A program made the translations under genes and the position numbers. 64,000 bases of DNA from Actinomycetota bacterium (GTDB lineage: Bacteria; Actinomycetota; CADDZG01; JAHWKV01). Below, piece after piece: positions 1 through 64,000 of the stretch. Under the pieces are notes generated by a model. That model was not told the DNA's origin. It worked only from the letters and a program-made list of their open reading frames with translations, and ran no database searches. The DNA lies in assembly GCA_030447305.1 (NCBI GenBank), contig JAUJPC010000001.1:124001-188000 (forward strand). Reading direction: 5' to 3'. The number at the start of each line of letters is the position of its first letter. Position 1 is the stretch's first letter.

Positions 1-123
1 GTATTGCAACAAGGCGTAAGACCTCATAGGTGTTCGAATTCAGGTTTGCGACATGGGTGGGGGGCATATTAGTGGCTGCCTAAGGTGAAAATCCACTTGT
101 GCGACCTTGATGCCCTCCCGTGA

Positions 124-1367
124 TCATGCCGCCTCCAGCGGGGTGAGGTGAACCTGGTACCCGAGAGCGTTCAGCTGCTGCGTTAGCTTACGGGCATGCT
201 GCACCTTGTTCTGTCTGGACATGAACCAGTCAGGGCCTAGGTCCTTGTAGGGAACCATGTCCTCAAGGATGTGGAAAGCGGCAACCAAGATCGAGTGGGC
301 GACCGCCACGGTGGCCTTGGCCTGGCCCCTGCGGCCGCGGAGCCGAGCGTACTGGGCGAAGAGGTAGGTGCCTTTGGCCTTACCGGCAGCCTTGGCCGCC
401 TGCGTGAGGTCCATGTGGAGCCACTTTGAACCCTTCCTGGTCTTGCCGGTGTGGCTCTTGCCCGCAGACTCGTGCTGGCCGGGACACATTCCCGCCCAGG
501 ACGCCAGTCGTCCTGGTGAGCCGAATCGAGCCATGTCGACTCCGATCTCAGCGATGATCGATTGAGCGACCCGCTTGTCGACTCCGGGAATGGTGTCGAG
601 CAGTTCAACCTGACGCTCGAAAGGGGCAATGACCACCTCGATCTCGTCGGAAAGCGACTGGATCAGCTCGTCGAGAAAGTCCAGCTTGGACAGGATCGCC
701 CCTACTACCAAGGCATGGTGAGAGGTGAACCGCCCGGTCAGGGCATCCTTGAGGTCGGGAAGCTTCCTGCGCAGCGTTCCCTTCGCAAGATCGGCCAGGA
801 TCTGTGGGTCGGTGGTGCCCTCCACCAAATCAAAGCCTTCAGCATCGCCTTGCCGCTGACGCCGAGCACGTGAGTCGCCACCGACGACAACTTGATGCCG
901 GCGTCCTGGAGCACCTTGTCCAGACGCTGCGCCTCGCGAGAGCGCTCCTCGATCTGGGCCTTGCGGTAGCGGGTCAGATTGCGCAGCTCCCGGATCTGCT
1001 TGGGCGGCACGAAGCTCGGTTTCACCAGACCGTGCGCCACGAGCTGGGCGATCCAGGCAGCGTCGGCCACATCGGTCTTGCGGCCCGGGACGTTGCGAAG
1101 ATGGCGGGCGTTCAAAAGCCAACACTCGAACTCATCCTCGAGCATGTAGTAAACGGGCTTCCAGTAGACCCCGGTCGACTCCATCCCAACCACATCGACG
1201 TCGAAGGCCTTCAACCAGTCCCTCAGCGCAAGCAATTCGACAGTGGTGGTCTTAAAAGTGTGGGTCTGGGACTGTCGGCTTGCGCCTTGATCCCCGAACC
1301 TGACGCAGGCGACCACAGTGTCCTTGTGCACGTCCAAGCCTGCACACCTGTTGATGAGCGTGTCCAC
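124..1367 (-). pseudogene. IS110-family transposase, frameshifted
   Basis: This is a DEDD-type recombinase of the IS110 family that has lost its frame. The N-terminal RuvC-like half shows the acidic tetrad D12, E63, D99 and D102. The C-terminal half is the Transposase_20 domain with its serine-containing stretch (GQHESAGKSH). The halves are in different frames and meet near 818-835, where MLKALI should continue into EGTTDPQIL. The start is a GTG preceded by GGGGAGG. The joined length, about 414 codons, is normal for the family. IS110 enzymes are not known to need a programmed frameshift, so I read it as a mutation or sequence error. It lies at the distal end of an integron cassette array. Confidence 0.85.
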
Positions 1368-1610
1368 TCAACCTCCCCTCGATCGAACAATCGAGACCGC
1401 CCAGGGGAGCCTCATCGCATGGAGTCTAAGGTTCGTGCTCGCAGCAACAGTTCACGGTGCCCGAAGCTCCCGGGTCCCACTAACGGACGGGCTCGCTTGC
1501 ACCAAGGCGACTCGACCTCGCAGGACAGTCCGCTCACATTTTCATCTGTTGCTGGTGCCGTAGCCAAAGGCGCGGCATTCTCACTAACGGATCGGTCGAT
1601 TAGCCGCTAG
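1368..1610 (-). other. Long non-coding 5' end of the IS110 element (possible bridge-RNA region)
   Basis: About 240 bp without a convincing gene separate the transposase start from the integron side. In IS110-group elements this side encodes the guide (bridge) RNA. The ten bases CACTAACGGA occur twice here, at about 1478 and 1580 on the plus strand. I could not fold the region or place the exact IS end, so the RNA itself is inferred from the family only. Confidence 0.3.
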
Positions 1611-1662
1611 TGCAGCCGGCCGTCAGTCGTCCCGGCCATTTAGGCAGCAGAGGATGCCCGGC

Positions 1663-1845
1663 TCAGACCCACCGGTCGCATTTGCAACTCGGCATGATGC
1701 ACTTAGCCGCTCCAGGATGCTCCGTCTTGAGATGTTTGCAGCGTCGACACTTGACACGGCGTTCTTCCCTTCCAATCGCGCGATCGCGTTTTTGTGCCGG
1801 GGTGAGCTGTTCGATGTGCAGCTGAGTCCCCGTCCGTCCCTTCAT
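1663..1845 (-). CDS. Small Cys-rich (putative zinc-binding) protein, possible integron cassette gene
   Basis: A 60-aa basic protein whose C-terminal half has the spacing C-x2-C-x12-C-x4-C-x-C, ending CKCDRWV. This looks like a small zinc-binding fold; I do not recognise a named family. The ATG follows a purine-rich GGGGGAAAT. It reads in the same direction as the neighbouring hicBA cassette and begins about 75 bp after an attC right end (GTTAGGC at about 1919), so it may be a further cassette. A candidate closing attC at about 1588-1640 is weak. Confidence 0.4.
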   Translation of the reverse strand: MKGRTGTQLHIEQLTPAQKRDRAIGREERRVKCRRCKHLKTEHPGAAKCIMPSCKCDRWV

Positions 1846-1918
1846 ATTTCCCCCATCGGAAACCCTTACTCCAAGAACATTGCGTCATGTTGTTCTCGTC
1901 ACCGAACTAGTCAAGTCT

Positions 1919-1980
1919 GCCTAACGTACTGCCGTTTGAGCCGCCGACGAAGGAGGTCGGCTTCCAAACGGTAGTTATGT
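1919..1980 (-). repeat. attC recombination site (closes the hicBA cassette)
   Basis: An imperfect inverted repeat bounded by core-like ends. On the minus strand it opens with ACATAAC and closes with GTTAGGC, a perfect match to the GTTRRRY core. The inner arms CCGTTTG/CAAACGG and GAAGCCGAC/GTCGGCGGCTC can pair around a short loop. It begins 6 bp after the hicA stop, where a cassette attC should be. Confidence 0.85.
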
Positions 1981-1986
1981 CGCATC

Positions 1987-2199
1987 TCATCGGAGACGAT
2001 TGAACTCTTCTACAGAGAGTCCGGCGTCTTTCACGATCCCACCCATGGTGAATGCGTTCACCGGGTTCGCTCGAGGAATCGTCAGAATTCGCTGCCCGTT
2101 CGACATGACGACGTGCTTGCCCTGCCGAACGATATTGAACCCGGCTTTCTGGAGGGCCCGCACAGCTTCCTGGTGCGAGACGCCCGGAATGCTCGGCAT
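1987..2199 (-). CDS. hicA: HicA-family mRNA interferase toxin
   Basis: A 70-aa HicA/YcfA protein. It has the family hallmarks: an early Q-K-A-G-F turn, then RQGKHVVM with the catalytic-type histidine in a G-x-H context, and IPRANPVNAFTMGGIVKDAG near the end. HicA toxins are dsRBD-like ribonucleases that cleave translated mRNAs. Its ATG overlaps the hicB stop by one base (TAATG), so the pair is translationally coupled with the antitoxin first. The gene sits between two attC sites and is best read as part of a toxin-antitoxin cassette that stabilises the integron array. Confidence 0.88.
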   Translation of the reverse strand: MPSIPGVSHQEAVRALQKAGFNIVRQGKHVVMSNGQRILTIPRANPVNAFTMGGIVKDAGLSVEEFNRLR

Positions 2200-2402
2200 T
2201 AGATGGCGACTTCGATCTCCCTGATCTCGGCGCCTTCCAGTTGCTCATCAGCTACGGAGAGGTAAGCGTGAATGGCATCCTTGACGTTCTCGAGAGCCTC
2301 GTCTTCGTCGCTTCCCTGAGACCAACAACCGGGAAGCCCGGGCACTGACACGGCAACGCCTTCATCCGATTTAAACAGGGCTACCCGAAACCGCTGAGTC
2401 AT
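2199..2402 (-). CDS. hicB: HicB-family antitoxin
   Basis: The short HicB form, essentially the degenerate RNase H-like domain (VSVPGLPGCWSQGSDEDEAL), about 67 aa from the ATG at 2402. It binds and neutralises HicA and usually represses its own operon; here I see no separate DNA-binding domain. An in-frame ATG at 2444 lies inside the attC end and would add 14 residues, but the inner ATG fits the domain better. TACACT (2409-2414) lies 6 nt before that ATG and there is no Shine-Dalgarno sequence, which suggests a leaderless transcript from a cassette-borne promoter. Confidence 0.85.
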   Translation of the reverse strand: MTQRFRVALFKSDEGVAVSVPGLPGCWSQGSDEDEALENVKDAIHAYLSVADEQLEGAEIREIEVAI

Positions 2403-2408
2403 GTAATC

Positions 2409-2414
2409 AGTGTA
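2409..2414 (-). promoter_or_regulatory. Possible leaderless -10 element for hicBA
   Basis: TACACT on the minus strand, 6 nt upstream of the hicB ATG, matches the actinobacterial TANNNT pattern for leaderless mRNAs. I see no good -35 hexamer. Confidence 0.35.
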
Positions 2415-2440
2415 CAGAGGGGATCTGACGACATCAGTCG

Positions 2441-2563
2441 ACATAACGGATTAGCGCCTCAGCCGTCCGCCCGCGTAGCCGGCGGTCGGTTGCAGGCATA
2501 ACGGATTAGCGCCTCAGCCGTCCGCCCGCGTAGCCGGCGGTCGGTTGCAGGCGCTAGTTATAC
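2441..2563 (-). repeat. attC site with a 55-bp tandem duplication
   Basis: A complete attC at 2496-2563 is bounded on the plus strand by GCATAAC and GTTATAC, with long pairing arms TAGCGCC/GGCGCTA and CAGCCG/CGGTTG. Directly beside it, at 2441-2495, is a copy that lacks the GCGCTAGTTATAC end. The repeat period is 55 bp and the two copies are almost identical. On the minus strand the intact site precedes the truncated one, which abuts the hicBA cassette. Confidence 0.85.
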
Positions 2564-2607
2564 GGCCTAGGCACCTCAACGATTGCGGCCTTTGGGACCT
2601 AAGGATT

Positions 2608-2859
2608 TCATCGCCTCAGCTGCTGCCTCCCGTCGCCTCCGCAGTTTAGGTATGTACATCGCTCAAACACTGCGTAAGCCGACCCGAAGATTAGTGACAT
2701 GAGAGCTAACACCGGCCAACCGGGATCGAATTGGCCCTTCGTCTGAACGAAGAAAGTGCCAACCGCAAAGAGGCCACCGGAAAGAATCCCCCAGAACCAA
2801 GGGTGCTGATCCTCATGCTTCTTCAGGTGCTGGCCGAAGCTTGCCTTGGGATCCGTCAC
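2608..2859 (-). CDS. Integron cassette gene: small two-helix membrane protein
   Basis: An intact 83-aa protein of unknown function. It has a charged N-terminus (about 20 aa), a first hydrophobic helix starting WFWGILSGGLFAVGTFFV, a short loop, a second helix WPVLALMSLIFGSAYAVF, then a polar tail with two cysteines. The GTG start follows GGCGGAGG immediately after the attC end at 2868, and the stop is about 45 bp before the next attC. This is the normal layout of a gene cassette. Small membrane proteins of unknown role are frequent cassette cargo. Confidence 0.65.
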   Translation of the reverse strand: MTDPKASFGQHLKKHEDQHPWFWGILSGGLFAVGTFFVQTKGQFDPGWPVLALMSLIFGSAYAVFERCTYLNCGGDGRQQLRR

Positions 2860-2867
2860 CTCCGCCC

Positions 2868-2928
2868 GTATAACGGACCGCGGATTGAGCCGCCGACAAA
2901 GGAGGGCGGCTCCAATCCGCAGTTATGC
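2868..2928 (-). repeat. attC recombination site
   Basis: Bounded by GTATAAC and GTTATGC on the plus strand. The arms GCGGATTG/CAATCCGC and GAGCCGCC/GGCGGCTC pair almost perfectly. It separates the 83-aa membrane-protein cassette from the next one. Confidence 0.85.
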
Positions 2929-2961
2929 CGTGACCCCGAAGCGCTAGAAGATAGGACACGG

Positions 2962-3182
2962 CTATCCCGAACTCTTCCGTCGAGACTTTGCAGACATTCC
3001 CTTTAGGAGGCTACCGGCGAGCACCATGAGTGGCGTCATCACGGCCGCAACAACCAGATCAACTTCGCCCTCCAAAATCAGATCCGTAACAGCGAACGCA
3101 ACGGCGAATGTGAGACGATGATCGCTCCGCCCAGAAACGGCTTTTCATTCTGCAACTGCTTCCAGCGGTCATGGCCGGTCAT
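2962..3182 (-). pseudogene. Integron cassette gene for a small membrane protein, apparently frameshifted
   Basis: Two overlapping frames join into a sensible small membrane protein. The N-terminal frame from ATG 3182 reads MTGHDRWKQLQNEKPFLGG and then AIIV. Near 3107-3122 the hydrophobic sequence continues in another frame (TFAVAFAVTDLI, then VVAAVMTPLMVLAGSLL) and ends in a basic tail KSRRKSSG. Neither frame alone gives a plausible protein. The family is not recognised. It could be decay or a base-call error. Confidence 0.4.
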
Positions 3183-3197
3183 CTCATCATCGAATCG

Positions 3198-3265
3198 GCA
3201 TAACGGATTAGCGCCTCAGCCGCCCGCCCGCGTAGCCGGCGGTCGGTTGCAGGCGCTAGTTATAC
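3198..3265 (-). repeat. attC recombination site
   Basis: Nearly identical to the site at 2496-2563: GCATAAC and GTTATAC ends, TAGCGCC/GGCGCTA arms and one or two base differences in the centre. Such close similarity between neighbouring attC sites suggests they were formed by the same cassette-generating process, or duplicated. Confidence 0.85.
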
Positions 3266-3423
3266 GGCGAGTGCGGTCTGTTTGAACTTGAGGCATTAAC
3301 TAAGTGTGACCGGGATTGCGCTGGCCGCCGGAGAAGATGTTCGAGAGCGGAGAGCCAGGCCCTTGATTCAGCGCTCAGAACTGCCACGCGCGAGCCCCCT
3401 GATCTTCACGAGCCAACGTGTCC
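3266..3423 (-). other. Integron cassette without a convincing gene
   Basis: A 158-bp cassette between two attC sites. The only candidate is a GTG-initiated frame of about 43 codons on the minus strand, running into the attC and preceded by AGGGGG. Its composition does not look protein-like. Gene-less cassettes are known in integrons and may carry promoters or RNAs. Confidence 0.5.
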
Positions 3424-3484
3424 GTATAACGGAATGCCGGCTCAGCCGCCGCCAAAGGCGGTCGGTTGTAGGCGGCAGTTATGC
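3424..3484 (-). repeat. attC recombination site (nearest to intI)
   Basis: Bounded by GTATAAC and GTTATGC on the plus strand, with arms TGCCG/CGGCA and CAGCCGCC/GGCGGTCGG. It closes the integrase-proximal cassette. Confidence 0.82.
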
Positions 3485-3524
3485 GGTGGGCCATGGATCC
3501 GATGCAAGCTCCTTTTTGGATCAA

Positions 3525-3636
3525 TCATCGTTCCTTCTTTCGCCTTCGCCAATTGAGCCACCGCCCAATAAGCAATGCCACTGCCGCGCCGATGGCACCA
3601 GAGATCAGTTCCTGGACAACAAAGTCACCAATCAAG
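3525..3636 (-). pseudogene. Integrase-proximal cassette gene, apparently frameshifted small membrane protein
   Basis: A TTG-initiated frame begins IGDFVVQELIS. After one base slip at about 3601 (in CTCTTGG) it continues GAIGAAVALLIGRWLNW and ends in RRRKKER. The joined peptide is a single hydrophobic helix with a strongly basic C-terminus. Neither frame alone is convincing. Low confidence; family unknown. Confidence 0.3.
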
Positions 3637-3674
3637 CCTGAGCCACGTATTCCAGTGATCCATTTCCTGTGTCG

Positions 3675-3760
3675 GCATAACTACTATTTCGCGAGGTCTC
3701 GATAACACGCCGCTCCTCGATAACACTCCCACTTCCTGGCGTTCGAAGTCGTGTTATGAA
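3675..3760 (-). other. Candidate attI site of the integron
   Basis: The junction core GTTATGCC (minus strand; GGCATAAC at 3675-3682 on the plus strand) starts the first cassette. Behind it, on the integrase side, TCGATAACAC occurs twice as direct repeats (3700-3709 and 3718-3727) and an inverted GTGTTAT follows at about 3752. Integrase-binding direct repeats next to the core are what attI sites have. It lies 50-130 bp from the 3' end of intI, as expected for a reverse-type integron. Confidence 0.55.
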
Positions 3761-3809
3761 GCTCATCAGATGAAGTCGTTTGTGGTCATGCGACTCCTCT
3801 TAGCGTTAT

Positions 3810-4864
3810 TCAGTCAGTGTACCGCGGTAACCGTTCGGTTGACCCAAATCTATCCAGCGGACTCCTCACGCCATGGCCGCCTCGATTGAGAACATGGGTG
3901 TAGATCTGAGTGGTCTTTACGCTGGCATGACCCAATAGCTCCTGGACCGTTCTGATGTCGTAACCGTCTTCCAAGAGGTGCGTAGCGAACGAGTGCCGCA
4001 GTACGTGAGGAGTTGCGTGTTTAGCGATCTGAGCTCTCAGGCTGGCGCTGCGGACTGCCTTCTGCACTACGGACTGGTGTAAGTGGTAGCGATATTTGAT
4101 GCCGTCGTGTCATCAGTGAAGTAAGTGGCCGCAGGGAAGAGCCACTGCCAGCCCCACTCCCTTTCAGCGTTGCGGTATTTGCGGCCGAGCGCGTAAGGCA
4201 AAGGCACCCGCCCCAGTCCCATGGTCAGGTCTTTGTCATGAATACGTTTCGCACGTACTAGATGGCTCTTCAATGGATTCATGACCAGGTCGGGCAGCAT
4301 GGTGATTCGGTCTTTGTTGCCCTTCGCCCGTTTGATCGTTATCTGCCGACGCCCGAAATCGACATCTTTGGCCCTTAGGTTGAGCGCTTCATCCAGCCGT
4401 AGGCCGCTTCCGTAGAGAAGCTGGCAGATAAGCAATGGAAGGCCATCCAGCTGCTCGAATAGCACACGCACTTCCGACCTGGATAGAACCGTGGGCATGC
4501 GTTTGGGCTTTCGCGCCCTGGCGATGTTCTCCATATGTTCCAGAGGCTGACCGAGCACCTTGGAATAAAAGAATAGGAGCGCACACAGCGCCTGATTCTG
4601 GGTGGAAGCGGCAACATCCTCGCCGACCGCCAACTGCGTAAGGAATGCATTGACCTGCTCTTCACGCAATTCATGGAGGTCGATGCCACCATGAAAGCGA
4701 AGAAAGCGCTCTATCCAGAACAGGTAAGCCTTCGCGGTTCTCTCACCGTAGTTTCGAGCACGTAGGACCCGGCGTGCTCTTTCTACGGCTTCGTCTTGGG
4801 GTTTCCGAACAACCTGCAGACGAGGACGCGCATTGGTTAGGCGAGCTTCCCGGGACGTACTCAA
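3810..4864 (-). pseudogene. intI: Integron integrase IntI (tyrosine recombinase), frameshifted
   Basis: The N-terminal 265 codons (TTG start at 4864) give the SAM-like core-binding domain and the start of the catalytic domain, with the first catalytic Arg in GSGLRLDEAL. Before the break comes the IntI-specific insertion (LPYALGRKYRNAEREW, then WQWLFPA), which separates it from XerC/D. A one-base slip at about 4100-4110 moves the rest to another frame, which supplies [12 protein letters not shown] (H-x-x-R), LGHAS and the nucleophile Tyr in IYTHVL. All catalytic residues survive, so the break may be recent or an error. It reads toward attI and the cassettes. Confidence 0.88.
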
Positions 4865-5089
4865 CAGGCACTCCGATCTGGGGAAGTCGTGAACTATCCT
4901 TCAAAGTTACCGCCTGCATAGGACACTTCTGGCCACCCGCGCCATGCGGTTCAGCGATAGGCGAGTGTTCCTAACTCAGGGCCCTCTTCAGGAACTGGCA
5001 GGCTGCCACGTGGATGGCCAGCATTGCCTCCGGGAAGCGGATACGGCAACATGACGCAATAAGTTTGGCATCAGCCGGGTCCGAGGGGC

Positions 5090-6684
5090 TCAGGCCAGGG
5101 CCACAAGCTCCAGCAGGTCGTCGGACCAGTGGATGTACTCGCCGTCGGGCATCGACACGACATGGGTCGGCTGCAGCTGGTGCACGAAGGCCTCGTCGTG
5201 GCTGACGATCATGAGCGTGCCCTGCCAGGACTGCAAAGCATTGGTGATGCCTTCCCGTGAGATGGGGTCGAGGTTGTTGGTCGGCTCGTCCAGCAGCAGC
5301 AGGTTGTGCTGCTTGGCAGCCAGTTGAGCCAGCGCAAGTTTGGTCTTTTCTCCACCTGAGAGGGTGCCGGCGTTCTGGAACGCCTTGTCGCCGGACAGGG
5401 TGAACATGCCCAGGAAGGCCCGAATCTGCTGATCGATCAGCACGCCGTCGGAGCGCAGATGGTCGATTACAGCTTCCTCCGGCCGCAAACCCTCGTGCTC
5501 CTGGGCGTAGTAGCCGAGCGACACATTCATTCCGGGAGCCACCGTCCCCGAGACCGGCTCTATCGTCTCCGAGAGGATCTTGAGAAGAGTCGACTTGCCT
5601 GCGCCGTTCAGCCCCATGACCAGCAGGCGGTCGCCGTGGGTGACCTCGAACGACAGACGATCGAAGACCTTGTGCTCGCCGTAGCTCATCGCAAGGTTTT
5701 GCACTCTCATCACCAGGCGGCCCGGCTGCGGAGGAGGCGAGATCCTGAACCGGACGGCGCTTTCCTTCGCAACCCTGGTGACCTTGGTGGCTCGCATCTT
5801 CTCCACCCGCTTGTCCAGGTTCTTGGCGACCCGAGCACGGGAGGCGGTCTGATGGCGCATGCGGTCGGCGAGGGTCTTGAGGCGCTGGATGTCCGCTTCC
5901 TGGATATTGGCTATCTTGTTGCGCCGCTCGACGTCGGCCGCCCGAGCCTCTCGGTACTGGCTGTACGTGCCCTTGTAGGTGTTCATCTGACTGTTGTCCA
6001 GGTGCAGAACCCGGGTGATGGCCGAGTCGAGCAGCTCCAGGTCATGGCTGACGATCAACAGGCCGCCCGAGTACGAGCGCAGGAAGGACATAAGCCACGC
6101 CTTGGCATCCACGTCGAGGTGGTTGCTTGGCTCGTCCAGCAGCAGAGTCTCGGCTCGGCGAACAGAGAGTGCGCCAGCTCGACCCGGCGCCGCTCGCCTC
6201 CGGAGAGCGTGTCCATCGGACGGGTCATCTCGTCTCCGGTGATGCCCAGTCCGGCGCAGATACGCCGGGCCTCGGACTCGGCCTGGTAGCCGCCTGCCAG
6301 CCGGAAGTTCTCCTCCGATCGGGTGAAGCGGGCGATATTACGCTCCGACGGGTCCTCCTCCATTACCTGCTGAAGCTTGGTCAGGCGGTTCTGCGCCTCG
6401 GTAAGGTCCCTGCCGGCCAGGACATACTCGAGGGCCGTGGAGAGCTCCTGCCCTGCGTTCAGCTTGGCCTGGCGCAAATAGCTGTAGGTCCCTTGGAAGC
6501 GCACAGACCCCTCGTACTCGACCGCCCCGGCAGCCTCCTGCGACAGGATCGACATCAGCGTGGATTTACCGGCGCCGTTGCGGCCGACCAGCCCCACCTT
6601 GTCTCCGGGTGCGACGTTGAACGACGCGTCGTCGAGCAACAGGCGCGTGCCGATGGAGATATGCAGACCTTTGACCTGCAGCAA
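5090..6684 (-). pseudogene. ABC-F family ATPase, frameshifted
   Basis: A cytosolic ABC-F protein with two nucleotide-binding domains and no membrane segments. Domain 1 has Walker A GRNGAGKST and signature LSGGERRR. Domain 2 has Walker A GLNGAGKST, signature LSGGEKTKLALAQL and Walker B LLLDEPTNNLD. The first Walker B (LLLDEPSNHLD) is recovered only by a one-base slip at about 6147-6156, where AEPRL changes frame. ABC-F proteins act on ribosomes as translation factors or antibiotic protection proteins; which one cannot be said here. The whole coding length is about 531 codons, typical for the family. Whether the break is real or a sequence error is open. Confidence 0.82.
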
Positions 6685-6744
6685 GCAGAGTGCCTTTCGT
6701 CGTTACGAGGGGTTGCGCCGGCGCTGGGAACGCCGCGGTCGAGG

Positions 6745-7176
6745 CTACGAGTTTCGGACCTCGTCCGTCCATGGTCCCATACCACCGAGGTGGTTGACCG
6801 AGATATGAGTGATAAATCCGGGAGGAGGATCCGGCATCGCAGGAAACTTCACGTCCGGCCCCAGGTAGATGTGAGCGAGCTCCTGAAGGAGCTCGGGCGC
6901 CCCACCCTCGGTGATGGTAGCCCGCCCCTTGATGATCAGGTACTCCCGAAGGCCCCAGGAGTTGAGCTTGGTGGTCTCGAAAGAGACTGTCACCCGGGGG
7001 TCCCGTCGCATGTTGCGGAGCTTCTTCTGGTCGTGAAGAGTGGCGATGACGATGTTGTCATCGACGTCGATGCCGGCCCACGCCAGCGACACGTGGATGC
7101 TACCGCTCTCGTTGAGTGTGGCCAGGTGGGCGTAGGCACCCGAACGCACCACCTGCTTTGCCGATTGGGGAAACAC
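6745..7176 (-). CDS. PPOX-class (pyridoxamine-phosphate-oxidase-like) flavin/F420-binding protein
   Basis: About 143 aa of the split-barrel PPOX superfamily, with the usual opening (GAYAHLATLNESGSIHVSLAW), the loop ATLHDQKKLRNMRRDPRVTVS that binds the cofactor phosphates, and a C-terminal helix. In Actinomycetota most such short proteins use F420 or FMN. I chose the GTG at 7176 because AAGGAG stands 6-7 nt upstream and the family N-terminus follows directly. An upstream in-frame start at 7242 would add an unsupported tail that overlaps the neighbouring remnant. The substrate is unknown. Confidence 0.8.
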   Translation of the reverse strand: MFPQSAKQVVRSGAYAHLATLNESGSIHVSLAWAGIDVDDNIVIATLHDQKKLRNMRRDPRVTVSFETTKLNSWGLREYLIIKGRATITEGGAPELLQELAHIYLGPDVKFPAMPDPPPGFITHISVNHLGGMGPWTDEVRNS

Positions 7177-7200
7177 CCGGGACTCCTTACTGCGGGATGA

Positions 7201-7515
7201 GCTGAACTGTCGCCATGATCCCACGAGGCGGGCCACCTTCAATGCCCAGGCAGCCGCCGGGGTCTATGAAACCTATGAATTCCACATCGACGGGGACGTT
7301 TTCCATCTGACGGTCCGAGACAGCACACTCCAAACCCCCCGGGGCCCCGCGACCGACCCCGACCTGGTCTATAAGACGGACATTCCCACGCTCATGGCCA
7401 TCGGGGCCTGGCAGGTGGATCCGGTCGGCTGTGGCCGCCGGGAAGGGTCGAGATGACCGGCGAACCTGAAGTGGCGCGGCGATGCCAGCAGATCTTCGGG
7501 CTGACGCGCCCCTGA
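7201..7515 (+). pseudogene. Remnant of an SCP2-domain (HxlR-type) transcriptional regulator
   Basis: The plus strand encodes a readable but broken SCP2-like sterol-carrier domain. One frame gives YETYEFHIDGDVFHLTVRDS and then DPDLVYKTDIPTLMAIGAWQ. A later frame gives GRVEMTGEPEVARRCQQIFG before a stop at 7513-7515. This is the usual C-terminal half of actinobacterial HxlR-like regulators that carry an SCP2 domain. The N-terminal winged helix is missing and the frame breaks at about 7420-7440. No start codon or RBS is apparent. Confidence 0.55.
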
Positions 7516-7559
7516 GCGGGGCTCGCGTAGCGTCAGCCGCCCGGTTATAAATGACAACT

Positions 7560-8615
7560 ATGGACGAGATAAGGCTCACCCAGTATTCCCACGGCGCCGG
7601 CTGAGCTTGCAAGCTCGGTCCCAGTGACCTGGCGCAGGTCGTGCGCCGCTTGGGGGGCAGAACAGGGAAGGCTGATCCAAACCTTCTCCTGGGCCTCGAC
7701 GTGCCCGACGACGCTGCCGTCTACCGGATCAACAACGAGACGGCCCTGGTGCAAACGGTCGACTTCTTCACCCCGGTGGTGGACGACCCCTATCATTGGG
7801 GCGCTATAGCGGTGGCCAACGCCATCAGCGACATCTACGCGATGGGGGCGACCCCACTGACCGGCCTGAACCTGGTTGGCTGGCCGAAGGACCTGGACAT
7901 GGACCTGCTCGCCCGGGTGCTGGAGGGCGGAGCGGACAAGGCCGATGAGGCGGGGTGCGCGGTGGTCGGTGGCCACACGGTGGACGACCCCGAACCGAAA
8001 TTCGGTATGGCGGTGACCGGGATCGTGCATCCGGACAAGATCGTCAAGCTGTCCACGGCCAGCCCCGGCATGTCGATCATTCTTACCAAGCCCCTCGGGA
8101 TGGGGATCGTCGCCACCGCCTGCAAGGCGCAGCGGATCGACAAGGCACTGCTGAACCGGGCTACCAGTATGATGGCAACCCTCAACGCCGGCGCAGGCCA
8201 AGCGATGGTTGAGGTGGGCGCCGCTGCCGCCACCGACGTGACGGGATTCGGCCTCATTGGACACCTGCGGGGGATGCTGGCGGCAAGTGGCTGCTCGGCC
8301 AACCTGATGGCAGACAGCGTTCCGATCCTGGCCGGCGTCGACGAGCTCGCAAGGCAGGGCCTGGTGCCGGGAGGGACTCGACGGAACCGGGATTATTTCG
8401 GACCCTTTGTAGACTTCGATGCGGAGATCGACCCCATGTTGAGGGTCATCATGTTCGATGCCCAGACGTCCGGAGGACTGCTGATAGTGGTGGAGAGGTC
8501 GAAGCAGGAGGCGATGGTGGAGGCTTTGGGCAAGTACGGGACTCCTGAGGCGGCGGTGATCGGGCGTATCGCAGACGGTAGCCCGGGCACCATCCGGGTT
8601 GCCGGCCGGAAATGA
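7560..8615 (+). CDS. selD: Selenide, water dikinase SelD (selenoprotein, UGA = Sec15)
   Basis: SelD makes selenophosphate, the selenium donor for selenocysteine. The ATG at 7560 begins MDEIRLTQYSHGAG; the next codon is TGA (7602-7604) and the frame continues ACKLGPSDLAQ. That is the SelD active-site motif, where other species have Cys (near E. coli Cys17) or Sec before A-C-K. Without reading UGA the catalytic residue would be lost, because the frame opens fully only after the TGA. The rest shows the AIRS-like core (VPDDAAVY, ATDVTGFGLIGH, DAQTSGGLL). Full length is 351 aa. It overlaps the mec start by 4 bp. Its selenoprotein nature implies selA, selB and tRNA-Sec elsewhere in the genome. Confidence 0.93.
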
Positions 8616-9034
8616 AGTTCACCATTCCCCAGGACATCTACGACGGGATGATCCAGCACTGCCGCAACGACTACCCCAACGAAGCGTGCGGCTTCATGGG
8701 GGGGTCCGACGGGAAGGCTGAGGTGCTTTACCCCCTGCCGAACGCTGCAGCGTCCCCCATCTACTACCGACCGGGGGACAAGGAGATGATTGCGGCGATC
8801 AACGACATCGACGAGCAGGACAAAGAGCTGGTGGCAATCTTCCACTCCCACGTCGCCAGTCCGCCCAACCCGTCGCCCACCGACCGGCGAGAGGCACACT
8901 ACCCCGATGCCGTCTATCTCATCGTTTCGCTGATGGATACGGAGAACCCTCTGACGAAGGGGTGGCTGATCAAGAAGGCCGACTGGCGCGATGAAAGCGG
9001 CGAGATAATAGAGGTGGAGCTGGTGATATCGTGA
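8612..9034 (+). CDS. mec: JAMM metalloprotease of the CysO cysteine pathway (Mec+-like)
   Basis: A 140-aa Mov34/MPN/PAD-1 protein. The JAMM zinc motif is visible as the glutamate in NEACGFMGG and HSHVASPPNPSPTD (H-x-H, S-x2-N, final D). In mycobacteria Mec+ cleaves the cysteine adduct from the C-terminus of CysO to free cysteine. The next two genes are cysO and cysM, which supports this role. The ATG overlaps the selD stop (ATGA), so the operon probably begins at selD or upstream. Confidence 0.88.
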   Translation: MKFTIPQDIYDGMIQHCRNDYPNEACGFMGGSDGKAEVLYPLPNAAASPIYYRPGDKEMIAAINDIDEQDKELVAIFHSHVASPPNPSPTDRREAHYPDAVYLIVSLMDTENPLTKGWLIKKADWRDESGEIIEVELVIS

Positions 9035-9038
9035 GCCA

Positions 9039-9329
9039 ATGTCGGTAAAGGTGAACATCCCCGCGGTTCTGCGCTCCGCAGTGGGGGGGTCCAAGTCGGT
9101 GGAAGCGGAGTCCGGACAGCTCCGTGATGTCCTGGTTTCGCTGGGCCAGAAGTACCCGGCCCTGAAGGAGCAGGTCTTCGGCCCCGACGGCGGTCTTCAC
9201 AAGTTCGTGAACGTCTACATCAACGACGAGGACGTTCGGTATCTCGAGAACCTGGACAGCAAGGTAGCGGACGGAGACACGGTAGCCATCCTGCCGGCCG
9301 TGGCCGGCGGCAGCCGCCAAGCACCTTAG
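9039..9329 (+). CDS. cysO: Sulfur carrier protein CysO (ThiS/MoaD-like) with C-terminal extension
   Basis: A 96-aa ubiquitin-like protein with MoaD/ThiS features (FVNVYINDEDVRYLENLDSK, then DGDTVAILPAVAGG). Carriers of this kind must end in Gly-Gly to be thiocarboxylated, but here GG is followed by five more residues, SRQAP, before the stop. The tail would have to be removed first, possibly by the adjacent JAMM protease. Flanked by mec and cysM, it is the sulfide donor for cysteine synthesis from O-phosphoserine. Confidence 0.88.
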   Translation: MSVKVNIPAVLRSAVGGSKSVEAESGQLRDVLVSLGQKYPALKEQVFGPDGGLHKFVNVYINDEDVRYLENLDSKVADGDTVAILPAVAGGSRQAP

Positions 9330-9335
9330 CCGGCC

Positions 9336-10268
9336 ATGCTGCTCGAGAACATGATGGGCCTCGTGGGGAACACCCCGCTGGTCGGCATTCAAAGCTTCAG
9401 CCCCAGCCCCGACGTTCGGATCTGGGCCAAGCTCGAGGGACAGAACCCCACGGGCTCGGTTAAGGACCGGGTTGCTTTGGCCATGATCGAAAAGGCTGAG
9501 GTGGAGGGGCTACTCACCTCCGCCAAGATCCTGCTCGAGCCCACCTCCGGGAACACCGGCATCGCGCTGGCGTTCCTCGCCCGGCAGAAGGGCTACCGGC
9601 TGGTCTGCGTCATGCCTGAGACGGCGTCGAAGGAGCGGGCGCAGATGATCAAGATGTTCGGCGGAGAGATCGTTTTCTCAAAGGGAGTCGAGGGGTCCAA
9701 CGGCGCCATCCGGCTGGCGAAACAGATGGTGGAGGCCGACTCCAAGTACCTGATGCTTTACCAGTATGGCAACGACGCCAATCCGGGTTCCCATTACGAG
9801 ACGACCGGTCCGGAGATCCTGAAAGACCTGCCCACCGTCACTCACTTCATTGCTGGGCTGGGGACCGGAGGCACTCTGACCGGCGTCGGCAAGTTCTTCC
9901 GCGACAACAGGCCCGAGGTGCGCGTCATCGCCGCCGAGCCGGAGCAGGGGGACCTGGTCTACGGCCTCCGTTCGCTGGACGACGGTTTCATCCCGCCGGT
10001 CCTGGACGAGTCGGTGCTGCACGGCAAGATCAAGGTCAACTCGAACACGTCGGTCAAGTTCACCCAGGATCTGGTCTCCAACGAAGGCATTTTCGCCGGC
10101 ATCTCCTGCGGAGCCACGGTGTACGTGGCCCAAAAGATCGCCGCCAAGATAGAGAGCGGGGACATCGTCTGCCTGTTCGCCGACGGAGGATGGAAGTACC
10201 TGTCCACCGAGATCTGGGACATCCACCACGATATCGCCGCCAAGCGTGTGGAGTACATGCCCTGGTGA
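9336..10268 (+). CDS. cysM: CysO-dependent cysteine synthase CysM
   Basis: A 310-aa PLP enzyme of fold type II. The PLP lysine is in NPTGSVKDR, the substrate loop is TSGNTGIALA and the phosphate-binding glycines are GLGTGGTLTG. Mycobacterial CysM takes O-phosphoserine and CysO thiocarboxylate and yields CysO-Cys, which Mec+ then cleaves. The operon position right after cysO argues for the CysM rather than the CysK type. The C-terminal extension KRVEYMPW is in line with CysM. Confidence 0.9.
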   Translation: MLLENMMGLVGNTPLVGIQSFSPSPDVRIWAKLEGQNPTGSVKDRVALAMIEKAEVEGLLTSAKILLEPTSGNTGIALAFLARQKGYRLVCVMPETASKERAQMIKMFGGEIVFSKGVEGSNGAIRLAKQMVEADSKYLMLYQYGNDANPGSHYETTGPEILKDLPTVTHFIAGLGTGGTLTGVGKFFRDNRPEVRVIAAEPEQGDLVYGLRSLDDGFIPPVLDESVLHGKIKVNSNTSVKFTQDLVSNEGIFAGISCGATVYVAQKIAAKIESGDIVCLFADGGWKYLSTEIWDIHHDIAAKRVEYMPW

Positions 10269-11101
10269 GTGCCGGGGACGACCGGGCGATAGGAATCTTC
10301 GACTCTGGGGTGGGGGGCCTCACGGTCACCGACTCGATCATGAAGCTCCTGCCGCAGGAGAACCTCGTCTACTTCGGAGACACTGCACGCTGCCCTTACG
10401 GCCCTCGGTCGATCGATGAGGTCCACGGTTTTCTGAAGCAAATCATGGCGCTTATGGAGGCGCAGGACGTGAAGATGCTGGTCATCGCGTGCAACTCGAT
10501 GACCGCCGCTTACGAGAAGTTCCGTCCAGACCACAAGGTGCCGGTCATCGGCGTGATGGAGCCGGCGGTCCGGGCCGCGGTACGGGCAACCCACAACCGG
10601 AAGGTCGGGGTCCTGGGAACCCAGGCGACCCTCTCCACCGGCCAGTACGAGCGCTTCTTGCAAGCTGCCGGAAAGGACCTTCAGGTGCAAACGCAGGTCT
10701 GCGGGGGGTTCGTCGAACGGGTGGAGGAGGGTGACACCTTCTCGGAGGAGCTTTTCGCTCTGGCGGAGGACTACCTGTCGCCGTTGATCGCTGCCGACGT
10801 CGACACGCTGATCCTGGGATGCACCCACTACCCGCTGCTCACGGGGGTCCTTCACTCGGTGACCCATGGGGAGGTTGAGCTGATCTCGTCGGCCGATGAG
10901 GTCGCCAAGGACATCTACTCCAAGCTGGTGGAGCTGGATCTTCTGCGCCGCCATCGTCAGGTCGGGAGCCGGCGCTTCCTCGTCTCCGGGGACCCGGATC
11001 AGTTTCGGACCGTCGGGACCCGCTTTCTGGCCGGCGGTCTGGACAACGTCGAGAGCATGCCGTGGCCGTCGGCCGCATCCAAAGGCGAGGACGCGGCGTG
11101 A
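10265..11101 (+). CDS. murI: Glutamate racemase
   Basis: A 278-aa enzyme that makes D-glutamate for peptidoglycan. Both catalytic cysteines are present, in IACNSMTAA and LGCTHYPLL, and the N-terminus has IGIFDSGVGGLTV and YFGDTARCPYG. I use the GTG at 10265, which overlaps the cysM stop (GTGA). A longer frame upstream would only run into cysM. The order cysM-murI is conserved in mycobacteria, where a rhomboid gene lies between; here it is absent. Confidence 0.93.
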   Translation: MSAGDDRAIGIFDSGVGGLTVTDSIMKLLPQENLVYFGDTARCPYGPRSIDEVHGFLKQIMALMEAQDVKMLVIACNSMTAAYEKFRPDHKVPVIGVMEPAVRAAVRATHNRKVGVLGTQATLSTGQYERFLQAAGKDLQVQTQVCGGFVERVEEGDTFSEELFALAEDYLSPLIAADVDTLILGCTHYPLLTGVLHSVTHGEVELISSADEVAKDIYSKLVELDLLRRHRQVGSRRFLVSGDPDQFRTVGTRFLAGGLDNVESMPWPSAASKGEDAA

Positions 11102-11853
11102 TTCCGTTCGAGGCGATCGTCCTTGGGGCGAGTGGGACCTATCCCAGGCCGGGCGGGGCCACCTCCGGTTTCCTGCTCAGGGTGGGGGAGTACACGGTTT
11201 GGATGGACTGCGGGACCGGCACCTTCGCCAACCTCCAGCGCCACACCGACTACCGGGAGCTCTCGGGAGTGGTGATCTCCCACCTCCATCTCGACCACTT
11301 CCTGGACCTCTACTCCCTTTACTACGCGCTGAAGTACCGCAGGGACTCCGGGAACCCGACCGGCCTGGAGGTCTACGCCCCGGCGGGAGCGGAGGCGCAC
11401 CTCGCCCAGCTTCTTTCGCCGACCACGAGCGAGGACTTCGGCGGATTCCTAGACTTCCACTCCGTCAAGTCTGGGGACAAGATCGCGATCCTGCCGTTCG
11501 TGTTCACCTTCTTGCAGACGGAGCACCCAGTGGAGACCCTGGCCGTCAGAGTCGAGGCCAACGGACGATCTCTGGTGTACACGGCCGACACTGCCTGGAA
11601 GGACGGCTTGGTGAAGTTCGCACAGGGAGCGAACGTGTTGATCGCCGAGGCAACTCTGCAGAAGCCCGATGCCGGCGGTCAGAGCGTGCACATGACCGCC
11701 GAGGAGGCCGGCAGACTGGCGCACGAGGCACGCGTCAACCGACTGGTGTTGACCCACCTTCCTCCGGGGCTCGATCTCACGGTTAGCATGGACCAGGCGG
11801 CCCAGCACTTCCGGGGCAAGATCCTGGTCGCTACCGACAACCTCTCAATCTGA
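11098..11853 (+). CDS. MBL-fold metallohydrolase, Rv1339-like (probable cAMP phosphodiesterase)
   Basis: About 251 aa with the metallo-beta-lactamase motif SHLHLDHF, DCGTGTFANLQ upstream, TADTAW and a late THLPPG histidine. It looks RNase Z-like but lies between murI and rph, exactly where M. tuberculosis has Rv1339, an atypical class II cAMP phosphodiesterase. The GTG at 11098 overlaps the murI stop. The activity is inferred from position and fold. Confidence 0.85.
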   Translation: MIPFEAIVLGASGTYPRPGGATSGFLLRVGEYTVWMDCGTGTFANLQRHTDYRELSGVVISHLHLDHFLDLYSLYYALKYRRDSGNPTGLEVYAPAGAEAHLAQLLSPTTSEDFGGFLDFHSVKSGDKIAILPFVFTFLQTEHPVETLAVRVEANGRSLVYTADTAWKDGLVKFAQGANVLIAEATLQKPDAGGQSVHMTAEEAGRLAHEARVNRLVLTHLPPGLDLTVSMDQAAQHFRGKILVATDNLSI

Positions 11854-11896
11854 AGGCGACGCCCGCCGCTGAACACTCGTCTTGGAGGCTCAATTC

Positions 11897-12616
11897 ATGA
11901 TTCGCAGCGACGGACGTAGCCCGGATCAACTGCGGCCCGTAAAGGTCCAACGCGGCTACGTTGAGTACGCCGAGGGGTCGGTCCTCTACGAGTGTGGGAA
12001 GACCCGGGTGCTGGTCAATGCGACCGTCGACGACCGCATCCCCGACTGGATGCGCGGCAGCGGGAAAGGCTGGGTGACCGCCGAGTACTCCATGCTGCCC
12101 CGGGCCACCGAGACCCGGACGCCTCGTGAGGTGAACAAGGGCAAGCTGGGGGGTCGGACTCAGGAGATCCAGCGCCTCATCGGGCGAAGTCTGAGGGCCA
12201 TCTGCAACATGAAGGCGATGGGGGAGCGGACTATCTGGCTCGACTGCGATGTCCTTCAGGCGGACGGGGGAACCCGGACGGCATCGATCACTGCGGCGTA
12301 CATCGCCCTGGCCGACGCGTGTGTGGGCCTGGTGAAGGAGGGCAAGCTGGCATCCAACCCGATTCAGGACCAGGTGGCCGCAGTGAGCGTCGGCATGGTG
12401 AACGGCGTTCCTATCCTGGATCTTGACTACAGCGAGGACTCGGCTGCCGAGGTGGACATGAACATCGTCATGACCGGGACCTCGGAGTTTGTGGAGCTGC
12501 AGGGCACCGCCGAGGGCAAGCCGTTCTCGGATGAGCAACTCGCCGTGCTCCTGGCGTTGGGGCGGAAGGGCATCGGTGACCTGCTGGCCATACAGCGCAC
12601 CGCCCTCGGAGGTTAG
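11897..12616 (+). CDS. rph: Ribonuclease PH
   Basis: A 239-aa phosphorolytic 3'-5' exoribonuclease that trims tRNA 3' ends. Family blocks are [36 protein letters not shown] and [18 protein letters not shown]. The ATG at 11897 has GGAGG 8 nt upstream; a TTG at 11882 would sit on top of that site and add five residues. It is followed by rdgB, as in many bacteria. Confidence 0.95.
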
Positions 12617-12618
12617 CT

Positions 12619-13263
12619 CTGGAGATAGTTCTGGCCACCGCCAACCCCGGCAAGATCTCAGAGATAGTCGAGATCATGGGGGATCTGCCGGTTACCTTCA
12701 TTACCAAGGAGCAGATGCCTGTTTGGCCGGAGATCGTCGAGTCGGGTGACACCTACCTGGAAAACGCACTCATCAAGGCGAGGTCGCTGGTGGAGTTCTC
12801 GGGTAGGGCGTCCATTGCGGACGATTCCGGCATTGAGATCGATGCGCTCGGAGGCGCCCCAGGAGTTCGTTCCGCCCGCTTTGCCGGTCCCCGTGCCACC
12901 GATGAGGAGAACAATCAGAGGATGGTCGAGTTGCTGAGGGACGTCCCTTTAGAGAAGCGATCGGCAAGGTACCGCTGCCTGGCGGTGCTGGTGATGCCCG
13001 ACGAGACGCATATCCGGGCGGAGGGGACGTGCGAGGGCACGATCGCCATGGAGCCCAGAGGGAACAACGGCTTTGGGTACGACCCGTGGTTCATCCCGGA
13101 GGGTCAGGAGCAGACCTTCGGGGAGCTCCCGCTCGAGTACAAGCACGCGATAAGTCACCGGGGGAAGGCCCTCCGGGAGCTGACCGCAAAGATAAAGGCC
13201 TCGCGCCGGTTGTCACCCGATGTCCGCTCCAAAGATCCGGGTAGTGCGGGCGAGAGGACTTGA
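12619..13263 (+). CDS. rdgB: XTP/dITP diphosphatase (non-canonical purine NTP pyrophosphatase)
   Basis: A house-cleaning pyrophosphatase of the Ham1/RdgB family that removes ITP and XTP. Motifs are LATANPGKISEI at the N-terminus, DDSGIEIDALGGAPGV, GYDPWFIP and SHRGKAL. The conserved N-terminal strand starts at a CTG (12619) with GGAGG 6 nt upstream; the first ATG (12676) would delete the substrate-binding T-x-N-x-x-K region. So a CTG start is most likely. Its 3' end overlaps the opposite-strand tRNA-Leu by 19 bp. Confidence 0.93.
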   Translation: MEIVLATANPGKISEIVEIMGDLPVTFITKEQMPVWPEIVESGDTYLENALIKARSLVEFSGRASIADDSGIEIDALGGAPGVRSARFAGPRATDEENNQRMVELLRDVPLEKRSARYRCLAVLVMPDETHIRAEGTCEGTIAMEPRGNNGFGYDPWFIPEGQEQTFGELPLEYKHAISHRGKALRELTAKIKASRRLSPDVRSKDPGSAGERT

Positions 13264-13326
13264 ACCTCCACGGGCTAAGCCCACAGGATCCTAAATCCTG
13301 CGCGTCTGCCGTTCCGCCACGCCCGC
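13245..13326 (-). tRNA. tRNA-Leu (anticodon UAG)
   Basis: An 82-nt class II tRNA. The acceptor stem is GCGGGCG/CGCCCGC with discriminator A, the anticodon loop TTTAGGA in stem CAGGA/TCCTG, a long variable arm, and the T arm GGTTCAAGTCC. CCA is not encoded. Confidence 0.95.
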
Positions 13327-13403
13327 AGGGTGGTGCCGGGTTCCCCACTATACAAACCGCGCTGCAGCGTTGAAGAAAGTGCGGGCTTCCTTGTGGAGCC
13401 GCT

Positions 13404-13736
13404 CTAGCCTGCGTCGAAGCCCAGCCGGCCCTCGTCGCCGTCCGTGGGGCAGGAATGCACCGCGGTAGCTTCCTGAGAGGCCTTCTGCAGCTCCCGCAGG
13501 CCGCGGGTGGTGATGCCGTTGATCGATGTGATGACCGGCTCTCCGGTCTCCGTACGTTCCGCGCTGACGTCGAGGCACCGGCTGGACTTGAGCATCATCA
13601 CCAGTTCGGTGAACTGATCGCCAGGCGTGTCCTCCATAGCGGTGCGCACCCGGGCAGTCATGTCGCCCGGCCCCTGCGCCTCAGCGTCGAGGGCCGCCTG
13701 GAGGATGCGAACCATGCCGGTCTGAACGTCGGTCAT
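13404..13736 (-). CDS. Hypothetical protein
   Basis: A 110-aa soluble protein that I do not recognise. It begins MTDVQTGMVRILQAALDAEA and has a helical, acidic N-terminal half, then DVSAERTETGEPVITSING, which could form a beta-hairpin. No signal peptide, membrane helix or catalytic motif is visible. The ATG has GGAGAGGAA about 12 nt upstream. It lies alone between tRNA-Leu and a lipoprotein gene. Confidence 0.5.
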   Translation of the reverse strand: MTDVQTGMVRILQAALDAEAQGPGDMTARVRTAMEDTPGDQFTELVMMLKSSRCLDVSAERTETGEPVITSINGITTRGLRELQKASQEATAVHSCPTDGDEGRLGFDAG

Positions 13737-13913
13737 GGAAGAATTCTATTCCTCTCCGACATTTAACCGGCTCTGGATGACTTATCTGGAGCCGGGTAGG
13801 AGACCAAAGCTTACAGCCGACCAGGTCCCCGACGTACCCGGAAGGGAGGTAGCGGCCCAGGAAGTTCAGCACCCGTCCACGCGGGCCTGAGCTCTTAACG
13901 AACCGGAGTACTT

Positions 13914-14654
13914 CTACGGCGACGTCGCCGGGGCGGTTGTCTCGGTCGTGGGGTCGGTGGTCCCGGCGGTTGTTCCGGCCGTGGGGGCGGTCGCCTGGGG
14001 CGTCGGAGTGGCTCTCCTGGCCGCCGTCGGAGTGGCTCTCCTGGCGGGCGGCGGTGTGGCTCTCCTCGGGGGAGCCGGGGACGTCCGGCCGGTAGCACGG
14101 GCTCCACTACCCGTCCGGGCGGTTGGGCTCGGCTGACCCTGATCTCTAGCCGAGACAGAGTTCGCGACAAGGACGCACGTTTCCTCTTCCAGAACCCGGC
14201 CCTCGACAGCGACGCCGGAGTTCACAAGGTTGTTGGGAAAGCGGTCGTCTCCGGTCAAGTCGTCCGGCTCGAAGGTGCTCGCACGCGTGTAGAGCACGAC
14301 GACGGTATCGCCCTCGCTGAAGACACAAGCGGATTCCTGGCCGGAGTACGAAGACAGTCGAAGGGCCAATGAGCCGGGCGAGGCCTGCTCGATAGCCGTT
14401 CCCTCTTCTTCCGTTTGCCCCTCCTCTTCCGCGACGCCCGGGCTCGCAGTGGTGGTTGCGTCGGGAGACGGACTGGCTTGTTCGGCCTTGGCGCTCCCCG
14501 AAGCTTCGATCACTTTGCCTTCGAGCTGGAATGACGGTGAGGTGGTCGGGGACGGTTCCTGGGGAGTCTCTGGCGTCGCAACCTCGGCGTTCCTATTGCA
14601 GGCCGACGTGAGCAGGAGCATCGTTGCGCCAACCAGCCATAAAGGTTTCCTCAT
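13914..14654 (-). CDS. Putative lipoprotein with Pro/Thr/Ala-rich low-complexity tail
   Basis: A 246-aa exported protein. The N-terminus MRKPLWLVGATMLLLTSAC is a lipoprotein signal with Cys at residue 19. A Ser/Pro/Thr/Glu-rich spacer follows, then a folded core of about 80 aa (SLALRLSSYSGQESACVFSE to CVLVANSVS) with two cysteines that may pair. The C-terminal 75 residues contain RRATP repeats and Thr-rich runs. It is probably anchored to the membrane and spans the wall. Function unknown. Confidence 0.7.
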   Translation of the reverse strand: MRKPLWLVGATMLLLTSACNRNAEVATPETPQEPSPTTSPSFQLEGKVIEASGSAKAEQASPSPDATTTASPGVAEEEGQTEEEGTAIEQASPGSLALRLSSYSGQESACVFSEGDTVVVLYTRASTFEPDDLTGDDRFPNNLVNSGVAVEGRVLEEETCVLVANSVSARDQGQPSPTARTGSGARATGRTSPAPPRRATPPPARRATPTAARRATPTPQATAPTAGTTAGTTDPTTETTAPATSP

Positions 14655-14795
14655 GCCTTCTCCTTGTATTCGACGAAGTTTGCCACCCTAAGGCGGATAG
14701 GTCGAGCGCCGACTGTGCGACATCCGCTTGAACAAGTGTTACTTTGCCCGCCCCGGCCGCCCAGTACACCTGCCCGCACTAAGCCTGAACTCGAG

Positions 14796-14868
<73 letters not shown>

Positions 14869-14964
14869 GGAATCATTTTAGCCGACGACGCCCCTTCCCT
14901 CAGCCCGAGGTTCGATGTCATGCCTGCCCGATAGGGTCTAAACCGACAATCGGAGGTGGACGGG

Positions 14965-15603
14965 TTGAGCCAGAAACGTAAAACTTTGTACTGGTTGGCC
15001 ATTGTCGTTGCGGCGGTCGGGGCGCTGACGGCCGGTTCTCCGGGTGACCTGTTCGATCCTCCGGCGGTGGAGGGCGAGCCGGTCCCCGCGCCGTCCGTGA
15101 CGCCTCCTGTGACGCCGGATGGGCAGAACCCGAGTCGTCCGGCGGGGGTTCCGGCGGGGGCACAGGAGGGGACGGTAGCCAGGATTGTGGACGGCGACAC
15201 CATCTGGGTGGCGATCAGTCATGGTGGAGGCCCGATTCCGGTGGGCGACGAGCACCGGGTCCGGATGCTGGAGATCGACACGCCGGAAGAAGCGCGGCCC
15301 AACCACCCGGTCCAGTGCGGCGGCAACGATGCGAGCGCCTTTGCAAAAGCTGAGCTGCCCCCCGGGTCAACCGTGTACCTGCTTGGCGACCGGCAGGACA
15401 AGGACAGGTTCGGACGGTACCTCAGGTACGTCTGGGATTTCGAAGGCGAGTTCTACAACGAGAAGGCGGCGGCCGAGGGATATGCCAGGGCGGTCCTGTA
15501 CCGCCCGAACGATCGGTACATCAGCCGGATGAGGCAGGCCGAGGCCTCGGCAAGGCAGGACGGCAGAGGCATGTGGGGCCGGGTTTGCGGTGCAGCGCGC
15601 TGA
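14965..15603 (+). CDS. Thermonuclease-family (SNase-like) protein, membrane-anchored or secreted
   Basis: About 212 aa. A basic N-terminus and one hydrophobic segment (LYWLAIVVAAVGALTAG) are followed by a Pro-rich linker and an SNase fold from about residue 72: VARIVDGDTIWV, VRMLEIDTPEEARP, DRFGRYLRYVW and NEKAAAEGYARAV. The catalytic Arg/Glu pair typical of micrococcal nuclease appears retained (RMLEIDTPE; GRYLRY). The TTG at 14965 has CGGAGG 8 nt upstream; the GTG at 14956 overlaps that site. Probably a surface or extracellular nuclease. Confidence 0.8.
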   Translation: MSQKRKTLYWLAIVVAAVGALTAGSPGDLFDPPAVEGEPVPAPSVTPPVTPDGQNPSRPAGVPAGAQEGTVARIVDGDTIWVAISHGGGPIPVGDEHRVRMLEIDTPEEARPNHPVQCGGNDASAFAKAELPPGSTVYLLGDRQDKDRFGRYLRYVWDFEGEFYNEKAAAEGYARAVLYRPNDRYISRMRQAEASARQDGRGMWGRVCGAAR

Positions 15604-15622
15604 CTGGAAAGGAGCACGCGTT

Positions 15623-16471
15623 ATGAGGGCATGGCCAATGCGGGGTGGCTGGTGCAGGCGCATGGGAGCGCGGATGGGGGTTGTCGTAATGGTGCTCTCA
15701 CTGAGTGGGTGTCCGGGACAGGAGACCCGCTCGGGTTCGCCGTCTAAAGCGGGCTCACCGGCGGCGACGGTGGCGGCAGCGCAGCCGCTTCTGTGCGGCA
15801 GCGAGACCGTACTGTCTGAGGAACCGGCAGATACAGGCAGTCCCGTGACGGTTGAACAGATGCAGGCGCGAATCATGACCGACCCGGCGGCGAAACCCGA
15901 CGGGTATCGCACCCAAACCGTGATAGTCAACGAGGGATTGGGTAGCTTCCGGGTCTCGACGCCGGCCTCCTTCTCGCCTTTTTGGCGCCACGGAACACCG
16001 TCGGACGACCTTCTGACGATGGCCGAAGAGCGTGACCCCGCGTGGACTGCCTACTGGAAGGAGCGGATCGACAGCGGCGAAGTCCAAACCAGAGCAATCT
16101 CCTTGGACGGTGACCGCTCTGACGAGCTGGTTGCGGTCCTTATCACCATCGCCGAGGCGCCCGACGAGTCGGGGGATGCTCTGGCCGCTGCCTTTGCCGA
16201 CAACTACGGTGGAGGCGGCGCATTACTGGGGGAGTCGTGCGGCGTGAGAGCAAACGGTGCGGATGGGGCGTACGTGGAGCACACGGTTCCTACCAGCGTG
16301 GTCGGCGGCAGGGTGGACCGCACCCAGCTTCAGTTCCTGATTCCGGACCGCCCGAATAATGCCCTGTGGGGAGTGACGTGTGATGTGCCCAAGGGGACTG
16401 CCTCGGAAGTAAAGGACATCTGCCGGCAGATCGCGTCGACGTTCGAGCCACTTCCGCCGATTGGGTCCTGA
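15623..16471 (+). CDS. Putative lipoprotein of unknown function
   Basis: About 282 aa. The ATG at 15623 follows AAGGAG. The N-terminus is Arg-rich, then GVVVMVLSLSGC forms a lipobox. After a Ser/Gly-rich linker the mature part has a VNEGLGSFRVSTPASFSPFW block and several Asp/Glu patches (SLDGDRSDELVAVL), with four more cysteines. I do not recognise the family. It starts 20 bp after the thermonuclease gene and may be co-transcribed. Confidence 0.65.
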   Translation: MRAWPMRGGWCRRMGARMGVVVMVLSLSGCPGQETRSGSPSKAGSPAATVAAAQPLLCGSETVLSEEPADTGSPVTVEQMQARIMTDPAAKPDGYRTQTVIVNEGLGSFRVSTPASFSPFWRHGTPSDDLLTMAEERDPAWTAYWKERIDSGEVQTRAISLDGDRSDELVAVLITIAEAPDESGDALAAAFADNYGGGGALLGESCGVRANGADGAYVEHTVPTSVVGGRVDRTQLQFLIPDRPNNALWGVTCDVPKGTASEVKDICRQIASTFEPLPPIGS

Positions 16472-16535
16472 CGGGCGAAATGTGCAGTCTCGGTACCCTG
16501 TCCAGATTGGCTCCGGTACCTATTATGCGACACTT

Positions 16536-16612
16536 TGGGGTGACCGACGGGATTTGAACCCGCGACATCCCGGACCACAACCGGGTGCTCTACCTGCTGA
16601 GCTACGGCCACC
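16536..16612 (-). tRNA. tRNA-His (anticodon GUG)
   Basis: The acceptor stem is GTGGCCG/CGGTCAC with the extra G at position -1 opposite discriminator C, diagnostic for tRNA-His. The anticodon loop is TTGTGGT. CCA is encoded at the 3' end, unlike the other two tRNAs here. Confidence 0.95.
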
Positions 16613-16699
16613 ATGGGGATAGATGCTCCGGTGGAGCACCAAGAATCCCCCAAGATCGTAGCACCGCGCCGCTTGTCCCAAAGCGCTACCCTTCCCCGC

Positions 16700-17893
16700 A
16701 TGCGCAGTTCTGCCGATGTGGTGGTGATAGGGGGCGGGGTGATCGGCTGCGCGATAGCCGCCGAGCTGGCCGGCTCAGGTGCCGAGGTCCTTCTGCTCGA
16801 AGCTCGTGAGATTGCCCATGGAGCTTCCGGCCGCAACCACGGCCTGATCTTCTATCCACAGAACCCCATCACCGATCCGCTCTACCGGCTGTCGCATCAG
16901 ATGTACGGGGAGCTGGCCGCCGGAGGCGACCTGGACATCAGCCTGGACGAGGCCCCCGTAGGCTTCATCATCCTGGTCGGCAGCGAGCGGCAGTGGGAAG
17001 CCGCCGAGATCGAGGCGAGGGCCTGCGAGACCGGCGGGATTCGGGTGGAGCGCCTCGACCAGGAGCAGTTGCGGGAAGCCGAGCCCAACGTCTCGCCGGA
17101 TCTGCTCGGCGGCTGGTACATCGAGGACGGTTACCGCCTGGATCCGAGAGCCCTGACGCTGGCGCTGGCTCTGTCCGCCCGGGACAAGGGCGCGCAGATC
17201 CAAACCCATGTCGACGTCAAGCAGATCGTCGTGCGAGATGCCAGGGTGGCCGGGGTGGTGTGTGACGAGGGCCCGGTTTTGGCCGGCAACGTGGTGCTCG
17301 CGGCGGGCCCATGGTCGGCAAAGCTGGCCCGGCCTGCCGGCATCGACCTTCCGGTGTCCGGTGCCCGAGGATGGCTTCTTCTCGTATCGCCCAAGGGGAT
17401 GGTATGCGACCACCTCCTGGAGTCTTCCGGCTGGCACCTTATGGCCGGCGACCCGGGCCCGGGGGAGGTCACCGTCGGAGCTTACGGGAATGGTCGCCTG
17501 CCGGCTCCGGATATCGGTCTGCTAATTCAGCCCAGCGCCAACGGCCACGTCCTGGTCGGAGGATCGCGCATCCCGTCATTCCGCCAGGACCCCGAGGGGT
17601 CGGAGGTTGCGCAGATCATTGCCCGTAAGGCGGTGGCGGCAGTCCCCTCCTTAGCTGGAGCGCAGGTGCGGGAGGTCTGGTCCGGTGTCCGGCCGATGAG
17701 CCGTGACGGCCTTCCGATCCTGGGGTGGGCTCCCGCTGTGGAGGGCCTTTTCATCGCCACAGGCCACGGCGGGCAGGGTGTGATGCTGGGCGGGGGCTCT
17801 GCGCGCCTGGCTGCAGAGTTGATCACAGGCACGCCGCCGTTCACGTCACCAGCTCCGTTCGCGGCGGAGCGGGAGTTCTCGTCAACTTCTTAG
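16700..17893 (+). CDS. FAD-dependent oxidoreductase, DAO (glycine/D-amino acid oxidase) family
   Basis: A 397-aa flavoprotein. The N-terminal Rossmann motif is VVVIGGGVIGCAIAAELAG with the acidic end at LLLEA, followed by HGASGRNHG. The C-terminus has WSGVRPMSRDGLPILGW and ATGHGGQGVMLG, typical of DadA/ThiO/sarcosine-oxidase relatives. The substrate is probably a glycine-like or N-methylated amino acid, not decidable from sequence. The ATG at 16700 starts the FAD strand directly; longer starts would run into tRNA-His. Its proximity to the Grd-like block is suggestive but the strand is opposite. Confidence 0.82.
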   Translation: MRSSADVVVIGGGVIGCAIAAELAGSGAEVLLLEAREIAHGASGRNHGLIFYPQNPITDPLYRLSHQMYGELAAGGDLDISLDEAPVGFIILVGSERQWEAAEIEARACETGGIRVERLDQEQLREAEPNVSPDLLGGWYIEDGYRLDPRALTLALALSARDKGAQIQTHVDVKQIVVRDARVAGVVCDEGPVLAGNVVLAAGPWSAKLARPAGIDLPVSGARGWLLLVSPKGMVCDHLLESSGWHLMAGDPGPGEVTVGAYGNGRLPAPDIGLLIQPSANGHVLVGGSRIPSFRQDPEGSEVAQIIARKAVAAVPSLAGAQVREVWSGVRPMSRDGLPILGWAPAVEGLFIATGHGGQGVMLGGGSARLAAELITGTPPFTSPAPFAAEREFSSTS

Positions 17894-17938
17894 GAACTTC
17901 TCAATCTCGTTTCATGACTCCGGTGCGAGAATTGGTTC

Positions 17939-18748
17939 ATGCCTCAAGCGCCTCTCGCCTATAGCGTCCGCCGGCTCCCAACGCCGGCGGCCGCTCTTTT
18001 CGTGCTGATCGGCACAGTGCTGGCGTTTGTTTTGCTTCCCCAGGCGGCGTCCGCTCAGACCCCCACTCCGAGCGAGTCGGCGTCGCCGGCCGACAGGCCC
18101 GTGCTGGGCATTCTCGGTTTGACGGCCCCGGAAAACCGAGGGGTAACCGTGGCCAGGGTCGTACCGGATACGGGCGCCGACGAGGCGGGATTGCAGACCG
18201 GTGATCTCATCGTGGACCTCGAGGGCAACAGGGTTTCATCCATGGAGGACCTCACGTCAGCGATGGAGAGGTTCGGGGTGGGGGACGAAGTCACAATCAC
18301 CTACGAGCGCAATGGCGAAAGAAGGACCGCCGAGGTGGAGCTGGGCTCCAGCCAGCGGCAGAGGCGTCGGGGCCCGTTCGAGGCAATCCCGGAGCCGGAC
18401 TTCGGCCCTAACTTTCCCGACCGCCCCGGCGATCCCGACGCGCAGTCGCCCGTCTCTGGTCCGGACTACCGCCCGGTGATCACGCTGTTTGGGCTTTTGA
18501 TCACCGGCGCGCTGATCGCAATAATCGTGATACTGGTCAGACAGAACCAGCCTGCCGGTAAGGCGCCGATTGCCACGGCCGCCTACGTGCCGCCTTCGGG
18601 CTCCGCCAAGCGTGCCGATCCCCTGGAGGTGCTTCGCCTGCGCTACGCCCAGGGAGAGATCACCCGTGAGGAGTTTCTCTCGATGTCGGCGGACCTGAAT
18701 GGAGCGCCGAGCGCCCCTCGAGGAGAAAGCCCGACCACCGAGCTCTAG
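17939..18748 (+). CDS. Membrane protein with signal peptide, PDZ domain, TM helix and SHOCT motif
   Basis: A 269-aa protein. A signal sequence ends at about residue 40 (PQAASAQ). A PDZ domain spans about 50-135 (ENRGVTVARVVPDTGADEAG, LQTGDLIVDLEGNRV). A Pro/Asp-rich linker leads to a TM helix at about 182-204 (VITLFGLLITGALIAIIVIL) and a cytoplasmic SHOCT motif at about 228-252 (DPLEVLRLRYAQGEITREEF). No protease domain is present. PDZ outside and SHOCT inside suggest a sensor or scaffold that links extracytoplasmic peptide binding to a cytoplasmic partner. Confidence 0.75.
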   Translation: MPQAPLAYSVRRLPTPAAALFVLIGTVLAFVLLPQAASAQTPTPSESASPADRPVLGILGLTAPENRGVTVARVVPDTGADEAGLQTGDLIVDLEGNRVSSMEDLTSAMERFGVGDEVTITYERNGERRTAEVELGSSQRQRRRGPFEAIPEPDFGPNFPDRPGDPDAQSPVSGPDYRPVITLFGLLITGALIAIIVILVRQNQPAGKAPIATAAYVPPSGSAKRADPLEVLRLRYAQGEITREEFLSMSADLNGAPSAPRGESPTTEL

Positions 18749-18753
18749 CTACT

Positions 18754-20183
18754 TCAGCTGTTCCGTTCCAAAAGGACGCTCATTCCATCCGACTGCTGGG
18801 ACATCCGGCCCAGGAACAGACTGCCCTTGGCCATCAGATGGATCCGCTGGGCGTCTCCAACGGTGAGCCGCCGCAGCGCATGTGGCAGGTAGCAAACCGC
18901 CGATGCGAGGTGGCCTTGAGTGGGGGAGAACCCGGGCATTCCCTTGGTCTCGGCGAACTCTCCCATCTGGTCGCGGGAGATGTCGCCCCGGCGAACCGCC
19001 AGCCCGGCGATCATCTTGTAGTTGCGCTCCGGCACGTTTCCCGAGCCCTGGGGTTCGGTGATCTCGGGGTCGTGCAATTCGGTGGCGAAGTCGTCGATAT
19101 CGGCCATCTTCAGCTCGTTGCGCTCGAGAGGCTCCACCGCCAGGGCTTCCATGATCGCCTGGTTTGAGCCTCCGGCGGCGATGCGGTGACGTCCCACGGC
19201 GTCGAGCCGGATCCGCGGGGAGCTGCCGTCGTCCGGACCGATCAAAAAGGCGCAACCTCCCACGACGTCCTCCATGACCGGCAGCTCCTTGCTGAGGTGG
19301 CCCTGGAACTTCATCCCCAGTTTGGGTAGGGAGCCTCCGGCGGCGACGGCCACCCGCTGGAAGACTCCGGCTTTCACCAGTGCAGCAGCCATGACAAGAG
19401 CCGGAACCGGGGCGGCGCAGAAGTTCTTCACATCGGCGCCCGAGGCCTGCCTGAGCCCGGCGGCGTCGGCCATCGCCTTCGCCATGTTCCCTCCACCCCG
19501 CTGGTAGCGGTCGCCAACCGCCTCCTCGGAGCAAGAAATGACGTACTCGATGCTCTCGGGGTCGACGTCGTTGTCCTCCAGCAGGTGCATCAGAGCCAGG
19601 GCGCCGCTCGCCTTGTTGACAAGGTTCTCGAGCATCACGTTTGCGGCGAGGGACTCATCCTCGTGGTGGGGACACTGAACGGTCCCGACGACGTCCTCCA
19701 CCGGCCAGTACAGGTTCAGGGCGCCCTTCGTGCCGGCCTTGCCCTCCAGCCCCCGATCGCCGACGGCCTCCAGGCGGTCAAGGTCGAAGCGTTTGGAGAA
19801 CGGATGGGATGACAGTCCGCCGGCCGCCCGGCCGGCGGCCTCGGACGTCAAGGCGATCAGGTCGAACTCGTCAACCGCCGCCATGAGGCCGAGAAACTCC
19901 GCCTCCGGCATGATCTCGCCGTCGGGTCCGAACCGGGACGCGCCTTCCATGCATAGGGTGGCCCGAGGGCGCTCGGGCATCTGGCGGGGGTGGATCGATC
20001 CCAGGTACGCCTGGTGGGATGGGTAGCCGGTGGCCTGGTCGAAGCTGCGGAGGCTGGACAGGAATCGCTCTTGAATCTCAGGGTTCTTGGGCAGCTCACG
20101 GCCGGCTTGGAGCCGTGGCGCGCCATGCCGGGAAGGTGGGCCAGCACCTGAGAGGCGGCTGTTATTACAGGGTTATCGCTCAT
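18754..20183 (-). pseudogene. grdC: GrdC-like thiolase-fold subunit of glycine reductase-type complex, frameshifted
   Basis: Homologue of GrdC, the KAS III/thiolase-like subunit of protein C. The ATG at 20183 starts MSDNPVITAASQVLAHLPGM, then the frame breaks at about 20098-20104 (GGCCGTGAG appears to lack one C) and continues RELPKNPEIQERFLSSLRSF. From there about 440 codons are open. Thiolase-type features are the Cys in VKNFCAAPVPALVMAAALV, the glycine-rich VAVAAGGSLPKLG and the late His in FSPTQGHLASAVCYLP. No GrdD partner follows. It starts 7 nt after grdB, in one operon with grdE and grdB. Confidence 0.8.
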
Positions 20184-20190
20184 CGGGCTC

Positions 20191-21495
20191 CTAGTTCCTG
20201 ATAGGTCTTGAGGGTTGGAAGACGGTTGGTTTGCTGACCGGCGTGGATACGGCCTTCAAGGCGGTCTCAAGCAGCGCCCGCCGCCACGCCTTCTCTTCAT
20301 TGGTATCGAGTGCCGGGTCGCCGGCGGGGTACGGGATGCCCCGGGTCGGCACTACCCGGGGAGCGCCTACCCTAAGCGCGATCGGAACGAGGTTGCACAG
20401 AAGGGCGGTGGGTATTCCTGCCCTCTCCAACTCCTTGGCAAGCGTTGACCCGCAACGCGTACCGGTCCCTCAGGTCGAGGTAAGGATGGCGGCCTGCACT
20501 CCAGCCTTGCGGAGCTCGGCGGCCCATTCCACGCCGTAGCGCGCCCCGTTGGCCACGGAGGTTCCGTTTCCCACGGTGACGAAGTACTCCGCATACAGAT
20601 TCCCGATCGCTCCCTCGTCCTCCAGCTCTCGGGCGACGTCCAGCGGAAGAATGCGGTTGGGGTCGGCGTTGGCGAAGATCGTCGAGAATCCCCCGTGGAC
20701 CGAGACGTGGGATCCTTCCTCCAAGCCGGGCAGCTCCTCCAGCGGGTAACGCAACCACTTGGTTGACCGAGCCGACTCCAGCCGGCCCGGGTTGCCGGCG
20801 GGTACCAGCCCCCCTTCGGTGAGAAGCGCCACCAGCGCCTGCGACGGGTCGGCGATAGGTCCGGCGGGCGACACCGCGCCGAAGTCGGGCATGGGGATCT
20901 CGGTGGCCTGCCGGTCTCCCGCCAGGCGGGCAAGCGCCAGGTCGACGGCCCGGGAGGCCGCGTTGGCGTCCACCAGCCGGTTGAGGCGGGGAATGCCGCC
21001 GACCAGTCCGTCATCGGCCGTCAGGGCTTCACCCGCGGCCATCTTGAGGGCTGCTTTGGCGACCCTGTCGAGGGTCGTTCCCATCTCCCGGGCGGTGAGA
21101 CCCGTGCCCACAACCGGCGCCGGGGCGGCCTCCGCCACGCCCGGATTCTCGGCGTGCATGGCGGCCAGGGCCACCAGACCCGCTTCCTTGGCGGCCTTGG
21201 CGACCCGCCCACACACAATCCCGTAGCGCCCGCTGGTGAAGGCCGGTCCGGCAATCAGCATCTCGGCGCCCGTGTTACGGAGAAGCTCGACGATCTCATC
21301 CGTGGCGCCCTCCTTCGAGGCGGCGTAGTCGTCGCCGCAGAAAACGGTGGCGACGATCTGGTGCTCTGCACCGAGTAAGGAGGCGAGCTTGCGGCTGGGA
21401 CCGGTGGGGGCCTCCCGGACCTCGGGGCCGATACCCGCCTTGTCCTCTCCGCCGACTCCGGCGAAAAACTGGTTGACGTAGTGGACGATCCTCAT
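20191..21495 (-). CDS. grdB: GrdB/GrdF-like selenoprotein B of glycine/sarcosine/betaine reductase type (UGA = Sec342)
   Basis: The catalytic subunit homologue of protein B. The first 341 codons give a full GrdB-like core (VHYVNQFFAGVGGEDKAG at the N-terminus). Then AAILTST is followed by TGA (20470-20472) and the frame runs on as GTGTRCGSTLAKELERAGIP to a TAG at 20191. TST-Sec-GT-x-TRCG is the known GrdB selenocysteine motif, with a nearby Cys that forms a selenenylsulfide pair. Total 434 aa, the usual length. The start overlaps the grdE stop (ATGA). Calling it two genes would be wrong. The precise substrate is unknown. Confidence 0.92.
20442..20458 (-). promoter_or_regulatory. Bacterial SECIS hairpin of grdB
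   Basis: Eleven nucleotides after the in-frame UGA stands a perfect six-base-pair stem GCGTTG/CAACGC with loop CGGGT (transcript sense). The apical loop starts 18 nt from the UGA and has G in its second position, which fits the published bSECIS rules for SelB recruitment. Confidence 0.7.
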
Positions 21496-22772
21496 GCCGG
21501 AGCCTCCGTTGCGCAGGTGAGCCGGCCCCAGCCGATCGGGCTGAGACTGCCGTAGACAGCGGCCACCGGCAGGGTCATCTCGGCCTTGGCGTCCAACCCG
21601 TTGAGGTCGACGACCTCACCGCCCAGAGCGTTGTCGACGGCGTCCAGGGTGATCCGCTCGTCGTAGTTGCCGGTGCTGACCATGGCGGTTGCGGTGGTGG
21701 GTGGGGCGACCAGGGGCGGCCCCAGGCCTTCGGGACCGCTCATCTCGGCGAAGATGCCGATTCCGACGAGTCCCATCGACTCCAGCGCGTCGACCTTCAG
21801 GGAGATGTCCGAGTCGGCGTTGCCGCCGCCCTCTTTGGTGACGATCGCGGCGTCCAGCCCGAGCTGGCGCGCCAGCCGGGCGGCGTGCGCGGAGGTCAGC
21901 TCCTTCAGGGTCTGGTCGACCGGCTCGGGTGACAGGATCACGCCGCCGAAGGTCAGGTTTCTGCCATTCCTTTCCCGCAGGGCGGCAACGACCGGGTTGT
22001 TCTGGTGCACAAAGGTGGGGTTCTTGAGGGCCGGATGGCCGTACTGGCCGCTTACCACGGCGCCGTCGTCCAGCTCGTTGGGATCGATGGCGGTCGGGAG
22101 CGAGTTCGCCATAGTCCGGCCGTAAACGAAGACGTCCTTGAAAGCACCCTGCGTCTGCAGGTTGATGATGGTCCCCACCCGGGGAAGGTCAGAGTCAGAC
22201 CTTGGATCGAGGGCCGCCAGCTTTTCGACTCCGTCGGGCCTGATGTCCAGGGCCAGCTCGGCCAGTGCCACGGCCACCCGCATTGCTCCCAGTCGTAGCG
22301 CCTCGTCGACCTGGGTCCACGAGGCGCCCTCGGCTGGTGCGAACTCGATCACCAGATTGTTGGTGGAGCCGAGAAACGAGAGCTCGGCCGTCGGACCGGA
22401 CATCTGCACCATGCCCTCCTGCGCTCGGGGAAGCTTGCCGGCAACCACAACCGCAGCACCTTTCAGCACGTGGGTAACGCCCTCGCCCTGAGCGGTGGCG
22501 GGACCCAGGAACCCCGGGAAGATGCCGGCTCCGCCGGGGCCTTTGGTGCGGGGCTCCATGGAGTCGAGGATCTTAATGATTCGCACGCTCTCGCCGGGCC
22601 GTGCCCAGGACAGCCGGGTCGAGGCGAGTGCAGGGCTCCTGAGCAGGGCCTGAAGTTCTTCTTCCGAAACGACAAGGTTTCCACCGCTCAGTCCGGCTGC
22701 ATCTCCAAACTCCGCATGGCGAACATGGTGAACCAACCGTTCCAGGCCCTTGAAGCCGTTCTCTTCAGCCAC
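21492..22772 (-). CDS. grdE: GrdE/GrdG-like subunit of glycine/betaine reductase type, lacking the internal cysteine
   Basis: A 426-aa homologue of the B-component proprotein (GrdE/G/I). Blocks include RIIKILDSMEPRTKGPG, TNNLVIEFAP, LKNPTFVHQNNPVVAALRER and GIGIFAEMSGPEGLGPP. In characterised proteins of this family the chain self-cleaves at an internal cysteine to form a pyruvoyl group. Here the only cysteine of the whole protein is at about residue 421 (RLTCATEAPA), so that chemistry looks impossible. It is first in the grdE-grdB-grdC operon and overlaps grdB by 4 bp. The gene symbol marks homology, not proven function. Confidence 0.85.
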   Translation of the reverse strand: MAEENGFKGLERLVHHVRHAEFGDAAGLSGGNLVVSEEELQALLRSPALASTRLSWARPGESVRIIKILDSMEPRTKGPGGAGIFPGFLGPATAQGEGVTHVLKGAAVVVAGKLPRAQEGMVQMSGPTAELSFLGSTNNLVIEFAPAEGASWTQVDEALRLGAMRVAVALAELALDIRPDGVEKLAALDPRSDSDLPRVGTIINLQTQGAFKDVFVYGRTMANSLPTAIDPNELDDGAVVSGQYGHPALKNPTFVHQNNPVVAALRERNGRNLTFGGVILSPEPVDQTLKELTSAHAARLARQLGLDAAIVTKEGGGNADSDISLKVDALESMGLVGIGIFAEMSGPEGLGPPLVAPPTTATAMVSTGNYDERITLDAVDNALGGEVVDLNGLDAKAEMTLPVAAVYGSLSPIGWGRLTCATEAPA

Positions 22773-22858
22773 GAATCCTCCGTCAAGCGTCTCAGCTCAG
22801 AATTCTGACGTCGTATCCCCACAGATTACCGAGATGCGGCAGTCCCTTGCAGATGTCC

Positions 22859-24280
22859 CTACTTAAATTGGTGCTTCAGGGCGGACCGGGCGGCAAAATG
22901 GCCGCACATTCCGTGCACGCCGCCGCCGGGCGGGGTGGACGAAGAGCACAGATACAGACCGTCGATCGGCGTGGAGTAAGGGTCCACCCGGGGCACCGGA
23001 CGGGTGAAGAGCTGCCGGATGTCTTGCACCCCCCCGTTGATATCGCCCCCGACGTAGTTGGGGTTGTGGCGCTCGAGCTCTGCCGGGCTTCGCGTCGTGC
23101 GGGCGAGGATCAGGTCCTTGAAGCCGGGAGCGGCCCGTTCGATCTGGTTCTCTATCGCCTCGGTCATGTCCACCGGGTAGCCGTTGGGGACGTGGCAGTA
23201 ACCCCAGAGTGTGTGCTTGCCCTCAGGCGCTCGGGAGGGGTCCGGCACGCTCTGCTGGGCGATGATGCAGTACGGCCGGTCGATGTGCCGTCCCTCCCAG
23301 AGTGCCCGCTCGGAAGCGGCTATCTGCTCGAAGGTTCCACCGAGATGAACCGTTCCCGCCTCCCGGCAGAGCCGGTTCTTCCAGGGGACCGGCCCGTCCA
23401 GGGCCCAGTCGACCTTGAACACCGACGGCCCGTAACGGTAGCGCCGGAGCAGAAACAGGTAGGGCTTGGGAAGCCGGTCGCCTGCAATATCTTCGAGCTG
23501 GCGGGGACCGAGATCCAGCAGAGCTGCCCGGTGCTGAGGCAGGTCGTTGAGATTCTTCACCGGGCGATCCGTCACGACCCGGCCCCCCAGCGACTCCAGG
23601 ATCGACCTCATCGCCTCGGCCAGGTTCTGGGTCCCCCCCTTGACGACCGGCCACCCGACGGCGTGGCCCAGAATCGCCAGAATCAGGCCAAAGCCGCCGG
23701 TCGCCAGACGGTCGAGCGGCAAGAGGGAGTGCGCGGCCACGCCACCGAGAAGGGCACGGGTACGGTCGTCCTCGAACATCGTTGTGAGCCCCTTGGCTGA
23801 GCGAATGGCATGGACGCCGAAGCGGCCCGCAGCTATCGGGTGGCGCGGCGGGCGGAAGGGCCCAAGGAACTGGTCAACCAGATGAAGGTAGGACCGCACG
23901 AAGGGTGCCATGAGCTTCACGTAATCGTCGGCGTCCCGCCCCAGATGTAAAGCGGTCTGGGGGACCGACATCTCCAGGGCGGCAATACGGCCGTCATCCA
24001 GCGGGTGAGCCACCGGCAGTTTGGGCGGCAGCAGCTCCAGCCCGTGCTCCGCAAGCGGCAGTGACGCCAGGAACGGCGAGGCGACGGCCAGCGGGTGGAT
24101 GGCGGAGCAGATGTCGTGTACGAATCCGGGAAGCGTGAGCTCCGCGGATCGCATGCCGCCCCCGATCACCGGCTCCGCCTCGATGACCTGCACCGACAGG
24201 CCTTTTTGAGCCAGGGTGATCGCGGCTGCCAGCCCGTTAGGGCCGGAACCGACTACGACGGCATCGAAGCTCTCGGACAC
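22859..24280 (-). CDS. NAD(P)/FAD-dependent oxidoreductase (phytoene dehydrogenase-like)
   Basis: A 473-aa flavoprotein of the CrtI/PNDRD1-like family. The N-terminal dinucleotide motif is VVVGSGPNGLAAAITLAQKG. The family pattern GGGMRSAELTLPGF follows and the C-terminal flavin loop is SSSTPPGGGVHGMCGHFAA. Related actinobacterial proteins are usually annotated only as NAD(P)/FAD oxidoreductases and no carotenoid genes lie nearby. It is on the same strand, 86 bp upstream of grdE, so it may belong to that operon and could supply or take electrons there. That link is inference. Confidence 0.82.
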   Translation of the reverse strand: MSESFDAVVVGSGPNGLAAAITLAQKGLSVQVIEAEPVIGGGMRSAELTLPGFVHDICSAIHPLAVASPFLASLPLAEHGLELLPPKLPVAHPLDDGRIAALEMSVPQTALHLGRDADDYVKLMAPFVRSYLHLVDQFLGPFRPPRHPIAAGRFGVHAIRSAKGLTTMFEDDRTRALLGGVAAHSLLPLDRLATGGFGLILAILGHAVGWPVVKGGTQNLAEAMRSILESLGGRVVTDRPVKNLNDLPQHRAALLDLGPRQLEDIAGDRLPKPYLFLLRRYRYGPSVFKVDWALDGPVPWKNRLCREAGTVHLGGTFEQIAASERALWEGRHIDRPYCIIAQQSVPDPSRAPEGKHTLWGYCHVPNGYPVDMTEAIENQIERAAPGFKDLILARTTRSPAELERHNPNYVGGDINGGVQDIRQLFTRPVPRVDPYSTPIDGLYLCSSSTPPGGGVHGMCGHFAARSALKHQFK

Positions 24281-24362
24281 GGTGCGTTCAGACTAGGTCA
24301 ACCGGCGGGCCGCTGCATGTCGTAAGTTGTTAATGAACGTCGGAACCTAACGGAGGATTTTG

Positions 24363-25193
24363 ATGACTGGACAGAGGGTTGGATTTCAGGGGGAGGCCGG
24401 CGCCTACAGCGAGAAGGCGGCACGGTTTTTGTTTCCCGAAGCGACCCTGGTTCCGTTCAAGTCCTTCCATAAGGTCTTCGAGGCCACCGAGATAGGAGCA
24501 ACCGACTTCGGCGTGGTTCCCCTGGAGAACTCCCACGCCGGGTCGATCAACGACTCCTACGATCTGCTGGTCAGGCACGGGGTTCAGATAGTCGCGGAGA
24601 CCATCGTGCGGATCCATCACTGCCTGCTGGCGCCGGAGGACGTGGATATCACCGAGGTCAACTACGTCTACTCGCACCCCCAGGCGCTGGAGCAGTGCGA
24701 GGAGTTCCTCGACAGCCTTCGGGCCGACCGGATAGCCGTCTACGATACCGCCGGGGCCGCCAAGCTGATCGCCGAAGAAAACAAGCCGGGTTCCGCTGCG
24801 ATCGCCTCGGAGGACGCCGGGAGCCTCTATGCGCTGAAGGTCCTGGAACGCAACATCGAGGACCGAGCCGACAACTCTACCAAGTTCGTGGCGATAAGCC
24901 GGAGTGCCACCGACCAGATGGGCCCGCCGCAGAAAACCTCGATAGTGTTCGCCACGGCTAACATTCCGGGTGCCCTCTACGAGTGCTTGAAGGAATTTTC
25001 AGATCGGAAGTTGAACCTGACCAAGCTGGAGAGCCGCCCGTCCGGGGCCAAGGCCTGGCAGTACCACTTCTACCTGGACTTCGACGCTGCCACCAAAGAC
25101 CCGATCGCCCAGGACCTGCTGGCCGCGCTGGCGGCACAGACATCGTTTTTGAGGGTCCTGGGCTCCTACCCGCACGCAGCGAAGACTACCTAA
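24363..25193 (+). CDS. pheA: Prephenate dehydratase
   Basis: A 276-aa enzyme that converts prephenate to phenylpyruvate. The PDT domain has GFQGEAGAYSEKAA, VVPLENSHAGSINDSYDLL and the catalytic T-K-F in ADNSTKFVAIS (T-R-F in most relatives). A C-terminal ACT domain for phenylalanine feedback carries the ESRP motif (LTKLESRPSGAKAWQY). There is no chorismate mutase domain. The ATG at 24363 has GGAGG upstream; a TTG precedes it directly. Confidence 0.95.
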   Translation: MTGQRVGFQGEAGAYSEKAARFLFPEATLVPFKSFHKVFEATEIGATDFGVVPLENSHAGSINDSYDLLVRHGVQIVAETIVRIHHCLLAPEDVDITEVNYVYSHPQALEQCEEFLDSLRADRIAVYDTAGAAKLIAEENKPGSAAIASEDAGSLYALKVLERNIEDRADNSTKFVAISRSATDQMGPPQKTSIVFATANIPGALYECLKEFSDRKLNLTKLESRPSGAKAWQYHFYLDFDAATKDPIAQDLLAALAAQTSFLRVLGSYPHAAKTT

Positions 25194-25197
25194 GCAT

Positions 25198-25848
25198 CTA
25201 GGCCCCGGTCTTGGTCCGCCTATTGCTCTTTCGGTACTCCAGGATTATGGGGATCACCGAAAGCAGGACGATTCCCACAATCACCGGTGTGAGGTAGTGC
25301 TCCAGCTGCGGAAAACGCTTGCCAAGCCCGTATCCCAGCAGGATGCCGAGGACGGACCAGATCCCCCCGCCGATGACGTTGAACGTCACGAAAGTTCGGT
25401 ATCGCATCTGAGAGACCCCGGCCAGGATTGGGGTGAAGGTCCGGACAATTGGGATGAAACGGGCCAGGATGAGCGCCTTGGCGCCATGTTTCTCGAAGAA
25501 TTCATGCGTCTTGGTGACGTTCTCCTGCTTGAAGAACCGGGAGTTGGGCCTTTTGAAGATCGCCGGCCCGACCTTTGCGCCGAACATGTAACCCACCTGG
25601 TCCCCGAGGACCGCGCCGAGAAATACGCAAAGGATCAACACGCCCAGACTGGGCCGCCCCGCAAGCGCCACCACCAACCCGGCAGAGAAGAGCAGAGAGT
25701 CGCCGGGAAGGAAGAAGCCGAACAGCAGGCCGGACTCCGCGAAGACGATCGCGGTAACGACCAGAACGAAGATGGGCGCGCCCCGCTCGAGGAGCGGTTG
25801 GAGGTCCGGATGCAGCAGCCACCCTATGACTTTGCCTATGAAGTCCAA
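25198..25848 (-). CDS. DedA-family (VTT domain) membrane protein
   Basis: A 216-aa integral membrane protein with the DedA signature F-x-x-R-x-x-P-x-x-R (ARFIPIVRTFTPILAGVSQM), the upstream E-x-G-L-L-F-G-F-F-L-P-G-D and a final hydrophobic helix plus basic tail KSNRRTKTGA. DedA proteins are thought to act as lipid scramblases or flippases, including for undecaprenyl phosphate. It is convergent with pheA. Confidence 0.9.
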   Translation of the reverse strand: MDFIGKVIGWLLHPDLQPLLERGAPIFVLVVTAIVFAESGLLFGFFLPGDSLLFSAGLVVALAGRPSLGVLILCVFLGAVLGDQVGYMFGAKVGPAIFKRPNSRFFKQENVTKTHEFFEKHGAKALILARFIPIVRTFTPILAGVSQMRYRTFVTFNVIGGGIWSVLGILLGYGLGKRFPQLEHYLTPVIVGIVLLSVIPIILEYRKSNRRTKTGA

Positions 25849-25921
25849 AAGGGTCCTTGCCGATCCGCAGATTCGCTCACCGGCTCGATTCTATCGGCGA
25901 ACCACCAAACCCCTCGAAAAT

Positions 25922-25953
25922 GATCCGGCCGGTCCTTCAGGGCCGGCCGGATC
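25922..25953 (-). terminator. Rho-independent terminator of the pnt operon
   Basis: A perfect 11-bp stem GATCCGGCCGG/CCGGCCGGATC with a 10-nt loop, followed on the minus strand by ATTTT. It lies 17 bp after the pntB stop. Confidence 0.75.
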
Positions 25954-25969
25954 ACCGCCACGAGCAGGC

Positions 25970-27421
25970 TTAGTGCCCCGCTGATACTCCCGATAGCTCC
26001 TTCACTACGTCCCCGATGTAGCCCTTGGCGTCTCCGAAGAGCATCATCGTCTTGTCCATGAAGAACAGCTCGTTTTCGACACCCGCGAAACCCGCCGACA
26101 TACCTCGCTTGACCACCATGACGGTCTGGGCTTGATCGGCGTTCAGGATCGGCATGCCGAAGATCGGGCTGGTCTTGTCCGTTCTTGCGGCCGGGTTGAC
26201 CACGTCGTTGGCTCCGATGATCAGAGCGACGTCCGTTTGCGGGAAGTCGGAGTTGATCTCGTCCATGTCGATCAGCCGGTCGTACGGGATGTCGGCCTCG
26301 GCGAGAAGCACGTTCATGTGCCCGGGCATGCGGCCCGCCACCGGGTGGATGGCGAATCGGACGTCGACCCCCCGCTTGGTCAGGACGTCGTACAGCTCAC
26401 GCACCTTGTGCTGCGCCTGAGACACCGCCATACCGTAACCCGGGATGACGATGACCGACTCCGAGTTCTCCAGCATCTGAGCCGTCTCCTCCGGGCTGAT
26501 GTTGCGCACGGAGCGCTCCTCGACCTGGCCGTCCTTGATGTGGGCGACCGCCCCGAACCCTCCGAACAGCACATTGGTGAACGACCGGTTCATCGCCTTG
26601 CACATGATGATCGACAGGATCAGACCCGAGGTTCCATCCAATGCACCGGCGATGATGAGCAGCTTGTTGTCCAGCGCGAAGCCCATGGCGGCTGCCGATA
26701 GTCCCGCGTAGCCATTCAGCAGGGCGATGACGGTAGGCATGTCGGCGCCGCCGATCGGAACGATAAGCGCTATTCCGAAGATCAGCGTCAGGCCGATAAG
26801 CCAGGGGAACAGGTGGGCGGCCTCCGGGTTGACCACCAGGTAACCCGCGATCAGCACCGAAGCCCCGAAGACGCCCAGGTTGATGAAGTTCTGACCGGGA
26901 TACAGGATCGGCTTGCCCGGCAGAATGCCCTGCAACTTGCCGAACGCCATCAGCGATCCGGTGAATGTCAGGTACCCGAGGACCACCTCGAAGCCGATGG
27001 CGGTCAGCGCAACCTTGGAGAGGTTGGGGCCGTGCAGGTAGAACTCGGCCGTTCCCACCAGCCCGGCCGCCAGGGCGCCCAGAGCGTGTGAGAAAGCGGT
27101 ACGTTGCGGAACCGCGGTCATCTTCATCAGGAGGGCCAGCGGGGCGCCGATTAGCGCTCCGATTACCATCGCGATAGCAATCCACTTGAACTCGACGATC
27201 TCTTCCTTCAGCAGCGTGCCCACCACGGCAAGCAGCATGCCGATCTCGCCGGCCTTGACGCCCTTCCGGGCGGTGCTTGGGTGGCTGAGCCACTTCAAAG
27301 ACATGATGAAACCGACGGCCGAGACGAGGTAGATCAGGTCGATCCAGCGCGCAATTCCCGTTGCGGCGGCTCCGGTAGATTCCGGAGCGGAAACAGCTAG
27401 GAAGGTAACAAGTTCGTTCAT
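25970..27421 (-). CDS. pntB: NAD(P) transhydrogenase subunit beta
   Basis: A 483-aa subunit with an N-terminal membrane half of about eight or nine helices (from residue 25 to about 280) and a C-terminal NADP(H)-binding dIII domain (VIVIPGYGMAVSQAQHKVRE, GANDVVNPAA, MPILNADQAQTVMVVKRGM). With PntAA and PntAB it forms the proton-translocating transhydrogenase that makes NADPH from NADH at the expense of proton-motive force. The ATG overlaps the pntAB stop by 4 bp. Confidence 0.95.
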   Translation of the reverse strand: MNELVTFLAVSAPESTGAAATGIARWIDLIYLVSAVGFIMSLKWLSHPSTARKGVKAGEIGMLLAVVGTLLKEEIVEFKWIAIAMVIGALIGAPLALLMKMTAVPQRTAFSHALGALAAGLVGTAEFYLHGPNLSKVALTAIGFEVVLGYLTFTGSLMAFGKLQGILPGKPILYPGQNFINLGVFGASVLIAGYLVVNPEAAHLFPWLIGLTLIFGIALIVPIGGADMPTVIALLNGYAGLSAAAMGFALDNKLLIIAGALDGTSGLILSIIMCKAMNRSFTNVLFGGFGAVAHIKDGQVEERSVRNISPEETAQMLENSESVIVIPGYGMAVSQAQHKVRELYDVLTKRGVDVRFAIHPVAGRMPGHMNVLLAEADIPYDRLIDMDEINSDFPQTDVALIIGANDVVNPAARTDKTSPIFGMPILNADQAQTVMVVKRGMSAGFAGVENELFFMDKTMMLFGDAKGYIGDVVKELSGVSAGH

Positions 27422-27714
27422 GACTTGGCCGGCCCCCTCGTCTTGAACATCTTCAGCATCCGGTCGGTGATGAGGAATCCACCTACGACGTTGGCGAACG
27501 ATGCGGCGACCGCAATTGTGCCGAGAACGGTGGCGAAGGGAGCCTGAGCCGAGCCCGCCAAGATCAGCGACCCGACCAGAGAGATGGCTGCGATGGCGTT
27601 GGTCAACGACATCAGAGGCGTGTGGAGCAGCACGGAGACCCGGCTGATCACCTGGTATCCGAGGAAGGCAGCCAGCACGAAGACGTACAGGCTGTTGGTG
27701 AGCGACTCATCCAT
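27418..27714 (-). CDS. pntAB: NAD(P) transhydrogenase subunit alpha part 2 (membrane)
   Basis: A 98-aa protein with three hydrophobic helices, starting with VFVLAAFLGYQVISRVSVLL, then HTPLMSLTNAIAAISLVG, a signature of the dII alpha segment, and a basic tail RMLKMFKTRGPAKS. It is the separate membrane piece found in three-gene pnt operons. Confidence 0.93.
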   Translation of the reverse strand: MDESLTNSLYVFVLAAFLGYQVISRVSVLLHTPLMSLTNAIAAISLVGSLILAGSAQAPFATVLGTIAVAASFANVVGGFLITDRMLKMFKTRGPAKS

Positions 27715-27765
27715 TGGAAGCGGTTTCCCCCCTTCAGTAGGAGATCGGTGACTTTGCTGGGATCA

Positions 27766-29055
27766 TCAGCTGGCTGCGGTCTCGGGTTTAACGGCGCCGT
27801 TGGACGTGCCCTCCGGCGGAGCCACACGCAACTCGGCCGTGCCGTCGGGCTTGGCGGGCCCGGGCGTCTCGGCGGTGGCGGCCGACGGGGCTTCCAGACC
27901 CAGCGCCTCCCTCAGCCGGGGAAGCACAACCTCGCCGTCCCTGGCAAGCAGCGTCTCGACGGTGATCTGGTCCTCCATGTCCCACTGAAAGGCACCGTCC
28001 TTCACCAGGTGGGTCAGGAAGGTGACCAGGTTCTTCGCGTACATGGAGCTGGCGTGGTACGGAACCGTCGCCGGGAGGTTGGTGGGTCCCATGATCGTCA
28101 CATCGTTGACGACGATGGTCTCGTTGGCCTTGGTTAGCTCGCAGTTGCCACCGCGCTCAGCCGCAAGGTCGACGATGACCGACCCCGGCTGCATCTTCTT
28201 CACCATCTCCTCGGTAATGAGCACGGGGGACTTCTTGCCCGGAATGGCGGCGGTGGTGATAACCACGTCGATGTTCTCCACCACGCTGGTCATCAGCTCA
28301 CGCTGTTTGCGCAGGAAGTCCTCGCCCATCTCCTTGGCGTATCCGCCCTTGTCCTCGGCCTCTCCGGCCTCCAACTCCATCTCGACGAACTTGGCCCCGA
28401 CTGATACAACCTGCTCCTTCACCGCCGCACGAACGTCGTACGCCTGCACGACGGCACCCAGCCGCTTCGCGGTGGCGATGGCCTGTAGGCCGGCTACGCC
28501 GGCGCCGATCACGAAGACCTTGGCCGGCCGGACGGTCCCGGCGGCGGTGGTAAGCATGGGGAACATCTTGGGCATGTTCGCCGCTGCGACGAGAACCGCC
28601 TTGTATCCGCCAACCGTCGCCTGCGACGACAACACGTCCATGCTCTGCGCGCGGGTGATCCGGGGCATCAGCTCGATGGACAGGATGGTGGCACCGGTCT
28701 TGGCCATCTCCTGAACGCCGGCAGCGTTGCCCAGCGGGTCCGTCAATCCGATGATCACCTGATCCTTGCGCATGAGAGAAAGGTCGTCCCGGCCCTTTTC
28801 GGGGTTAGCTCCGAATGTCTGGACCTGCAGCACCACGTCGGCTCCGAAAGCTTCCGCGCGCGTGCCGATGGTGGCGCCCTTCTCCTCGTACTCCGCGTCC
28901 GGAAAGCCGGCTGCCTGGCCCGCGCCGGATTCAACGATCGTTTTCATTCCTGCCTTGGACAAGGCCTGTAATACTCCCGGCACCAAGGCCACCCTGGCCT
29001 CGCCCGGGAAGGTTTCGGTTGGCACGCCAACCGTCAGCTGCGGGTCCTCCGCCAC
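27766..29055 (-). CDS. pntAA: NAD(P) transhydrogenase subunit alpha part 1 (NAD-binding)
   Basis: About 429 aa, soluble domain dI with VGVPTETFPGEARVALVPG at the N-terminus and the Rossmann motif VFVIGAGVAGLQAIATAKRL. Compared with the usual 380 aa there is an Ala/Pro/Thr-rich C-terminal tail of about 45 aa. The GTG at 29055 has AAGGAGG 6 nt upstream; a longer frame upstream lacks family sequence. First gene of pntAA-pntAB-pntB. Confidence 0.93.
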   Translation of the reverse strand: MAEDPQLTVGVPTETFPGEARVALVPGVLQALSKAGMKTIVESGAGQAAGFPDAEYEEKGATIGTRAEAFGADVVLQVQTFGANPEKGRDDLSLMRKDQVIIGLTDPLGNAAGVQEMAKTGATILSIELMPRITRAQSMDVLSSQATVGGYKAVLVAAANMPKMFPMLTTAAGTVRPAKVFVIGAGVAGLQAIATAKRLGAVVQAYDVRAAVKEQVVSVGAKFVEMELEAGEAEDKGGYAKEMGEDFLRKQRELMTSVVENIDVVITTAAIPGKKSPVLITEEMVKKMQPGSVIVDLAAERGGNCELTKANETIVVNDVTIMGPTNLPATVPYHASSMYAKNLVTFLTHLVKDGAFQWDMEDQITVETLLARDGEVVLPRLREALGLEAPSAATAETPGPAKPDGTAELRVAPPEGTSNGAVKPETAAS

Positions 29056-29410
29056 TTTCCACCTCCTTAAATGATGCAAACCCTCGGCGGGCACTGTCAC
29101 CGGACCCTCGAAGGCGCGGTGAAGACGCGTAAAAAGTGCTTGCGTAGGCTACTGGAAACAGGGGTGTGAAATCATCTTTCGCCACGCCTAAATTCGGCGG
29201 CAGGAATTGTGCCTGACGGTGCGACGACCTCAACCCCGGTTGGTTGCCGCTCGCCGGTATTGCCTTATACTTTTTGTACAGAGTTTCCAAAGCGTTTTGG
29301 GCGCAAAGAGTTTTAGACAAAGTGGGCTTGCTCTTGCATCCGCGTCGGGTTTGTCTGTGTTCCCGGGCGGGGAAGTGCGCCGGTCCGGGTGACAACTTAA
29401 GGAGGTGGCT
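29056..29410. other. Divergent intergenic region pntAA / rimP
   Basis: About 355 bp with no convincing gene. It must hold promoters for the pnt operon (minus) and for the rimP-nusA-infB operon (plus). I find one good plus-strand promoter match, listed separately, and a leader of about 130 nt before rimP without an obvious terminator. Confidence 0.5.
29244..29271 (+). promoter_or_regulatory. Candidate sigma70-type promoter of the rimP-nusA-infB operon
   Basis: TTGCCG (29244-29249) and TATACT (29266-29271) are separated by 16 bp. It stands about 135 bp before the rimP start and faces it. Confidence 0.45.
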
Positions 29411-29971
29411 TTGGGCCGGCTTGAAGTAAGCCATGCGGTTCGTGCCATCTGTCAGGCGGTGGCCGACCGGCAGGAAGTCGAGCTGGTCGATATCCGCTTC
29501 AGGCGCTCCGGCAGGGACGTCACACTCGAGGTTGTCGTCGACCGAGACGGCACTGTGGATTTCGATCTGATCACGGACGTCTCCAAGGAGCTGTCGGACG
29601 CTCTCGACGAGGACGAGGAGCTCATCGAAGGCAGCTACATCCTGGAGGTTTCCTCGGCCGGGTTGGAGCGGGCGTTGATGAAACCGGCCGACTACCAGCG
29701 GTTCACCGGTCGAGAGATAAAGGTTGTCACCAGGCAGCAGGTGGAGGGAAGAAACCAGTATCGAGGAGAGATTCTGTCGGCTGGGGACGAGACCTTCAGG
29801 CTGGCGGTACAGGGCCGGGGACCGGTTGCAATCCCGTACCAGGTAGTGAAGAAAGCGAACCTTTGGGTTGACTGGGCAGAAGAGCTTCGCAAGGCGGAAG
29901 AGCACCGAATGGATGGAGGCGACGAGATGCCGCGGCGCCGGAAGAAGAAGTCGTTGGAAGGAAGAGGATAG
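29411..29971 (+). CDS. rimP: Ribosome maturation factor RimP
   Basis: About 186 aa, needed for 30S maturation. Recognised by ELVDIRFRRSGRDVTLEVVVD, ISSAGLERAL-type EVSSAGLERALMKPADYQRF and the C-terminal SH3-like part. The C-terminus has an unusual basic tail RRRKKKSLEGRG. The TTG at 29411 has AGGAGG 5 nt upstream; the GTG at 29405 overlaps it. First gene of the operon, directly followed by nusA. Confidence 0.92.
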   Translation: MGRLEVSHAVRAICQAVADRQEVELVDIRFRRSGRDVTLEVVVDRDGTVDFDLITDVSKELSDALDEDEELIEGSYILEVSSAGLERALMKPADYQRFTGREIKVVTRQQVEGRNQYRGEILSAGDETFRLAVQGRGPVAIPYQVVKKANLWVDWAEELRKAEEHRMDGGDEMPRRRKKKSLEGRG

Positions 29972-31054
29972 ATGAATCCGATCGATATGGACGCTCTCCG
30001 TCTGGTTGAACGCGAGAAGGGCATCGCGTTCGAAAGCGTGGTTGTAGCTCTCGAACAGGCTCTCGCGGCCGCTTACAAGCGATCTCCAGAAGCTGCCGCA
30101 CCCGAGGCGAGGGTGGAAATCGACCGGCGGTCGGGGGACGTGGTGGTCTACGCCCAGGAAGTCGAGGAGGTCGAAGAGACCGGCGAGTTCAATGTAGTCA
30201 AAGAGTGGGAGGCCACGCCACCGGACTTCGGCCGCATCGCCGCTCAGACCGCAAAGCAGGTGATCCTGCAGAGGATCCGGGAGGCCGAGCGCGAGATCAC
30301 CTACGGCGAGTATTCGGGCCGGGAGGGTGACATCGTCACCGCCATCGTGCAGCAGGCGGACCCCAGGTACGTGCTGCTGGACCTGGGCAAGGGCGTCGAG
30401 GCCCTGCTGCCCCAGCAGGAACAGGTCCCCGGCGAGCGCTACGACCACGGCTCGCGGGTCAAGGCGTACATCGTGGAGGTGCGCCGGTCCCCCAAGGGTC
30501 CCCAGATCGTCTGCTCCCGTACCCACCCGAACCTCATCCGCAAGCTGTTCGAGCTGGAGGTCCCGGAGATCGTCGATGGGATCGTTGAGATCAAGCAGGT
30601 GGCTCGGGAGCCGGGACACCGGTCGAAGATCGCCGTGGCATCCAACGACCGCAACGTCGACCCCACCGGCGCCTGCGTGGGACCCCGGGGGTCCCGGGTT
30701 CGGATGGTCGTCAACGAGCTGCGGGGTGAGAAGGTGGACATCATCACCTGGTCGGACGACATCGGCCAGTTCGTGGCGAACGCGCTTTCTCCGGCCAAGG
30801 TCAAAGAGGTCCAGATCAACCCCGAGACCCAGACGGCGGAGGTTACGGTTCCGGACTTCCAGCTCTCTTTGGCTATTGGCAAGGAGGGACAGAATGCCCG
30901 GCTGGCGGCCCGGCTGACCGGCTGGCGGATTGACATCCGCAGCGAGAGCCAGGCAGCCAGCGAACAAGCGGCCAAGCAAGCAAGCGCCGGGGCCGGATCG
31001 CAGAAGGTCGGATCGGCAAACGCCGCGGAGAAGAGCTCGGCGGTTGGCGGTTGA
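29972..31054 (+). CDS. nusA: Transcription termination/antitermination protein NusA
   Basis: A 360-aa protein: N-terminal RNAP-binding domain (VVVALEQALAAAYKRS), S1 domain (about 115-185, EGDIVTAIVQQADPRYVLLD) and two KH domains (VDPTGACVGPRGSRVRMVVN; AIGKEGQNARLAARLTGW). No acidic C-terminal repeats, as usual for actinobacteria. The Ala/Ser/Lys-rich C-terminal tail overlaps ylxR. Confidence 0.95.
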   Translation: MNPIDMDALRLVEREKGIAFESVVVALEQALAAAYKRSPEAAAPEARVEIDRRSGDVVVYAQEVEEVEETGEFNVVKEWEATPPDFGRIAAQTAKQVILQRIREAEREITYGEYSGREGDIVTAIVQQADPRYVLLDLGKGVEALLPQQEQVPGERYDHGSRVKAYIVEVRRSPKGPQIVCSRTHPNLIRKLFELEVPEIVDGIVEIKQVAREPGHRSKIAVASNDRNVDPTGACVGPRGSRVRMVVNELRGEKVDIITWSDDIGQFVANALSPAKVKEVQINPETQTAEVTVPDFQLSLAIGKEGQNARLAARLTGWRIDIRSESQAASEQAAKQASAGAGSQKVGSANAAEKSSAVGG

Positions 31055-31331
31055 ACGCAGTTGCTGCGGATGCCGGACACGCCGGCAAAAGCACCAGCTA
31101 GTCCGCTTTGTGACGGTTCCACCGGGACGGGTTGAGCTGGATCCGAAGGGCACCGCGCAGGGCCGGGGCGGCTACGTTTGTCCGACTGTTTCCTGCATCG
31201 ACCTGGCCCTAAAGCGCGGTGGACTGGCCAGAACACTTAGAACGGCCCTGACTGCAGAGCACGCAGCGTCCCTAAGGACGAGGTTCGTGGGATATCTTGG
31301 AGTTACCAATGGCAAGCATCAGAGTTCATGA
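31044..31331 (+). CDS. ylxR: YlxR-family (DUF448) RNA-binding protein
   Basis: About 95 aa with the family signature RSCCGCRTRRQKHQLVRFV near the N-terminus and GRGGYVCPTVSCIDLAL. It lies between nusA and infB as in most bacteria. I take the TTG at 31044, which overlaps the nusA end by 11 nt; a longer frame from 30930 would lie entirely inside nusA. The end overlaps the infB start by 23 nt. YlxR proteins have been linked to RNase P and gene regulation. Confidence 0.82.
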   Translation: MAVERSCCGCRTRRQKHQLVRFVTVPPGRVELDPKGTAQGRGGYVCPTVSCIDLALKRGGLARTLRTALTAEHAASLRTRFVGYLGVTNGKHQSS

Positions 31332-33630
31332 GGTTGCAAAGCGTCTAGGCCTCTCCTCTAAGGAGACGGTCGAAAAGTTTCTCGCGCTCGGAGTTCCGGT
31401 GAAGGGCCATTCCTCCTCGGTTTCCGAAGCCGACGTCACCCGTCTCGTCAGGTCCTTGAACGGCGACGGAGTCGCCAAGCGGGGTCCTGTCACGCCACCC
31501 GTCCGAGCAGACGCCCCCGCATCCTCAGGTTCCTCCTCGCCGCCTCAGCAGCCGCGTGCCCGGCAATCGCAGTCCGAAGGCGGCAAGAGATCTTCAGATA
31601 GGCCGGCAGAACAGGCGCCGAGCCGGGGAGGCAGCCCCACTCAGACGCCGAGCCGGTGGGAGGCCCGCCAAGGCTCCCAGGGATCAAACCGTCCCGCGGG
31701 GTGGCCCGGCGGAAACCGGCCTGATTCGAGGCAGGGGGCTCCCGGCGGCAAGCGGCCAGCCCGAGGATCTGTGGCAGCCGGACCATCAGGCGGCGATCAA
31801 GCTCAATCGGCCGCGCTGGTCCCAGCGGTCCCGGCGCCGCCCCCAGAGGTGCCTTCGGCAGCTCCGGCATCCGGTGCGGTTCACGTTCCGCACGGCGTTA
31901 CCGTCGAGGAGTTTGCCGAGAAGCTAGGGCGTTCGCCGGGCGACATCATCAAGACCCTGCTGGTGCTTGGCGAGATGAAGACCATCACCCAGTCCCTTTC
32001 CGACTCGCTGGTGGAGGTAGTTGCCGAGGAGCTCGGTGTGCCGGTCGAGATCATCTCCCTGGAGGAGGAGGCCAAGGAGCTCGACGGCGAGGTCGAGGTG
32101 CCCGAAGATCCCTCCACCCTGATCCCGAGAGCCCCCATCGTCACCGTCATGGGCCACGTCGACCACGGCAAGAGCTCAATTTTGCAGCAGTTCCGTAAGA
32201 AGGAGATGCTGTCGCTCGAGGCCGGCGGAATCACGCAGGCCATCGGCGCCTATCAGGTCCACACGCCCGACGGAAGGACGGTGACTTTCATCGACACTCC
32301 GGGTCACGAGGCGTTCACGCAGATGCGGGCCCGGGGCGCACAGGTCACGGATGTCGCCATCCTGGTGGTGGCGGCCGACGACGGCGTCCAGCCTCAAACG
32401 GTGGAGGCGATGGACCACGCCAAGGCCGCATCTGTGCCGATCATCGTGGCGGTCAACAAGATCGACAAGCCCGAGGCCGACCCCATCCGCGCCCGCCAGC
32501 AGCTTGCCGAGCACGGCCTCAGTCCTGAGGAGTGGGGCGGCGATACCGTGTTCGTGGACGTGTCGGCCAAGCGGGGCACCAACCTGGACGACCTGCTCGA
32601 GATGATTCACCTAGTCACCGACATGCAGGAGCTGAAGGCCAACCCGAACGCCACCGCCCGAGGCGTCATCATCGAGGCCCACCTCGACAAGGGCCGGGGC
32701 CCGGTGGCGACACTCATCGTGCAGAAGGGAACCCTCAGAGTCGGAGACCCGGTTGTGAGCAGCGGCGCCTGGTGCAAGGTGCGTGCTCTGACCGACGAGG
32801 CGGGCCACAACGTCAAGAAGGCCGGGCCGTCACAGCCGGTCCTTGTCACCGGTTGGTCCAAGGTCCCGGAAGCCGGCGACGAGTTCCGGGTGGTCGGCGA
32901 CGACCGGGAGGCCAAGCGCGTGGCCCAGGAGCGCGAGGGCAAGCTGCGCCAGGCCGAGTTCGCCGAGGGTGGGAAGGCCATGAGCCTGGAGGACCTGCTC
33001 TCCAAGGCCAGGACCGGCGACATCCCCGAGCTGAAGCTGATCGTAAAGGCCAACTCGCAGGGTGCCATTGAGGCGCTGGGCGAGTCCATCGACAAGCTGG
33101 ACCAGTCCCTGGTGCGTACCGTAATCCAGCGCAAGGCGGTGGGTGCCATAAACGAGAACGACATCTGGATGGCCAAGGCCTCCGGCGCCATCGTGGTGGG
33201 CTTCGCAGTCCGTCCCGATGCGGGCGCCCGGCAGCTGGCGGAGAAAGAAGGCGTCGACGTCCGGCTCTACGAGGTCATCTACCAGTTGCTCGACGACATC
33301 ACCAAGGCCACCCGCGGGCTGCTTGCTCCACTTGAGGAGGAGGTCGTCATCGGGTCGGCCGAGGTCAGGGACACCTTCCGCACCCCCAGGGCAGTGGTTG
33401 CCGGTTGCTACGTCACCGAGGGCCGGATCGTCCGCAACTCGAAAGCACGCCTGTTGCGCGATGGGAGGGTCATCCACACCGGCGAGGTCTCGAGCCTCCG
33501 GCGGTTCAAGGACGACGTTCGTGAGGTCACCTTCGGTTACGAGTGCGGCATCACGATCGCGGGCTACAACGACATCAAGCTTGGCGATGTCATCGAGGCT
33601 TACGAGATCCGCGAGGTTGCCCGCACTTAG
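31309..33630 (+). CDS. infB: Translation initiation factor IF-2
   Basis: A 773-aa GTPase that places initiator tRNA on the ribosome. An N-terminal IF2_N module ([20 protein letters not shown]) and a long Pro/Arg/Ser-rich linker precede a second IF2_N ([20 protein letters not shown]). The G domain shows [17 protein letters not shown] and NKID, followed by domains II, III and IV. ATG 31309 has GGAG 7 nt upstream. It is shorter than mycobacterial IF-2 because of its linker. Confidence 0.97.
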
Positions 33631-33641
33631 TGCGCTAGAAG

Positions 33642-33935
33642 ATGTTTGTGGGCGTTGGCAGGTTCGATTTCCTCGTTCCCGGGTCCACTTCACTGAAGGA
33701 AAAGCGAAGGGTTGTTTCAAGCATGATCGGAACCCTCAGCTCCAGGTTCAACGTGGCGGTCGCCGAGGTCGAGCACCAGGATCTACGGCAGCGAGGGACG
33801 CTGGGGGTCTCGTGCGTGTCCAACTCGTCGTTTCACGCTCAGAGGATGCTCCACGAGGTGGAGAGGTTCGTCCGCAGCCGCTACGAGATAGAGATCGTGG
33901 ATGTTGATATCGAGGTGATGGCCCCGGATGCCTAG
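33642..33935 (+). CDS. DUF503 (YlxP-like) protein
   Basis: A 97-aa ferredoxin-like small protein: MFVGVGRFDFLVPGSTSLKE, then KRRVVSSMIGTLSSRFNVAV and EVEHQDLRQRGTLGVSCVS. It sits between infB and rbfA, the usual place for ylxP, and overlaps rbfA by 8 nt. A role in ribosome biogenesis is assumed from context only. Confidence 0.88.
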   Translation: MFVGVGRFDFLVPGSTSLKEKRRVVSSMIGTLSSRFNVAVAEVEHQDLRQRGTLGVSCVSNSSFHAQRMLHEVERFVRSRYEIEIVDVDIEVMAPDA

Positions 33936-34332
33936 GAACTACCCTCGCTCGAACCGGGTTGAGGAGCTGGCACGGGAGGTGCTGAGCGAGGCGGTTCTGG
34001 AGCTCAAGGACCCACGTGTGGGGTTTGTCACCGTGACCGCGGTGAAGATCGCAAAGGATCTCCGGATGGCGCAGGTTTACGTCAGTGCAATGGGCACCGA
34101 TGAGGAGCGCGAGAAGACCATTGCAGGCCTGAAGCACGCCAAGCCGCACCTCAGGTCAATCCTCGGCCGGGAGATGAGGCTGCGCCGGCTGCCCGATATC
34201 GAGATAGTGGAGGACCTAACCGCCCAGACTTCGCAGCGGCTCGAGGAGCTGTTGAGGGGCCTCGGCGTGTCGAAAGCGCCCGACGCGGAGGCTCTTGCCG
34301 ACTCAGAGTCCGATGAGGGGCGCGGGCCATGA
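33928..34332 (+). CDS. rbfA: Ribosome-binding factor A
   Basis: A 134-aa KH-fold protein for 30S maturation and cold adaptation. Motifs: RVEELAREVLSEAVLELKDP, RVGFVTVTAVKIAKDLRMAQ and LRRLPDIEIVED. A short acidic tail follows. The stop overlaps the next start (ATGA). Confidence 0.93.
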   Translation: MPRNYPRSNRVEELAREVLSEAVLELKDPRVGFVTVTAVKIAKDLRMAQVYVSAMGTDEEREKTIAGLKHAKPHLRSILGREMRLRRLPDIEIVEDLTAQTSQRLEELLRGLGVSKAPDAEALADSESDEGRGP

Positions 34333-35303
34333 TTCCGCGAGAGGAGTGGATCCGGGCCTCCTCGGCGCTCGAGGGGTCAAAGGAGGTGGCCATCTGCTGC
34401 CACGTGTCTCCCGACGGTGACGCCTTCGGGTCGATGCTCGGGCTCGGCTTGTTCCTCGAGGGCCTCGGCAAGAAAGTCTGGATGAGCTGGGGGAGCCCCG
34501 AGGCGGCGATCCCGGACAACTACGCATTTCTGCCCGGAGTGGACCGGATCGTCTCGCACGACCGGGTCCCCGATGCAGTGGAAACCTTTGTGGCCATCGA
34601 TTGCGGCGATCTGCGGCGCCTGGACCTTTTGGTGCCGAAGTTCCTGGCGGCCGGCATTAAGGTCAACATCGACCATCACGTCTCTAACACCGACTACGGC
34701 GACATCAACCTGGTTGACCACACCAGAGCCTCCTCGGCGGAGCTAGCGTTCGAGCTCATCCAGAGGATGGGGGGAAAGGCCACGCCCGAGGTTGCGACGG
34801 CCCTCTACACCGGTGTGGTAACGGACACCGGGCGGTTTCAGTACTCGAACACCTCGCCGGCGACCCTGCAGGCGGCCGCCGCACTTCGGGAGGCCGGCGC
34901 CGACCACCTCACTGTGGCGGAGCAGATCTTCGAGTCGGCGCCGTTCGAGCAGCTGCGGATACTCGGCAAGGTTCTCAGCCGGGCGAAGCTGGAGGACGGC
35001 GTCGTCTACAGCTGGCTGGAGCTGGAGGACCTGGACGGCCAGGGCCTGGAGATTGCGGAGGACTTCATCGACTTCCTCAAGGTTGTGAAGGAAGCCAGCG
35101 TCGCCCTTCTTTTGAAACAGAGGCCGGAGGGCGGCTGGAGAGTATCGCTGCGGTCCCGCGACGACACGGATGTCTCAGCGGTCGCTCAGTCCTTCGGAGG
35201 AGGCGGGCACAGCAAAGCTGCCGGGTTCAGCTTCAGCGGCGGGCTGCAGGAGGCCATCTCGTTGGTGCTCGAGCGCCTCTCGAAGGCGCCGTCCACCCCG
35301 TGA
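34329..35303 (+). CDS. nrnA: DHH-family phosphoesterase, NrnA-like
   Basis: A 324-aa oligoribonuclease/pAp phosphatase type protein. The DHH motifs are HVSPDGDAFGSMLGL, FVAIDCGD and VNIDHHVSNTDYGDIN with the Mn-binding Asp and His residues, and the DHHA1 domain ends in SFGGGGHSKAAGFSFSG. It degrades nano-RNAs and recycles pAp in species that lack Orn. Position between rbfA and truB is conserved in Gram-positives. Confidence 0.92.
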   Translation: MIPREEWIRASSALEGSKEVAICCHVSPDGDAFGSMLGLGLFLEGLGKKVWMSWGSPEAAIPDNYAFLPGVDRIVSHDRVPDAVETFVAIDCGDLRRLDLLVPKFLAAGIKVNIDHHVSNTDYGDINLVDHTRASSAELAFELIQRMGGKATPEVATALYTGVVTDTGRFQYSNTSPATLQAAAALREAGADHLTVAEQIFESAPFEQLRILGKVLSRAKLEDGVVYSWLELEDLDGQGLEIAEDFIDFLKVVKEASVALLLKQRPEGGWRVSLRSRDDTDVSAVAQSFGGGGHSKAAGFSFSGGLQEAISLVLERLSKAPSTP

Positions 35304-36265
35304 CCGGCCCGGCGGCGGTCTCCGGGCTGCTGGTGGTGGACAAGCCAGCCGGATGTACCTCACACGACATCGTCAACCGCCTGAGAAGGGTGTTCGGCAC
35401 CACCAAGGTGGGGCATGCAGGGACTCTGGACCCGGCGGCGACCGGAGTTCTGATTGCCGGCATCGGCAAGGCCACCAGACTCCTGGCTTTCCTGCAGGGC
35501 ACGGCCAAGGAGTACCGGGCCGAGGTCCGTTTTGGCGTTACGACCACCACTTTGGACGCCGAGGGCGAGATCCTGTTCGAGACCCCCTGCCGGCTGGACA
35601 TCGAGCTGGTCCGGGCGGCTGCCGAGACGTTCGTCGGTGAGATCAGCCAGGTTCCGCCGATGGTGTCCGCGGTGAAGATCGCCGGGGAGCCGCTGTACAA
35701 GGCGGCTCGAAGGGGAGAAGAGGTCGAAAGGGAGCCCCGTACCGTGCGCATCTACGCACTGGAGGTCTGCAGCTTCGACCCCGCTACCCAGTCGGCCACC
35801 CTCGATGTGAAGTGCTCCGGCGGCACCTACATTCGCACCCTGGCCGCCGACCTCGGCGAGTCCCTGGGTTCCGGCGCCCATCTTTCGGCGCTCCGCCGGC
35901 TGTCGGTCGGCTCGTTCAAGGAGTCGGAGTCAACTCCGTTGGACGCCCTGGAGAGGATGGACCGGGCGGAGGCTGAGGCGAGGGTGCTGCCGATGCGTGA
36001 GGCGATGCGTGACTTCCCCCGCCGGACCGTCGACGGAGCCGAGTTGGACGATGTCGCCCACGGGCGTGAGCTGCCGGCCGGCGAGGCGCCTCGGAGGCTG
36101 GGGGAGCTGCCGCTGATGACGATGAAACGCACGGGCGACCGCCCGGCCCACCAGGCCGGGATGACGGCCGGAATCCCGGTGGGAATTCTGGGGCCGGACG
36201 GCGAGCTGATCGCGGTGTACCGGCGGTCGGCAACGGGCCTGAAAGCTGCAGCGGTGCTGATATGA
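35300..36265 (+). CDS. truB: tRNA pseudouridine(55) synthase
   Basis: A 321-aa enzyme. The catalytic Asp is in HAGTLDPAATGVL, preceded by VDKPAGCTSHDIVNRLRR; the substrate loop KEYRAEVRFGVTTTTLDAEG follows. A C-terminal PUA-like extension is present. GTG start, overlapping the nrnA stop by 4 nt. Confidence 0.95.
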   Translation: MTGPAAVSGLLVVDKPAGCTSHDIVNRLRRVFGTTKVGHAGTLDPAATGVLIAGIGKATRLLAFLQGTAKEYRAEVRFGVTTTTLDAEGEILFETPCRLDIELVRAAAETFVGEISQVPPMVSAVKIAGEPLYKAARRGEEVEREPRTVRIYALEVCSFDPATQSATLDVKCSGGTYIRTLAADLGESLGSGAHLSALRRLSVGSFKESESTPLDALERMDRAEAEARVLPMREAMRDFPRRTVDGAELDDVAHGRELPAGEAPRRLGELPLMTMKRTGDRPAHQAGMTAGIPVGILGPDGELIAVYRRSATGLKAAAVLI

Positions 36266-37176
36266 GGGTGGTCAGAGGTATCGAGGACTCGCCCGGCGTC
36301 CCCACCGCCGTAACGGTCGGCAACTTCTATGCGGTGCACAAGGGCCATCAGTCGCTCATACGCAAGGTGAAGCGTCGAGCCGCGGAGCTGGATGCCCTGG
36401 CGACTGTGGTGACTTTCGAGCCCCACCCGCAGAAGGTGCTGCGCGGGATCGGACCTCCGGGTCTTTGCACCCCCGATCGGAAGCTGGAGCTTCTGGAGGA
36501 GGCGGGCGTGGAGCAGGTGGTGATCCTGGCGTTTACTCCCGAGCTGTCCCGGGTTGAGCCGGAGGAGTTCATCGAACGGATCCTGGTCAAAGAGCTGGCG
36601 GTGAAGGCCATCGTCGTCGGCTCGGACTTCCGCTTCGGCCGCTACGCCCGGGGCGACGTCACGATGCTTAAGTCCTTCGGCCGCAGACTGGGCTTCTTCG
36701 TTGAGGGAGCCCGGATGGCGGAAGCCGACGGGCAAACCATCTCGAGCACAGCCATCCGCCATGCGCTGGCCGAAGGAGACGTGAAGTGGGCGGCAAAGGC
36801 CCTGGGTCGTCCCTACCGCCTGCCGGGCAAGGTGGTGCACGGGGCCGGGCGGGGCAGGGGGCTCGGTTTCCCCACCGCCAATCTGAACCCACCGCCCGAG
36901 GTCTGCCTTCCCGGCCCCGGCATCTACGCGGGTTACACGCTGAACGCCGGCCGCCGGCTCCCAAGCGCCATCAGCGTTGGGACGAATCCCACCTTCGGCG
37001 AAAACCCGCTGAGCGTCGAAGCGTTCGTCATCGACTTCGAGGGAGACCTCTACGGCCGGGAGGTTGAGTTCGAGTTCACCGCCCGGCTGCGGGACCACGT
37101 TGCATTTCCTAGCGTCGAGGCCCTCAACGAGGCGATCGCTGCCGACGTGGAGGAAGTCCGGAGGATTCTGATCTAG
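36262..37176 (+). CDS. ribF: Bifunctional riboflavin kinase / FAD synthetase
   Basis: A 304-aa enzyme that makes FMN and FAD. The N-terminal FAD synthetase has TVGNFYAVHKGHQSLI (nucleotidyltransferase H-x-G-H; most relatives read FDGVHLGH, so FYA is unusual), then GSDFRFGRYARGDV and SSTAIRHALAEGD. The C-terminal kinase has GRGLGFPTANL and PSAISVGTNPTFGE. It ends the translation operon. Confidence 0.95.
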   Translation: MRVVRGIEDSPGVPTAVTVGNFYAVHKGHQSLIRKVKRRAAELDALATVVTFEPHPQKVLRGIGPPGLCTPDRKLELLEEAGVEQVVILAFTPELSRVEPEEFIERILVKELAVKAIVVGSDFRFGRYARGDVTMLKSFGRRLGFFVEGARMAEADGQTISSTAIRHALAEGDVKWAAKALGRPYRLPGKVVHGAGRGRGLGFPTANLNPPPEVCLPGPGIYAGYTLNAGRRLPSAISVGTNPTFGENPLSVEAFVIDFEGDLYGREVEFEFTARLRDHVAFPSVEALNEAIAADVEEVRRILI

Positions 37177-37180
37177 GTCT

Positions 37181-37894
37181 CTACCGGATTGAGTGGCTTC
37201 CGCCCCGCCTGCCGGTGCTCCGCATGCCCCGGCGCCGGGAGGGCCTGCGGCTTCTCAGGTACACGAACAGAAGGATCGCACCCGCCACTATGGCGAGGAA
37301 GGGAACCAGCGAGCCGTCCTCGCTGGCCGGATCGGCATCCTGCAGCGCCGTGACCAGGTCTTTGGACGTCGCGGTCGGGGTAGGGGAAGGGCTCTCCGTG
37401 GGCGACGGAGAGGGCTCCGGACTGGGAGTAGGTGAAGGCATGAGCTCGGAACTGAGGGCCCCTGCGTCGGAGGTCGTGCTCGGCCTGGTGGTGCGGGCGC
37501 GGGTGCCGGTGCCGGTGGCGGTGCCGGTCCCGGTGGTGGTCGATCTTCGGGTTGTCGTGGTCCTCCTGGATGGAGGGGGTGGGGGAGCGGGAGGTTGGGG
37601 GCGGCCCGAGGAGCCGGGCTGGCCAGCCTGGCTTGTTCCGTCCTCTCCGCCGGAGTTCTGGCCATCCGCATTGTCACTTCCGTCCTGGCCGGCAACGCCG
37701 GGCTGACTTTCTGCGTCGTCAGTGTTGACGTCGGAGTCACCGCCAATACCCTGGCCTTGTGCTGGACTGCTTTGATTCGGGTCGTCGCAGGTCATGGGAA
37801 AGCAGCCTTGTGCAGAGGCAGGACCGGCTTGCGAGAGGCATGCCAGAATTGCCACGGCCACTAACAGGAGCTTGGGGCCCGCGGAACGCCGCAT
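37181..37894 (-). CDS. Putative cell-surface protein with low-complexity stalk and C-terminal anchor helix
   Basis: A 237-aa protein without a recognisable domain. A signal peptide ends near residue 29 (SQAGPASAQ), two cysteines follow ([11 protein letters not shown]), then about 150 residues rich in Gly/Ser/Asp/Thr/Pro, including Pro runs, [14 protein letters not shown] and a [13 protein letters not shown] stretch. A hydrophobic helix [15 protein letters not shown] and an Arg-rich tail end the protein. This is an anchored stalk rather than an enzyme. Confidence 0.65.
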
Positions 37895-38056
37895 GCCTGC
37901 CAGTCTAGGGCAACCGATTTCCGCCGGTCTATTTTTTCCCGAGATTTCTCGCGAAGCAGCGGTCGGAAGGCGGCGGGGCCTGCATCTGCTAATATCGAAG
38001 CACTACCGGCAGTGCAGGGCATGGTCCCTCGCGTAGCGATCCAGACAGAAGGTTCT

Positions 38057-38326
38057 ATGGCACTCGACTCCACAGGCAAGACTCGGATCATCGCGGACCA
38101 TCGCCGGTCCGACACCGACACCGGCTCTCCCGAGGTCCAGGTGGCGATCTTCTCCAAGCGGATCACCGAGCTGACCGACCATCTGCGGACCCACAAGGCG
38201 GATCACTCCTCTCGCCGGGGCCTGTTGCGCCTCGTCGGCCGCCGCAAGAGGCTGCTGGAATACCTGAAGAAAGAAGATGTCGAAAGATACCGGTCCCTGA
38301 TCGAGAGCTTGGGACTGCGTCGATAG
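38057..38326 (+). CDS. rpsO: 30S ribosomal protein S15
   Basis: An 89-aa protein with [20 protein letters not shown], then [20 protein letters not shown] and [17 protein letters not shown], the classic S15 blocks. Divergent from the surface protein and followed by pnp, the conserved rpsO-pnp pair. Confidence 0.97.
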
Positions 38327-38373
38327 GACCGCCGTAGAGAAAGAGAAAGAGAGGGCCTTCTAGAGTCCTGAAC

Positions 38374-38393
38374 GCAACGCACAAGCGTTGCGA
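38374..38393 (+). promoter_or_regulatory. Hairpin between rpsO and pnp (8-bp perfect stem)
   Basis: CGCAACGC, loop ACAA, GCGTTGCG: a perfect eight-pair stem. It is followed by AAATCGGG, not by a U run, so it is more likely an RNA-processing or stability element than a terminator. Confidence 0.55.
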
Positions 38394-38418
38394 AATCGGG
38401 AGGAAGGATCACCTACCA

Positions 38419-38474
38419 CCAGTTATCAGTTGCGAGCGCTTAACGTCCGCTGAGCTCTCACAACTGACAACTGG
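38419..38474 (+). promoter_or_regulatory. Long stem-loop in the pnp leader
   Basis: CCAGTTATCAGTTG pairs with CAACTGACAACTGG over 14 positions with a single mismatch; an inner AGCG/CGCT can extend it. No U run follows. It stands 40 nt before pnp. In other bacteria a long pnp leader duplex is cut by RNase III and used by PNPase to repress its own mRNA, and this could be the equivalent. Confidence 0.6.
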
Positions 38475-38513
38475 CAAGAAAGGCTCCGCCTCCCGCAATC
38501 ATGTGGAGGAACA

Positions 38514-40796
38514 ATGAGCGAAATTCATTCCGTCGAACGCAAGATCGGCGAGCCCGTAGTCAAGTTCGAAACCGGCCGTCTGGCCAAGCTGGCCGACGGC
38601 GCAGTCCTCGCCTCCATCGGCGAGACCACAATCACGGTGGCCGTCACCGCAGCCGGCAGCGTGCGTGAAGGCACCGACTTCTTCCCCCTTACCGTTGACA
38701 TCGAGGAGCGGATGTACGCGGCAGGCAAGATCCCCGGCGGATTCTTCCGCCGTGAGGGCAAGGCGTCCGAGAAGGCGACGTTAACCGCCCGCCTGATCGA
38801 CCGGCCCCTGCGCCCCTGCTTTCCCGAAGGCTTCCGCAACGACGTTCACGTCGTGGCCATCGTCAACGGCGTCGACATGGAGAACCCTTACGACGTCCTG
38901 GCGATCAACTCCGCATCGGCAGCGCTGATGCTTTCCGGGATCCCCTTCGAGGGGCCGGTTGGGGCAGTCCGCATCGCCCATCTCAATGGCGACTGGGTCG
39001 CCAACCCCTCCTGGGACCAGGGTGAGGAGGCCACCTTTGAGATGGTGGTGGCCGGGCGCCGCAGCGCCGACGGAGGAGTCGACGTTTTGATGGTCGAGGC
39101 CGGCGCCACCGAGATCTCACTCGACCTGGTTGTCGAGGGCGCCGTTGAGATCACCGAGGAAGTGGTCGCCGGTGGGCTGGAGGCTTCCAAGGAGGGCATC
39201 CTGGCGGCCATCGAGCTGCAGGAGGAGCTGGTCGGCAAGGCCGGCAGCAAGGAGCAGCGCAAGAGGTTCGTCATTGCGACCGACGTGGAGGAGGACGTCT
39301 ACTCCAAGGTCAAGGCAGCGGCAGAAGCCGACATCGGTAAGGCCATTGCCATCGCCGACAAGGAGGACCGCGAGCTGACCCTTGAGGAGATCGGCACCAA
39401 GGTCACCGACGACCTGGCGACCGAGTTCGCCGATCGTACCGGAGAGGTGAAGGCGGCCATCCGCAAGCTCACCAAGACCCTCATCCGGTCCCGGATCGTC
39501 AACGACGGCGTGCGCATCGACGGCCGCGGCCTGACCGACATCCGCGAGATCTCCTGCGAGGTCGGCCTCATACCGCGGGTTCACGGCACCGGCCTTTTCA
39601 ACCGGGGCCAGACGCAGGTGCTGTCCACCGTCACGCTGGGCATGCTCAAGATGGAGCAGCAGCTGGACGACCTGGGCGTGCAGGATCACAAGCGCTACAT
39701 GCACCACTACAACTTCCCGCCCTTCTCCACCGGTGAAACCGGCTTCATGCGCGGTCCCAAGCGGCGTGAGATCGGCCACGGCGCACTGGCGGAGCGGGCG
39801 CTGCTGCCGGTCATCCCGGACCCGGAGGACTTCCCCTACGCTTTGAGGGTGGTCAGCGAGGTCATGAGCTCCAACGGCTCCACCTCCATGGCCAGTGTCT
39901 GCGCCTCCACCCTGTGCCTCATGGATGCCGGTGCGCCGATCAAGGCCCCGGTGACCGGAATCGCAATGGGACTGATCAAGGAGGGCGACAAGTTCGTCAC
40001 CCTCACCGACATCTTGGGGGCCGAGGACGGCTACGGCGACATGGACTTCAAGGTCGCCGGCACCACAGGCATGATCACTGCCCTGCAGCTGGACACCAAG
40101 ATCACCGGCATCCCCACTGAAGTCCTGGCTGCCGCCTTGAACCAGGCGCGAGACGCCCGCCTGTACATCCTGGACAAGATCGCCGAGGTACTTCCGGCGC
40201 CCCGCCCCGAGCTCAACCCCAACTCGCCCCGGGTGGTTGCCATCAAGATCCCGGTCGACAAGATCGGCGAGGTCATCGGCCCGAAGGGCAAGCGGATCAA
40301 TGAGATCGTCGCCATCACCGGGGTTCAGATCGACATCGAGGACGACGGCACGGTCCGCATCGGAGCGGTCGAGCAGTCGGCAGCCGACGAGGCCCGCCGC
40401 ATGATCGAAGAGGTCGCCAACCCGAAAATTCCCGAGCCGGGGGAGCGCTTCCAGGGCAGGGTCGTGAAGATTGTCGACTTCGGCGCCTTCGTGAACCTGA
40501 CCGGTGGAACGGACGGGCTGGTGCACATCTCGAAGCTGGGCGGCGACATCCGCCTGGCCCGGGTGGAGGACGTGCTTTCCGAGGGCGACACGCTGGAGGT
40601 GGAGGTCACCGAGATCGACTCACGGGGCAAGATCTCGCTCACGCCGGTCAACCTGCCTCCTCGGGTGGCCGAGCTGCCTGCCGACTACGAGGCCCGCAAC
40701 CCTCGCCAGCCACGGTCCGGGGGGGACCGCCCCCGCCGTGACGGCGATCGAGACCGCGGTGGACGGCGCCCGGCAGGACGAGGTTCCCGCTACTGA
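38514..40796 (+). CDS. pnp: Polyribonucleotide nucleotidyltransferase (PNPase)
   Basis: A 760-aa phosphorolytic 3'-5' exonuclease. Two RNase PH domains flank a helical linker (first LTVDIEERMYAAGKIPGGFF; second TQVLSTVTLGMLKMEQQ and SNGSTSMASVCASTLC). KH (EVIGPKGKRINEIVAITGV) and S1 (RFQGRVVKIVDFGAFVNLTG) follow. The end is Arg/Gly/Asp-rich. It is part of the RNA decay set here, with RNase J, RNase Y and RNase PH. Confidence 0.97.
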   Translation: MSEIHSVERKIGEPVVKFETGRLAKLADGAVLASIGETTITVAVTAAGSVREGTDFFPLTVDIEERMYAAGKIPGGFFRREGKASEKATLTARLIDRPLRPCFPEGFRNDVHVVAIVNGVDMENPYDVLAINSASAALMLSGIPFEGPVGAVRIAHLNGDWVANPSWDQGEEATFEMVVAGRRSADGGVDVLMVEAGATEISLDLVVEGAVEITEEVVAGGLEASKEGILAAIELQEELVGKAGSKEQRKRFVIATDVEEDVYSKVKAAAEADIGKAIAIADKEDRELTLEEIGTKVTDDLATEFADRTGEVKAAIRKLTKTLIRSRIVNDGVRIDGRGLTDIREISCEVGLIPRVHGTGLFNRGQTQVLSTVTLGMLKMEQQLDDLGVQDHKRYMHHYNFPPFSTGETGFMRGPKRREIGHGALAERALLPVIPDPEDFPYALRVVSEVMSSNGSTSMASVCASTLCLMDAGAPIKAPVTGIAMGLIKEGDKFVTLTDILGAEDGYGDMDFKVAGTTGMITALQLDTKITGIPTEVLAAALNQARDARLYILDKIAEVLPAPRPELNPNSPRVVAIKIPVDKIGEVIGPKGKRINEIVAITGVQIDIEDDGTVRIGAVEQSAADEARRMIEEVANPKIPEPGERFQGRVVKIVDFGAFVNLTGGTDGLVHISKLGGDIRLARVEDVLSEGDTLEVEVTEIDSRGKISLTPVNLPPRVAELPADYEARNPRQPRSGGDRPRRDGDRDRGGRRPAGRGSRY

Positions 40797-42064
40797 CCCA
40801 ATCGAGCCGCCCGCTTGAAAGGACGGTCCTCCCCAGCGGACTGACGGTACTGACCGAATGCATGCCGGAAGTCCGCTCGGTGGCGATCGGCTACTGGGTG
40901 GGGGTCGGCTCACGCGACGAGCCGGCGGCCCTCCAGGGGTCGTCCCACTTCCTCGAGCACCTTCTTTTCAAGGGCACTCCCACCCGGACGGCCCGGGACA
41001 TAGCCGAGACCTTCGATGCGGTCGGCGGAGAAGCCAACGCCTTCAGCGAGAAGGAGTACACGTGCTACTACGGCCGCGTCCTGGACAAGGACCTCCCGAT
41101 GGCGGCCGAGGTGCTGTCCGACATGATCCGTAACTCGCTGATCGCCCCGGGCGACATCGAAGCCGAGCGCAACGTCATCCTCGAGGAGCTTGCGATGCAC
41201 GAGGACACGCCGGAGGACCTCATCCACGACTTCTTCGCCGAAACCGTTTTCGGGGATCACCCACTGGGCCGGGAGGTCATGGGGACTATCGAAACCGTTC
41301 AGTCCATCGACCAAGCCGCCCTTAGATCCTTCCACCGGCAGAACTACCGGTCCCACAACATCGTTGTTGCCGCTGCCGGCAACGTCGACCACGAGGACGT
41401 GGTCCGCGGGATAGCGGACGGTTTCGGGCCCGCCGACGACATACAGGTCCGGCAGACCGCCGAGCCGGCCCCCGCCGCGCACCTTAAGGTTTTGAGCCGG
41501 CCAACCGAGGGAGCCCACATCGTCATCGGAGGCCTGGGCTATCCGAGCCGGCACCCCCTGAGATTTGCCTGGGGTGCATTGGACACGTTGCTCGGCGGAA
41601 GCATGTCGTCGCGGCTGTTTCAGGAGATCCGGGAGATGCGGGGCCTCGCCTACTCGGTCTTCTCGTACCGCAACCTGTTCACCGAAACGGGAGCCTACGG
41701 AATCTACGCCGGCACCGCTCCGGAAACCGCTCGAGAGGTGGTCGAGCTCGTCGTCGGGGAGCTGGACCTGATGCTGGACTCGGGCATCTCCCATGCCGAG
41801 CTGGAGCGGGCGAAGGGCCATATGAGGGGCGCGGTGGTGCTGGCACTCGAGGACCCCGCTTCCCGGATGACACGGCTCGGTAAGTCGGAGATCGCGGGCG
41901 GCGAGCTGCTGTCGATAGATGAGATCATCGCCCGCGTCGACGCGGTCACGGTGGACGACGTGGCCACGGTGGCGAAGGACCTGCTGCAGCCGGAAAGCCG
42001 GATCCTCACCGCGATCGGTCCCTTCGACGCCGAGGACTTCGCCGGCTGGCCCGCCGCCGGCTAG
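40793..42064 (+). CDS. M16-family zinc metallopeptidase
   Basis: About 423 aa, like actinobacterial processing peptidases next to pnp. The inverted zinc motif H-x-x-E-H is SHFLEHLLFKGT, with the distal Glu in the NVILEELAMHEDTPEDL region, and LLGGSMSSRLFQEIRE in the second half. The conserved N-terminal strand (LERTVLPSGLTVLTE) lies upstream of the first ATG (40862). The only fitting start is CTG at 40793, which overlaps the pnp stop as CTGA. Using the ATG would delete a core strand. Substrate unknown. Confidence 0.85.
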   Translation: MTQSSRPLERTVLPSGLTVLTECMPEVRSVAIGYWVGVGSRDEPAALQGSSHFLEHLLFKGTPTRTARDIAETFDAVGGEANAFSEKEYTCYYGRVLDKDLPMAAEVLSDMIRNSLIAPGDIEAERNVILEELAMHEDTPEDLIHDFFAETVFGDHPLGREVMGTIETVQSIDQAALRSFHRQNYRSHNIVVAAAGNVDHEDVVRGIADGFGPADDIQVRQTAEPAPAAHLKVLSRPTEGAHIVIGGLGYPSRHPLRFAWGALDTLLGGSMSSRLFQEIREMRGLAYSVFSYRNLFTETGAYGIYAGTAPETAREVVELVVGELDLMLDSGISHAELERAKGHMRGAVVLALEDPASRMTRLGKSEIAGGELLSIDEIIARVDAVTVDDVATVAKDLLQPESRILTAIGPFDAEDFAGWPAAG

Positions 42065-42074
42065 AAGGAGCGAC

Positions 42075-42815
42075 ATGATTCGGGTTGCCGTACTGGGGGC
42101 GAACGGCCGGATGGGGCGGGAGGTCTGTGCCGCGGTCGAGGCGGAGCCGGACCTGGACCTCACGGAGCAGGTGGACATCGGCCTGGGGAGCCTCGATGCC
42201 CTGGTTGAGTCACAGGTTCAGGTGGCCGTGGACTTCACCAACGCCGAGGCGGCCGCCGAGAACATCCCCTGGTGCATCAAGAACGGCATTCACGTCGTGG
42301 TCGGCTCCTCTGGAATTCCTCCCCACGTCATCGATGAGATAGCCGAGCTCTGCCCCAGGTGCGAGGGCAACGTGCTGATCGCACCCAATTTCGCCATCGG
42401 AGCCGTTTTGTCGATGAAGTTCGCCGAGATGGCAGCCGCATGGATGCCCGACGCCGAGATCATCGAGCTGCACCACAGCGGCAAGATGGACTCCCCGTCG
42501 GGTACCGCGTTGAACACCGTCGAAGGGATACTCAAGGGCCGCAAGCAGTTACCCGCCGACCGACCCGGAACTCTTAAGGAGAACTTGCCGGGAGCCAGGG
42601 GGGCCGAGCGGCAGGGGGTGCACATCCATAGTGTGCGCCTCCCCGGACTCGTGGCCCACCAGGAGGTCATATTCGGAGGGCCGGGTCAGACGCTGACGAT
42701 CCGGCACGACTCGGTCGACCGCAAGTCGTTCATGCCGGGTGTCATATTGGGCATTCGGCGGATAATCAGCCATCCCGGGCTCACCATCGGCCTGGAGCAC
42801 TACCTGGGCCTTTAG
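42075..42815 (+). CDS. dapB: 4-hydroxy-tetrahydrodipicolinate reductase
   Basis: A 246-aa enzyme of the DAP/lysine pathway. NAD(P)-binding AVLGANGRMGREV, VDFTNAEAAAENI, and the catalytic ELHHSGKMDSPSGTA (His pair and Lys). SD AAGGAG 5 nt before the ATG. The order M16-dapB is common in actinobacteria. Confidence 0.95.
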   Translation: MIRVAVLGANGRMGREVCAAVEAEPDLDLTEQVDIGLGSLDALVESQVQVAVDFTNAEAAAENIPWCIKNGIHVVVGSSGIPPHVIDEIAELCPRCEGNVLIAPNFAIGAVLSMKFAEMAAAWMPDAEIIELHHSGKMDSPSGTALNTVEGILKGRKQLPADRPGTLKENLPGARGAERQGVHIHSVRLPGLVAHQEVIFGGPGQTLTIRHDSVDRKSFMPGVILGIRRIISHPGLTIGLEHYLGL

Positions 42816-43593
42816 GCGCCCCCTTGGCAGGGACCGGGTGGAGCATCCAGACATTGGGCTCCCAGTAGCTCCCCACGTCGTGCTCTCGGTCTATCTGCAG
42901 GGTCGAAAGGCCGTGAGGAAAGACGTAGGTACCGGTCGCAGGGAAGGCCATGCCGGTCCAGTTCTCCCACTCAGCTACGGTTGCCGTGATCTGAAGCGAC
43001 CGAGGGGCCGGTTTGAGGACCTTCGCGCCCAGCGCAACATGAATCCGCATCCACGGATCGAACGGCAAGCCGTCGGCTGCTTTCCAGTGCACGTACTCGT
43101 CGATCGGAGTCAGCGGGTAGCGCTCCTTTAAGTTGGGCCTCACCGGCGCCAGGAGGTTCCGAAACCCGCGCTCTGTCGCCAGAGCCGCCATTGCCTTCAG
43201 CAATAGAGCCCCGAGGCCTTTCGACCGGTTCTCGGGCGGCACCTCGGCCGCAATCGCCGACAGCGCATTGGGAGGTTGGGGCCATCCGGCGAAGGCCCGC
43301 CTGACCAGGTCGTCGATCCCGGAGGGCAGGTTGTCCGGATTCTCATCCCAGACCAGGGGGATCGTGTTGCCCCGGGCGAGCATCTCGCCGGACCGATCGT
43401 GCACCAGCACGAACTGGAACTCCGCAAAGGTTTCGTAGAGACCGCCCCACAGCGGGCCCAGCACGTCACCGTGCCGGTTGTACTCGGGCCAGAGGCCGGG
43501 GAAGCGTTCATCGAACCGGGAGGTCCGGTCGGGCTCCTGGGAGTGCGGGACCACCCTGACCGTCTCCGCACCCCAGCGAAGAAGGATGCTCAC
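42781..43593 (-). CDS. GNAT-like acetyltransferase
   Basis: About 270 aa. The acetyl-CoA loop is visible as ENRSKGLGALLLKAMAALA (R-x-x-G-x-G), preceded by a beta strand LSAIAAEVPP. Otherwise the protein is only distantly like GNAT families; the WENWTGMAFPATGTYVFP end may be a separate small domain. I choose the GTG at 43593 (SILLRWGAETV); the frame is open further but runs into non-family sequence. Its 3' end overlaps dapB by 35 bp on the opposite strand. Substrate unknown. Confidence 0.7.
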   Translation of the reverse strand: MSILLRWGAETVRVVPHSQEPDRTSRFDERFPGLWPEYNRHGDVLGPLWGGLYETFAEFQFVLVHDRSGEMLARGNTIPLVWDENPDNLPSGIDDLVRRAFAGWPQPPNALSAIAAEVPPENRSKGLGALLLKAMAALATERGFRNLLAPVRPNLKERYPLTPIDEYVHWKAADGLPFDPWMRIHVALGAKVLKPAPRSLQITATVAEWENWTGMAFPATGTYVFPHGLSTLQIDREHDVGSYWEPNVWMLHPVPAKGAPKGPGSAPGRW

Positions 43594-43773
43594 GGGCGGA
43601 CCGGCTCCAAGCGGGTTGTTACAATCCCCCTGGACAACTCTTTCGAGCCAAATTGGAGCGCGCCGTCTCGTGCCTGAAGGCGCAAGTTCGGTCGCCGGAT
43701 GCAGGAAGTGAAGACCGGTCCTGTCTGATCCAAACCAGACCAGATGGGAAATCCCTTGGGAAAAGGAGCAGAG

Positions 43774-44658
43774 ATGGGCGGGCGATTCGGGGACCTCATC
43801 ACCGCCATGGTGACTCCGTTCGATCAGGATGGCAAAGTTAACCTCGACCAGGCCCAAAAGCTCGCGGCCTGGCTTAGCGAAAACGGGTCGGACGGGCTCG
43901 TCGTCGCCGGCTCCACCGGTGAGGCCTCCACGCTGACCGACGATGAGCAGAGGGATCTGTGGAAGGCGGTCAGGGAGGCGGTGGGGGACCGGACCACCAT
44001 CATCGGCGGCACCGGAAGCAATGACACCGCCCACGCCGTCCACCTGACCAAGGCAGCCGAGGAGGACGGTCTGGATGCTGCACTGGTGGTCACCCCGTAC
44101 TACAACCGGCCCCCCCAAAGCGGCCTGCTGGAGCACTTCCGGGCCGTAGCCGCCTCAACCTCTCTTCCTGTGATCCTGTACGACATCCCGGCTCGCAGCG
44201 TCGTCAAAATCGACCACGCCACGTTGATCGAGCTGGCGCAGATCGACAACGTCGTGGCCGTCAAGGACGCCGCAGGCAGCGCCCAGGGCGCCGCCCGCCT
44301 GGTTGCCGGCGCCCCGGAGGGGTTTCAGGTCTACTCGGGCAATGACGCAGACACGCTGCCCTGGCTCAGCGTCGGAGCGGTGGGAGTGATTGCGGTGGCG
44401 TCGCACATCGTCGGGCCTCAGATGGCGGAGATGATTCGCCTGTTCCGCTCCGGCGACCCCGACGGCGCCCGCAAGATCCACCTGGATTTGATGCCGGTGT
44501 TCGACGCTATGGGACTCACCACCAACCCGATACCCGTGAAGGCGTGCCTGGAGCTGATGGGGTATCGGGTGGGCGGACCGCGCCTGCCGTTGATCCCGGC
44601 GACCGGGGCGCAAACAGGCCAGCTCAGGGACGTTCTAACCTCCGCGGGGGTTCTTTGA
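43774..44658 (+). CDS. dapA: 4-hydroxy-tetrahydrodipicolinate synthase
   Basis: A 294-aa TIM-barrel aldolase. The Schiff-base Lys is in VVAVKDAAGS, the proton-relay Tyr in TPYYNRPPQSGLLEHF, and the pyruvate-binding loop is GSTGEASTL. ATG 43774 has AAGGAG 8 nt upstream. Followed by rnj, as in mycobacteria. Confidence 0.96.
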   Translation: MGGRFGDLITAMVTPFDQDGKVNLDQAQKLAAWLSENGSDGLVVAGSTGEASTLTDDEQRDLWKAVREAVGDRTTIIGGTGSNDTAHAVHLTKAAEEDGLDAALVVTPYYNRPPQSGLLEHFRAVAASTSLPVILYDIPARSVVKIDHATLIELAQIDNVVAVKDAAGSAQGAARLVAGAPEGFQVYSGNDADTLPWLSVGAVGVIAVASHIVGPQMAEMIRLFRSGDPDGARKIHLDLMPVFDAMGLTTNPIPVKACLELMGYRVGGPRLPLIPATGAQTGQLRDVLTSAGVL

Positions 44659-44671
44659 GTTTGAGCCCCGC

Positions 44672-46357
44672 GTGACGCCGAAAAAGGGTAAGAGCACCGG
44701 CTGCACCAAGATCGTCTTCCTGGGCGGTCTGGGTGAGATCGGCCGCAACATGACGATTTTCGAGCACGAGGGCAAAATTCTCGTGGTCGATGTCGGCCTG
44801 ATGTTCCCTACCGAGGAGATGCTGGGAGTGGACCTGGTCCTCCCGGACTTCACCTATTTGAGACAGCGCCAGGATCAGGTGGTCGGCGTGCTGCTGACGC
44901 ACGGTCACGAGGACCACATCGGCGGGCTGGCCTACCTGCTGAAAGAGATGGACCTTCCGCCGATTTACAGCGCCCGGCTCACCCTGGGGATCCTGAGCTC
45001 AAAGCTGGAGGAACACCGGGTGCTGGACAAGGCCGACCTGCGGGAGGTGGCAGCGCCGGGGACCTTGTCTCTGGGACCCTTCGACCTGCGCTTCTTCAAC
45101 ATGGTTCACTCGATTCCCGACTGCCTGGGGACCCACATCACCACGCCGGCCGGAACGATCTTCTACACCAGCGACTACAAGCTCGACCCGTATCCGATCG
45201 GCAACCGCCCGACGGATCTGGATGGCATCGGCGAGGTGGCGGCCCACGGGATCGACCTTTTGATCGGGGACTCGACCAATGCCGACCACCCAGGCCACAC
45301 GCCATCGGAACGAACGGTGGGGGAGCCCCTGCACGAAGTCATCCGAGCCGCCCACGGGCGGGTGATAGTTGCCTGTTTCGCCTCGAACATCCACCGGGTC
45401 CAGCAGGTTCTCACCGCAGCCGAGGAGGAGGGCCGGGTGGTGGCGTTCCTGGGCCGGAGCATGCTCAACAACATGCGGGTCGCACAGGAGCTTGGGTACG
45501 TGAAGGTCCCCGAGTGGATGGTCGTCCCCATCGACCAGGTCGGCCAGTACCCGGAGGACAAAGTGGTCATCGTCTCCACCGGCTCGCAGGGCGAGCCGCT
45601 ATCGGCTCTGTCGCTGATGGCCGCCCGGGAGCACAGGTGGATTCAACTTCACAAGGGGGACACGGTCGTGCTGTCCGCCACCCCGATTCCGGGCAACGAG
45701 TCCGCAGTGCGCCGGGTGATCGACGGGCTGTTCCGCATCGGAGCGAAGGTGGTCGCTCCGCCGTTGGCCAAGGTGCACGTCTCCGGTCACGCCGCCGCCG
45801 AGGACTTGAAGCACATGCTCGAGCTCATCGGTCCCAACTGGTTCGTCCCGGTCCACGGCGAGTACCACCACCTGGCGCTGCACGCCGAGCTGGCCCATCA
45901 GGTGGGCATTCCCGAGAATCACGTGATCGTGATGGAGGACGGAAACGTCCTGGAGATGACGGACGGCGTGGTGCGGCGCTCCGAGGAGCACGTGGAGGCC
46001 GGTTTCGTGTTCGTCGACGGCCTGGGAATCGGCGACGTGGGGCATGAGGTGCTTCGCGACCGGAGGGTCCTGGCCGACGAGGGAGTGGTGGTCTGCGTGG
46101 TCACAATCGATTCCTACAACGGCGAGCTGTTGGCCGGGCCCGACGTGATCTCCCGGGGATTTGTTTTCGGCGACGAGTCCTCGGAGTTCCTCGAGGAGGC
46201 CAAGAACCAGGTCCGGCAGGCGCTGTCCAACCTGGCCGAGGACGAGATCAGCGACTACTCGGCTGTTCGTCGCAAGGTCCGCAAGTCCCTGGGCAGCTTC
46301 GTCTGGAAGCGCACCGGCCGCCGGCCGATCATCCTGCCGATCGTGATGGAGGTTTAG
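44672..46357 (+). CDS. rnj: Ribonuclease J
   Basis: A 561-aa MBL/beta-CASP nuclease with 5'-3' exo- and endonuclease activity. Zinc motif LLTHGHEDHIGG, then SDYKLDPYP, DSTNADHPGHTPSE, the beta-CASP motif FASNIHRVQQVLTA and SGHAAAEDLKHML. GTG start. It is followed by a mazEF pair and then ftsK. Confidence 0.96.
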   Translation: MTPKKGKSTGCTKIVFLGGLGEIGRNMTIFEHEGKILVVDVGLMFPTEEMLGVDLVLPDFTYLRQRQDQVVGVLLTHGHEDHIGGLAYLLKEMDLPPIYSARLTLGILSSKLEEHRVLDKADLREVAAPGTLSLGPFDLRFFNMVHSIPDCLGTHITTPAGTIFYTSDYKLDPYPIGNRPTDLDGIGEVAAHGIDLLIGDSTNADHPGHTPSERTVGEPLHEVIRAAHGRVIVACFASNIHRVQQVLTAAEEEGRVVAFLGRSMLNNMRVAQELGYVKVPEWMVVPIDQVGQYPEDKVVIVSTGSQGEPLSALSLMAAREHRWIQLHKGDTVVLSATPIPGNESAVRRVIDGLFRIGAKVVAPPLAKVHVSGHAAAEDLKHMLELIGPNWFVPVHGEYHHLALHAELAHQVGIPENHVIVMEDGNVLEMTDGVVRRSEEHVEAGFVFVDGLGIGDVGHEVLRDRRVLADEGVVVCVVTIDSYNGELLAGPDVISRGFVFGDESSEFLEEAKNQVRQALSNLAEDEISDYSAVRRKVRKSLGSFVWKRTGRRPIILPIVMEV

Positions 46358-46809
46358 GGCAGCAGGAGCGGCCCGGTATGCTCGACGTATGTATCCGTTC
46401 TTCGACCCGGATGACCGGGTACTGAAGATACTTTCGGGAATCCGATAAGACCGCCAATCAATCGTCCCGTTTCCGCGGTGTTGGCAATCATGGTCATCCT
46501 TGGATCCTGGTTTTGGATCTTCTACCTTAACGTGCTAAGTCAGTTTGGGTTCTAGACCGTACCCACCGAGCGATTGCGGCGACTCTTCGGACCTGAAAAA
46601 CGAATCGCCCTGAATCCTCGGCCGGTCAACCACAGCGGGAGCCTCCACGAAAAGGGGTTTTGGCGGCGAGGGCGCCGCTCGGGCGGTCAGCTACCGGTTG
46701 ATGGACAAGTCCGATTGACAGGTATTGCGACAGGATCACGACAATATCGCGGCATGGAGGAGGAATCCAAGATGCGAAACTGCGACAATCGGGTAGCCGT
46801 ATACTCAAT
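46358..46809 (+). other. Intergenic region rnj / mazEF
   Basis: About 450 bp. No long gene is convincing. It holds TTGACA at 46715-46720 with a weak GACAAT 19 bp later, and a 21-codon leader frame near mazE (listed). No clear terminator for rnj was found. Confidence 0.4.
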
Positions 46810-46837
46810 GTGTATCCGGGCTTCGAAAGGGCAATAG
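46772..46837 (+). CDS. Possible 21-aa leader peptide overlapping mazE
   Basis: ATG with a strong Shine-Dalgarno (GGAGGAGGAA, 6 nt away) opens a frame of 21 codons ending TAG at 46835-46837. It overlaps the first 9 codons of mazE in another frame. The mazE start itself has no SD, so translation of the leader could feed mazE. Purely sequence-based. Confidence 0.35.
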   Translation: MRNCDNRVAVYSMCIRASKGQ

Positions 46838-47079
46838 TACAGACCAAGATCCAGCGTTGGGGAAACAGCCTTGGCTTGCGTATCCCGAAGTCGTTTGCTG
46901 CCGAGGCGCAGGTTGAGGCAGGGTCGACCGTTGATATCTCGGTGGAGGACGGCGCCCTGATCGTCCGATCGGTCTCGGCGCGCAAGTATGAGATTGGTGA
47001 TTTGCTCAAGGGAGTCACTTCCTCAAACCTCCATGATGAAACCGACTGGGGTGGGCCTTCAGGCGACGAGGCCTGGTAA
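46810..47079 (+). CDS. mazE: MazE-like antitoxin (AbrB/SpoVT fold)
   Basis: About 89 aa. The swapped-hairpin AbrB domain reads QTKIQRWGNSLGLRIPKSF, then VEAGSTVDISVEDGALIV; the acidic C-terminal tail (DETDWGGPSGDEAW) is the part that wraps the toxin. The GTG start has no SD. The stop overlaps the mazF ATG (TAATG). Confidence 0.88.
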   Translation: MYPGFERAIVQTKIQRWGNSLGLRIPKSFAAEAQVEAGSTVDISVEDGALIVRSVSARKYEIGDLLKGVTSSNLHDETDWGGPSGDEAW

Positions 47080-47420
47080 TGGCGCCGTACGCACCCGAGC
47101 GCGGCGACATCATCTGGCTCCACTTCACCCCCCAAGCCGGCCATGAGCAGGTAGGTCGGCGGCCGGGGCTGGTGATATCACCGGCCGACTACAACCGGAA
47201 GGTGGGCCTGGCCCTCGTCTGTCCCATCACCTCAAAGGTAAAGGGTTACCCCTTTGAGGTGGAGTTGCCCCACGGTTTGAAAACCCAAGGCGCAATACTG
47301 TGCGACCAGATCCGTAGCCTTGATTGGCGCGCGAGGCGGGCGGAACCGTTCTGTCCGGCGCCTCGAGAGGTTATTGAGGAAGCGACCGCCAAGATTCTCG
47401 CGCTCGTGGATCCGCGTTGA
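47079..47420 (+). CDS. mazF: MazF-like mRNA interferase toxin
   Basis: A 113-aa PemK/MazF endoribonuclease: RGDIIWLHFTPQAGHEQVGR, RPGLVISPADYNRKVGLALV, CPITSKVKGYPFEVEL, and CDQIRSLDWRAR with the usual Arg/Thr/Ser catalytic set. Coupled to mazE. It separates rnj from ftsK, which are often neighbours in actinobacteria. Confidence 0.92.
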   Translation: MAPYAPERGDIIWLHFTPQAGHEQVGRRPGLVISPADYNRKVGLALVCPITSKVKGYPFEVELPHGLKTQGAILCDQIRSLDWRARRAEPFCPAPREVIEEATAKILALVDPR

Positions 47421-47592
47421 GTTTGAGCCCACCGGCCGGGCCCTTTCGACACCGAAATCCGCCAACCTCGGCCCCCCATGGCCGAAGATGGGCTCCGGAC
47501 AGCACGCAGTATCGGGCGAAGGAAGCCCGTTTCCCATCCCATGGGGCGTGCGAAGGCACCCCCGGCAGATAAGCCGGCTGTACGGAGGTTGG

Positions 47593-49989
47593 ATGCCCCC
47601 CTCAAAAACAAGTAGCCGCAGCAGAGCCACCACCACCCGGAGGCCTGCAGCCAAAACCACCAGCTCCAACAGACCGGCGGCGCGGCGGCCGGCGCAAAAG
47701 GCGCCCCAGCGAGCCCGGCACCGCAAGAAGGCCGCCTCGCCGCTCGCCGGAATCTTCGGCCCGAACACCGACGGCTTCGCAGTGATCGTGCTCTTCCTGG
47801 CAATCCTGGGAGGCCTCGGCATCTACGCCGATCTGGCCGGTCCGGTGGGCCGCCGGCTCGAGTGGGCGATGCGGTGGGTCTTTGGTTCTGCATCCTACGG
47901 AGTGCCTCCCGCGCTGGCCGTGGTGGCCGTCACGATGATGAACAAGCGCAACTCGGGCGAAGCGGGAAGGATCGCCACCGGGGCGTTCATGACACTGGCC
48001 GGCGTGGCGGCCTGGGTGCACATGCTTTTTGCCAACGACTCCGGCGGTTTGCACCTGGACGAGTTTCCGTCCATCGGGGGCGGTGTCGGCGCGCTGATCG
48101 CCTGGCCGGCCGAGACTCTGCTGTCCGTGTGGGGAGCAGCGCTGTTGATCGTGATGATCGTTCTCCTGGGATTGCTCGTGTTGACCAAGACTCCGGCTTC
48201 ACGTGTGATCTCAGCGGTTCAGGCGCTCATGACGGGGCTGGCCAGGGGCGCCGCCCATATGGGCCGCTCGGTCAACGACGCGACCAAGCGCCGGACAGAA
48301 AAGATGAGCTCGGAGCTGGGTCCCCAGGCCCCTGCTCTGCCGCACCAGGAATCCGAGCCCCATCCGGCCGTCCCACAGGAGCCGGCGGCGAAGCCGGTTC
48401 GGGCCGAGCCGGCGTCGCTGTTCCATGCGTCCGAAGAGCCGGAGGGGATCCCGTTCGAAGATCATTCTCCCGTCTTGTCCGACCCGGATCCCGAGGGGTA
48501 CAAAGTTCCGCCGATCACCATGCTGGCCGTCGGGGAGACCGCCGAGGTGTCCAGACGAATGATCGATGACACCGTCGCGGCCCTGGAGCACACGCTGCAG
48601 CAGTTTGAGGTTGACGCCCGGGTGACCGGCTACACCGCCGGGCCGACGGTGACCCGCTATGAGATCGAGCTCGGCCCCGCCGTGAAGGTCAACCGCGTCG
48701 TGAGCCTGGAGAAGGAGATCCGGTACGCTCTCGCTGCCGGAGACCTGCGGATCCTGGCGCCGATTCCCGGCCGCTCGGCCATCGGCATCGAGGTTCCGAA
48801 CAAGGACCGGGTGGCGGTCACGCTCGGGGACGTAATGCGGAGCCCGCAGGCACGCACCTCGGAGCACCCGCTGACCGTCGGCCTGGGCAAGGACATCGCC
48901 GGCGTCTCGATGGTGGTGAACCTGGCCGACATGCCCCACCTTCTCATCGCAGGAGCGACCGGAGCCGGAAAGTCCACGTGCATCAATGCGGTGCTCTGCT
49001 CGGTTCTGCTCCGGGCGCGGCCCGATCAGGTCCGGCTCCTGCTCATCGACCCCAAGATGGTGGAGCTCAGCAACTACAACGGCGTGCCGCACCTGTTGAC
49101 TCCGGTGGTCACCAACCCCAAGAAGGCCTCGGAGGCACTCGGATGGGTGGCCAGGGAGATGGACGCCCGGTACGAGGTGCTCGCTTCGGTGGGCTACCGG
49201 CACTCCGACATGTACAACGCCGCGGTGAGGGCCGGCAACCTTCCGCCGTTCGAGGACGGTACCCCCCGCACGACTTTTCCCTACTACCTGGTGGTGGTCG
49301 ACGAGCTGGCGGACCTCATGATGGTCGCTCCCCGGGAGGTGGAGGACCACATCTGCCGGATCGCCCAGAAGGCGAGGGCGGTGGGAATCCACCTGATCGT
49401 AGCCACCCAGCGGCCGTCGGTCGACGTGGTCACCGGCGTCATCAAGGCCAACATCCCGTCCCGTATGGCATTCGCAACCGCCAGCATGCAGGATAGCCGG
49501 GTCATCCTCGACGAAGGGGGAGCGGAGCGCCTGATCGGCAAGGGCGACATGCTCTACAAACATGCGTCCGCACCCCGGGCGGTCCGGTTGCAGGGAGCCT
49601 ACATCTCCGAGAAGGAGACGGCCGGCCTGGTGGGATGGTGCCGCAGGCAGCGCAACGTCAACTATGTCGAGGGCATCGTCAGCTCCGGAACCGAGACCAA
49701 GGGCTCGGGCCTGAGGACCGGCGCCGAGGACGATGATCAAGATCTCATCGCCATGGCGACCGAGCTGATCGTCCGGTCGCAGCTCGGCTCCACCTCAATG
49801 CTTCAGCGCAAGCTGAAGGTCGGGTTCGCCCGGGCGGGGAGGATCATGGATATGCTTGAGGAGCGCGGGGTCGTGGGCCCGTCACAGGGATCAAAGCCGC
49901 GCGATGTCCTGATGACACTCGAGGAGCTGAGTGAGGTGGACGGGAGTGCTGATCAGCCAGGGGAGCCGGAAGGCGCTCTGCAGCCCTGA
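47593..49989 (+). CDS. ftsK: DNA translocase FtsK/SpoIIIE
   Basis: A 798-aa protein. Basic Thr/Arg/Lys-rich N-terminus, four or five TM helices between about residues 55 and 205, a short linker, then the motor: Walker A IAGATGAGKSTCIN, Walker B YLVVVDELADLMM and ATQRPSVDVVTGVIKANIPS. The gamma winged helix is at the C-terminus (STSMLQRKLKVGFARAGRIM). ATG 47593 has GGAGG. It clears chromosomes from the division septum. Confidence 0.95.
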   Translation: MPPSKTSSRSRATTTRRPAAKTTSSNRPAARRPAQKAPQRARHRKKAASPLAGIFGPNTDGFAVIVLFLAILGGLGIYADLAGPVGRRLEWAMRWVFGSASYGVPPALAVVAVTMMNKRNSGEAGRIATGAFMTLAGVAAWVHMLFANDSGGLHLDEFPSIGGGVGALIAWPAETLLSVWGAALLIVMIVLLGLLVLTKTPASRVISAVQALMTGLARGAAHMGRSVNDATKRRTEKMSSELGPQAPALPHQESEPHPAVPQEPAAKPVRAEPASLFHASEEPEGIPFEDHSPVLSDPDPEGYKVPPITMLAVGETAEVSRRMIDDTVAALEHTLQQFEVDARVTGYTAGPTVTRYEIELGPAVKVNRVVSLEKEIRYALAAGDLRILAPIPGRSAIGIEVPNKDRVAVTLGDVMRSPQARTSEHPLTVGLGKDIAGVSMVVNLADMPHLLIAGATGAGKSTCINAVLCSVLLRARPDQVRLLLIDPKMVELSNYNGVPHLLTPVVTNPKKASEALGWVAREMDARYEVLASVGYRHSDMYNAAVRAGNLPPFEDGTPRTTFPYYLVVVDELADLMMVAPREVEDHICRIAQKARAVGIHLIVATQRPSVDVVTGVIKANIPSRMAFATASMQDSRVILDEGGAERLIGKGDMLYKHASAPRAVRLQGAYISEKETAGLVGWCRRQRNVNYVEGIVSSGTETKGSGLRTGAEDDDQDLIAMATELIVRSQLGSTSMLQRKLKVGFARAGRIMDMLEERGVVGPSQGSKPRDVLMTLEELSEVDGSADQPGEPEGALQP

Positions 49990-50025
49990 CCCGGTATTAG
50001 GGACGGGGAGCACGACCCCGCAGCT

Positions 50026-52089
50026 CTAGTTTTCGGACTGCAGCGAGGTGATGCGAATCGGCTGCGGCGGGCCCGGCGGCTCCCTCGGTTCAAAGATATC
50101 CACCGGTTCGTCGATGAAGGGGTCGGCTTCGGCAGGCTTAGGCTCGGGGGGAGAGGGCGCAACGTTCAGTGCATCAAACTGCGCTACCCGGGCTCTGTAC
50201 CGGGGGTCCTCCATTCCATAGAGGGTTTCGGTGATCCTCACCGACCTCTCCATCCGGATCTTTGCGCCGGTGTGGTCGCCGACCACCTGCAACAGGGAGG
50301 CCAGGCTTGCCAGCCGGGCTGCGACCTTGGGATGCTCGGCCCCGTAGGACGACTCCTCGATTGCCAGAGCCCGCTCGATAAGGGGCCGGGCGGCGAACGG
50401 GTCTCCCAGGTCCCGAAGCACGCTGGCCAGGTTGGCCATCCGGGTGGCGACCTTGGGGTTGTCCGATCCCAGGGTCGCCTGCGTGATCGCCAGAGCTCTT
50501 TCAAGGCACGTCTTTGCGCCGAACAGGTCCCGCTGAGCCCGCAGAACGCTCCCCAGATTGTTCAGCCGCGTCGCAACTCGAGGATGGTCGGCCCCGTAGG
50601 CCTTCTGGTCGATGGCCAGTGCCCGCTCCAACGCTTTCTTGGCAGCCGCCAGGTCGCCCTGAGCCCTGAGCACCCCCGCCAGGCTGTTCAGATCCGTGCT
50701 GAGCGTCGGATGATTGCCGCCCAGGGCCTGCTCGTGAATCTCCAGAGCGCGCGACAGGCAGCTCCTGGCTCCTTCCAGCTCCCCGAGCTCGTGCAGCACG
50801 CCTCCCAGATCGCTCAGGTCGTGCGCAAGAGCCGGATCATCTGCTCCCAATATCGACTCGTTGATCCGGATGGCCCTCTCCAGCGCCTGCCTGGCCCCGT
50901 GGAGGTCCCCCATGTCACGCAGGACACCGCCGAGGCCGCTCAGGTCTGACCCCACCGACCGGGCATCGGGTCCGTGGGCCGCTTCGTCGGCCGCCAAGGC
51001 CTTCTCGAACAGATCACGGGCTCCGGAGAGGTCGCCCAGGTCCCCCAGCAGCCGGCCCTGATTGTTGAGATCCTCACCGCTGGCGGCGGGAACAGACTCC
51101 GATGGAGCTTCGGAGTCCGCCGTTGGAAACAGCTCCTCGATTCCGTCGTCCGGCAGGTCCTCCTCATCTTCGGTTGACCCGACTGGCTGCAGTAGGTCCT
51201 CGTCTGCGGGGTCGTCCGGTTCGGAGCTTGAAGGCTGAGGGTGGAAGAACAGGTCATCAAGATCGTCCGAGGTCACGTTGTCCTCACTAGGCGCCGGTGG
51301 CTCCTCGGACGGCTGCTCGGCCCCCCACGCATCGGCCGGTTCGGTCAGCACGTTGAACGGCTGAGTTTCCACCATTGAGATCACCGCAGCAGCCGCCGGC
51401 TCCTCGGGCCTGGCGGTTTCTTGCGGTTCCGGTGCCCGCGGCGCCGGTGCCGCGGGAGCCTGCTGCGCCGGTGCCGCGGCCGCCAGGTTGAGGGTCTGGG
51501 AGGGCAGTCCGGCTATCACGCTGTTGGCGTAGGAAGCTGCCGGTTTCCATCGCCCGGGCTCCGGTTTGTGCTGGACTGCGGAGAGGTCGGAGGGCGTAAG
51601 ACCCAGGCCGGCCAGCACCTGCCTCAAGGTTGGGTGGGCCGGCTCGGAGTTTTGTGCTGCAAGAGCGGACTCCAGCAGCGAGGGGTCTACGGAAACCTCA
51701 CGGAGCTCGGTGAGCACCCGGTAGAGGTTCCCGAGGTCCGCCGCCGATCGGGGATGGGAGGGCCCGTACAGGGCGTCGTCGATGGCGATGGCGCGCTTGT
51801 AGTACGCCTTGGCGGCTTCGAAGTCGCCCAAGTGCTCCATGGCGCCGCCGAGGTTGGTTAGGTCGGTGGCCACTTCGGGATGCTCAGGCCCGAGAATGCC
51901 CTCGTGGATGGCGAGCGCGCGCTCGAAGGTCGCTCGGGCTTCATGCAGCCGGCCGAGCCCCTGCAGGACCAGCCCGAGCTTATTCAGGTCGGTGGCGACC
52001 TGCTGGGAATAGGGGCCGTAGGTGACTTCGTCTATGGCGAGACTTTGCTCGAGGGCGCCGATCACCACGGTGTCGAAGTTGCTCATCAT
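50026..52089 (-). CDS. TPR-repeat protein (kinesin-light-chain type)
   Basis: About 687 aa. Three N-terminal TPR units (residues about 10-125, GLVLQGLGRLHEARATFERA) precede a Pro/Ala/Glu-rich disordered linker (about 180-340). A C-terminal block of about eight 42-residue repeats follows, with patterns such as LGGVLRDMGDLHGARQALER and ALAIDQKAYGADHPRVATRL. The end is Pro-rich. No enzymatic domain or TM. It starts divergently from the RodZ-like gene. Probably a scaffold; partner unknown. Confidence 0.8.
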   Translation of the reverse strand: MMSNFDTVVIGALEQSLAIDEVTYGPYSQQVATDLNKLGLVLQGLGRLHEARATFERALAIHEGILGPEHPEVATDLTNLGGAMEHLGDFEAAKAYYKRAIAIDDALYGPSHPRSAADLGNLYRVLTELREVSVDPSLLESALAAQNSEPAHPTLRQVLAGLGLTPSDLSAVQHKPEPGRWKPAASYANSVIAGLPSQTLNLAAAAPAQQAPAAPAPRAPEPQETARPEEPAAAAVISMVETQPFNVLTEPADAWGAEQPSEEPPAPSEDNVTSDDLDDLFFHPQPSSSEPDDPADEDLLQPVGSTEDEEDLPDDGIEELFPTADSEAPSESVPAASGEDLNNQGRLLGDLGDLSGARDLFEKALAADEAAHGPDARSVGSDLSGLGGVLRDMGDLHGARQALERAIRINESILGADDPALAHDLSDLGGVLHELGELEGARSCLSRALEIHEQALGGNHPTLSTDLNSLAGVLRAQGDLAAAKKALERALAIDQKAYGADHPRVATRLNNLGSVLRAQRDLFGAKTCLERALAITQATLGSDNPKVATRMANLASVLRDLGDPFAARPLIERALAIEESSYGAEHPKVAARLASLASLLQVVGDHTGAKIRMERSVRITETLYGMEDPRYRARVAQFDALNVAPSPPEPKPAEADPFIDEPVDIFEPREPPGPPQPIRITSLQSEN

Positions 52090-52257
52090 GTCGAGTAGAC
52101 CACGGAAATGGCTCTTGCCGCTACCCTGGCAACGCTCGTTGCCAGGCGTCACGCCGCCCGCAGACCCGCTCCGCATCGCCTCGGCGGCTATTTGAGTCCT
52201 ATAATCGCGGTTACAAGTGTGCTCCGGCGAGCACTGAGCCCAATTTCCTGGGGACGA

Positions 52258-53022
52258 ATGAGTCAGCACACCATCGGTCAGTTGCTGAATGATTCGAGAG
52301 AAGCCAGTCGGGCTTCATTGTATCAAGCGTCGCAGGATACGAAGATTCGGGTCGACTTCCTGGAAGCCATGGAAAACGACGACTTCGAGTTCGTGTCCGG
52401 CGGCCTTTACGTGCGCGGGATGCTTCGTTCCTACGTCCGCTGGCTCGGGCTGCCGGAGGACCGGGTTCTGGCTGAGTTCGACCGGCTTTACAACGTCAAG
52501 GCCCAGACTCCGCTCACCGAGATGATAAACAAGCCCACCGACGTCGGGCCGAAGCCGCGCAAGCCGCAGTGGCTCATTGCTGCGGTGTCGGCTGCCTGCC
52601 TGCTGCTGATCTTCTCCCTGGTCGGCCTGATGAACCCCTCGACCAACGTTGCGACTCCGCCGGCGAGCCCCGAGGACGAGCAGGAGACGCAAACGGCGGC
52701 GCAGCCTCCGGCGTCACCGGACACCATTGCTCAAGCGCCTGCAGCTCCGGCGGAGGGGGTGAACTTAACCGTCACCGTGGTGGGGGATAAGTCGTGGATG
52801 GAGGCGCATGCCGACGGCACCGAGCCTCCGGTTTTCACCGGAACCAAGTTCTCCGGTGAGGTCCTGACCTTGACGGCTGATGAGAGTCTGAAGATCGTCA
52901 TCGGAAATGCGGGAGCGGTACGGGTCAACGTAAACGGCCGGGACCTCGGTCCGCCGGGCCAGAACGGAGCCGTCGGCACGTTCGTCTTCACGCCCGAGTC
53001 AACGAACTTCGTCGGGGGTTAA
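52258..53022 (+). CDS. RodZ-like helix-turn-helix membrane protein (DUF4115)
   Basis: A 254-aa protein. The N-terminal HTH (about 5-70) reads TIGQLLNDSREASRASLYQA and DFEFVSGGLYVRGMLRSYVR, typical of RodZ. A TM helix lies at about 104-122 (LIAAVSAACLLLIFSLVGLM), then a Pro/Ala linker, then the C-terminal DUF4115 beta domain (VTVVGDKSWMEAHADG, LTLTADESLKIVIGNAGAV). In rods RodZ links MreB to the wall machinery; no mre genes are in this window. A TATAAT (52200-52205) precedes it. Confidence 0.85.
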   Translation: MSQHTIGQLLNDSREASRASLYQASQDTKIRVDFLEAMENDDFEFVSGGLYVRGMLRSYVRWLGLPEDRVLAEFDRLYNVKAQTPLTEMINKPTDVGPKPRKPQWLIAAVSAACLLLIFSLVGLMNPSTNVATPPASPEDEQETQTAAQPPASPDTIAQAPAAPAEGVNLTVTVVGDKSWMEAHADGTEPPVFTGTKFSGEVLTLTADESLKIVIGNAGAVRVNVNGRDLGPPGQNGAVGTFVFTPESTNFVGG

Positions 53023-53119
53023 GACCGCTGCGGTGAAAAAAACGGGGCCTTCTGCCAAACTTATCCTTCAGGCGTACCGGTTTCCGACCGATTAAGAGGA
53101 ATCCGGACGAGGGGGTACT

Positions 53120-53629
53120 TTGAGCACTGCCGAACCGCTTTCCAAGCCGATGACCGTGGCCGTCGGCTACCGATTCTCTTTGAGGGCATTCATCAAGGCG
53201 ACACATGCTGCATGGAGATCCCAAACGATCTTTCAGGCACTGGCCGCCATGCTGGTCCTGCTTGTACTCTCGTCGCTGTTTGTGGTCGGCTTGGGAGCCA
53301 GGCTCCAGGACCAGTTCCCGGTGCTGCTCTACGCGTTGGTGGCTGTGGCGTTCTACTACGTGTATCCCACGATCGCTTTCGCCAGAGACCCGCGGCACCG
53401 CATGGCGCAGTTCTTCGAGTTCACCAAGGATGCCTTGCGGTACCGCCGCGGTGACACCGAGGCGACGCTGCCTTGGTCGGCTCTGAAGGCAGCGGTGGAG
53501 AGCAACGATTTCTATGTGCTGGATCTGCCGCAAAGACAGAAGGTGGCGGTGCCTAAATCCGCTTTTGCGCCCGGGGAGGAGCAGCGTTTCCGCCTCCTGG
53601 CCGCAACTCAAGGAGTCCAGATCCACTAA
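53120..53629 (+). CDS. YcxB-like membrane protein
   Basis: A 169-aa protein with two hydrophobic helices (ALAAMLVLLVLSSLFVVGLG and FPVLLYALVAVAFYYVYPTI) followed by a YcxB-type soluble part (YRRGDTEATLPWSALKAAVE, DFYVLDLPQRQKVAVPKSAF). TTG start after GAGGGGG. Function unknown. A strong terminator follows 23 bp downstream. Confidence 0.72.
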   Translation: MSTAEPLSKPMTVAVGYRFSLRAFIKATHAAWRSQTIFQALAAMLVLLVLSSLFVVGLGARLQDQFPVLLYALVAVAFYYVYPTIAFARDPRHRMAQFFEFTKDALRYRRGDTEATLPWSALKAAVESNDFYVLDLPQRQKVAVPKSAFAPGEEQRFRLLAATQGVQIH

Positions 53630-53652
53630 GTAACACCTCTATTGAAAAAAGG

Positions 53653-53678
53653 GGGCCTCCGTTTCGGAGGCCTTTTTT
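53653..53678 (+). terminator. Rho-independent terminator (bidirectional)
   Basis: GGGCCTCCG, loop TTT, CGGAGGCC, followed by TTTTTT; preceded by AAAAAA, so it can work for the YcxB gene (plus) and for the TipAS fragment (minus). Confidence 0.9.
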
Positions 53679-53707
53679 CGCCGGGGGCCCCTGTGTGCTT
53701 TGGGAAC

Positions 53708-53947
53708 TTACTTGCCGGCTCGTGCCGCGTTTGCGGCAAAGACGTCCCTGCTGTACCCCGCCAGCCCTGGCGCTATGGCGTCGTAGTGAGCCTTGAACCG
53801 GGGGTCCTCCACGTACATCCGTCCCAGCCCCCGATGGATTTCATAGCTGCAGTCGTAGAACCACTTCGTGATGTGAGCTCGGTGCTCTTGAGCGAGATCC
53901 ATGGCCTCGGGAGCATCGGCCGGAAGGCCGTTGTTCATAGCCTCCAC
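53708..53947 (-). pseudogene. Fragment of a TipAS (MerR/TipA-type) antibiotic-recognition domain
   Basis: 79 aa that match only the C-terminal part of TipAS: AHITKWFYDCSYEIHRGLGR, then MYVEDPRFKAHYDAIAPGLA. An in-frame stop (TAA) lies 27 codons upstream of the GTG start, and no MerR DNA-binding domain is present. In-frame sequence before the start (GADLERRFVEAMNNG) still looks like TipAS, so the gene is a truncated remnant rather than a new small protein. It could still be translated. Confidence 0.6.
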
Positions 53948-54120
53948 AAACCTGCGCTCCAGGTCGGCGCCTTCCTCGGACCCTTTCAGAGTAGACCCTT
54001 ACGCTACGTCAGGGTCAAGCGCCCAAGGGATGGATTCTTGTTTGGAAAGCTAGAGGGTCGGTAATCACCCTCACCAGACGCTACAGGAGTACGGATGAAC
54101 GGGATCACAGGAGGAACGGG

Positions 54121-54252
54121 ATGAGGCGGCGCACGGTGATTCGGCCCGTCGGCGGAGGTAGAGGATGTATGGGGATGATCGTCTTCTCGATCCTCGCATC
54201 GGTGATACTCACGGTGGTGGTGAATCTCCTTCTCGCTCTGGCCCGCCAGTAG
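54121..54252 (+). CDS. Small (43-aa) single-helix membrane protein
   Basis: ATG with a near-perfect SD (AGGAGG, 6 nt upstream) opens a 43-codon frame. A basic, Gly-rich start (MRRRTVIRPVGGGRG) is followed by one strong TM helix (MIVFSILASVILTVVVNLLL) and a short tail LALARQ. It stands 71 bp before pgsA in the same direction. I do not know the family. Confidence 0.65.
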   Translation: MRRRTVIRPVGGGRGCMGMIVFSILASVILTVVVNLLLALARQ

Positions 54253-54323
54253 CCGGGGAAGATCACCGGACGGCGGCGTACCCTGCTACCGTTACGCCGC
54301 ACGTATCAATCGATAGGAAACAC

Positions 54324-54887
54324 GTGAACCCGGCAAATATCGTCACCTGGGCTCGAATCGCCCTTATCCCGGTTTTTGTCTACCTGATGTACCAGGCAGG
54401 GTCGGCCCGCCGAATATCAGCTGAGCTTTGGCTTGCCGTGGTGGTTTACCTGGTTGCGACTTTCAGCGACTATCTTGACGGGTACCTTGCCCGCAAGCTC
54501 AACGCGATCACGCCGATGGGGCAGTTCCTGGATCCCCTCGCCGACAAGTTCTTGGTCCTGGCAGCCCTGGTTTGCATGATCCTGTTCCGGGGATTTCCGA
54601 TCTGGGCGACGCTGATCATCGTCCTGCGTGAGGTGGCGGTGGTGGCGCTGAGGTCGGCGGCGATGAAGCGGGGCAACTCGATGCCCGCGGCGCACCACGC
54701 CAAGAACAAGACCGCCCTCCAGCTGGTAATGGTTCTGGCGTGGCTGTTCCCGCGGACCGGAGCCCTCGTTCCAGTTCAGGACGTTCTGCTCTACGCCGGC
54801 GTGGCGATCACCGTTTACTCCGGCGTCCGGTACGGGATGCTGGGGCGCAAGCTGCTGACCCGGGCTGAAGGGTCGCCCGCTACGTGA
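54324..54887 (+). CDS. pgsA: CDP-diacylglycerol-glycerol-3-phosphate 3-phosphatidyltransferase
   Basis: A 187-aa membrane enzyme for phosphatidylglycerol-type lipids. The CDP-alcohol phosphotransferase motif D-G-x2-A-R-x8-G-x3-D-x3-D is SDYLDGYLARKLNAI and GQFLDPLADK. NPANIVTWARIALIP at the N-terminus. GTG at 54324; longer frames upstream run through the small membrane-protein gene. Pairing with cinA is common. Confidence 0.93.
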   Translation: MNPANIVTWARIALIPVFVYLMYQAGSARRISAELWLAVVVYLVATFSDYLDGYLARKLNAITPMGQFLDPLADKFLVLAALVCMILFRGFPIWATLIIVLREVAVVALRSAAMKRGNSMPAAHHAKNKTALQLVMVLAWLFPRTGALVPVQDVLLYAGVAITVYSGVRYGMLGRKLLTRAEGSPAT

Positions 54888-56131
54888 AGGCGGAAGTAAT
54901 CACCGTGGGTTCGGAGTTGCTGCTGGGAACCTACGCCAACACAAACCTGATGAAGATCTGTCGGGAGCTGGAGGCCATCGGTGTGGAGGTGGCCTATGCC
55001 ACCACGGTGGCGGACGACGGAACCGGCATCGCAGGCACCATAGCGACGGCGGCTCAGCGCACGGGAGCCGTCATCATCACCGGTGGCCTCGGGCCGACTC
55101 ATGACGACATGACCCGGGAGGCGTTGGCGACGGCGACCGGGCGAAAGCTTCATCACCGGCCGGAGATCGAGCAAGACCTGAGGCGATTCTTCGATAAGCG
55201 CGGGCGCCACATGGGCGAGCTGAACCTTCGCCAGGCCTACCTGCCTGAGGGGGCGTCGGCAATACCCAACCCCGTGGGAACTGCCCCGGGAGTGTCACTG
55301 GAGCACAACGGGGTCCCGGTGTTCGCGCTGCCCGGCGTGCCGGTTGAGATGGAGACGATGCTTCACGACCACGTGCTTCCCGCCCTGGCCGGTCGATCGG
55401 ACGGCACCGTCTTCGGAACCCGGGTCCTGAAGGCGGTCGGCAGGGGAGAGTCTGAGCTGGCCGAGATGATCGTTCCGATCATCGATTCGTGCCGGGAGCC
55501 GGGGGGACCGAGCGTGACCATCCTGGCGTCCCGCGGGGAGGTGGCGATCCATCTGCGCGCCGGCGATCGTGACCGGCGGGCGGCTATGGGGAGGATCGGT
55601 CCGATCGAGGCCCGGCTGCGGAAGACCCTCGGAAGCCTGGTCTATGGGGAGGACGACGACACGCTTCAATCCGTCGTGGCCAACATGGCCAAGGAGAGAA
55701 AGCTGACCCTGGCGGTGGTCGAGTCGTTCACCGGTGGGGCGCTGGCCAGTCGGATCGTCGCCGTGCCGGGTGCTTCCACCGTTCTCAAAGCCGGATACGT
55801 AACCTACGCAATCGAGGCCAAGGTGCAGGAGGTGGAGGTGCCGCAGGAGACGCTCGACAGGTACGGCGCGGTGTCCGAGCAAACCGCCCGCGCGATGGCC
55901 GAGGGAGCCCGGAGGAGATCAGGAGCAGATATCGGCCTGTCGACCACCGGTGAGGCCGGGCCCGATTCGCAGGAGGAGCCCGTGGGAACGATGTTCATCG
56001 GGCTGGCGTGGGACAAGGGCTCGTTGGCGCGCAAGTTCGTGGCGGCCGGCAACCGGGAGGACATCCGTGAGTGGGGCAGCCGCTCGGCCCTGGACACATT
56101 CAGGCGCTGGATGCTGGAGGCGCAGGGCTGA
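54884..56131 (+). CDS. cinA: CinA-family protein (ADP-ribose pyrophosphatase / NMN amidohydrolase type)
   Basis: A 415-aa protein with an N-terminal MoCF-like domain (VGSELLLGTYANTNLMKICR, ITGGLGPTHDDMTREAL) and a C-terminal CinA amidase domain (VVESFTGGALASRIVAVPGA, STTGEAGPDSQ). It acts in pyridine nucleotide salvage and repair. GTG start overlapping the pgsA stop by 4 nt. Located before recA, as often seen. Confidence 0.93.
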   Translation: MKAEVITVGSELLLGTYANTNLMKICRELEAIGVEVAYATTVADDGTGIAGTIATAAQRTGAVIITGGLGPTHDDMTREALATATGRKLHHRPEIEQDLRRFFDKRGRHMGELNLRQAYLPEGASAIPNPVGTAPGVSLEHNGVPVFALPGVPVEMETMLHDHVLPALAGRSDGTVFGTRVLKAVGRGESELAEMIVPIIDSCREPGGPSVTILASRGEVAIHLRAGDRDRRAAMGRIGPIEARLRKTLGSLVYGEDDDTLQSVVANMAKERKLTLAVVESFTGGALASRIVAVPGASTVLKAGYVTYAIEAKVQEVEVPQETLDRYGAVSEQTARAMAEGARRRSGADIGLSTTGEAGPDSQEEPVGTMFIGLAWDKGSLARKFVAAGNREDIREWGSRSALDTFRRWMLEAQG

Positions 56132-56676
56132 GGCTGTTCGTGGCCTTCGACGTGCCCGGACCGCAGAAGGCTTCGGTGGAGGCGGCCATAGCGCCGCTGA
56201 AGGCGGTCGTGCCGGGGGCTCGCTGGACTTCACCCGCGGCCTGGCACGTGACGCTGAAGTTCTTTGGAGAGCTCGCGGCAGACCGGCTCCCCGGCATCCG
56301 GGAAGGAGTCGGAAGAGCCCTCAGAAGCGAGCGGGCGGTGAAGTCGAGGCTGCTGGATGTCGGGGCGTTTCCGACGATGAGCAGGGCGCGTGTGCTGTGG
56401 GTGGGGATAGAGGACCTGGAGCGGGCTCTGGCCCGGTGGGCCGACAGAATCGCCTCGGAGTGCGGGGTTGGGGACGACCGCCCTCTGCATCCGCACCTGA
56501 CGCTGGCCCGGATGAAGATCCCTGCATCGATAGGTCCGGTGGTGGACCGGTTCAGGCCATTCGATCTGGATAGGACCCCGTTCGCCGTAGACAGGGTGAC
56601 GTTGTTTCGCAGCTACACGGAGCGCACCGGATCCCGATACGAGGCACTTGACGAGTGGAGCTTCTCTACACCGTAA
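56128..56676 (+). CDS. thpR: RNA 2',3'-cyclic phosphodiesterase (2H family, LigT/ThpR)
   Basis: About 182 aa with both 2H signatures, HVTLKFFGEL and HPHLTLARMK. The family N-terminus (RLFVAFDVP) starts right after a CTG at 56128 that overlaps the cinA stop as CTGA; there is no ATG, GTG or TTG in a suitable place. This is the second such CTGA junction in the window. The biological substrate is uncertain. Confidence 0.9.
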   Translation: MRLFVAFDVPGPQKASVEAAIAPLKAVVPGARWTSPAAWHVTLKFFGELAADRLPGIREGVGRALRSERAVKSRLLDVGAFPTMSRARVLWVGIEDLERALARWADRIASECGVGDDRPLHPHLTLARMKIPASIGPVVDRFRPFDLDRTPFAVDRVTLFRSYTERTGSRYEALDEWSFSTP

Positions 56677-56754
56677 AGGTCTTTCGTGGCTCCGGAGCCT
56701 AGCTATAATCACAGTTGTGTAGTTCTGTGTTGATACTTTCTCAAATACTTGTTT

Positions 56755-56770
56755 TCGAACAGGCGTTCGA
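56755..56770 (+). promoter_or_regulatory. LexA (SOS) box upstream of recA
   Basis: TCGAACAGGCGTTCGA is a perfect palindrome around AGGC and matches the Gram-positive/actinobacterial consensus CGAAC-N4-GTTCG. It lies 109 bp before the recA start. Confidence 0.9.
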
Positions 56771-56878
56771 TTAGGTTTCTGTCATACCCCCTGGCTAGTC
56801 TGCCTTTCAGATGGTCCACCAAAGTCGGCCAATGAGGCGACGAAGACATCAACTGTTGCGGGGACGAAGGAGGAAAAG

Positions 56879-57961
56879 TTGATTGAGTCGGGAGGCAACG
56901 GTAACGGCGGGGACAAGGCCAGGGCAATTGAGCTAACCCGCTCCCAGATCGAAAAGCAGTTCGGAAAGGGTGCCATCATGAAGCTGGGCGACCGGGTCAA
57001 CGTCCCTATGGAGGTCATCCCCACCGGCTCGCTGGGTCTTGACGTGGCGCTGGGAATCGGCGGCCTACCCCGGGGCCGGATCGTGGAGATATACGGACCG
57101 GAGAGCAGCGGCAAAACGTCCCTCTGTTTGCATGTGATCGCCGAGGCGCAGAAGCGTGGAGGAATCGCGGCCTTCGTGGACGCGGAACACGCCCTCGACA
57201 TCGTTTACTCCCAGAACCTCGGTGTGAACGTGGACGAGCTGTTGGTATCCCAGCCGGACACCGGCGAGCAGGCCCTGGAGATCACCGACATGCTGGTGCG
57301 CTCGGGAGCCATCGACGTGATCGTAGTGGACTCGGTGGCCGCTCTGGTTCCGAAGGCTGAGATCGAGGGCGAGATGGGGGACTCCCATATCGGCCTCCAG
57401 GCCCGCCTGATGAGCCAGGCCCTGCGCAAGCTGGCCGGCAACGTTAGCCGGTCCAACACGCTGATCATCTTCATCAACCAGCTACGGGAGAAGGTAGGGG
57501 TACTTTTTGGTTCTCCCGAGGTGACCTCCGGAGGGCGTGCTCTCAAGTTCTACTCGTCGGTCCGGTTGGACATCCGCAAAATCGAGAACCTGAAGAATGG
57601 CCAGGAGGTCGTGGGGTCCCGGGTCCGGGTCAAGGTGGTGAAGTCGAAGGTCAGCGCCCCGTTCCGGCAGACCGAGTTCGACATCCAGTACGGCCACGGG
57701 ATCTCTAAGGAAGGCTCGCTGCTGGACACCGCCATCGATCTGGGAATCTGCACGAAGTCCGGATCCTGGTACATGTACGACGGAGACCAGATCGGTCAGG
57801 GGCGTGAGAACACCAAGGCATTCCTCTCCGAGCACACCGATGTGTTCGACGAGATCGAGTTCAAGGTCAAGGTCCAGATGGGCTTGCTACCAGATCCGTC
57901 CGCCCCAAAGGACCCGGAGGAGACGCCGAGCAGTAACGGAACCGCTACCTCACCGAGGTGA
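56879..57961 (+). CDS. recA: Recombinase RecA
   Basis: A 360-aa recombinase. Walker [18 protein letters not shown] loops [17 protein letters not shown] and [16 protein letters not shown], Walker [11 protein letters not shown]. No intein. TTG start with AAGGAGG 6-7 nt upstream. A LexA box upstream indicates SOS control. The stop overlaps recX. Confidence 0.97.
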
Positions 57962-58464
57962 GCACTTCCAAGTCAGCCGTCCGGGCCGACGACGTTGAAG
58001 CGGCGATGAGCCGAGCCATGAGGCTGCTGGCCGTCAGGGCTCGCTCCTGCCACCAGATCAAGAGCCGTTTGATCAGGGCGGGGTTCGACGAGCCGACGGC
58101 AGAGGCGGTGGAGTTCAGGCTGCTCAACGTAGGGCTGCTTGACGACGCCGCCTTTGCGGCCCAGGTGGTTCGGCGGGGAGTCGAGACGGGTGCCTCGTCC
58201 CGGCTCACCCGTCGGGACCTGATGAACAGTGGTATTGAACCCGAGATCGTCGACGAAGGTCTACGTGAGGTTGACGAGCCCGAAGCGGAAGAAGAACGGG
58301 CGCTCCGGCTGGCCGAGCGCAAGGCGGCAGCCTGCCGGAACCTCCCCACCCAAAAGGCGATCCCAAGGGTGGTGCGCCACCTGTGCAGCAAGGGCTACGG
58401 ATCGAACCTTGCCTGGGAGGTCACCCGCAGGGTGTTCGGGGAAGTCGAATTCTCAACTGATTGA
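57958..58464 (+). CDS. recX: Regulatory protein RecX
   Basis: A 168-aa helical-repeat protein that limits RecA filament growth. [20 protein letters not shown] and [20 protein letters not shown] are the family pattern. GTG overlapping the recA stop (GTGA). Co-transcribed with recA. Confidence 0.92.
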
Positions 58465-58665
58465 CCCCCTACTGGCCCAAGTCTAAAATTGCTCAGCCGG
58501 CTGAAGAAGGTTGCGTCAAAGCAACGGCCTAATTGAATGCTATTTGCCAACGAAGTCCGCTGTCAGACAATGAAATATGGGGTTGGGAAAACGAAGTCCA
58601 AAGGCCCATAGCTTTGTAGGGGCCGGTTCTTGGTCCTCGACAAAATCCCATAACACCTCTTCCGG
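58465..58665 (+). other. Structured leader region upstream of rny
   Basis: About 200 bp without a gene. Contains GTTGC-GTCAAA-GCAAC hairpin (about 58512), GGCCC (58603-58607) that can pair with GGGGCC (58619-58624), and GGCCGG (58621-58626) that can pair with CCGGCC (58662-58667). The last partner touches the terminator-like stem that follows. It looks like a regulatory leader. Confidence 0.4.
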
Positions 58666-58687
58666 CCGAGCGGTGACTCGGTTTTTT
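58666..58687 (+). terminator. Terminator-like hairpin just before the rny ribosome-binding site
   Basis: CCGAG, loop CGGTGA, CTCGG, followed by TTTTTT. Only 16 nt separate it from the rny ATG, so no promoter can fit behind it. It either ends recX transcripts with rny read from escaping polymerase, or serves as an attenuator. Confidence 0.65.
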
Positions 58688-58703
58688 GCGTTGAGGAGGC
58701 CTA

Positions 58704-60236
58704 ATGAACGAAGCATTGCTCGGACTGGTGGGCCTTCTTGTCGGAGTCGGGATTGGATTTGTCCTTTATAAGCAGGCGGCGAGCCGTAGCGCCGAGACGA
58801 CGCAAGCCCGTGCTCGTGACCGCCTGGTTGAAGCCGAAGAAGAGGCCGAAGGGATCAGGCGGGAAGCGCTGGTAGCTGCCAAAGAGGAGGCTGCCCGCAT
58901 CCGGCAAGAGGCTGAGCTGGAAGTCAGAGAGCGATCGGTCGACGTCCAACGAAAGGAAGCTCGAATCCTCCAGAAGGAGGAGAGGCTGGACCAGACCGCT
59001 CAAAGGTTGGGGGGCAAAGAGCAGACTCTCGCCGAGAAGGAAGATCGGATCGAGGCACAGAAGCAGCGTCTGGATGAGCTCGCCGTCAGGCAACGCCGGG
59101 AGCTGGAGCGGCTGGCAGGCATGTCGGCGCAGCAAGCCAAAGAGCTGGTGATCGCCCAGATCGAGAATCAGGCCAAGCGCGATGCCATGACGCTGGTTCG
59201 AGACGTCGAGGCACGGGCGAGGGAGGAAGCGGACAGGCGAGCGCGCAAGATCGTCGCCATCGCCATCCAGCGAGTCGCCAGTGAGGAGACCTCCGAGAAC
59301 TCCATCTCCGTGGTGACTCTTCCCAACGACGAGATGAAGGGACGGATCATCGGCCGGGAAGGTCGCAACATCCGGGCATTCGAGTCGGCAACCGGGACTT
59401 CGCTGATCATCGACGACACACCCGAATCGGTCGTGCTCTCCTGCTTCGACCCCATCAGGCGGGAGATAGCCAAGCTGACACTCGAGAAGCTGGTCGGCGA
59501 CGGAAGGATCCAGCCTGCCCGCATCGAGGAGATGTACGAGAAGTCCAAGGGGGAGGTGGAGAGTGCCATTCGTGAAGCCGGCGAGTGGGCCGCTCTGGAG
59601 GCCGGGATAAGCGACCTGCACCCGGAGATGCTCAAGGTACTGGGCCGCTTGAACTACCGGACGTCGTACGGGCAGAACGTGTTGAAGCACCTGGTTGAAG
59701 CCTCGCACATCGCCGGCGTCATTGCGGCCGAGCTGGGCACCGACATCCAGCTTGCCAAGCGGTGCACGCTTCTTCACGACATCGGCAAGGCCATCACCCA
59801 CGAGGTCGAGGGGTCGCACGCCTTAATCGGAGCGGAGCTCGCCCGGCGGCTGAAAGAGTCGCCGGCGGTCGTCCACGCCATCGAGGCGCACCACCAGGAG
59901 GTGGAGCCGAGGACCATCGAGGCGGTAATCACGCAGACTGCAGACGCGATCTCGAGCTCCCGGCCGGGAGCCCGGAGGGAAACCCTGGAGACTTACGTCA
60001 AGCGCCTGGAGCGGCTGGAAACCCTGGCTGAATCCTTCCCCGGAGTGGAGAAGTGCTATGCCATGCAGGCCGGCCGCGAGGTGAGGGTCATGGTCAATCC
60101 TCACCGGATCGACGACCTTCAGGCCGAGGTGCTGGCACGCGACATCGCCAAGAAGATCGAGGAAGAGCTGCAGTATCCGGGCCAGATCAAGGTGATGGTC
60201 ATCAGGGAGCACCGCGCGGTCGAGTTCGCTAAGTAG
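58704..60236 (+). CDS. rny: Ribonuclease Y
   Basis: A 510-aa membrane-anchored endoribonuclease. One N-terminal TM ([18 protein letters not shown]), a long coiled coil (about 25-200), a KH domain ([20 protein letters not shown]) and the HD domain ([20 protein letters not shown]). SD GAGGAGG before the ATG. Presence with RNase J means two decay-initiating RNases in one species. Confidence 0.96.
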
Positions 60237-60267
60237 GCTACGACCGCGCGGGCGGTAACCTGAGTCC

Positions 60268-61674
60268 ATGGGCAAAGCGAAGACCTACTGGATCCGCACC
60301 TTCGGGTGCCAGATGAACGAGCATGACTCGGAGCGCCTGGCCGGCCTGCTGGAGGTGCAGGGCTACCGTAAGGTCGAGACTCCCGACCTGGCCGACGTGG
60401 CCGTTTTCAACACCTGCGCCATCCGGGAGAACGCCGACAACCGCCTTTACGGCAACCTGGGGCACATCAAAGCCGTCAAGGACCTTCACCCCGATCTAAA
60501 GGTGGTAGTTGGCGGTTGTCTGGCTGAGAAGGACCGCGACATCATCGTCCGCAAGGCTCCCTGGGTGGACGTGGTCATGGGCACCCGCAACATCGAGGCG
60601 CTTCCGAGCCTGCTGCAGCGGGTCGAGGAGCAGGGCATCCCGGTGGTCGAGTTCTCGGAGACCCTGAATGTGTTCCCCTCGGCACTGCCGGCCCGGCGGA
60701 ACAACAAGTTCCATGCCTGGGTGGCGATTCAGTACGGATGCAACAACTCCTGTACGTTTTGCATCGTCCCTTCGGTGCGAGGAGTGGAGGCGTCCCGGCG
60801 TATCGGCGAAATCCTGGGAGAGGTTCGCGAGCTCTGCGCGGAGGGCGTGATCGAGGTCACGCTGCTTGGTCAGAACGTGAACTCCTATGGAAGGGACGTC
60901 TACGGCACTCCGCGGTTCGCCGATCTGCTGCTCGCTCTGGACGGGATCCCCGGCCTGAGGCGTGTTCGCTACACCTCGCCGCATCCCAAGGACTTCCGGG
61001 AACCGGTCGCCCGCGCCATGGCCGAGTCCTCCGTGGTGTGCGAACACCTGCACCTGCCGCTGCAGTCCGGATCCAGCCGGGTGTTGAAGCTGATGAAACG
61101 GTCCTACTCGCGAGACAGGTACCTGGACAAGGTGGCGATGGCGCGAGACGTCATTCCGGGCCTGGCGCTCTCGACAGACATCATCGTCGGCTTTCCCGGG
61201 GAGACCGAGGAAGACTTCGAGCAGACCCTCAGCCTCGTCGAGCAGGTGAGGTTCGACTCGGCTTTCACCTTCAAGTACTCGCCGCGTCCCGGCACCGTGG
61301 CCGCAACGATGAAGGACCAGATTCCCGCCGACGTCGTCCAAAACCGGTTCGATCGCCTGGCGGCTGCGCAGCAAAGGATCTCCCTGGAGCGGAACCAGGC
61401 GACGATTGGCGAGGTGGCTGAGGTCCTGGTGGAGGGCCCGTCGAAGAAGGACCCCGCGAAGCTGACCGGCCGGACCCGCACCAACAAGCTGGTTCACTTC
61501 AGGTCGGAGGGGGACGAGCCGTCCCGGGGCCCTGCGGAGGCCCTTCACAGGCTAAACGCTGCCATCGGATCGAGTTCTCACACGAGAAGCTTCGCTCCTG
61601 AAGAGGCGGAGTTTCGGCTGGTTCAGATAACCGCCGCGGCCCCCAGCCACCTGGAGGGCCGGCTCGCCGGGTAA
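60268..61674 (+). CDS. miaB: tRNA-2-methylthio-N6-dimethylallyladenosine synthase
   Basis: A 468-aa radical SAM methylthiotransferase. UPF0004 N-domain cysteines (FGCQMNEHDSE, FNTCAIRENADN, GGCLAEKD), radical-SAM cluster CNNSCTFCIVP, and a C-terminal TRAM domain (GEVAEVLVEGPSKK). ATG 60268. It modifies the i6A37 made by the next gene product. Confidence 0.95.
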   Translation: MGKAKTYWIRTFGCQMNEHDSERLAGLLEVQGYRKVETPDLADVAVFNTCAIRENADNRLYGNLGHIKAVKDLHPDLKVVVGGCLAEKDRDIIVRKAPWVDVVMGTRNIEALPSLLQRVEEQGIPVVEFSETLNVFPSALPARRNNKFHAWVAIQYGCNNSCTFCIVPSVRGVEASRRIGEILGEVRELCAEGVIEVTLLGQNVNSYGRDVYGTPRFADLLLALDGIPGLRRVRYTSPHPKDFREPVARAMAESSVVCEHLHLPLQSGSSRVLKLMKRSYSRDRYLDKVAMARDVIPGLALSTDIIVGFPGETEEDFEQTLSLVEQVRFDSAFTFKYSPRPGTVAATMKDQIPADVVQNRFDRLAAAQQRISLERNQATIGEVAEVLVEGPSKKDPAKLTGRTRTNKLVHFRSEGDEPSRGPAEALHRLNAAIGSSSHTRSFAPEEAEFRLVQITAAAPSHLEGRLAG

Positions 61675-61725
61675 CGTGCATCCAGCACAGTTGATTTCGA
61701 TCTGCGGCCCGCGCCTCAGCCGGCT

Positions 61726-62667
61726 TTGACGGCTTCAAACGGCTCGCTCCGGCAAGTTCTAGCCATAGTAGGACCCACTGCCGTGGGCAAGAGCGCCCTG
61801 GCGATGAGGGTGGCCCCCGAGCTAGGGGCAGAGATCGTCTCGATCGACTCCGCCGCCGTCTACCGGGGTATGGACCTCGGGACGGACAAGCCCACGGCGC
61901 AGGACCGGGAGTCGGTGCGGCACCATCTGCTCGACATTGCCGACCCGACCGAGGCCCCCACTGTGGCCCAGTTCCAGAAGGCCGGCAGGGCCTGCGTTGG
62001 GCAGATCCTGAAACTGGGCCGGACACCGTTGCTGGTCGGAGGTTCCGGACTCTACTTCCGCTCCATAGTCGACCCCTTGGAGTTTCCCGGCACCGATCCG
62101 GCTATTCGGGCCCGTTTGCATTCCGAAGCGGACGAGGTCGGTCCAAAGGAGATGTATCGCCGGCTGGAAAAGCTCGACCCACAGGCCGCCCTCCGCATCG
62201 ATCCGGCCAATGTCCGGCGGACCATCAGAGCTCTCGAGGCCGCCGAGGTCACCGGCCGCCTGTTCTCCTCGTACCGGGTGGCGTGGGAGCAGAGGGAGTC
62301 GATCTACGATCTGAAGGCTGCAGGCCTGCAACTGCCGGTGGCCGAGATGGACGAACGAATTAACGCACGGGTTGATCAGCTGATTGCCCGCGGTTGGGTT
62401 GAGGAGGTCGCCGGCCTGCGTGATGCCGGGGTTCGCTTCTCCTCCACCTCACTGCAGGCCCTCGGATATGCTCAGATACTCGACTACCTCGACGGCCGGC
62501 TCCCGCTGGAGGAGGCCAATGAGGAAACAAAGCGCCGAACCCGCAAGTTCGCGCGCAGGCAGCTTCGCTGGTTCCGAGCGGATCCCCGTATTCGCTGGTT
62601 CACCGATCCCGATGCGGCAGCCGCATATCTGACGACCGACAGGGCAGGCAGAAAAAGTGACGATTGA
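61726..62667 (+). CDS. miaA: tRNA dimethylallyltransferase
   Basis: A 313-aa enzyme. P-loop IVGPTAVGKSALAMR, the target Asp in SIDSAAVYRGMDLGTDKP, DIADPTEAPTVAQFQ and GGSGLYFRSIV. TTG start. It overlaps dapF by 11 nt. Confidence 0.95.
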   Translation: MTASNGSLRQVLAIVGPTAVGKSALAMRVAPELGAEIVSIDSAAVYRGMDLGTDKPTAQDRESVRHHLLDIADPTEAPTVAQFQKAGRACVGQILKLGRTPLLVGGSGLYFRSIVDPLEFPGTDPAIRARLHSEADEVGPKEMYRRLEKLDPQAALRIDPANVRRTIRALEAAEVTGRLFSSYRVAWEQRESIYDLKAAGLQLPVAEMDERINARVDQLIARGWVEEVAGLRDAGVRFSSTSLQALGYAQILDYLDGRLPLEEANEETKRRTRKFARRQLRWFRADPRIRWFTDPDAAAAYLTTDRAGRKSDD

Positions 62668-63409
62668 GTTCTCGAAGTACCACGGCCTGGGCAACGACTT
62701 CATCCTGGTCTTCGACCAACCGATGGATGCCCGGACGGCGATCGCAATGTGCCATCGCAACCTGGGCGTCGGTGGCGACGGGGTGATCCGGATCGGCCGT
62801 TCGGAGGTGGCAGACTTCAGCTTTCTGCTGTACAACGCCGACGGCGGGATCGCCGAGGTCTCCGGGAACGGCCTTCGCTGTGTGGGCAAGTTCCTCTACG
62901 ACAACGGCTATCACACCGGCACGAAGGTCACCGTGGAGGCCGGCGGCCAGGTCAAGGTCCTCGAGCTCACAGTCACCGGCGGGGTGATCACCTCGGTCCG
63001 GGCCGATATGGGGATCCCGGTGGAGCAGGACGACATCGAGCTGCACGGCCGGGTGTGGAAGCGGACGATCACCGGCAACCCGCACGCCACAACCTTCCTC
63101 GACAACATCGAAGCGGCACCGGTGACCGAGCTCGGCCCGCTGGTGGAGAACGATCCCGCCTTTCGCAACCGGACCAACGTAGAGTTCGCCCAGGTGGAGG
63201 GCGACGTCATCCACGCCCGCTTTTGGGAGAGGGGAGTGGGCGTCACCCAGTCCTCCGGTACCGGGTCCGGCGCCTGCCTGGTGGCCAGCGGCCTCAGCCG
63301 GGCGACCGTGCGCACGCCGGGCGGAGATCTGTTGGTTACCAGAGAGCCGGACGGCCGCCTGTTCGTAACCGGCCCGGCAGTTCACGTTTTCGATGGGAGG
63401 ACCGCTTGA
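62657..63409 (+). CDS. dapF: Diaminopimelate epimerase
   Basis: A 250-aa enzyme. Both catalytic cysteines are visible, GNGLRCVGKF and SGTGSGACLVAS, and FSKYHGLGNDFIL starts the fold. GTG start. It supplies meso-DAP. Confidence 0.96.
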   Translation: MTIEFSKYHGLGNDFILVFDQPMDARTAIAMCHRNLGVGGDGVIRIGRSEVADFSFLLYNADGGIAEVSGNGLRCVGKFLYDNGYHTGTKVTVEAGGQVKVLELTVTGGVITSVRADMGIPVEQDDIELHGRVWKRTITGNPHATTFLDNIEAAPVTELGPLVENDPAFRNRTNVEFAQVEGDVIHARFWERGVGVTQSSGTGSGACLVASGLSRATVRTPGGDLLVTREPDGRLFVTGPAVHVFDGRTA

Positions 63410-64000
63410 GGAGTGCCCGCAGGATCGCCGCATTGCCGCCGTACCTGTTCGCCGAGCTGGACCGAAAGGTCTCCGAGGCCAAGGCGACGGGGGTGGACGT
63501 TATCTCGTTTGGCATAGGTGACCCCGACCGGCCGACGCCGGCCCACATCGTGGAGGCGGGGCAGAAAGCCATGGCCGATCAGGCCACCCACCAGTACCCG
63601 TCCTACTACGGGATGCCGGAGTTCCGGGAGGCGGTTGCCGCCTACTACGACCGACGCTTCGGTGTGACTCTGGATCCGGCCACCCAGGTCCTGCCGCTGA
63701 TCGGCTCAAAGGAGGGGATCGCCCACCTAGCAACCGCCTTCGTCGACCCCGGCGACATGGTCTTGGTGCAGGATCCCGGCTACCCGGTGTACCAAACGGC
63801 CACCATGCTGGCCGGCGGCGGAACCTTCTCCATCCCGCTCAACGAGGAGAACGACTTCGTCCCCCGGCTGGATCGGATCCCTCAGCTGTCGGTCCAGGCC
63901 TCGAAGGTCCTGTGGATCAACTTCCCCTCGAACCCGACCTCCGCCGTCTGTACCCCGGAGTTCATGGCTGGGGCGGTCAAGTTCTGCGCCGGCAACGACC
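63406..64000 (+). CDS. dapL: LL-diaminopimelate aminotransferase-like (N-terminal part, cut by window end)
   Basis: At least 198 codons of a class I/II PLP aminotransferase. The TTG at 63406 overlaps the dapF stop. Motifs: ISFGIGDPDRPTPAHIVEAG, QYPSYYGMPEFREAVAAYY, LIGSKEGIAHLATAFVDPGD, then DPGYPVYQTATMLAGG and INFPSNPTSAV. The PLP lysine lies beyond the window. Position after dapF and the GSKEG pattern favour DapL-type over generic aspartate aminotransferase; that would bypass DapD/DapC/DapE. Confidence 0.82.
   Translation, partial: MRSARRIAALPPYLFAELDRKVSEAKATGVDVISFGIGDPDRPTPAHIVEAGQKAMADQATHQYPSYYGMPEFREAVAAYYDRRFGVTLDPATQVLPLIGSKEGIAHLATAFVDPGDMVLVQDPGYPVYQTATMLAGGGTFSIPLNEENDFVPRLDRIPQLSVQASKVLWINFPSNPTSAVCTPEFMAGAVKFCAGND

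What the first reader, a model, noticed from the sequence alone, without database searches (positions are those of the whole stretch)
20191..21495. GrdB-like selenoprotein split by a Sec UGA, with bSECIS
The stop at 20470-20472 is followed in frame by GTGTRCGSTLAKELERAGIP, and a six-pair hairpin with a suitable loop starts 11 nt later. Together with the selenoprotein SelD this is strong evidence for read-through. GrdB is a Stickland enzyme component of anaerobic Firmicutes, so an actinobacterial copy is notable.
Basis: partly seen in the sequence, partly recalled or inferred. Interest (0 to 1): 0.7.

Follow-up and report, generated by a model that had tools for sequence, protein, structure and literature searches.

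The report
Actinobacterial Grd-like selenoprotein without GrdD
A stop codon inside this actinobacterial gene is really read as selenocysteine, and the gene belongs to a glycine-reductase-like enzyme set that has lost the parts needed for ordinary glycine fermentation, so it probably acts on another compound and yields another product.

Summary
The UGA at 20472-20470 (minus strand) lies inside a 434-residue protein that matches selenoprotein B models end to end. All 69 fetched homologues that span the site have UGA there. A covarying 6-bp hairpin with a GG loop starts 11 nt downstream. The genome has tRNA-Sec, SelA, SelB, a Sec-containing SelD, and GrdA with its own UGA.

The label "GrdB, Stickland enzyme" does not hold. 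The protein scores below every glycine, sarcosine and betaine cut-off, fails a published GrdB motif that clostridial copies meet, and forms a fully supported actinobacterial clade. Its partner alpha subunit (21492-22772) lacks the cysteine that becomes the pyruvoyl cofactor binding glycine. GrdC is present, but GrdD, which completes acetyl-phosphate formation, is absent from this genome and from 14 other actinobacterial genomes with the system. Acetate kinase is absent from 12 of the 15. The genome carries two haem-copper oxidases.

Best reading: a selenium-dependent Grd-type reductase that works on a substrate without a free amino group and passes its acyl product from GrdA to GrdC and on to an acceptor other than phosphate, perhaps CoA. 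Substrate and acceptor are inferred. It is a new variant of a known kind. Here grdC carries a one-base frameshift.

The parts
20191..21495 (-). grdB-like gene, 434 aa with Sec342 (protein B, beta subunit)
20470..20472 (-). UGA read as selenocysteine, in motif UGTGTRC (Sec342, Cys348)
   Evidence: 69/69 homologues spanning the site have TGA here; genome has tRNA-Sec, SelA, SelB, SelD
20442..20458 (-). bSECIS hairpin, 6 bp stem GCGTTG/CAACGC with loop CGGGT, starting 11 nt after the UGA
21492..22772 (-). grdE-like gene, alpha subunit of protein B, 426 aa; pyruvoyl-site Cys replaced by Tyr (SGQY for SGNC); overlaps the grdB start by 4 nt
18754..20183 (-). grdC-like gene (component C beta subunit); N-terminal ~30 codons in a second frame because of a one-base gap near 20097; Cys188 of the main frame is the invariant thiol
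7551..8615 (+). selD, selenide water dikinase, itself with Sec at residue 18

Best explanation
The gene encodes a true selenoprotein, the Sec-bearing beta subunit of protein B in a Grd-type reductase complex. Shown from sequence: UGA decoding as Sec with a bSECIS and full machinery; a partner alpha subunit without the pyruvoyl cysteine; GrdC; and an unlinked GrdA selenoprotein. GrdD is absent. Inferred: Sec342 attacks the alpha carbon of a small carboxylate whose leaving group is not a free amine (a quaternary ammonium such as betaine, or another group). The carboxymethyl group passes to Sec of GrdA and becomes an acyl seleno/thioester. The acyl group moves to the invariant cysteine of the thiolase-like GrdC, and GrdC gives it to an acceptor other than phosphate, most simply CoA. 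Thioredoxin supplies the electrons; a dedicated one sits in the operon of many relatives. The host lineage respires oxygen and feeds the product into central metabolism rather than gaining ATP by the Stickland route.
For: Read-through. GrdA with UGA in the CxxU motif. Alpha subunit: pyruvoyl Cys in 20/20 primary alpha subunits from loci with GrdD, Tyr/Phe in 17/17 of the actinobacterial clade, Phe in the betaine partner. GrdC found in 15/15 genomes, GrdD over cut-off in 0/15, GrdA in 14/15. GrdD beside GrdC in 20/20 clostridial-type loci and 0 of 29 distinct others; the GrdD model scores 614 bits on a control. Acetate kinase absent from 12/15, including this genome. GrdC Cys188 and His357 invariant in 48/48, with thiolase-family similarity. 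Operon grdE-grdB-grdC-(trx)-grdA in relatives. Two haem-copper oxidases. Fully supported clade.
Against: Substrate and acceptor have no direct evidence; no transporter or catabolic gene is consistently linked. In this genome grdC has a one-base frameshift, so the system may be broken here or the assembly wrong; three congeners have it intact. The Rossmann-like fold matches are too weak to help. Three relatives do have acetate kinase. The genome could hide a diverged GrdD below model detection.
Confidence: 0.68

Rival explanations
1. A canonical GrdB of glycine reductase, used for Stickland fermentation as in clostridia.
For: Same family (TIGR01918 439 bits); GrdA, GrdC and Sec machinery present.
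Against: TIGR01917 410 bits against cut-off 602; published GrdB motif failed while clostridial controls pass; no pyruvoyl Cys; no GrdD; no acetate kinase; aerobic oxidases.
Confidence: 0.05
2. A betaine reductase like GrdHI: Sec displaces trimethylamine from glycine betaine, with no Schiff base needed.
For: The alpha subunit lacks the pyruvoyl Cys as in GrdI (PMC10838667). An MtaA-like methyltransferase gene adjoins the operon in two genomes of the same order.
Against: GrdH model 377 bits against cut-off 775; separate from GrdH in the tree; no betaine transporter seen beside the genes; the methyltransferase gene is not conserved elsewhere.
Confidence: 0.3
3. A reductive detoxification or dehalogenation enzyme like fluoroacetate reductase FarEB, cutting a carbon-heteroatom bond in a substituted acetate.
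For: FarE is the second-best model for the alpha subunit (131.9 bits); FarE also lacks the pyruvoyl Cys (PMC10838667).
Against: Far below the FarE cut-off of 675; no far-type transporter or radical SAM gene nearby; Cys348 of UxxxxxC is kept here.
Confidence: 0.12
4. The UGA is a true stop and the downstream frame is a relic.
For: A 341-codon frame ends there.
Against: Conserved protein sequence on both sides and 69/69 UGA in homologues; covarying bSECIS; full Sec machinery.
Confidence: 0.02

Closest known systems
Glycine reductase protein B (GrdB/GrdE), clostridia
   Same: Alpha/beta arrangement, Sec in a UGTxTRCG motif, bSECIS position, use with GrdA and GrdC
   Different: No pyruvoyl Cys in alpha, GrdB motif not met, no GrdD, no acetate kinase
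Betaine reductase protein B (GrdH/GrdI)
   Same: Alpha subunit without the pyruvoyl cysteine
   Different: Beta subunit far below the GrdH cut-off and in another part of the tree; no linked betaine transporter
Fluoroacetate reductase (FarB/FarE)
   Same: Alpha subunit without the pyruvoyl cysteine; Sec attack on an alpha carbon proposed
   Different: Far below the FarE cut-off; Cys after Sec retained; other neighbours
Sarcosine reductase protein B (GrdF/GrdG)
   Same: Among the best NCBIfam models for both subunits (beta 423, alpha 225 bits)
   Different: Both far below cut-off (800, 780); GrdG-type pyruvoyl Cys and GrdF motif missing

Membership tests
Selenoprotein B family (TIGR01918 / PF07355) | Full-length model match above curated cut-off | tested here: met
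   439.3 bits, cut-off 65.45, positions 1-431
Selenoprotein B family (TIGR01918 / PF07355) | In-frame UGA with bSECIS and Sec machinery | tested here: met
Glycine reductase GrdB/GrdE | GrdB equivalog score | tested here: not met
   TIGR01917 410.3 against 602.2; control L028 845.5
Glycine reductase GrdB/GrdE | Published GrdB sequence motif (PMC9751293) | tested here: not met
   0/18 in the actinobacterial clade; met by clostridial controls
Glycine reductase GrdB/GrdE | Alpha-subunit cysteine that forms the pyruvoyl group | tested here: not met
   SGQY in place of SGNC; the only Cys in P0003 is near the C-terminus
Glycine reductase GrdB/GrdE | GrdA selenoprotein in the genome | tested here: met
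   NF040748 191.9 bits, UGA in CFVU
Glycine reductase GrdB/GrdE | Component C with both GrdC and GrdD | tested here: not met
   GrdC yes; GrdD no
Glycine reductase GrdB/GrdE | Reduction of glycine to acetyl phosphate and ammonia | not testable with these tools
   needs enzyme assay
Betaine reductase GrdH/GrdI | GrdH model above cut-off | tested here: not met
   377.4 against 775
Betaine reductase GrdH/GrdI | Alpha subunit lacks pyruvoyl cysteine | tested here: met
Sarcosine reductase GrdF/GrdG | GrdF model and motif | tested here: not met
   422.7 against 800; motif not met, but no sequence in the set met the GrdF motif, so that pattern has no positive control here
Fluoroacetate reductase FarE | FarE model above cut-off | tested here: not met
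   131.9 against 675
D-proline reductase PrdB | PrdB model above cut-off | tested here: not met
   79.1 against 300

The most novel reading that the evidence does not exclude
A GrdD-less, pyruvoyl-less form of the Grd selenoenzyme complex exists in mostly uncultured, apparently oxygen-respiring lineages (Actinomycetota, and by local evidence Acidobacteriota, Rokubacteria, SAR202, Tectomicrobia). It cleaves a non-amine substituted carboxylate and delivers the acyl group by GrdC to CoA or another acceptor, a metabolic use of Grd chemistry outside fermentation.
Probability: 0.45. Interest if true: 0.72.

Novelty: new variant of a known kind. Interest (0 to 1): 0.52.

Why it matters
Grd complexes are treated as a Stickland fermentation system of anaerobes that makes acetyl phosphate. 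If oxygen-respiring actinobacteria keep selenocysteine for a Grd complex without GrdD or the pyruvoyl cofactor, both the substrate range and the product of this chemistry are wider than described, and automatic labels such as 'glycine reductase' on these genes mislead metabolic models. It also gives one reason why these actinobacteria retain Sec decoding: in Solirubrobacteraceae the operon lies beside selA, selB and selD.

Tried and rejected
No solved structure is related by sequence to the three subunits. AlphaFold2 gave a confident monomer (pLDDT 90, pTM 0.56), but Foldseek against PDB gave only weak Rossmann-like matches (TM 0.2 or less by query length), so no function was read from it. The viral fold search was submitted without good reason and not collected. 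Four weak GrdD-model matches in relatives (27-33 bits, cut-off 350) were taken as PlsX-like, since such matches also ring in 7 control genomes. No operon thioredoxin was found beside the window genes or the genome's grdA. Literature searches found no paper on a GrdD-less Grd system or on this actinobacterial clade; the library lacks most subscription journals.

Full report
Observation. On the minus strand a 341-codon frame runs from 21495 and ends at TGA 20472-20470. Read with TGA as Sec it continues to a TAG stop at 20193-20191, giving 434 residues. TIGR01918 matches residues 2-427 at 439 bits without a break. A scan of one genome per species fetched 70 loci encoding relatives. One (L075) ends before the site; the other 69 all have TGA at the equivalent codon and none has a cysteine codon.

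The hairpin. After UGA come 11 nt, then GCGTTG, loop CGGGT, and CAACGC. In 71 distinct sequences the six pairs are 96.5% standard. Fifty-four cells change on both sides (shuffled mean 16.4, none of 500 shuffles as high), and sliding the partner by 1-3 columns drops pairing to 25-71%. Protein coding could mimic some of this, so I made a separate test: the third base of the Ser/Ala codon in the 3' arm is free to vary, yet it complements its partner in 80 of 81 genes, against 10.9 expected from codon use in the same genes. In the actinobacterial clade it is 17 of 18 against 0.8. Related sequences are not independent, so these numbers show direction, not an exact probability. The loop begins with GG after the closing C in every sequence, but a glycine codon forces that.

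Machinery. The genome (2.88 Mb, 98% complete, 3% contamination) holds tRNA-Sec at 77 bits, SelB at 327 bits, SelA beside it at 517 bits, and SelD in this window at 383 bits with its own Sec at residue 18. It also holds GrdA at 192 bits against a cut-off of 130, with UGA in CFVU. The host is actinobacterial: genome G104, placed in the same genus as the window's genome, has a grd contig of the same length (18,526 bases) as a record titled Actinomycetes bacterium OFTM241.

Not a glycine reductase. The beta subunit is below every specific cut-off: glycine 410 of 602, sarcosine 423 of 800, betaine 377 of 775, proline 79 of 300; a clostridial control scores 845 on the glycine model. A GrdB motif published for Stickland phyla (PMC9751293) is met by clostridial copies but by none of the 18 actinobacterial ones, most of which read VHGGFS where the motif has AHGGxD. 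The tree puts the 18 together with 100/100 support. The alpha subunit (21492-22772) has SGQY where glycine and sarcosine enzymes have SGNC. The cysteine is present in all 20 primary alpha subunits from loci with GrdD and replaced by Tyr or Phe in all 17 aligned actinobacterial ones. In the literature a cysteine of the GrdE proprotein becomes the pyruvoyl group, and GrdI and FarE lack it (PMC9908766, PMC10838667); that this SGNC cysteine is the one is my reading of the alignment. A Schiff base with a free amine is therefore not expected here.

No GrdD. Protein C of glycine reductase is encoded by GrdC and GrdD and makes acetyl phosphate (PMC9908766). GrdC is found in all 15 actinobacterial genomes with a full-length selenoprotein B and GrdA in 14; the exception is only 81% complete. 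GrdD is found in none over cut-off, although the model scores 614 bits on a clostridial GrdD. Among fetched loci, GrdD stands beside GrdC in 20 of 20 clostridial-type cases and in none of 29 distinct others, which include Acidobacteria, Rokubacteria, SAR202 and Tectomicrobia; for those non-actinobacterial contigs this is local absence only. Acetate kinase is missing from 12 of the 15 genomes, this one included. Two haem-copper oxidases point to oxygen respiration.

How it may work. The invariant GrdC cysteine (188) and histidine (357) across 48 proteins, with weak thiolase similarity, fit acyl transfer through an enzyme thioester. Without GrdD another acceptor is needed; CoA is the simplest, but this is inference. 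In relatives the order is grdE-grdB-grdC-grdA, often with a thioredoxin gene between grdC and grdA, and in Solirubrobacteraceae beside selA, selB and selD (the sel gene identities there are read from sequence, not scanned). Other neighbours differ between lineages, so they do not name the substrate.

Caveat. In this genome grdC has one base fewer than its congeners near 20097, which puts its first 30 or so codons in another frame. It may be a sequencing error or a real loss.

Verdict. The read-through claim stands at about 0.98. The name GrdB and the Stickland role do not. It is a new variant of the Grd kind with unknown substrate.

Noticed in passing
window 20090-20110 (-): One-base gap in grdC relative to L019 and L024 shifts the frame after about 30 codons; sequencing error or real loss.
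   Followed up: partly
window 7551-8615 (+): SelD is itself a selenoprotein (Sec18), whereas SelD beside the grd operon in Solirubrobacteraceae reads Cys at the equivalent motif.
   Followed up: partly
window 16613-17893 (+): A DAO-family FAD oxidase (glycine oxidase-like) lies beyond grdC on the opposite strand, and again in congeners L019 and L141.
   Followed up: partly
about 60 Actinomycetota genomes, e.g. G082 and G115: Short proteins matching mostly the C-terminal half of selenoprotein B, most with one in-frame TGA and some with two, are common in the phylum; not characterised here.
   Followed up: no
L147 12781-13773 and L148 12147-13130 (+): An MtaA/CmuA-like methyltransferase gene stands beside the grd operon in two genomes of the same order.
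   Followed up: partly
L135 and L136: A second actinobacterial grd operon type is followed by aldehyde dehydrogenase, a dehydrogenase, an FGGY kinase and a binding-protein transporter, suggesting another substrate.
   Followed up: no
GrdC of the actinobacterial main clade (P0004 residue 363): A second cysteine replaces an otherwise near-invariant proline after the conserved QGH motif.
   Followed up: partly
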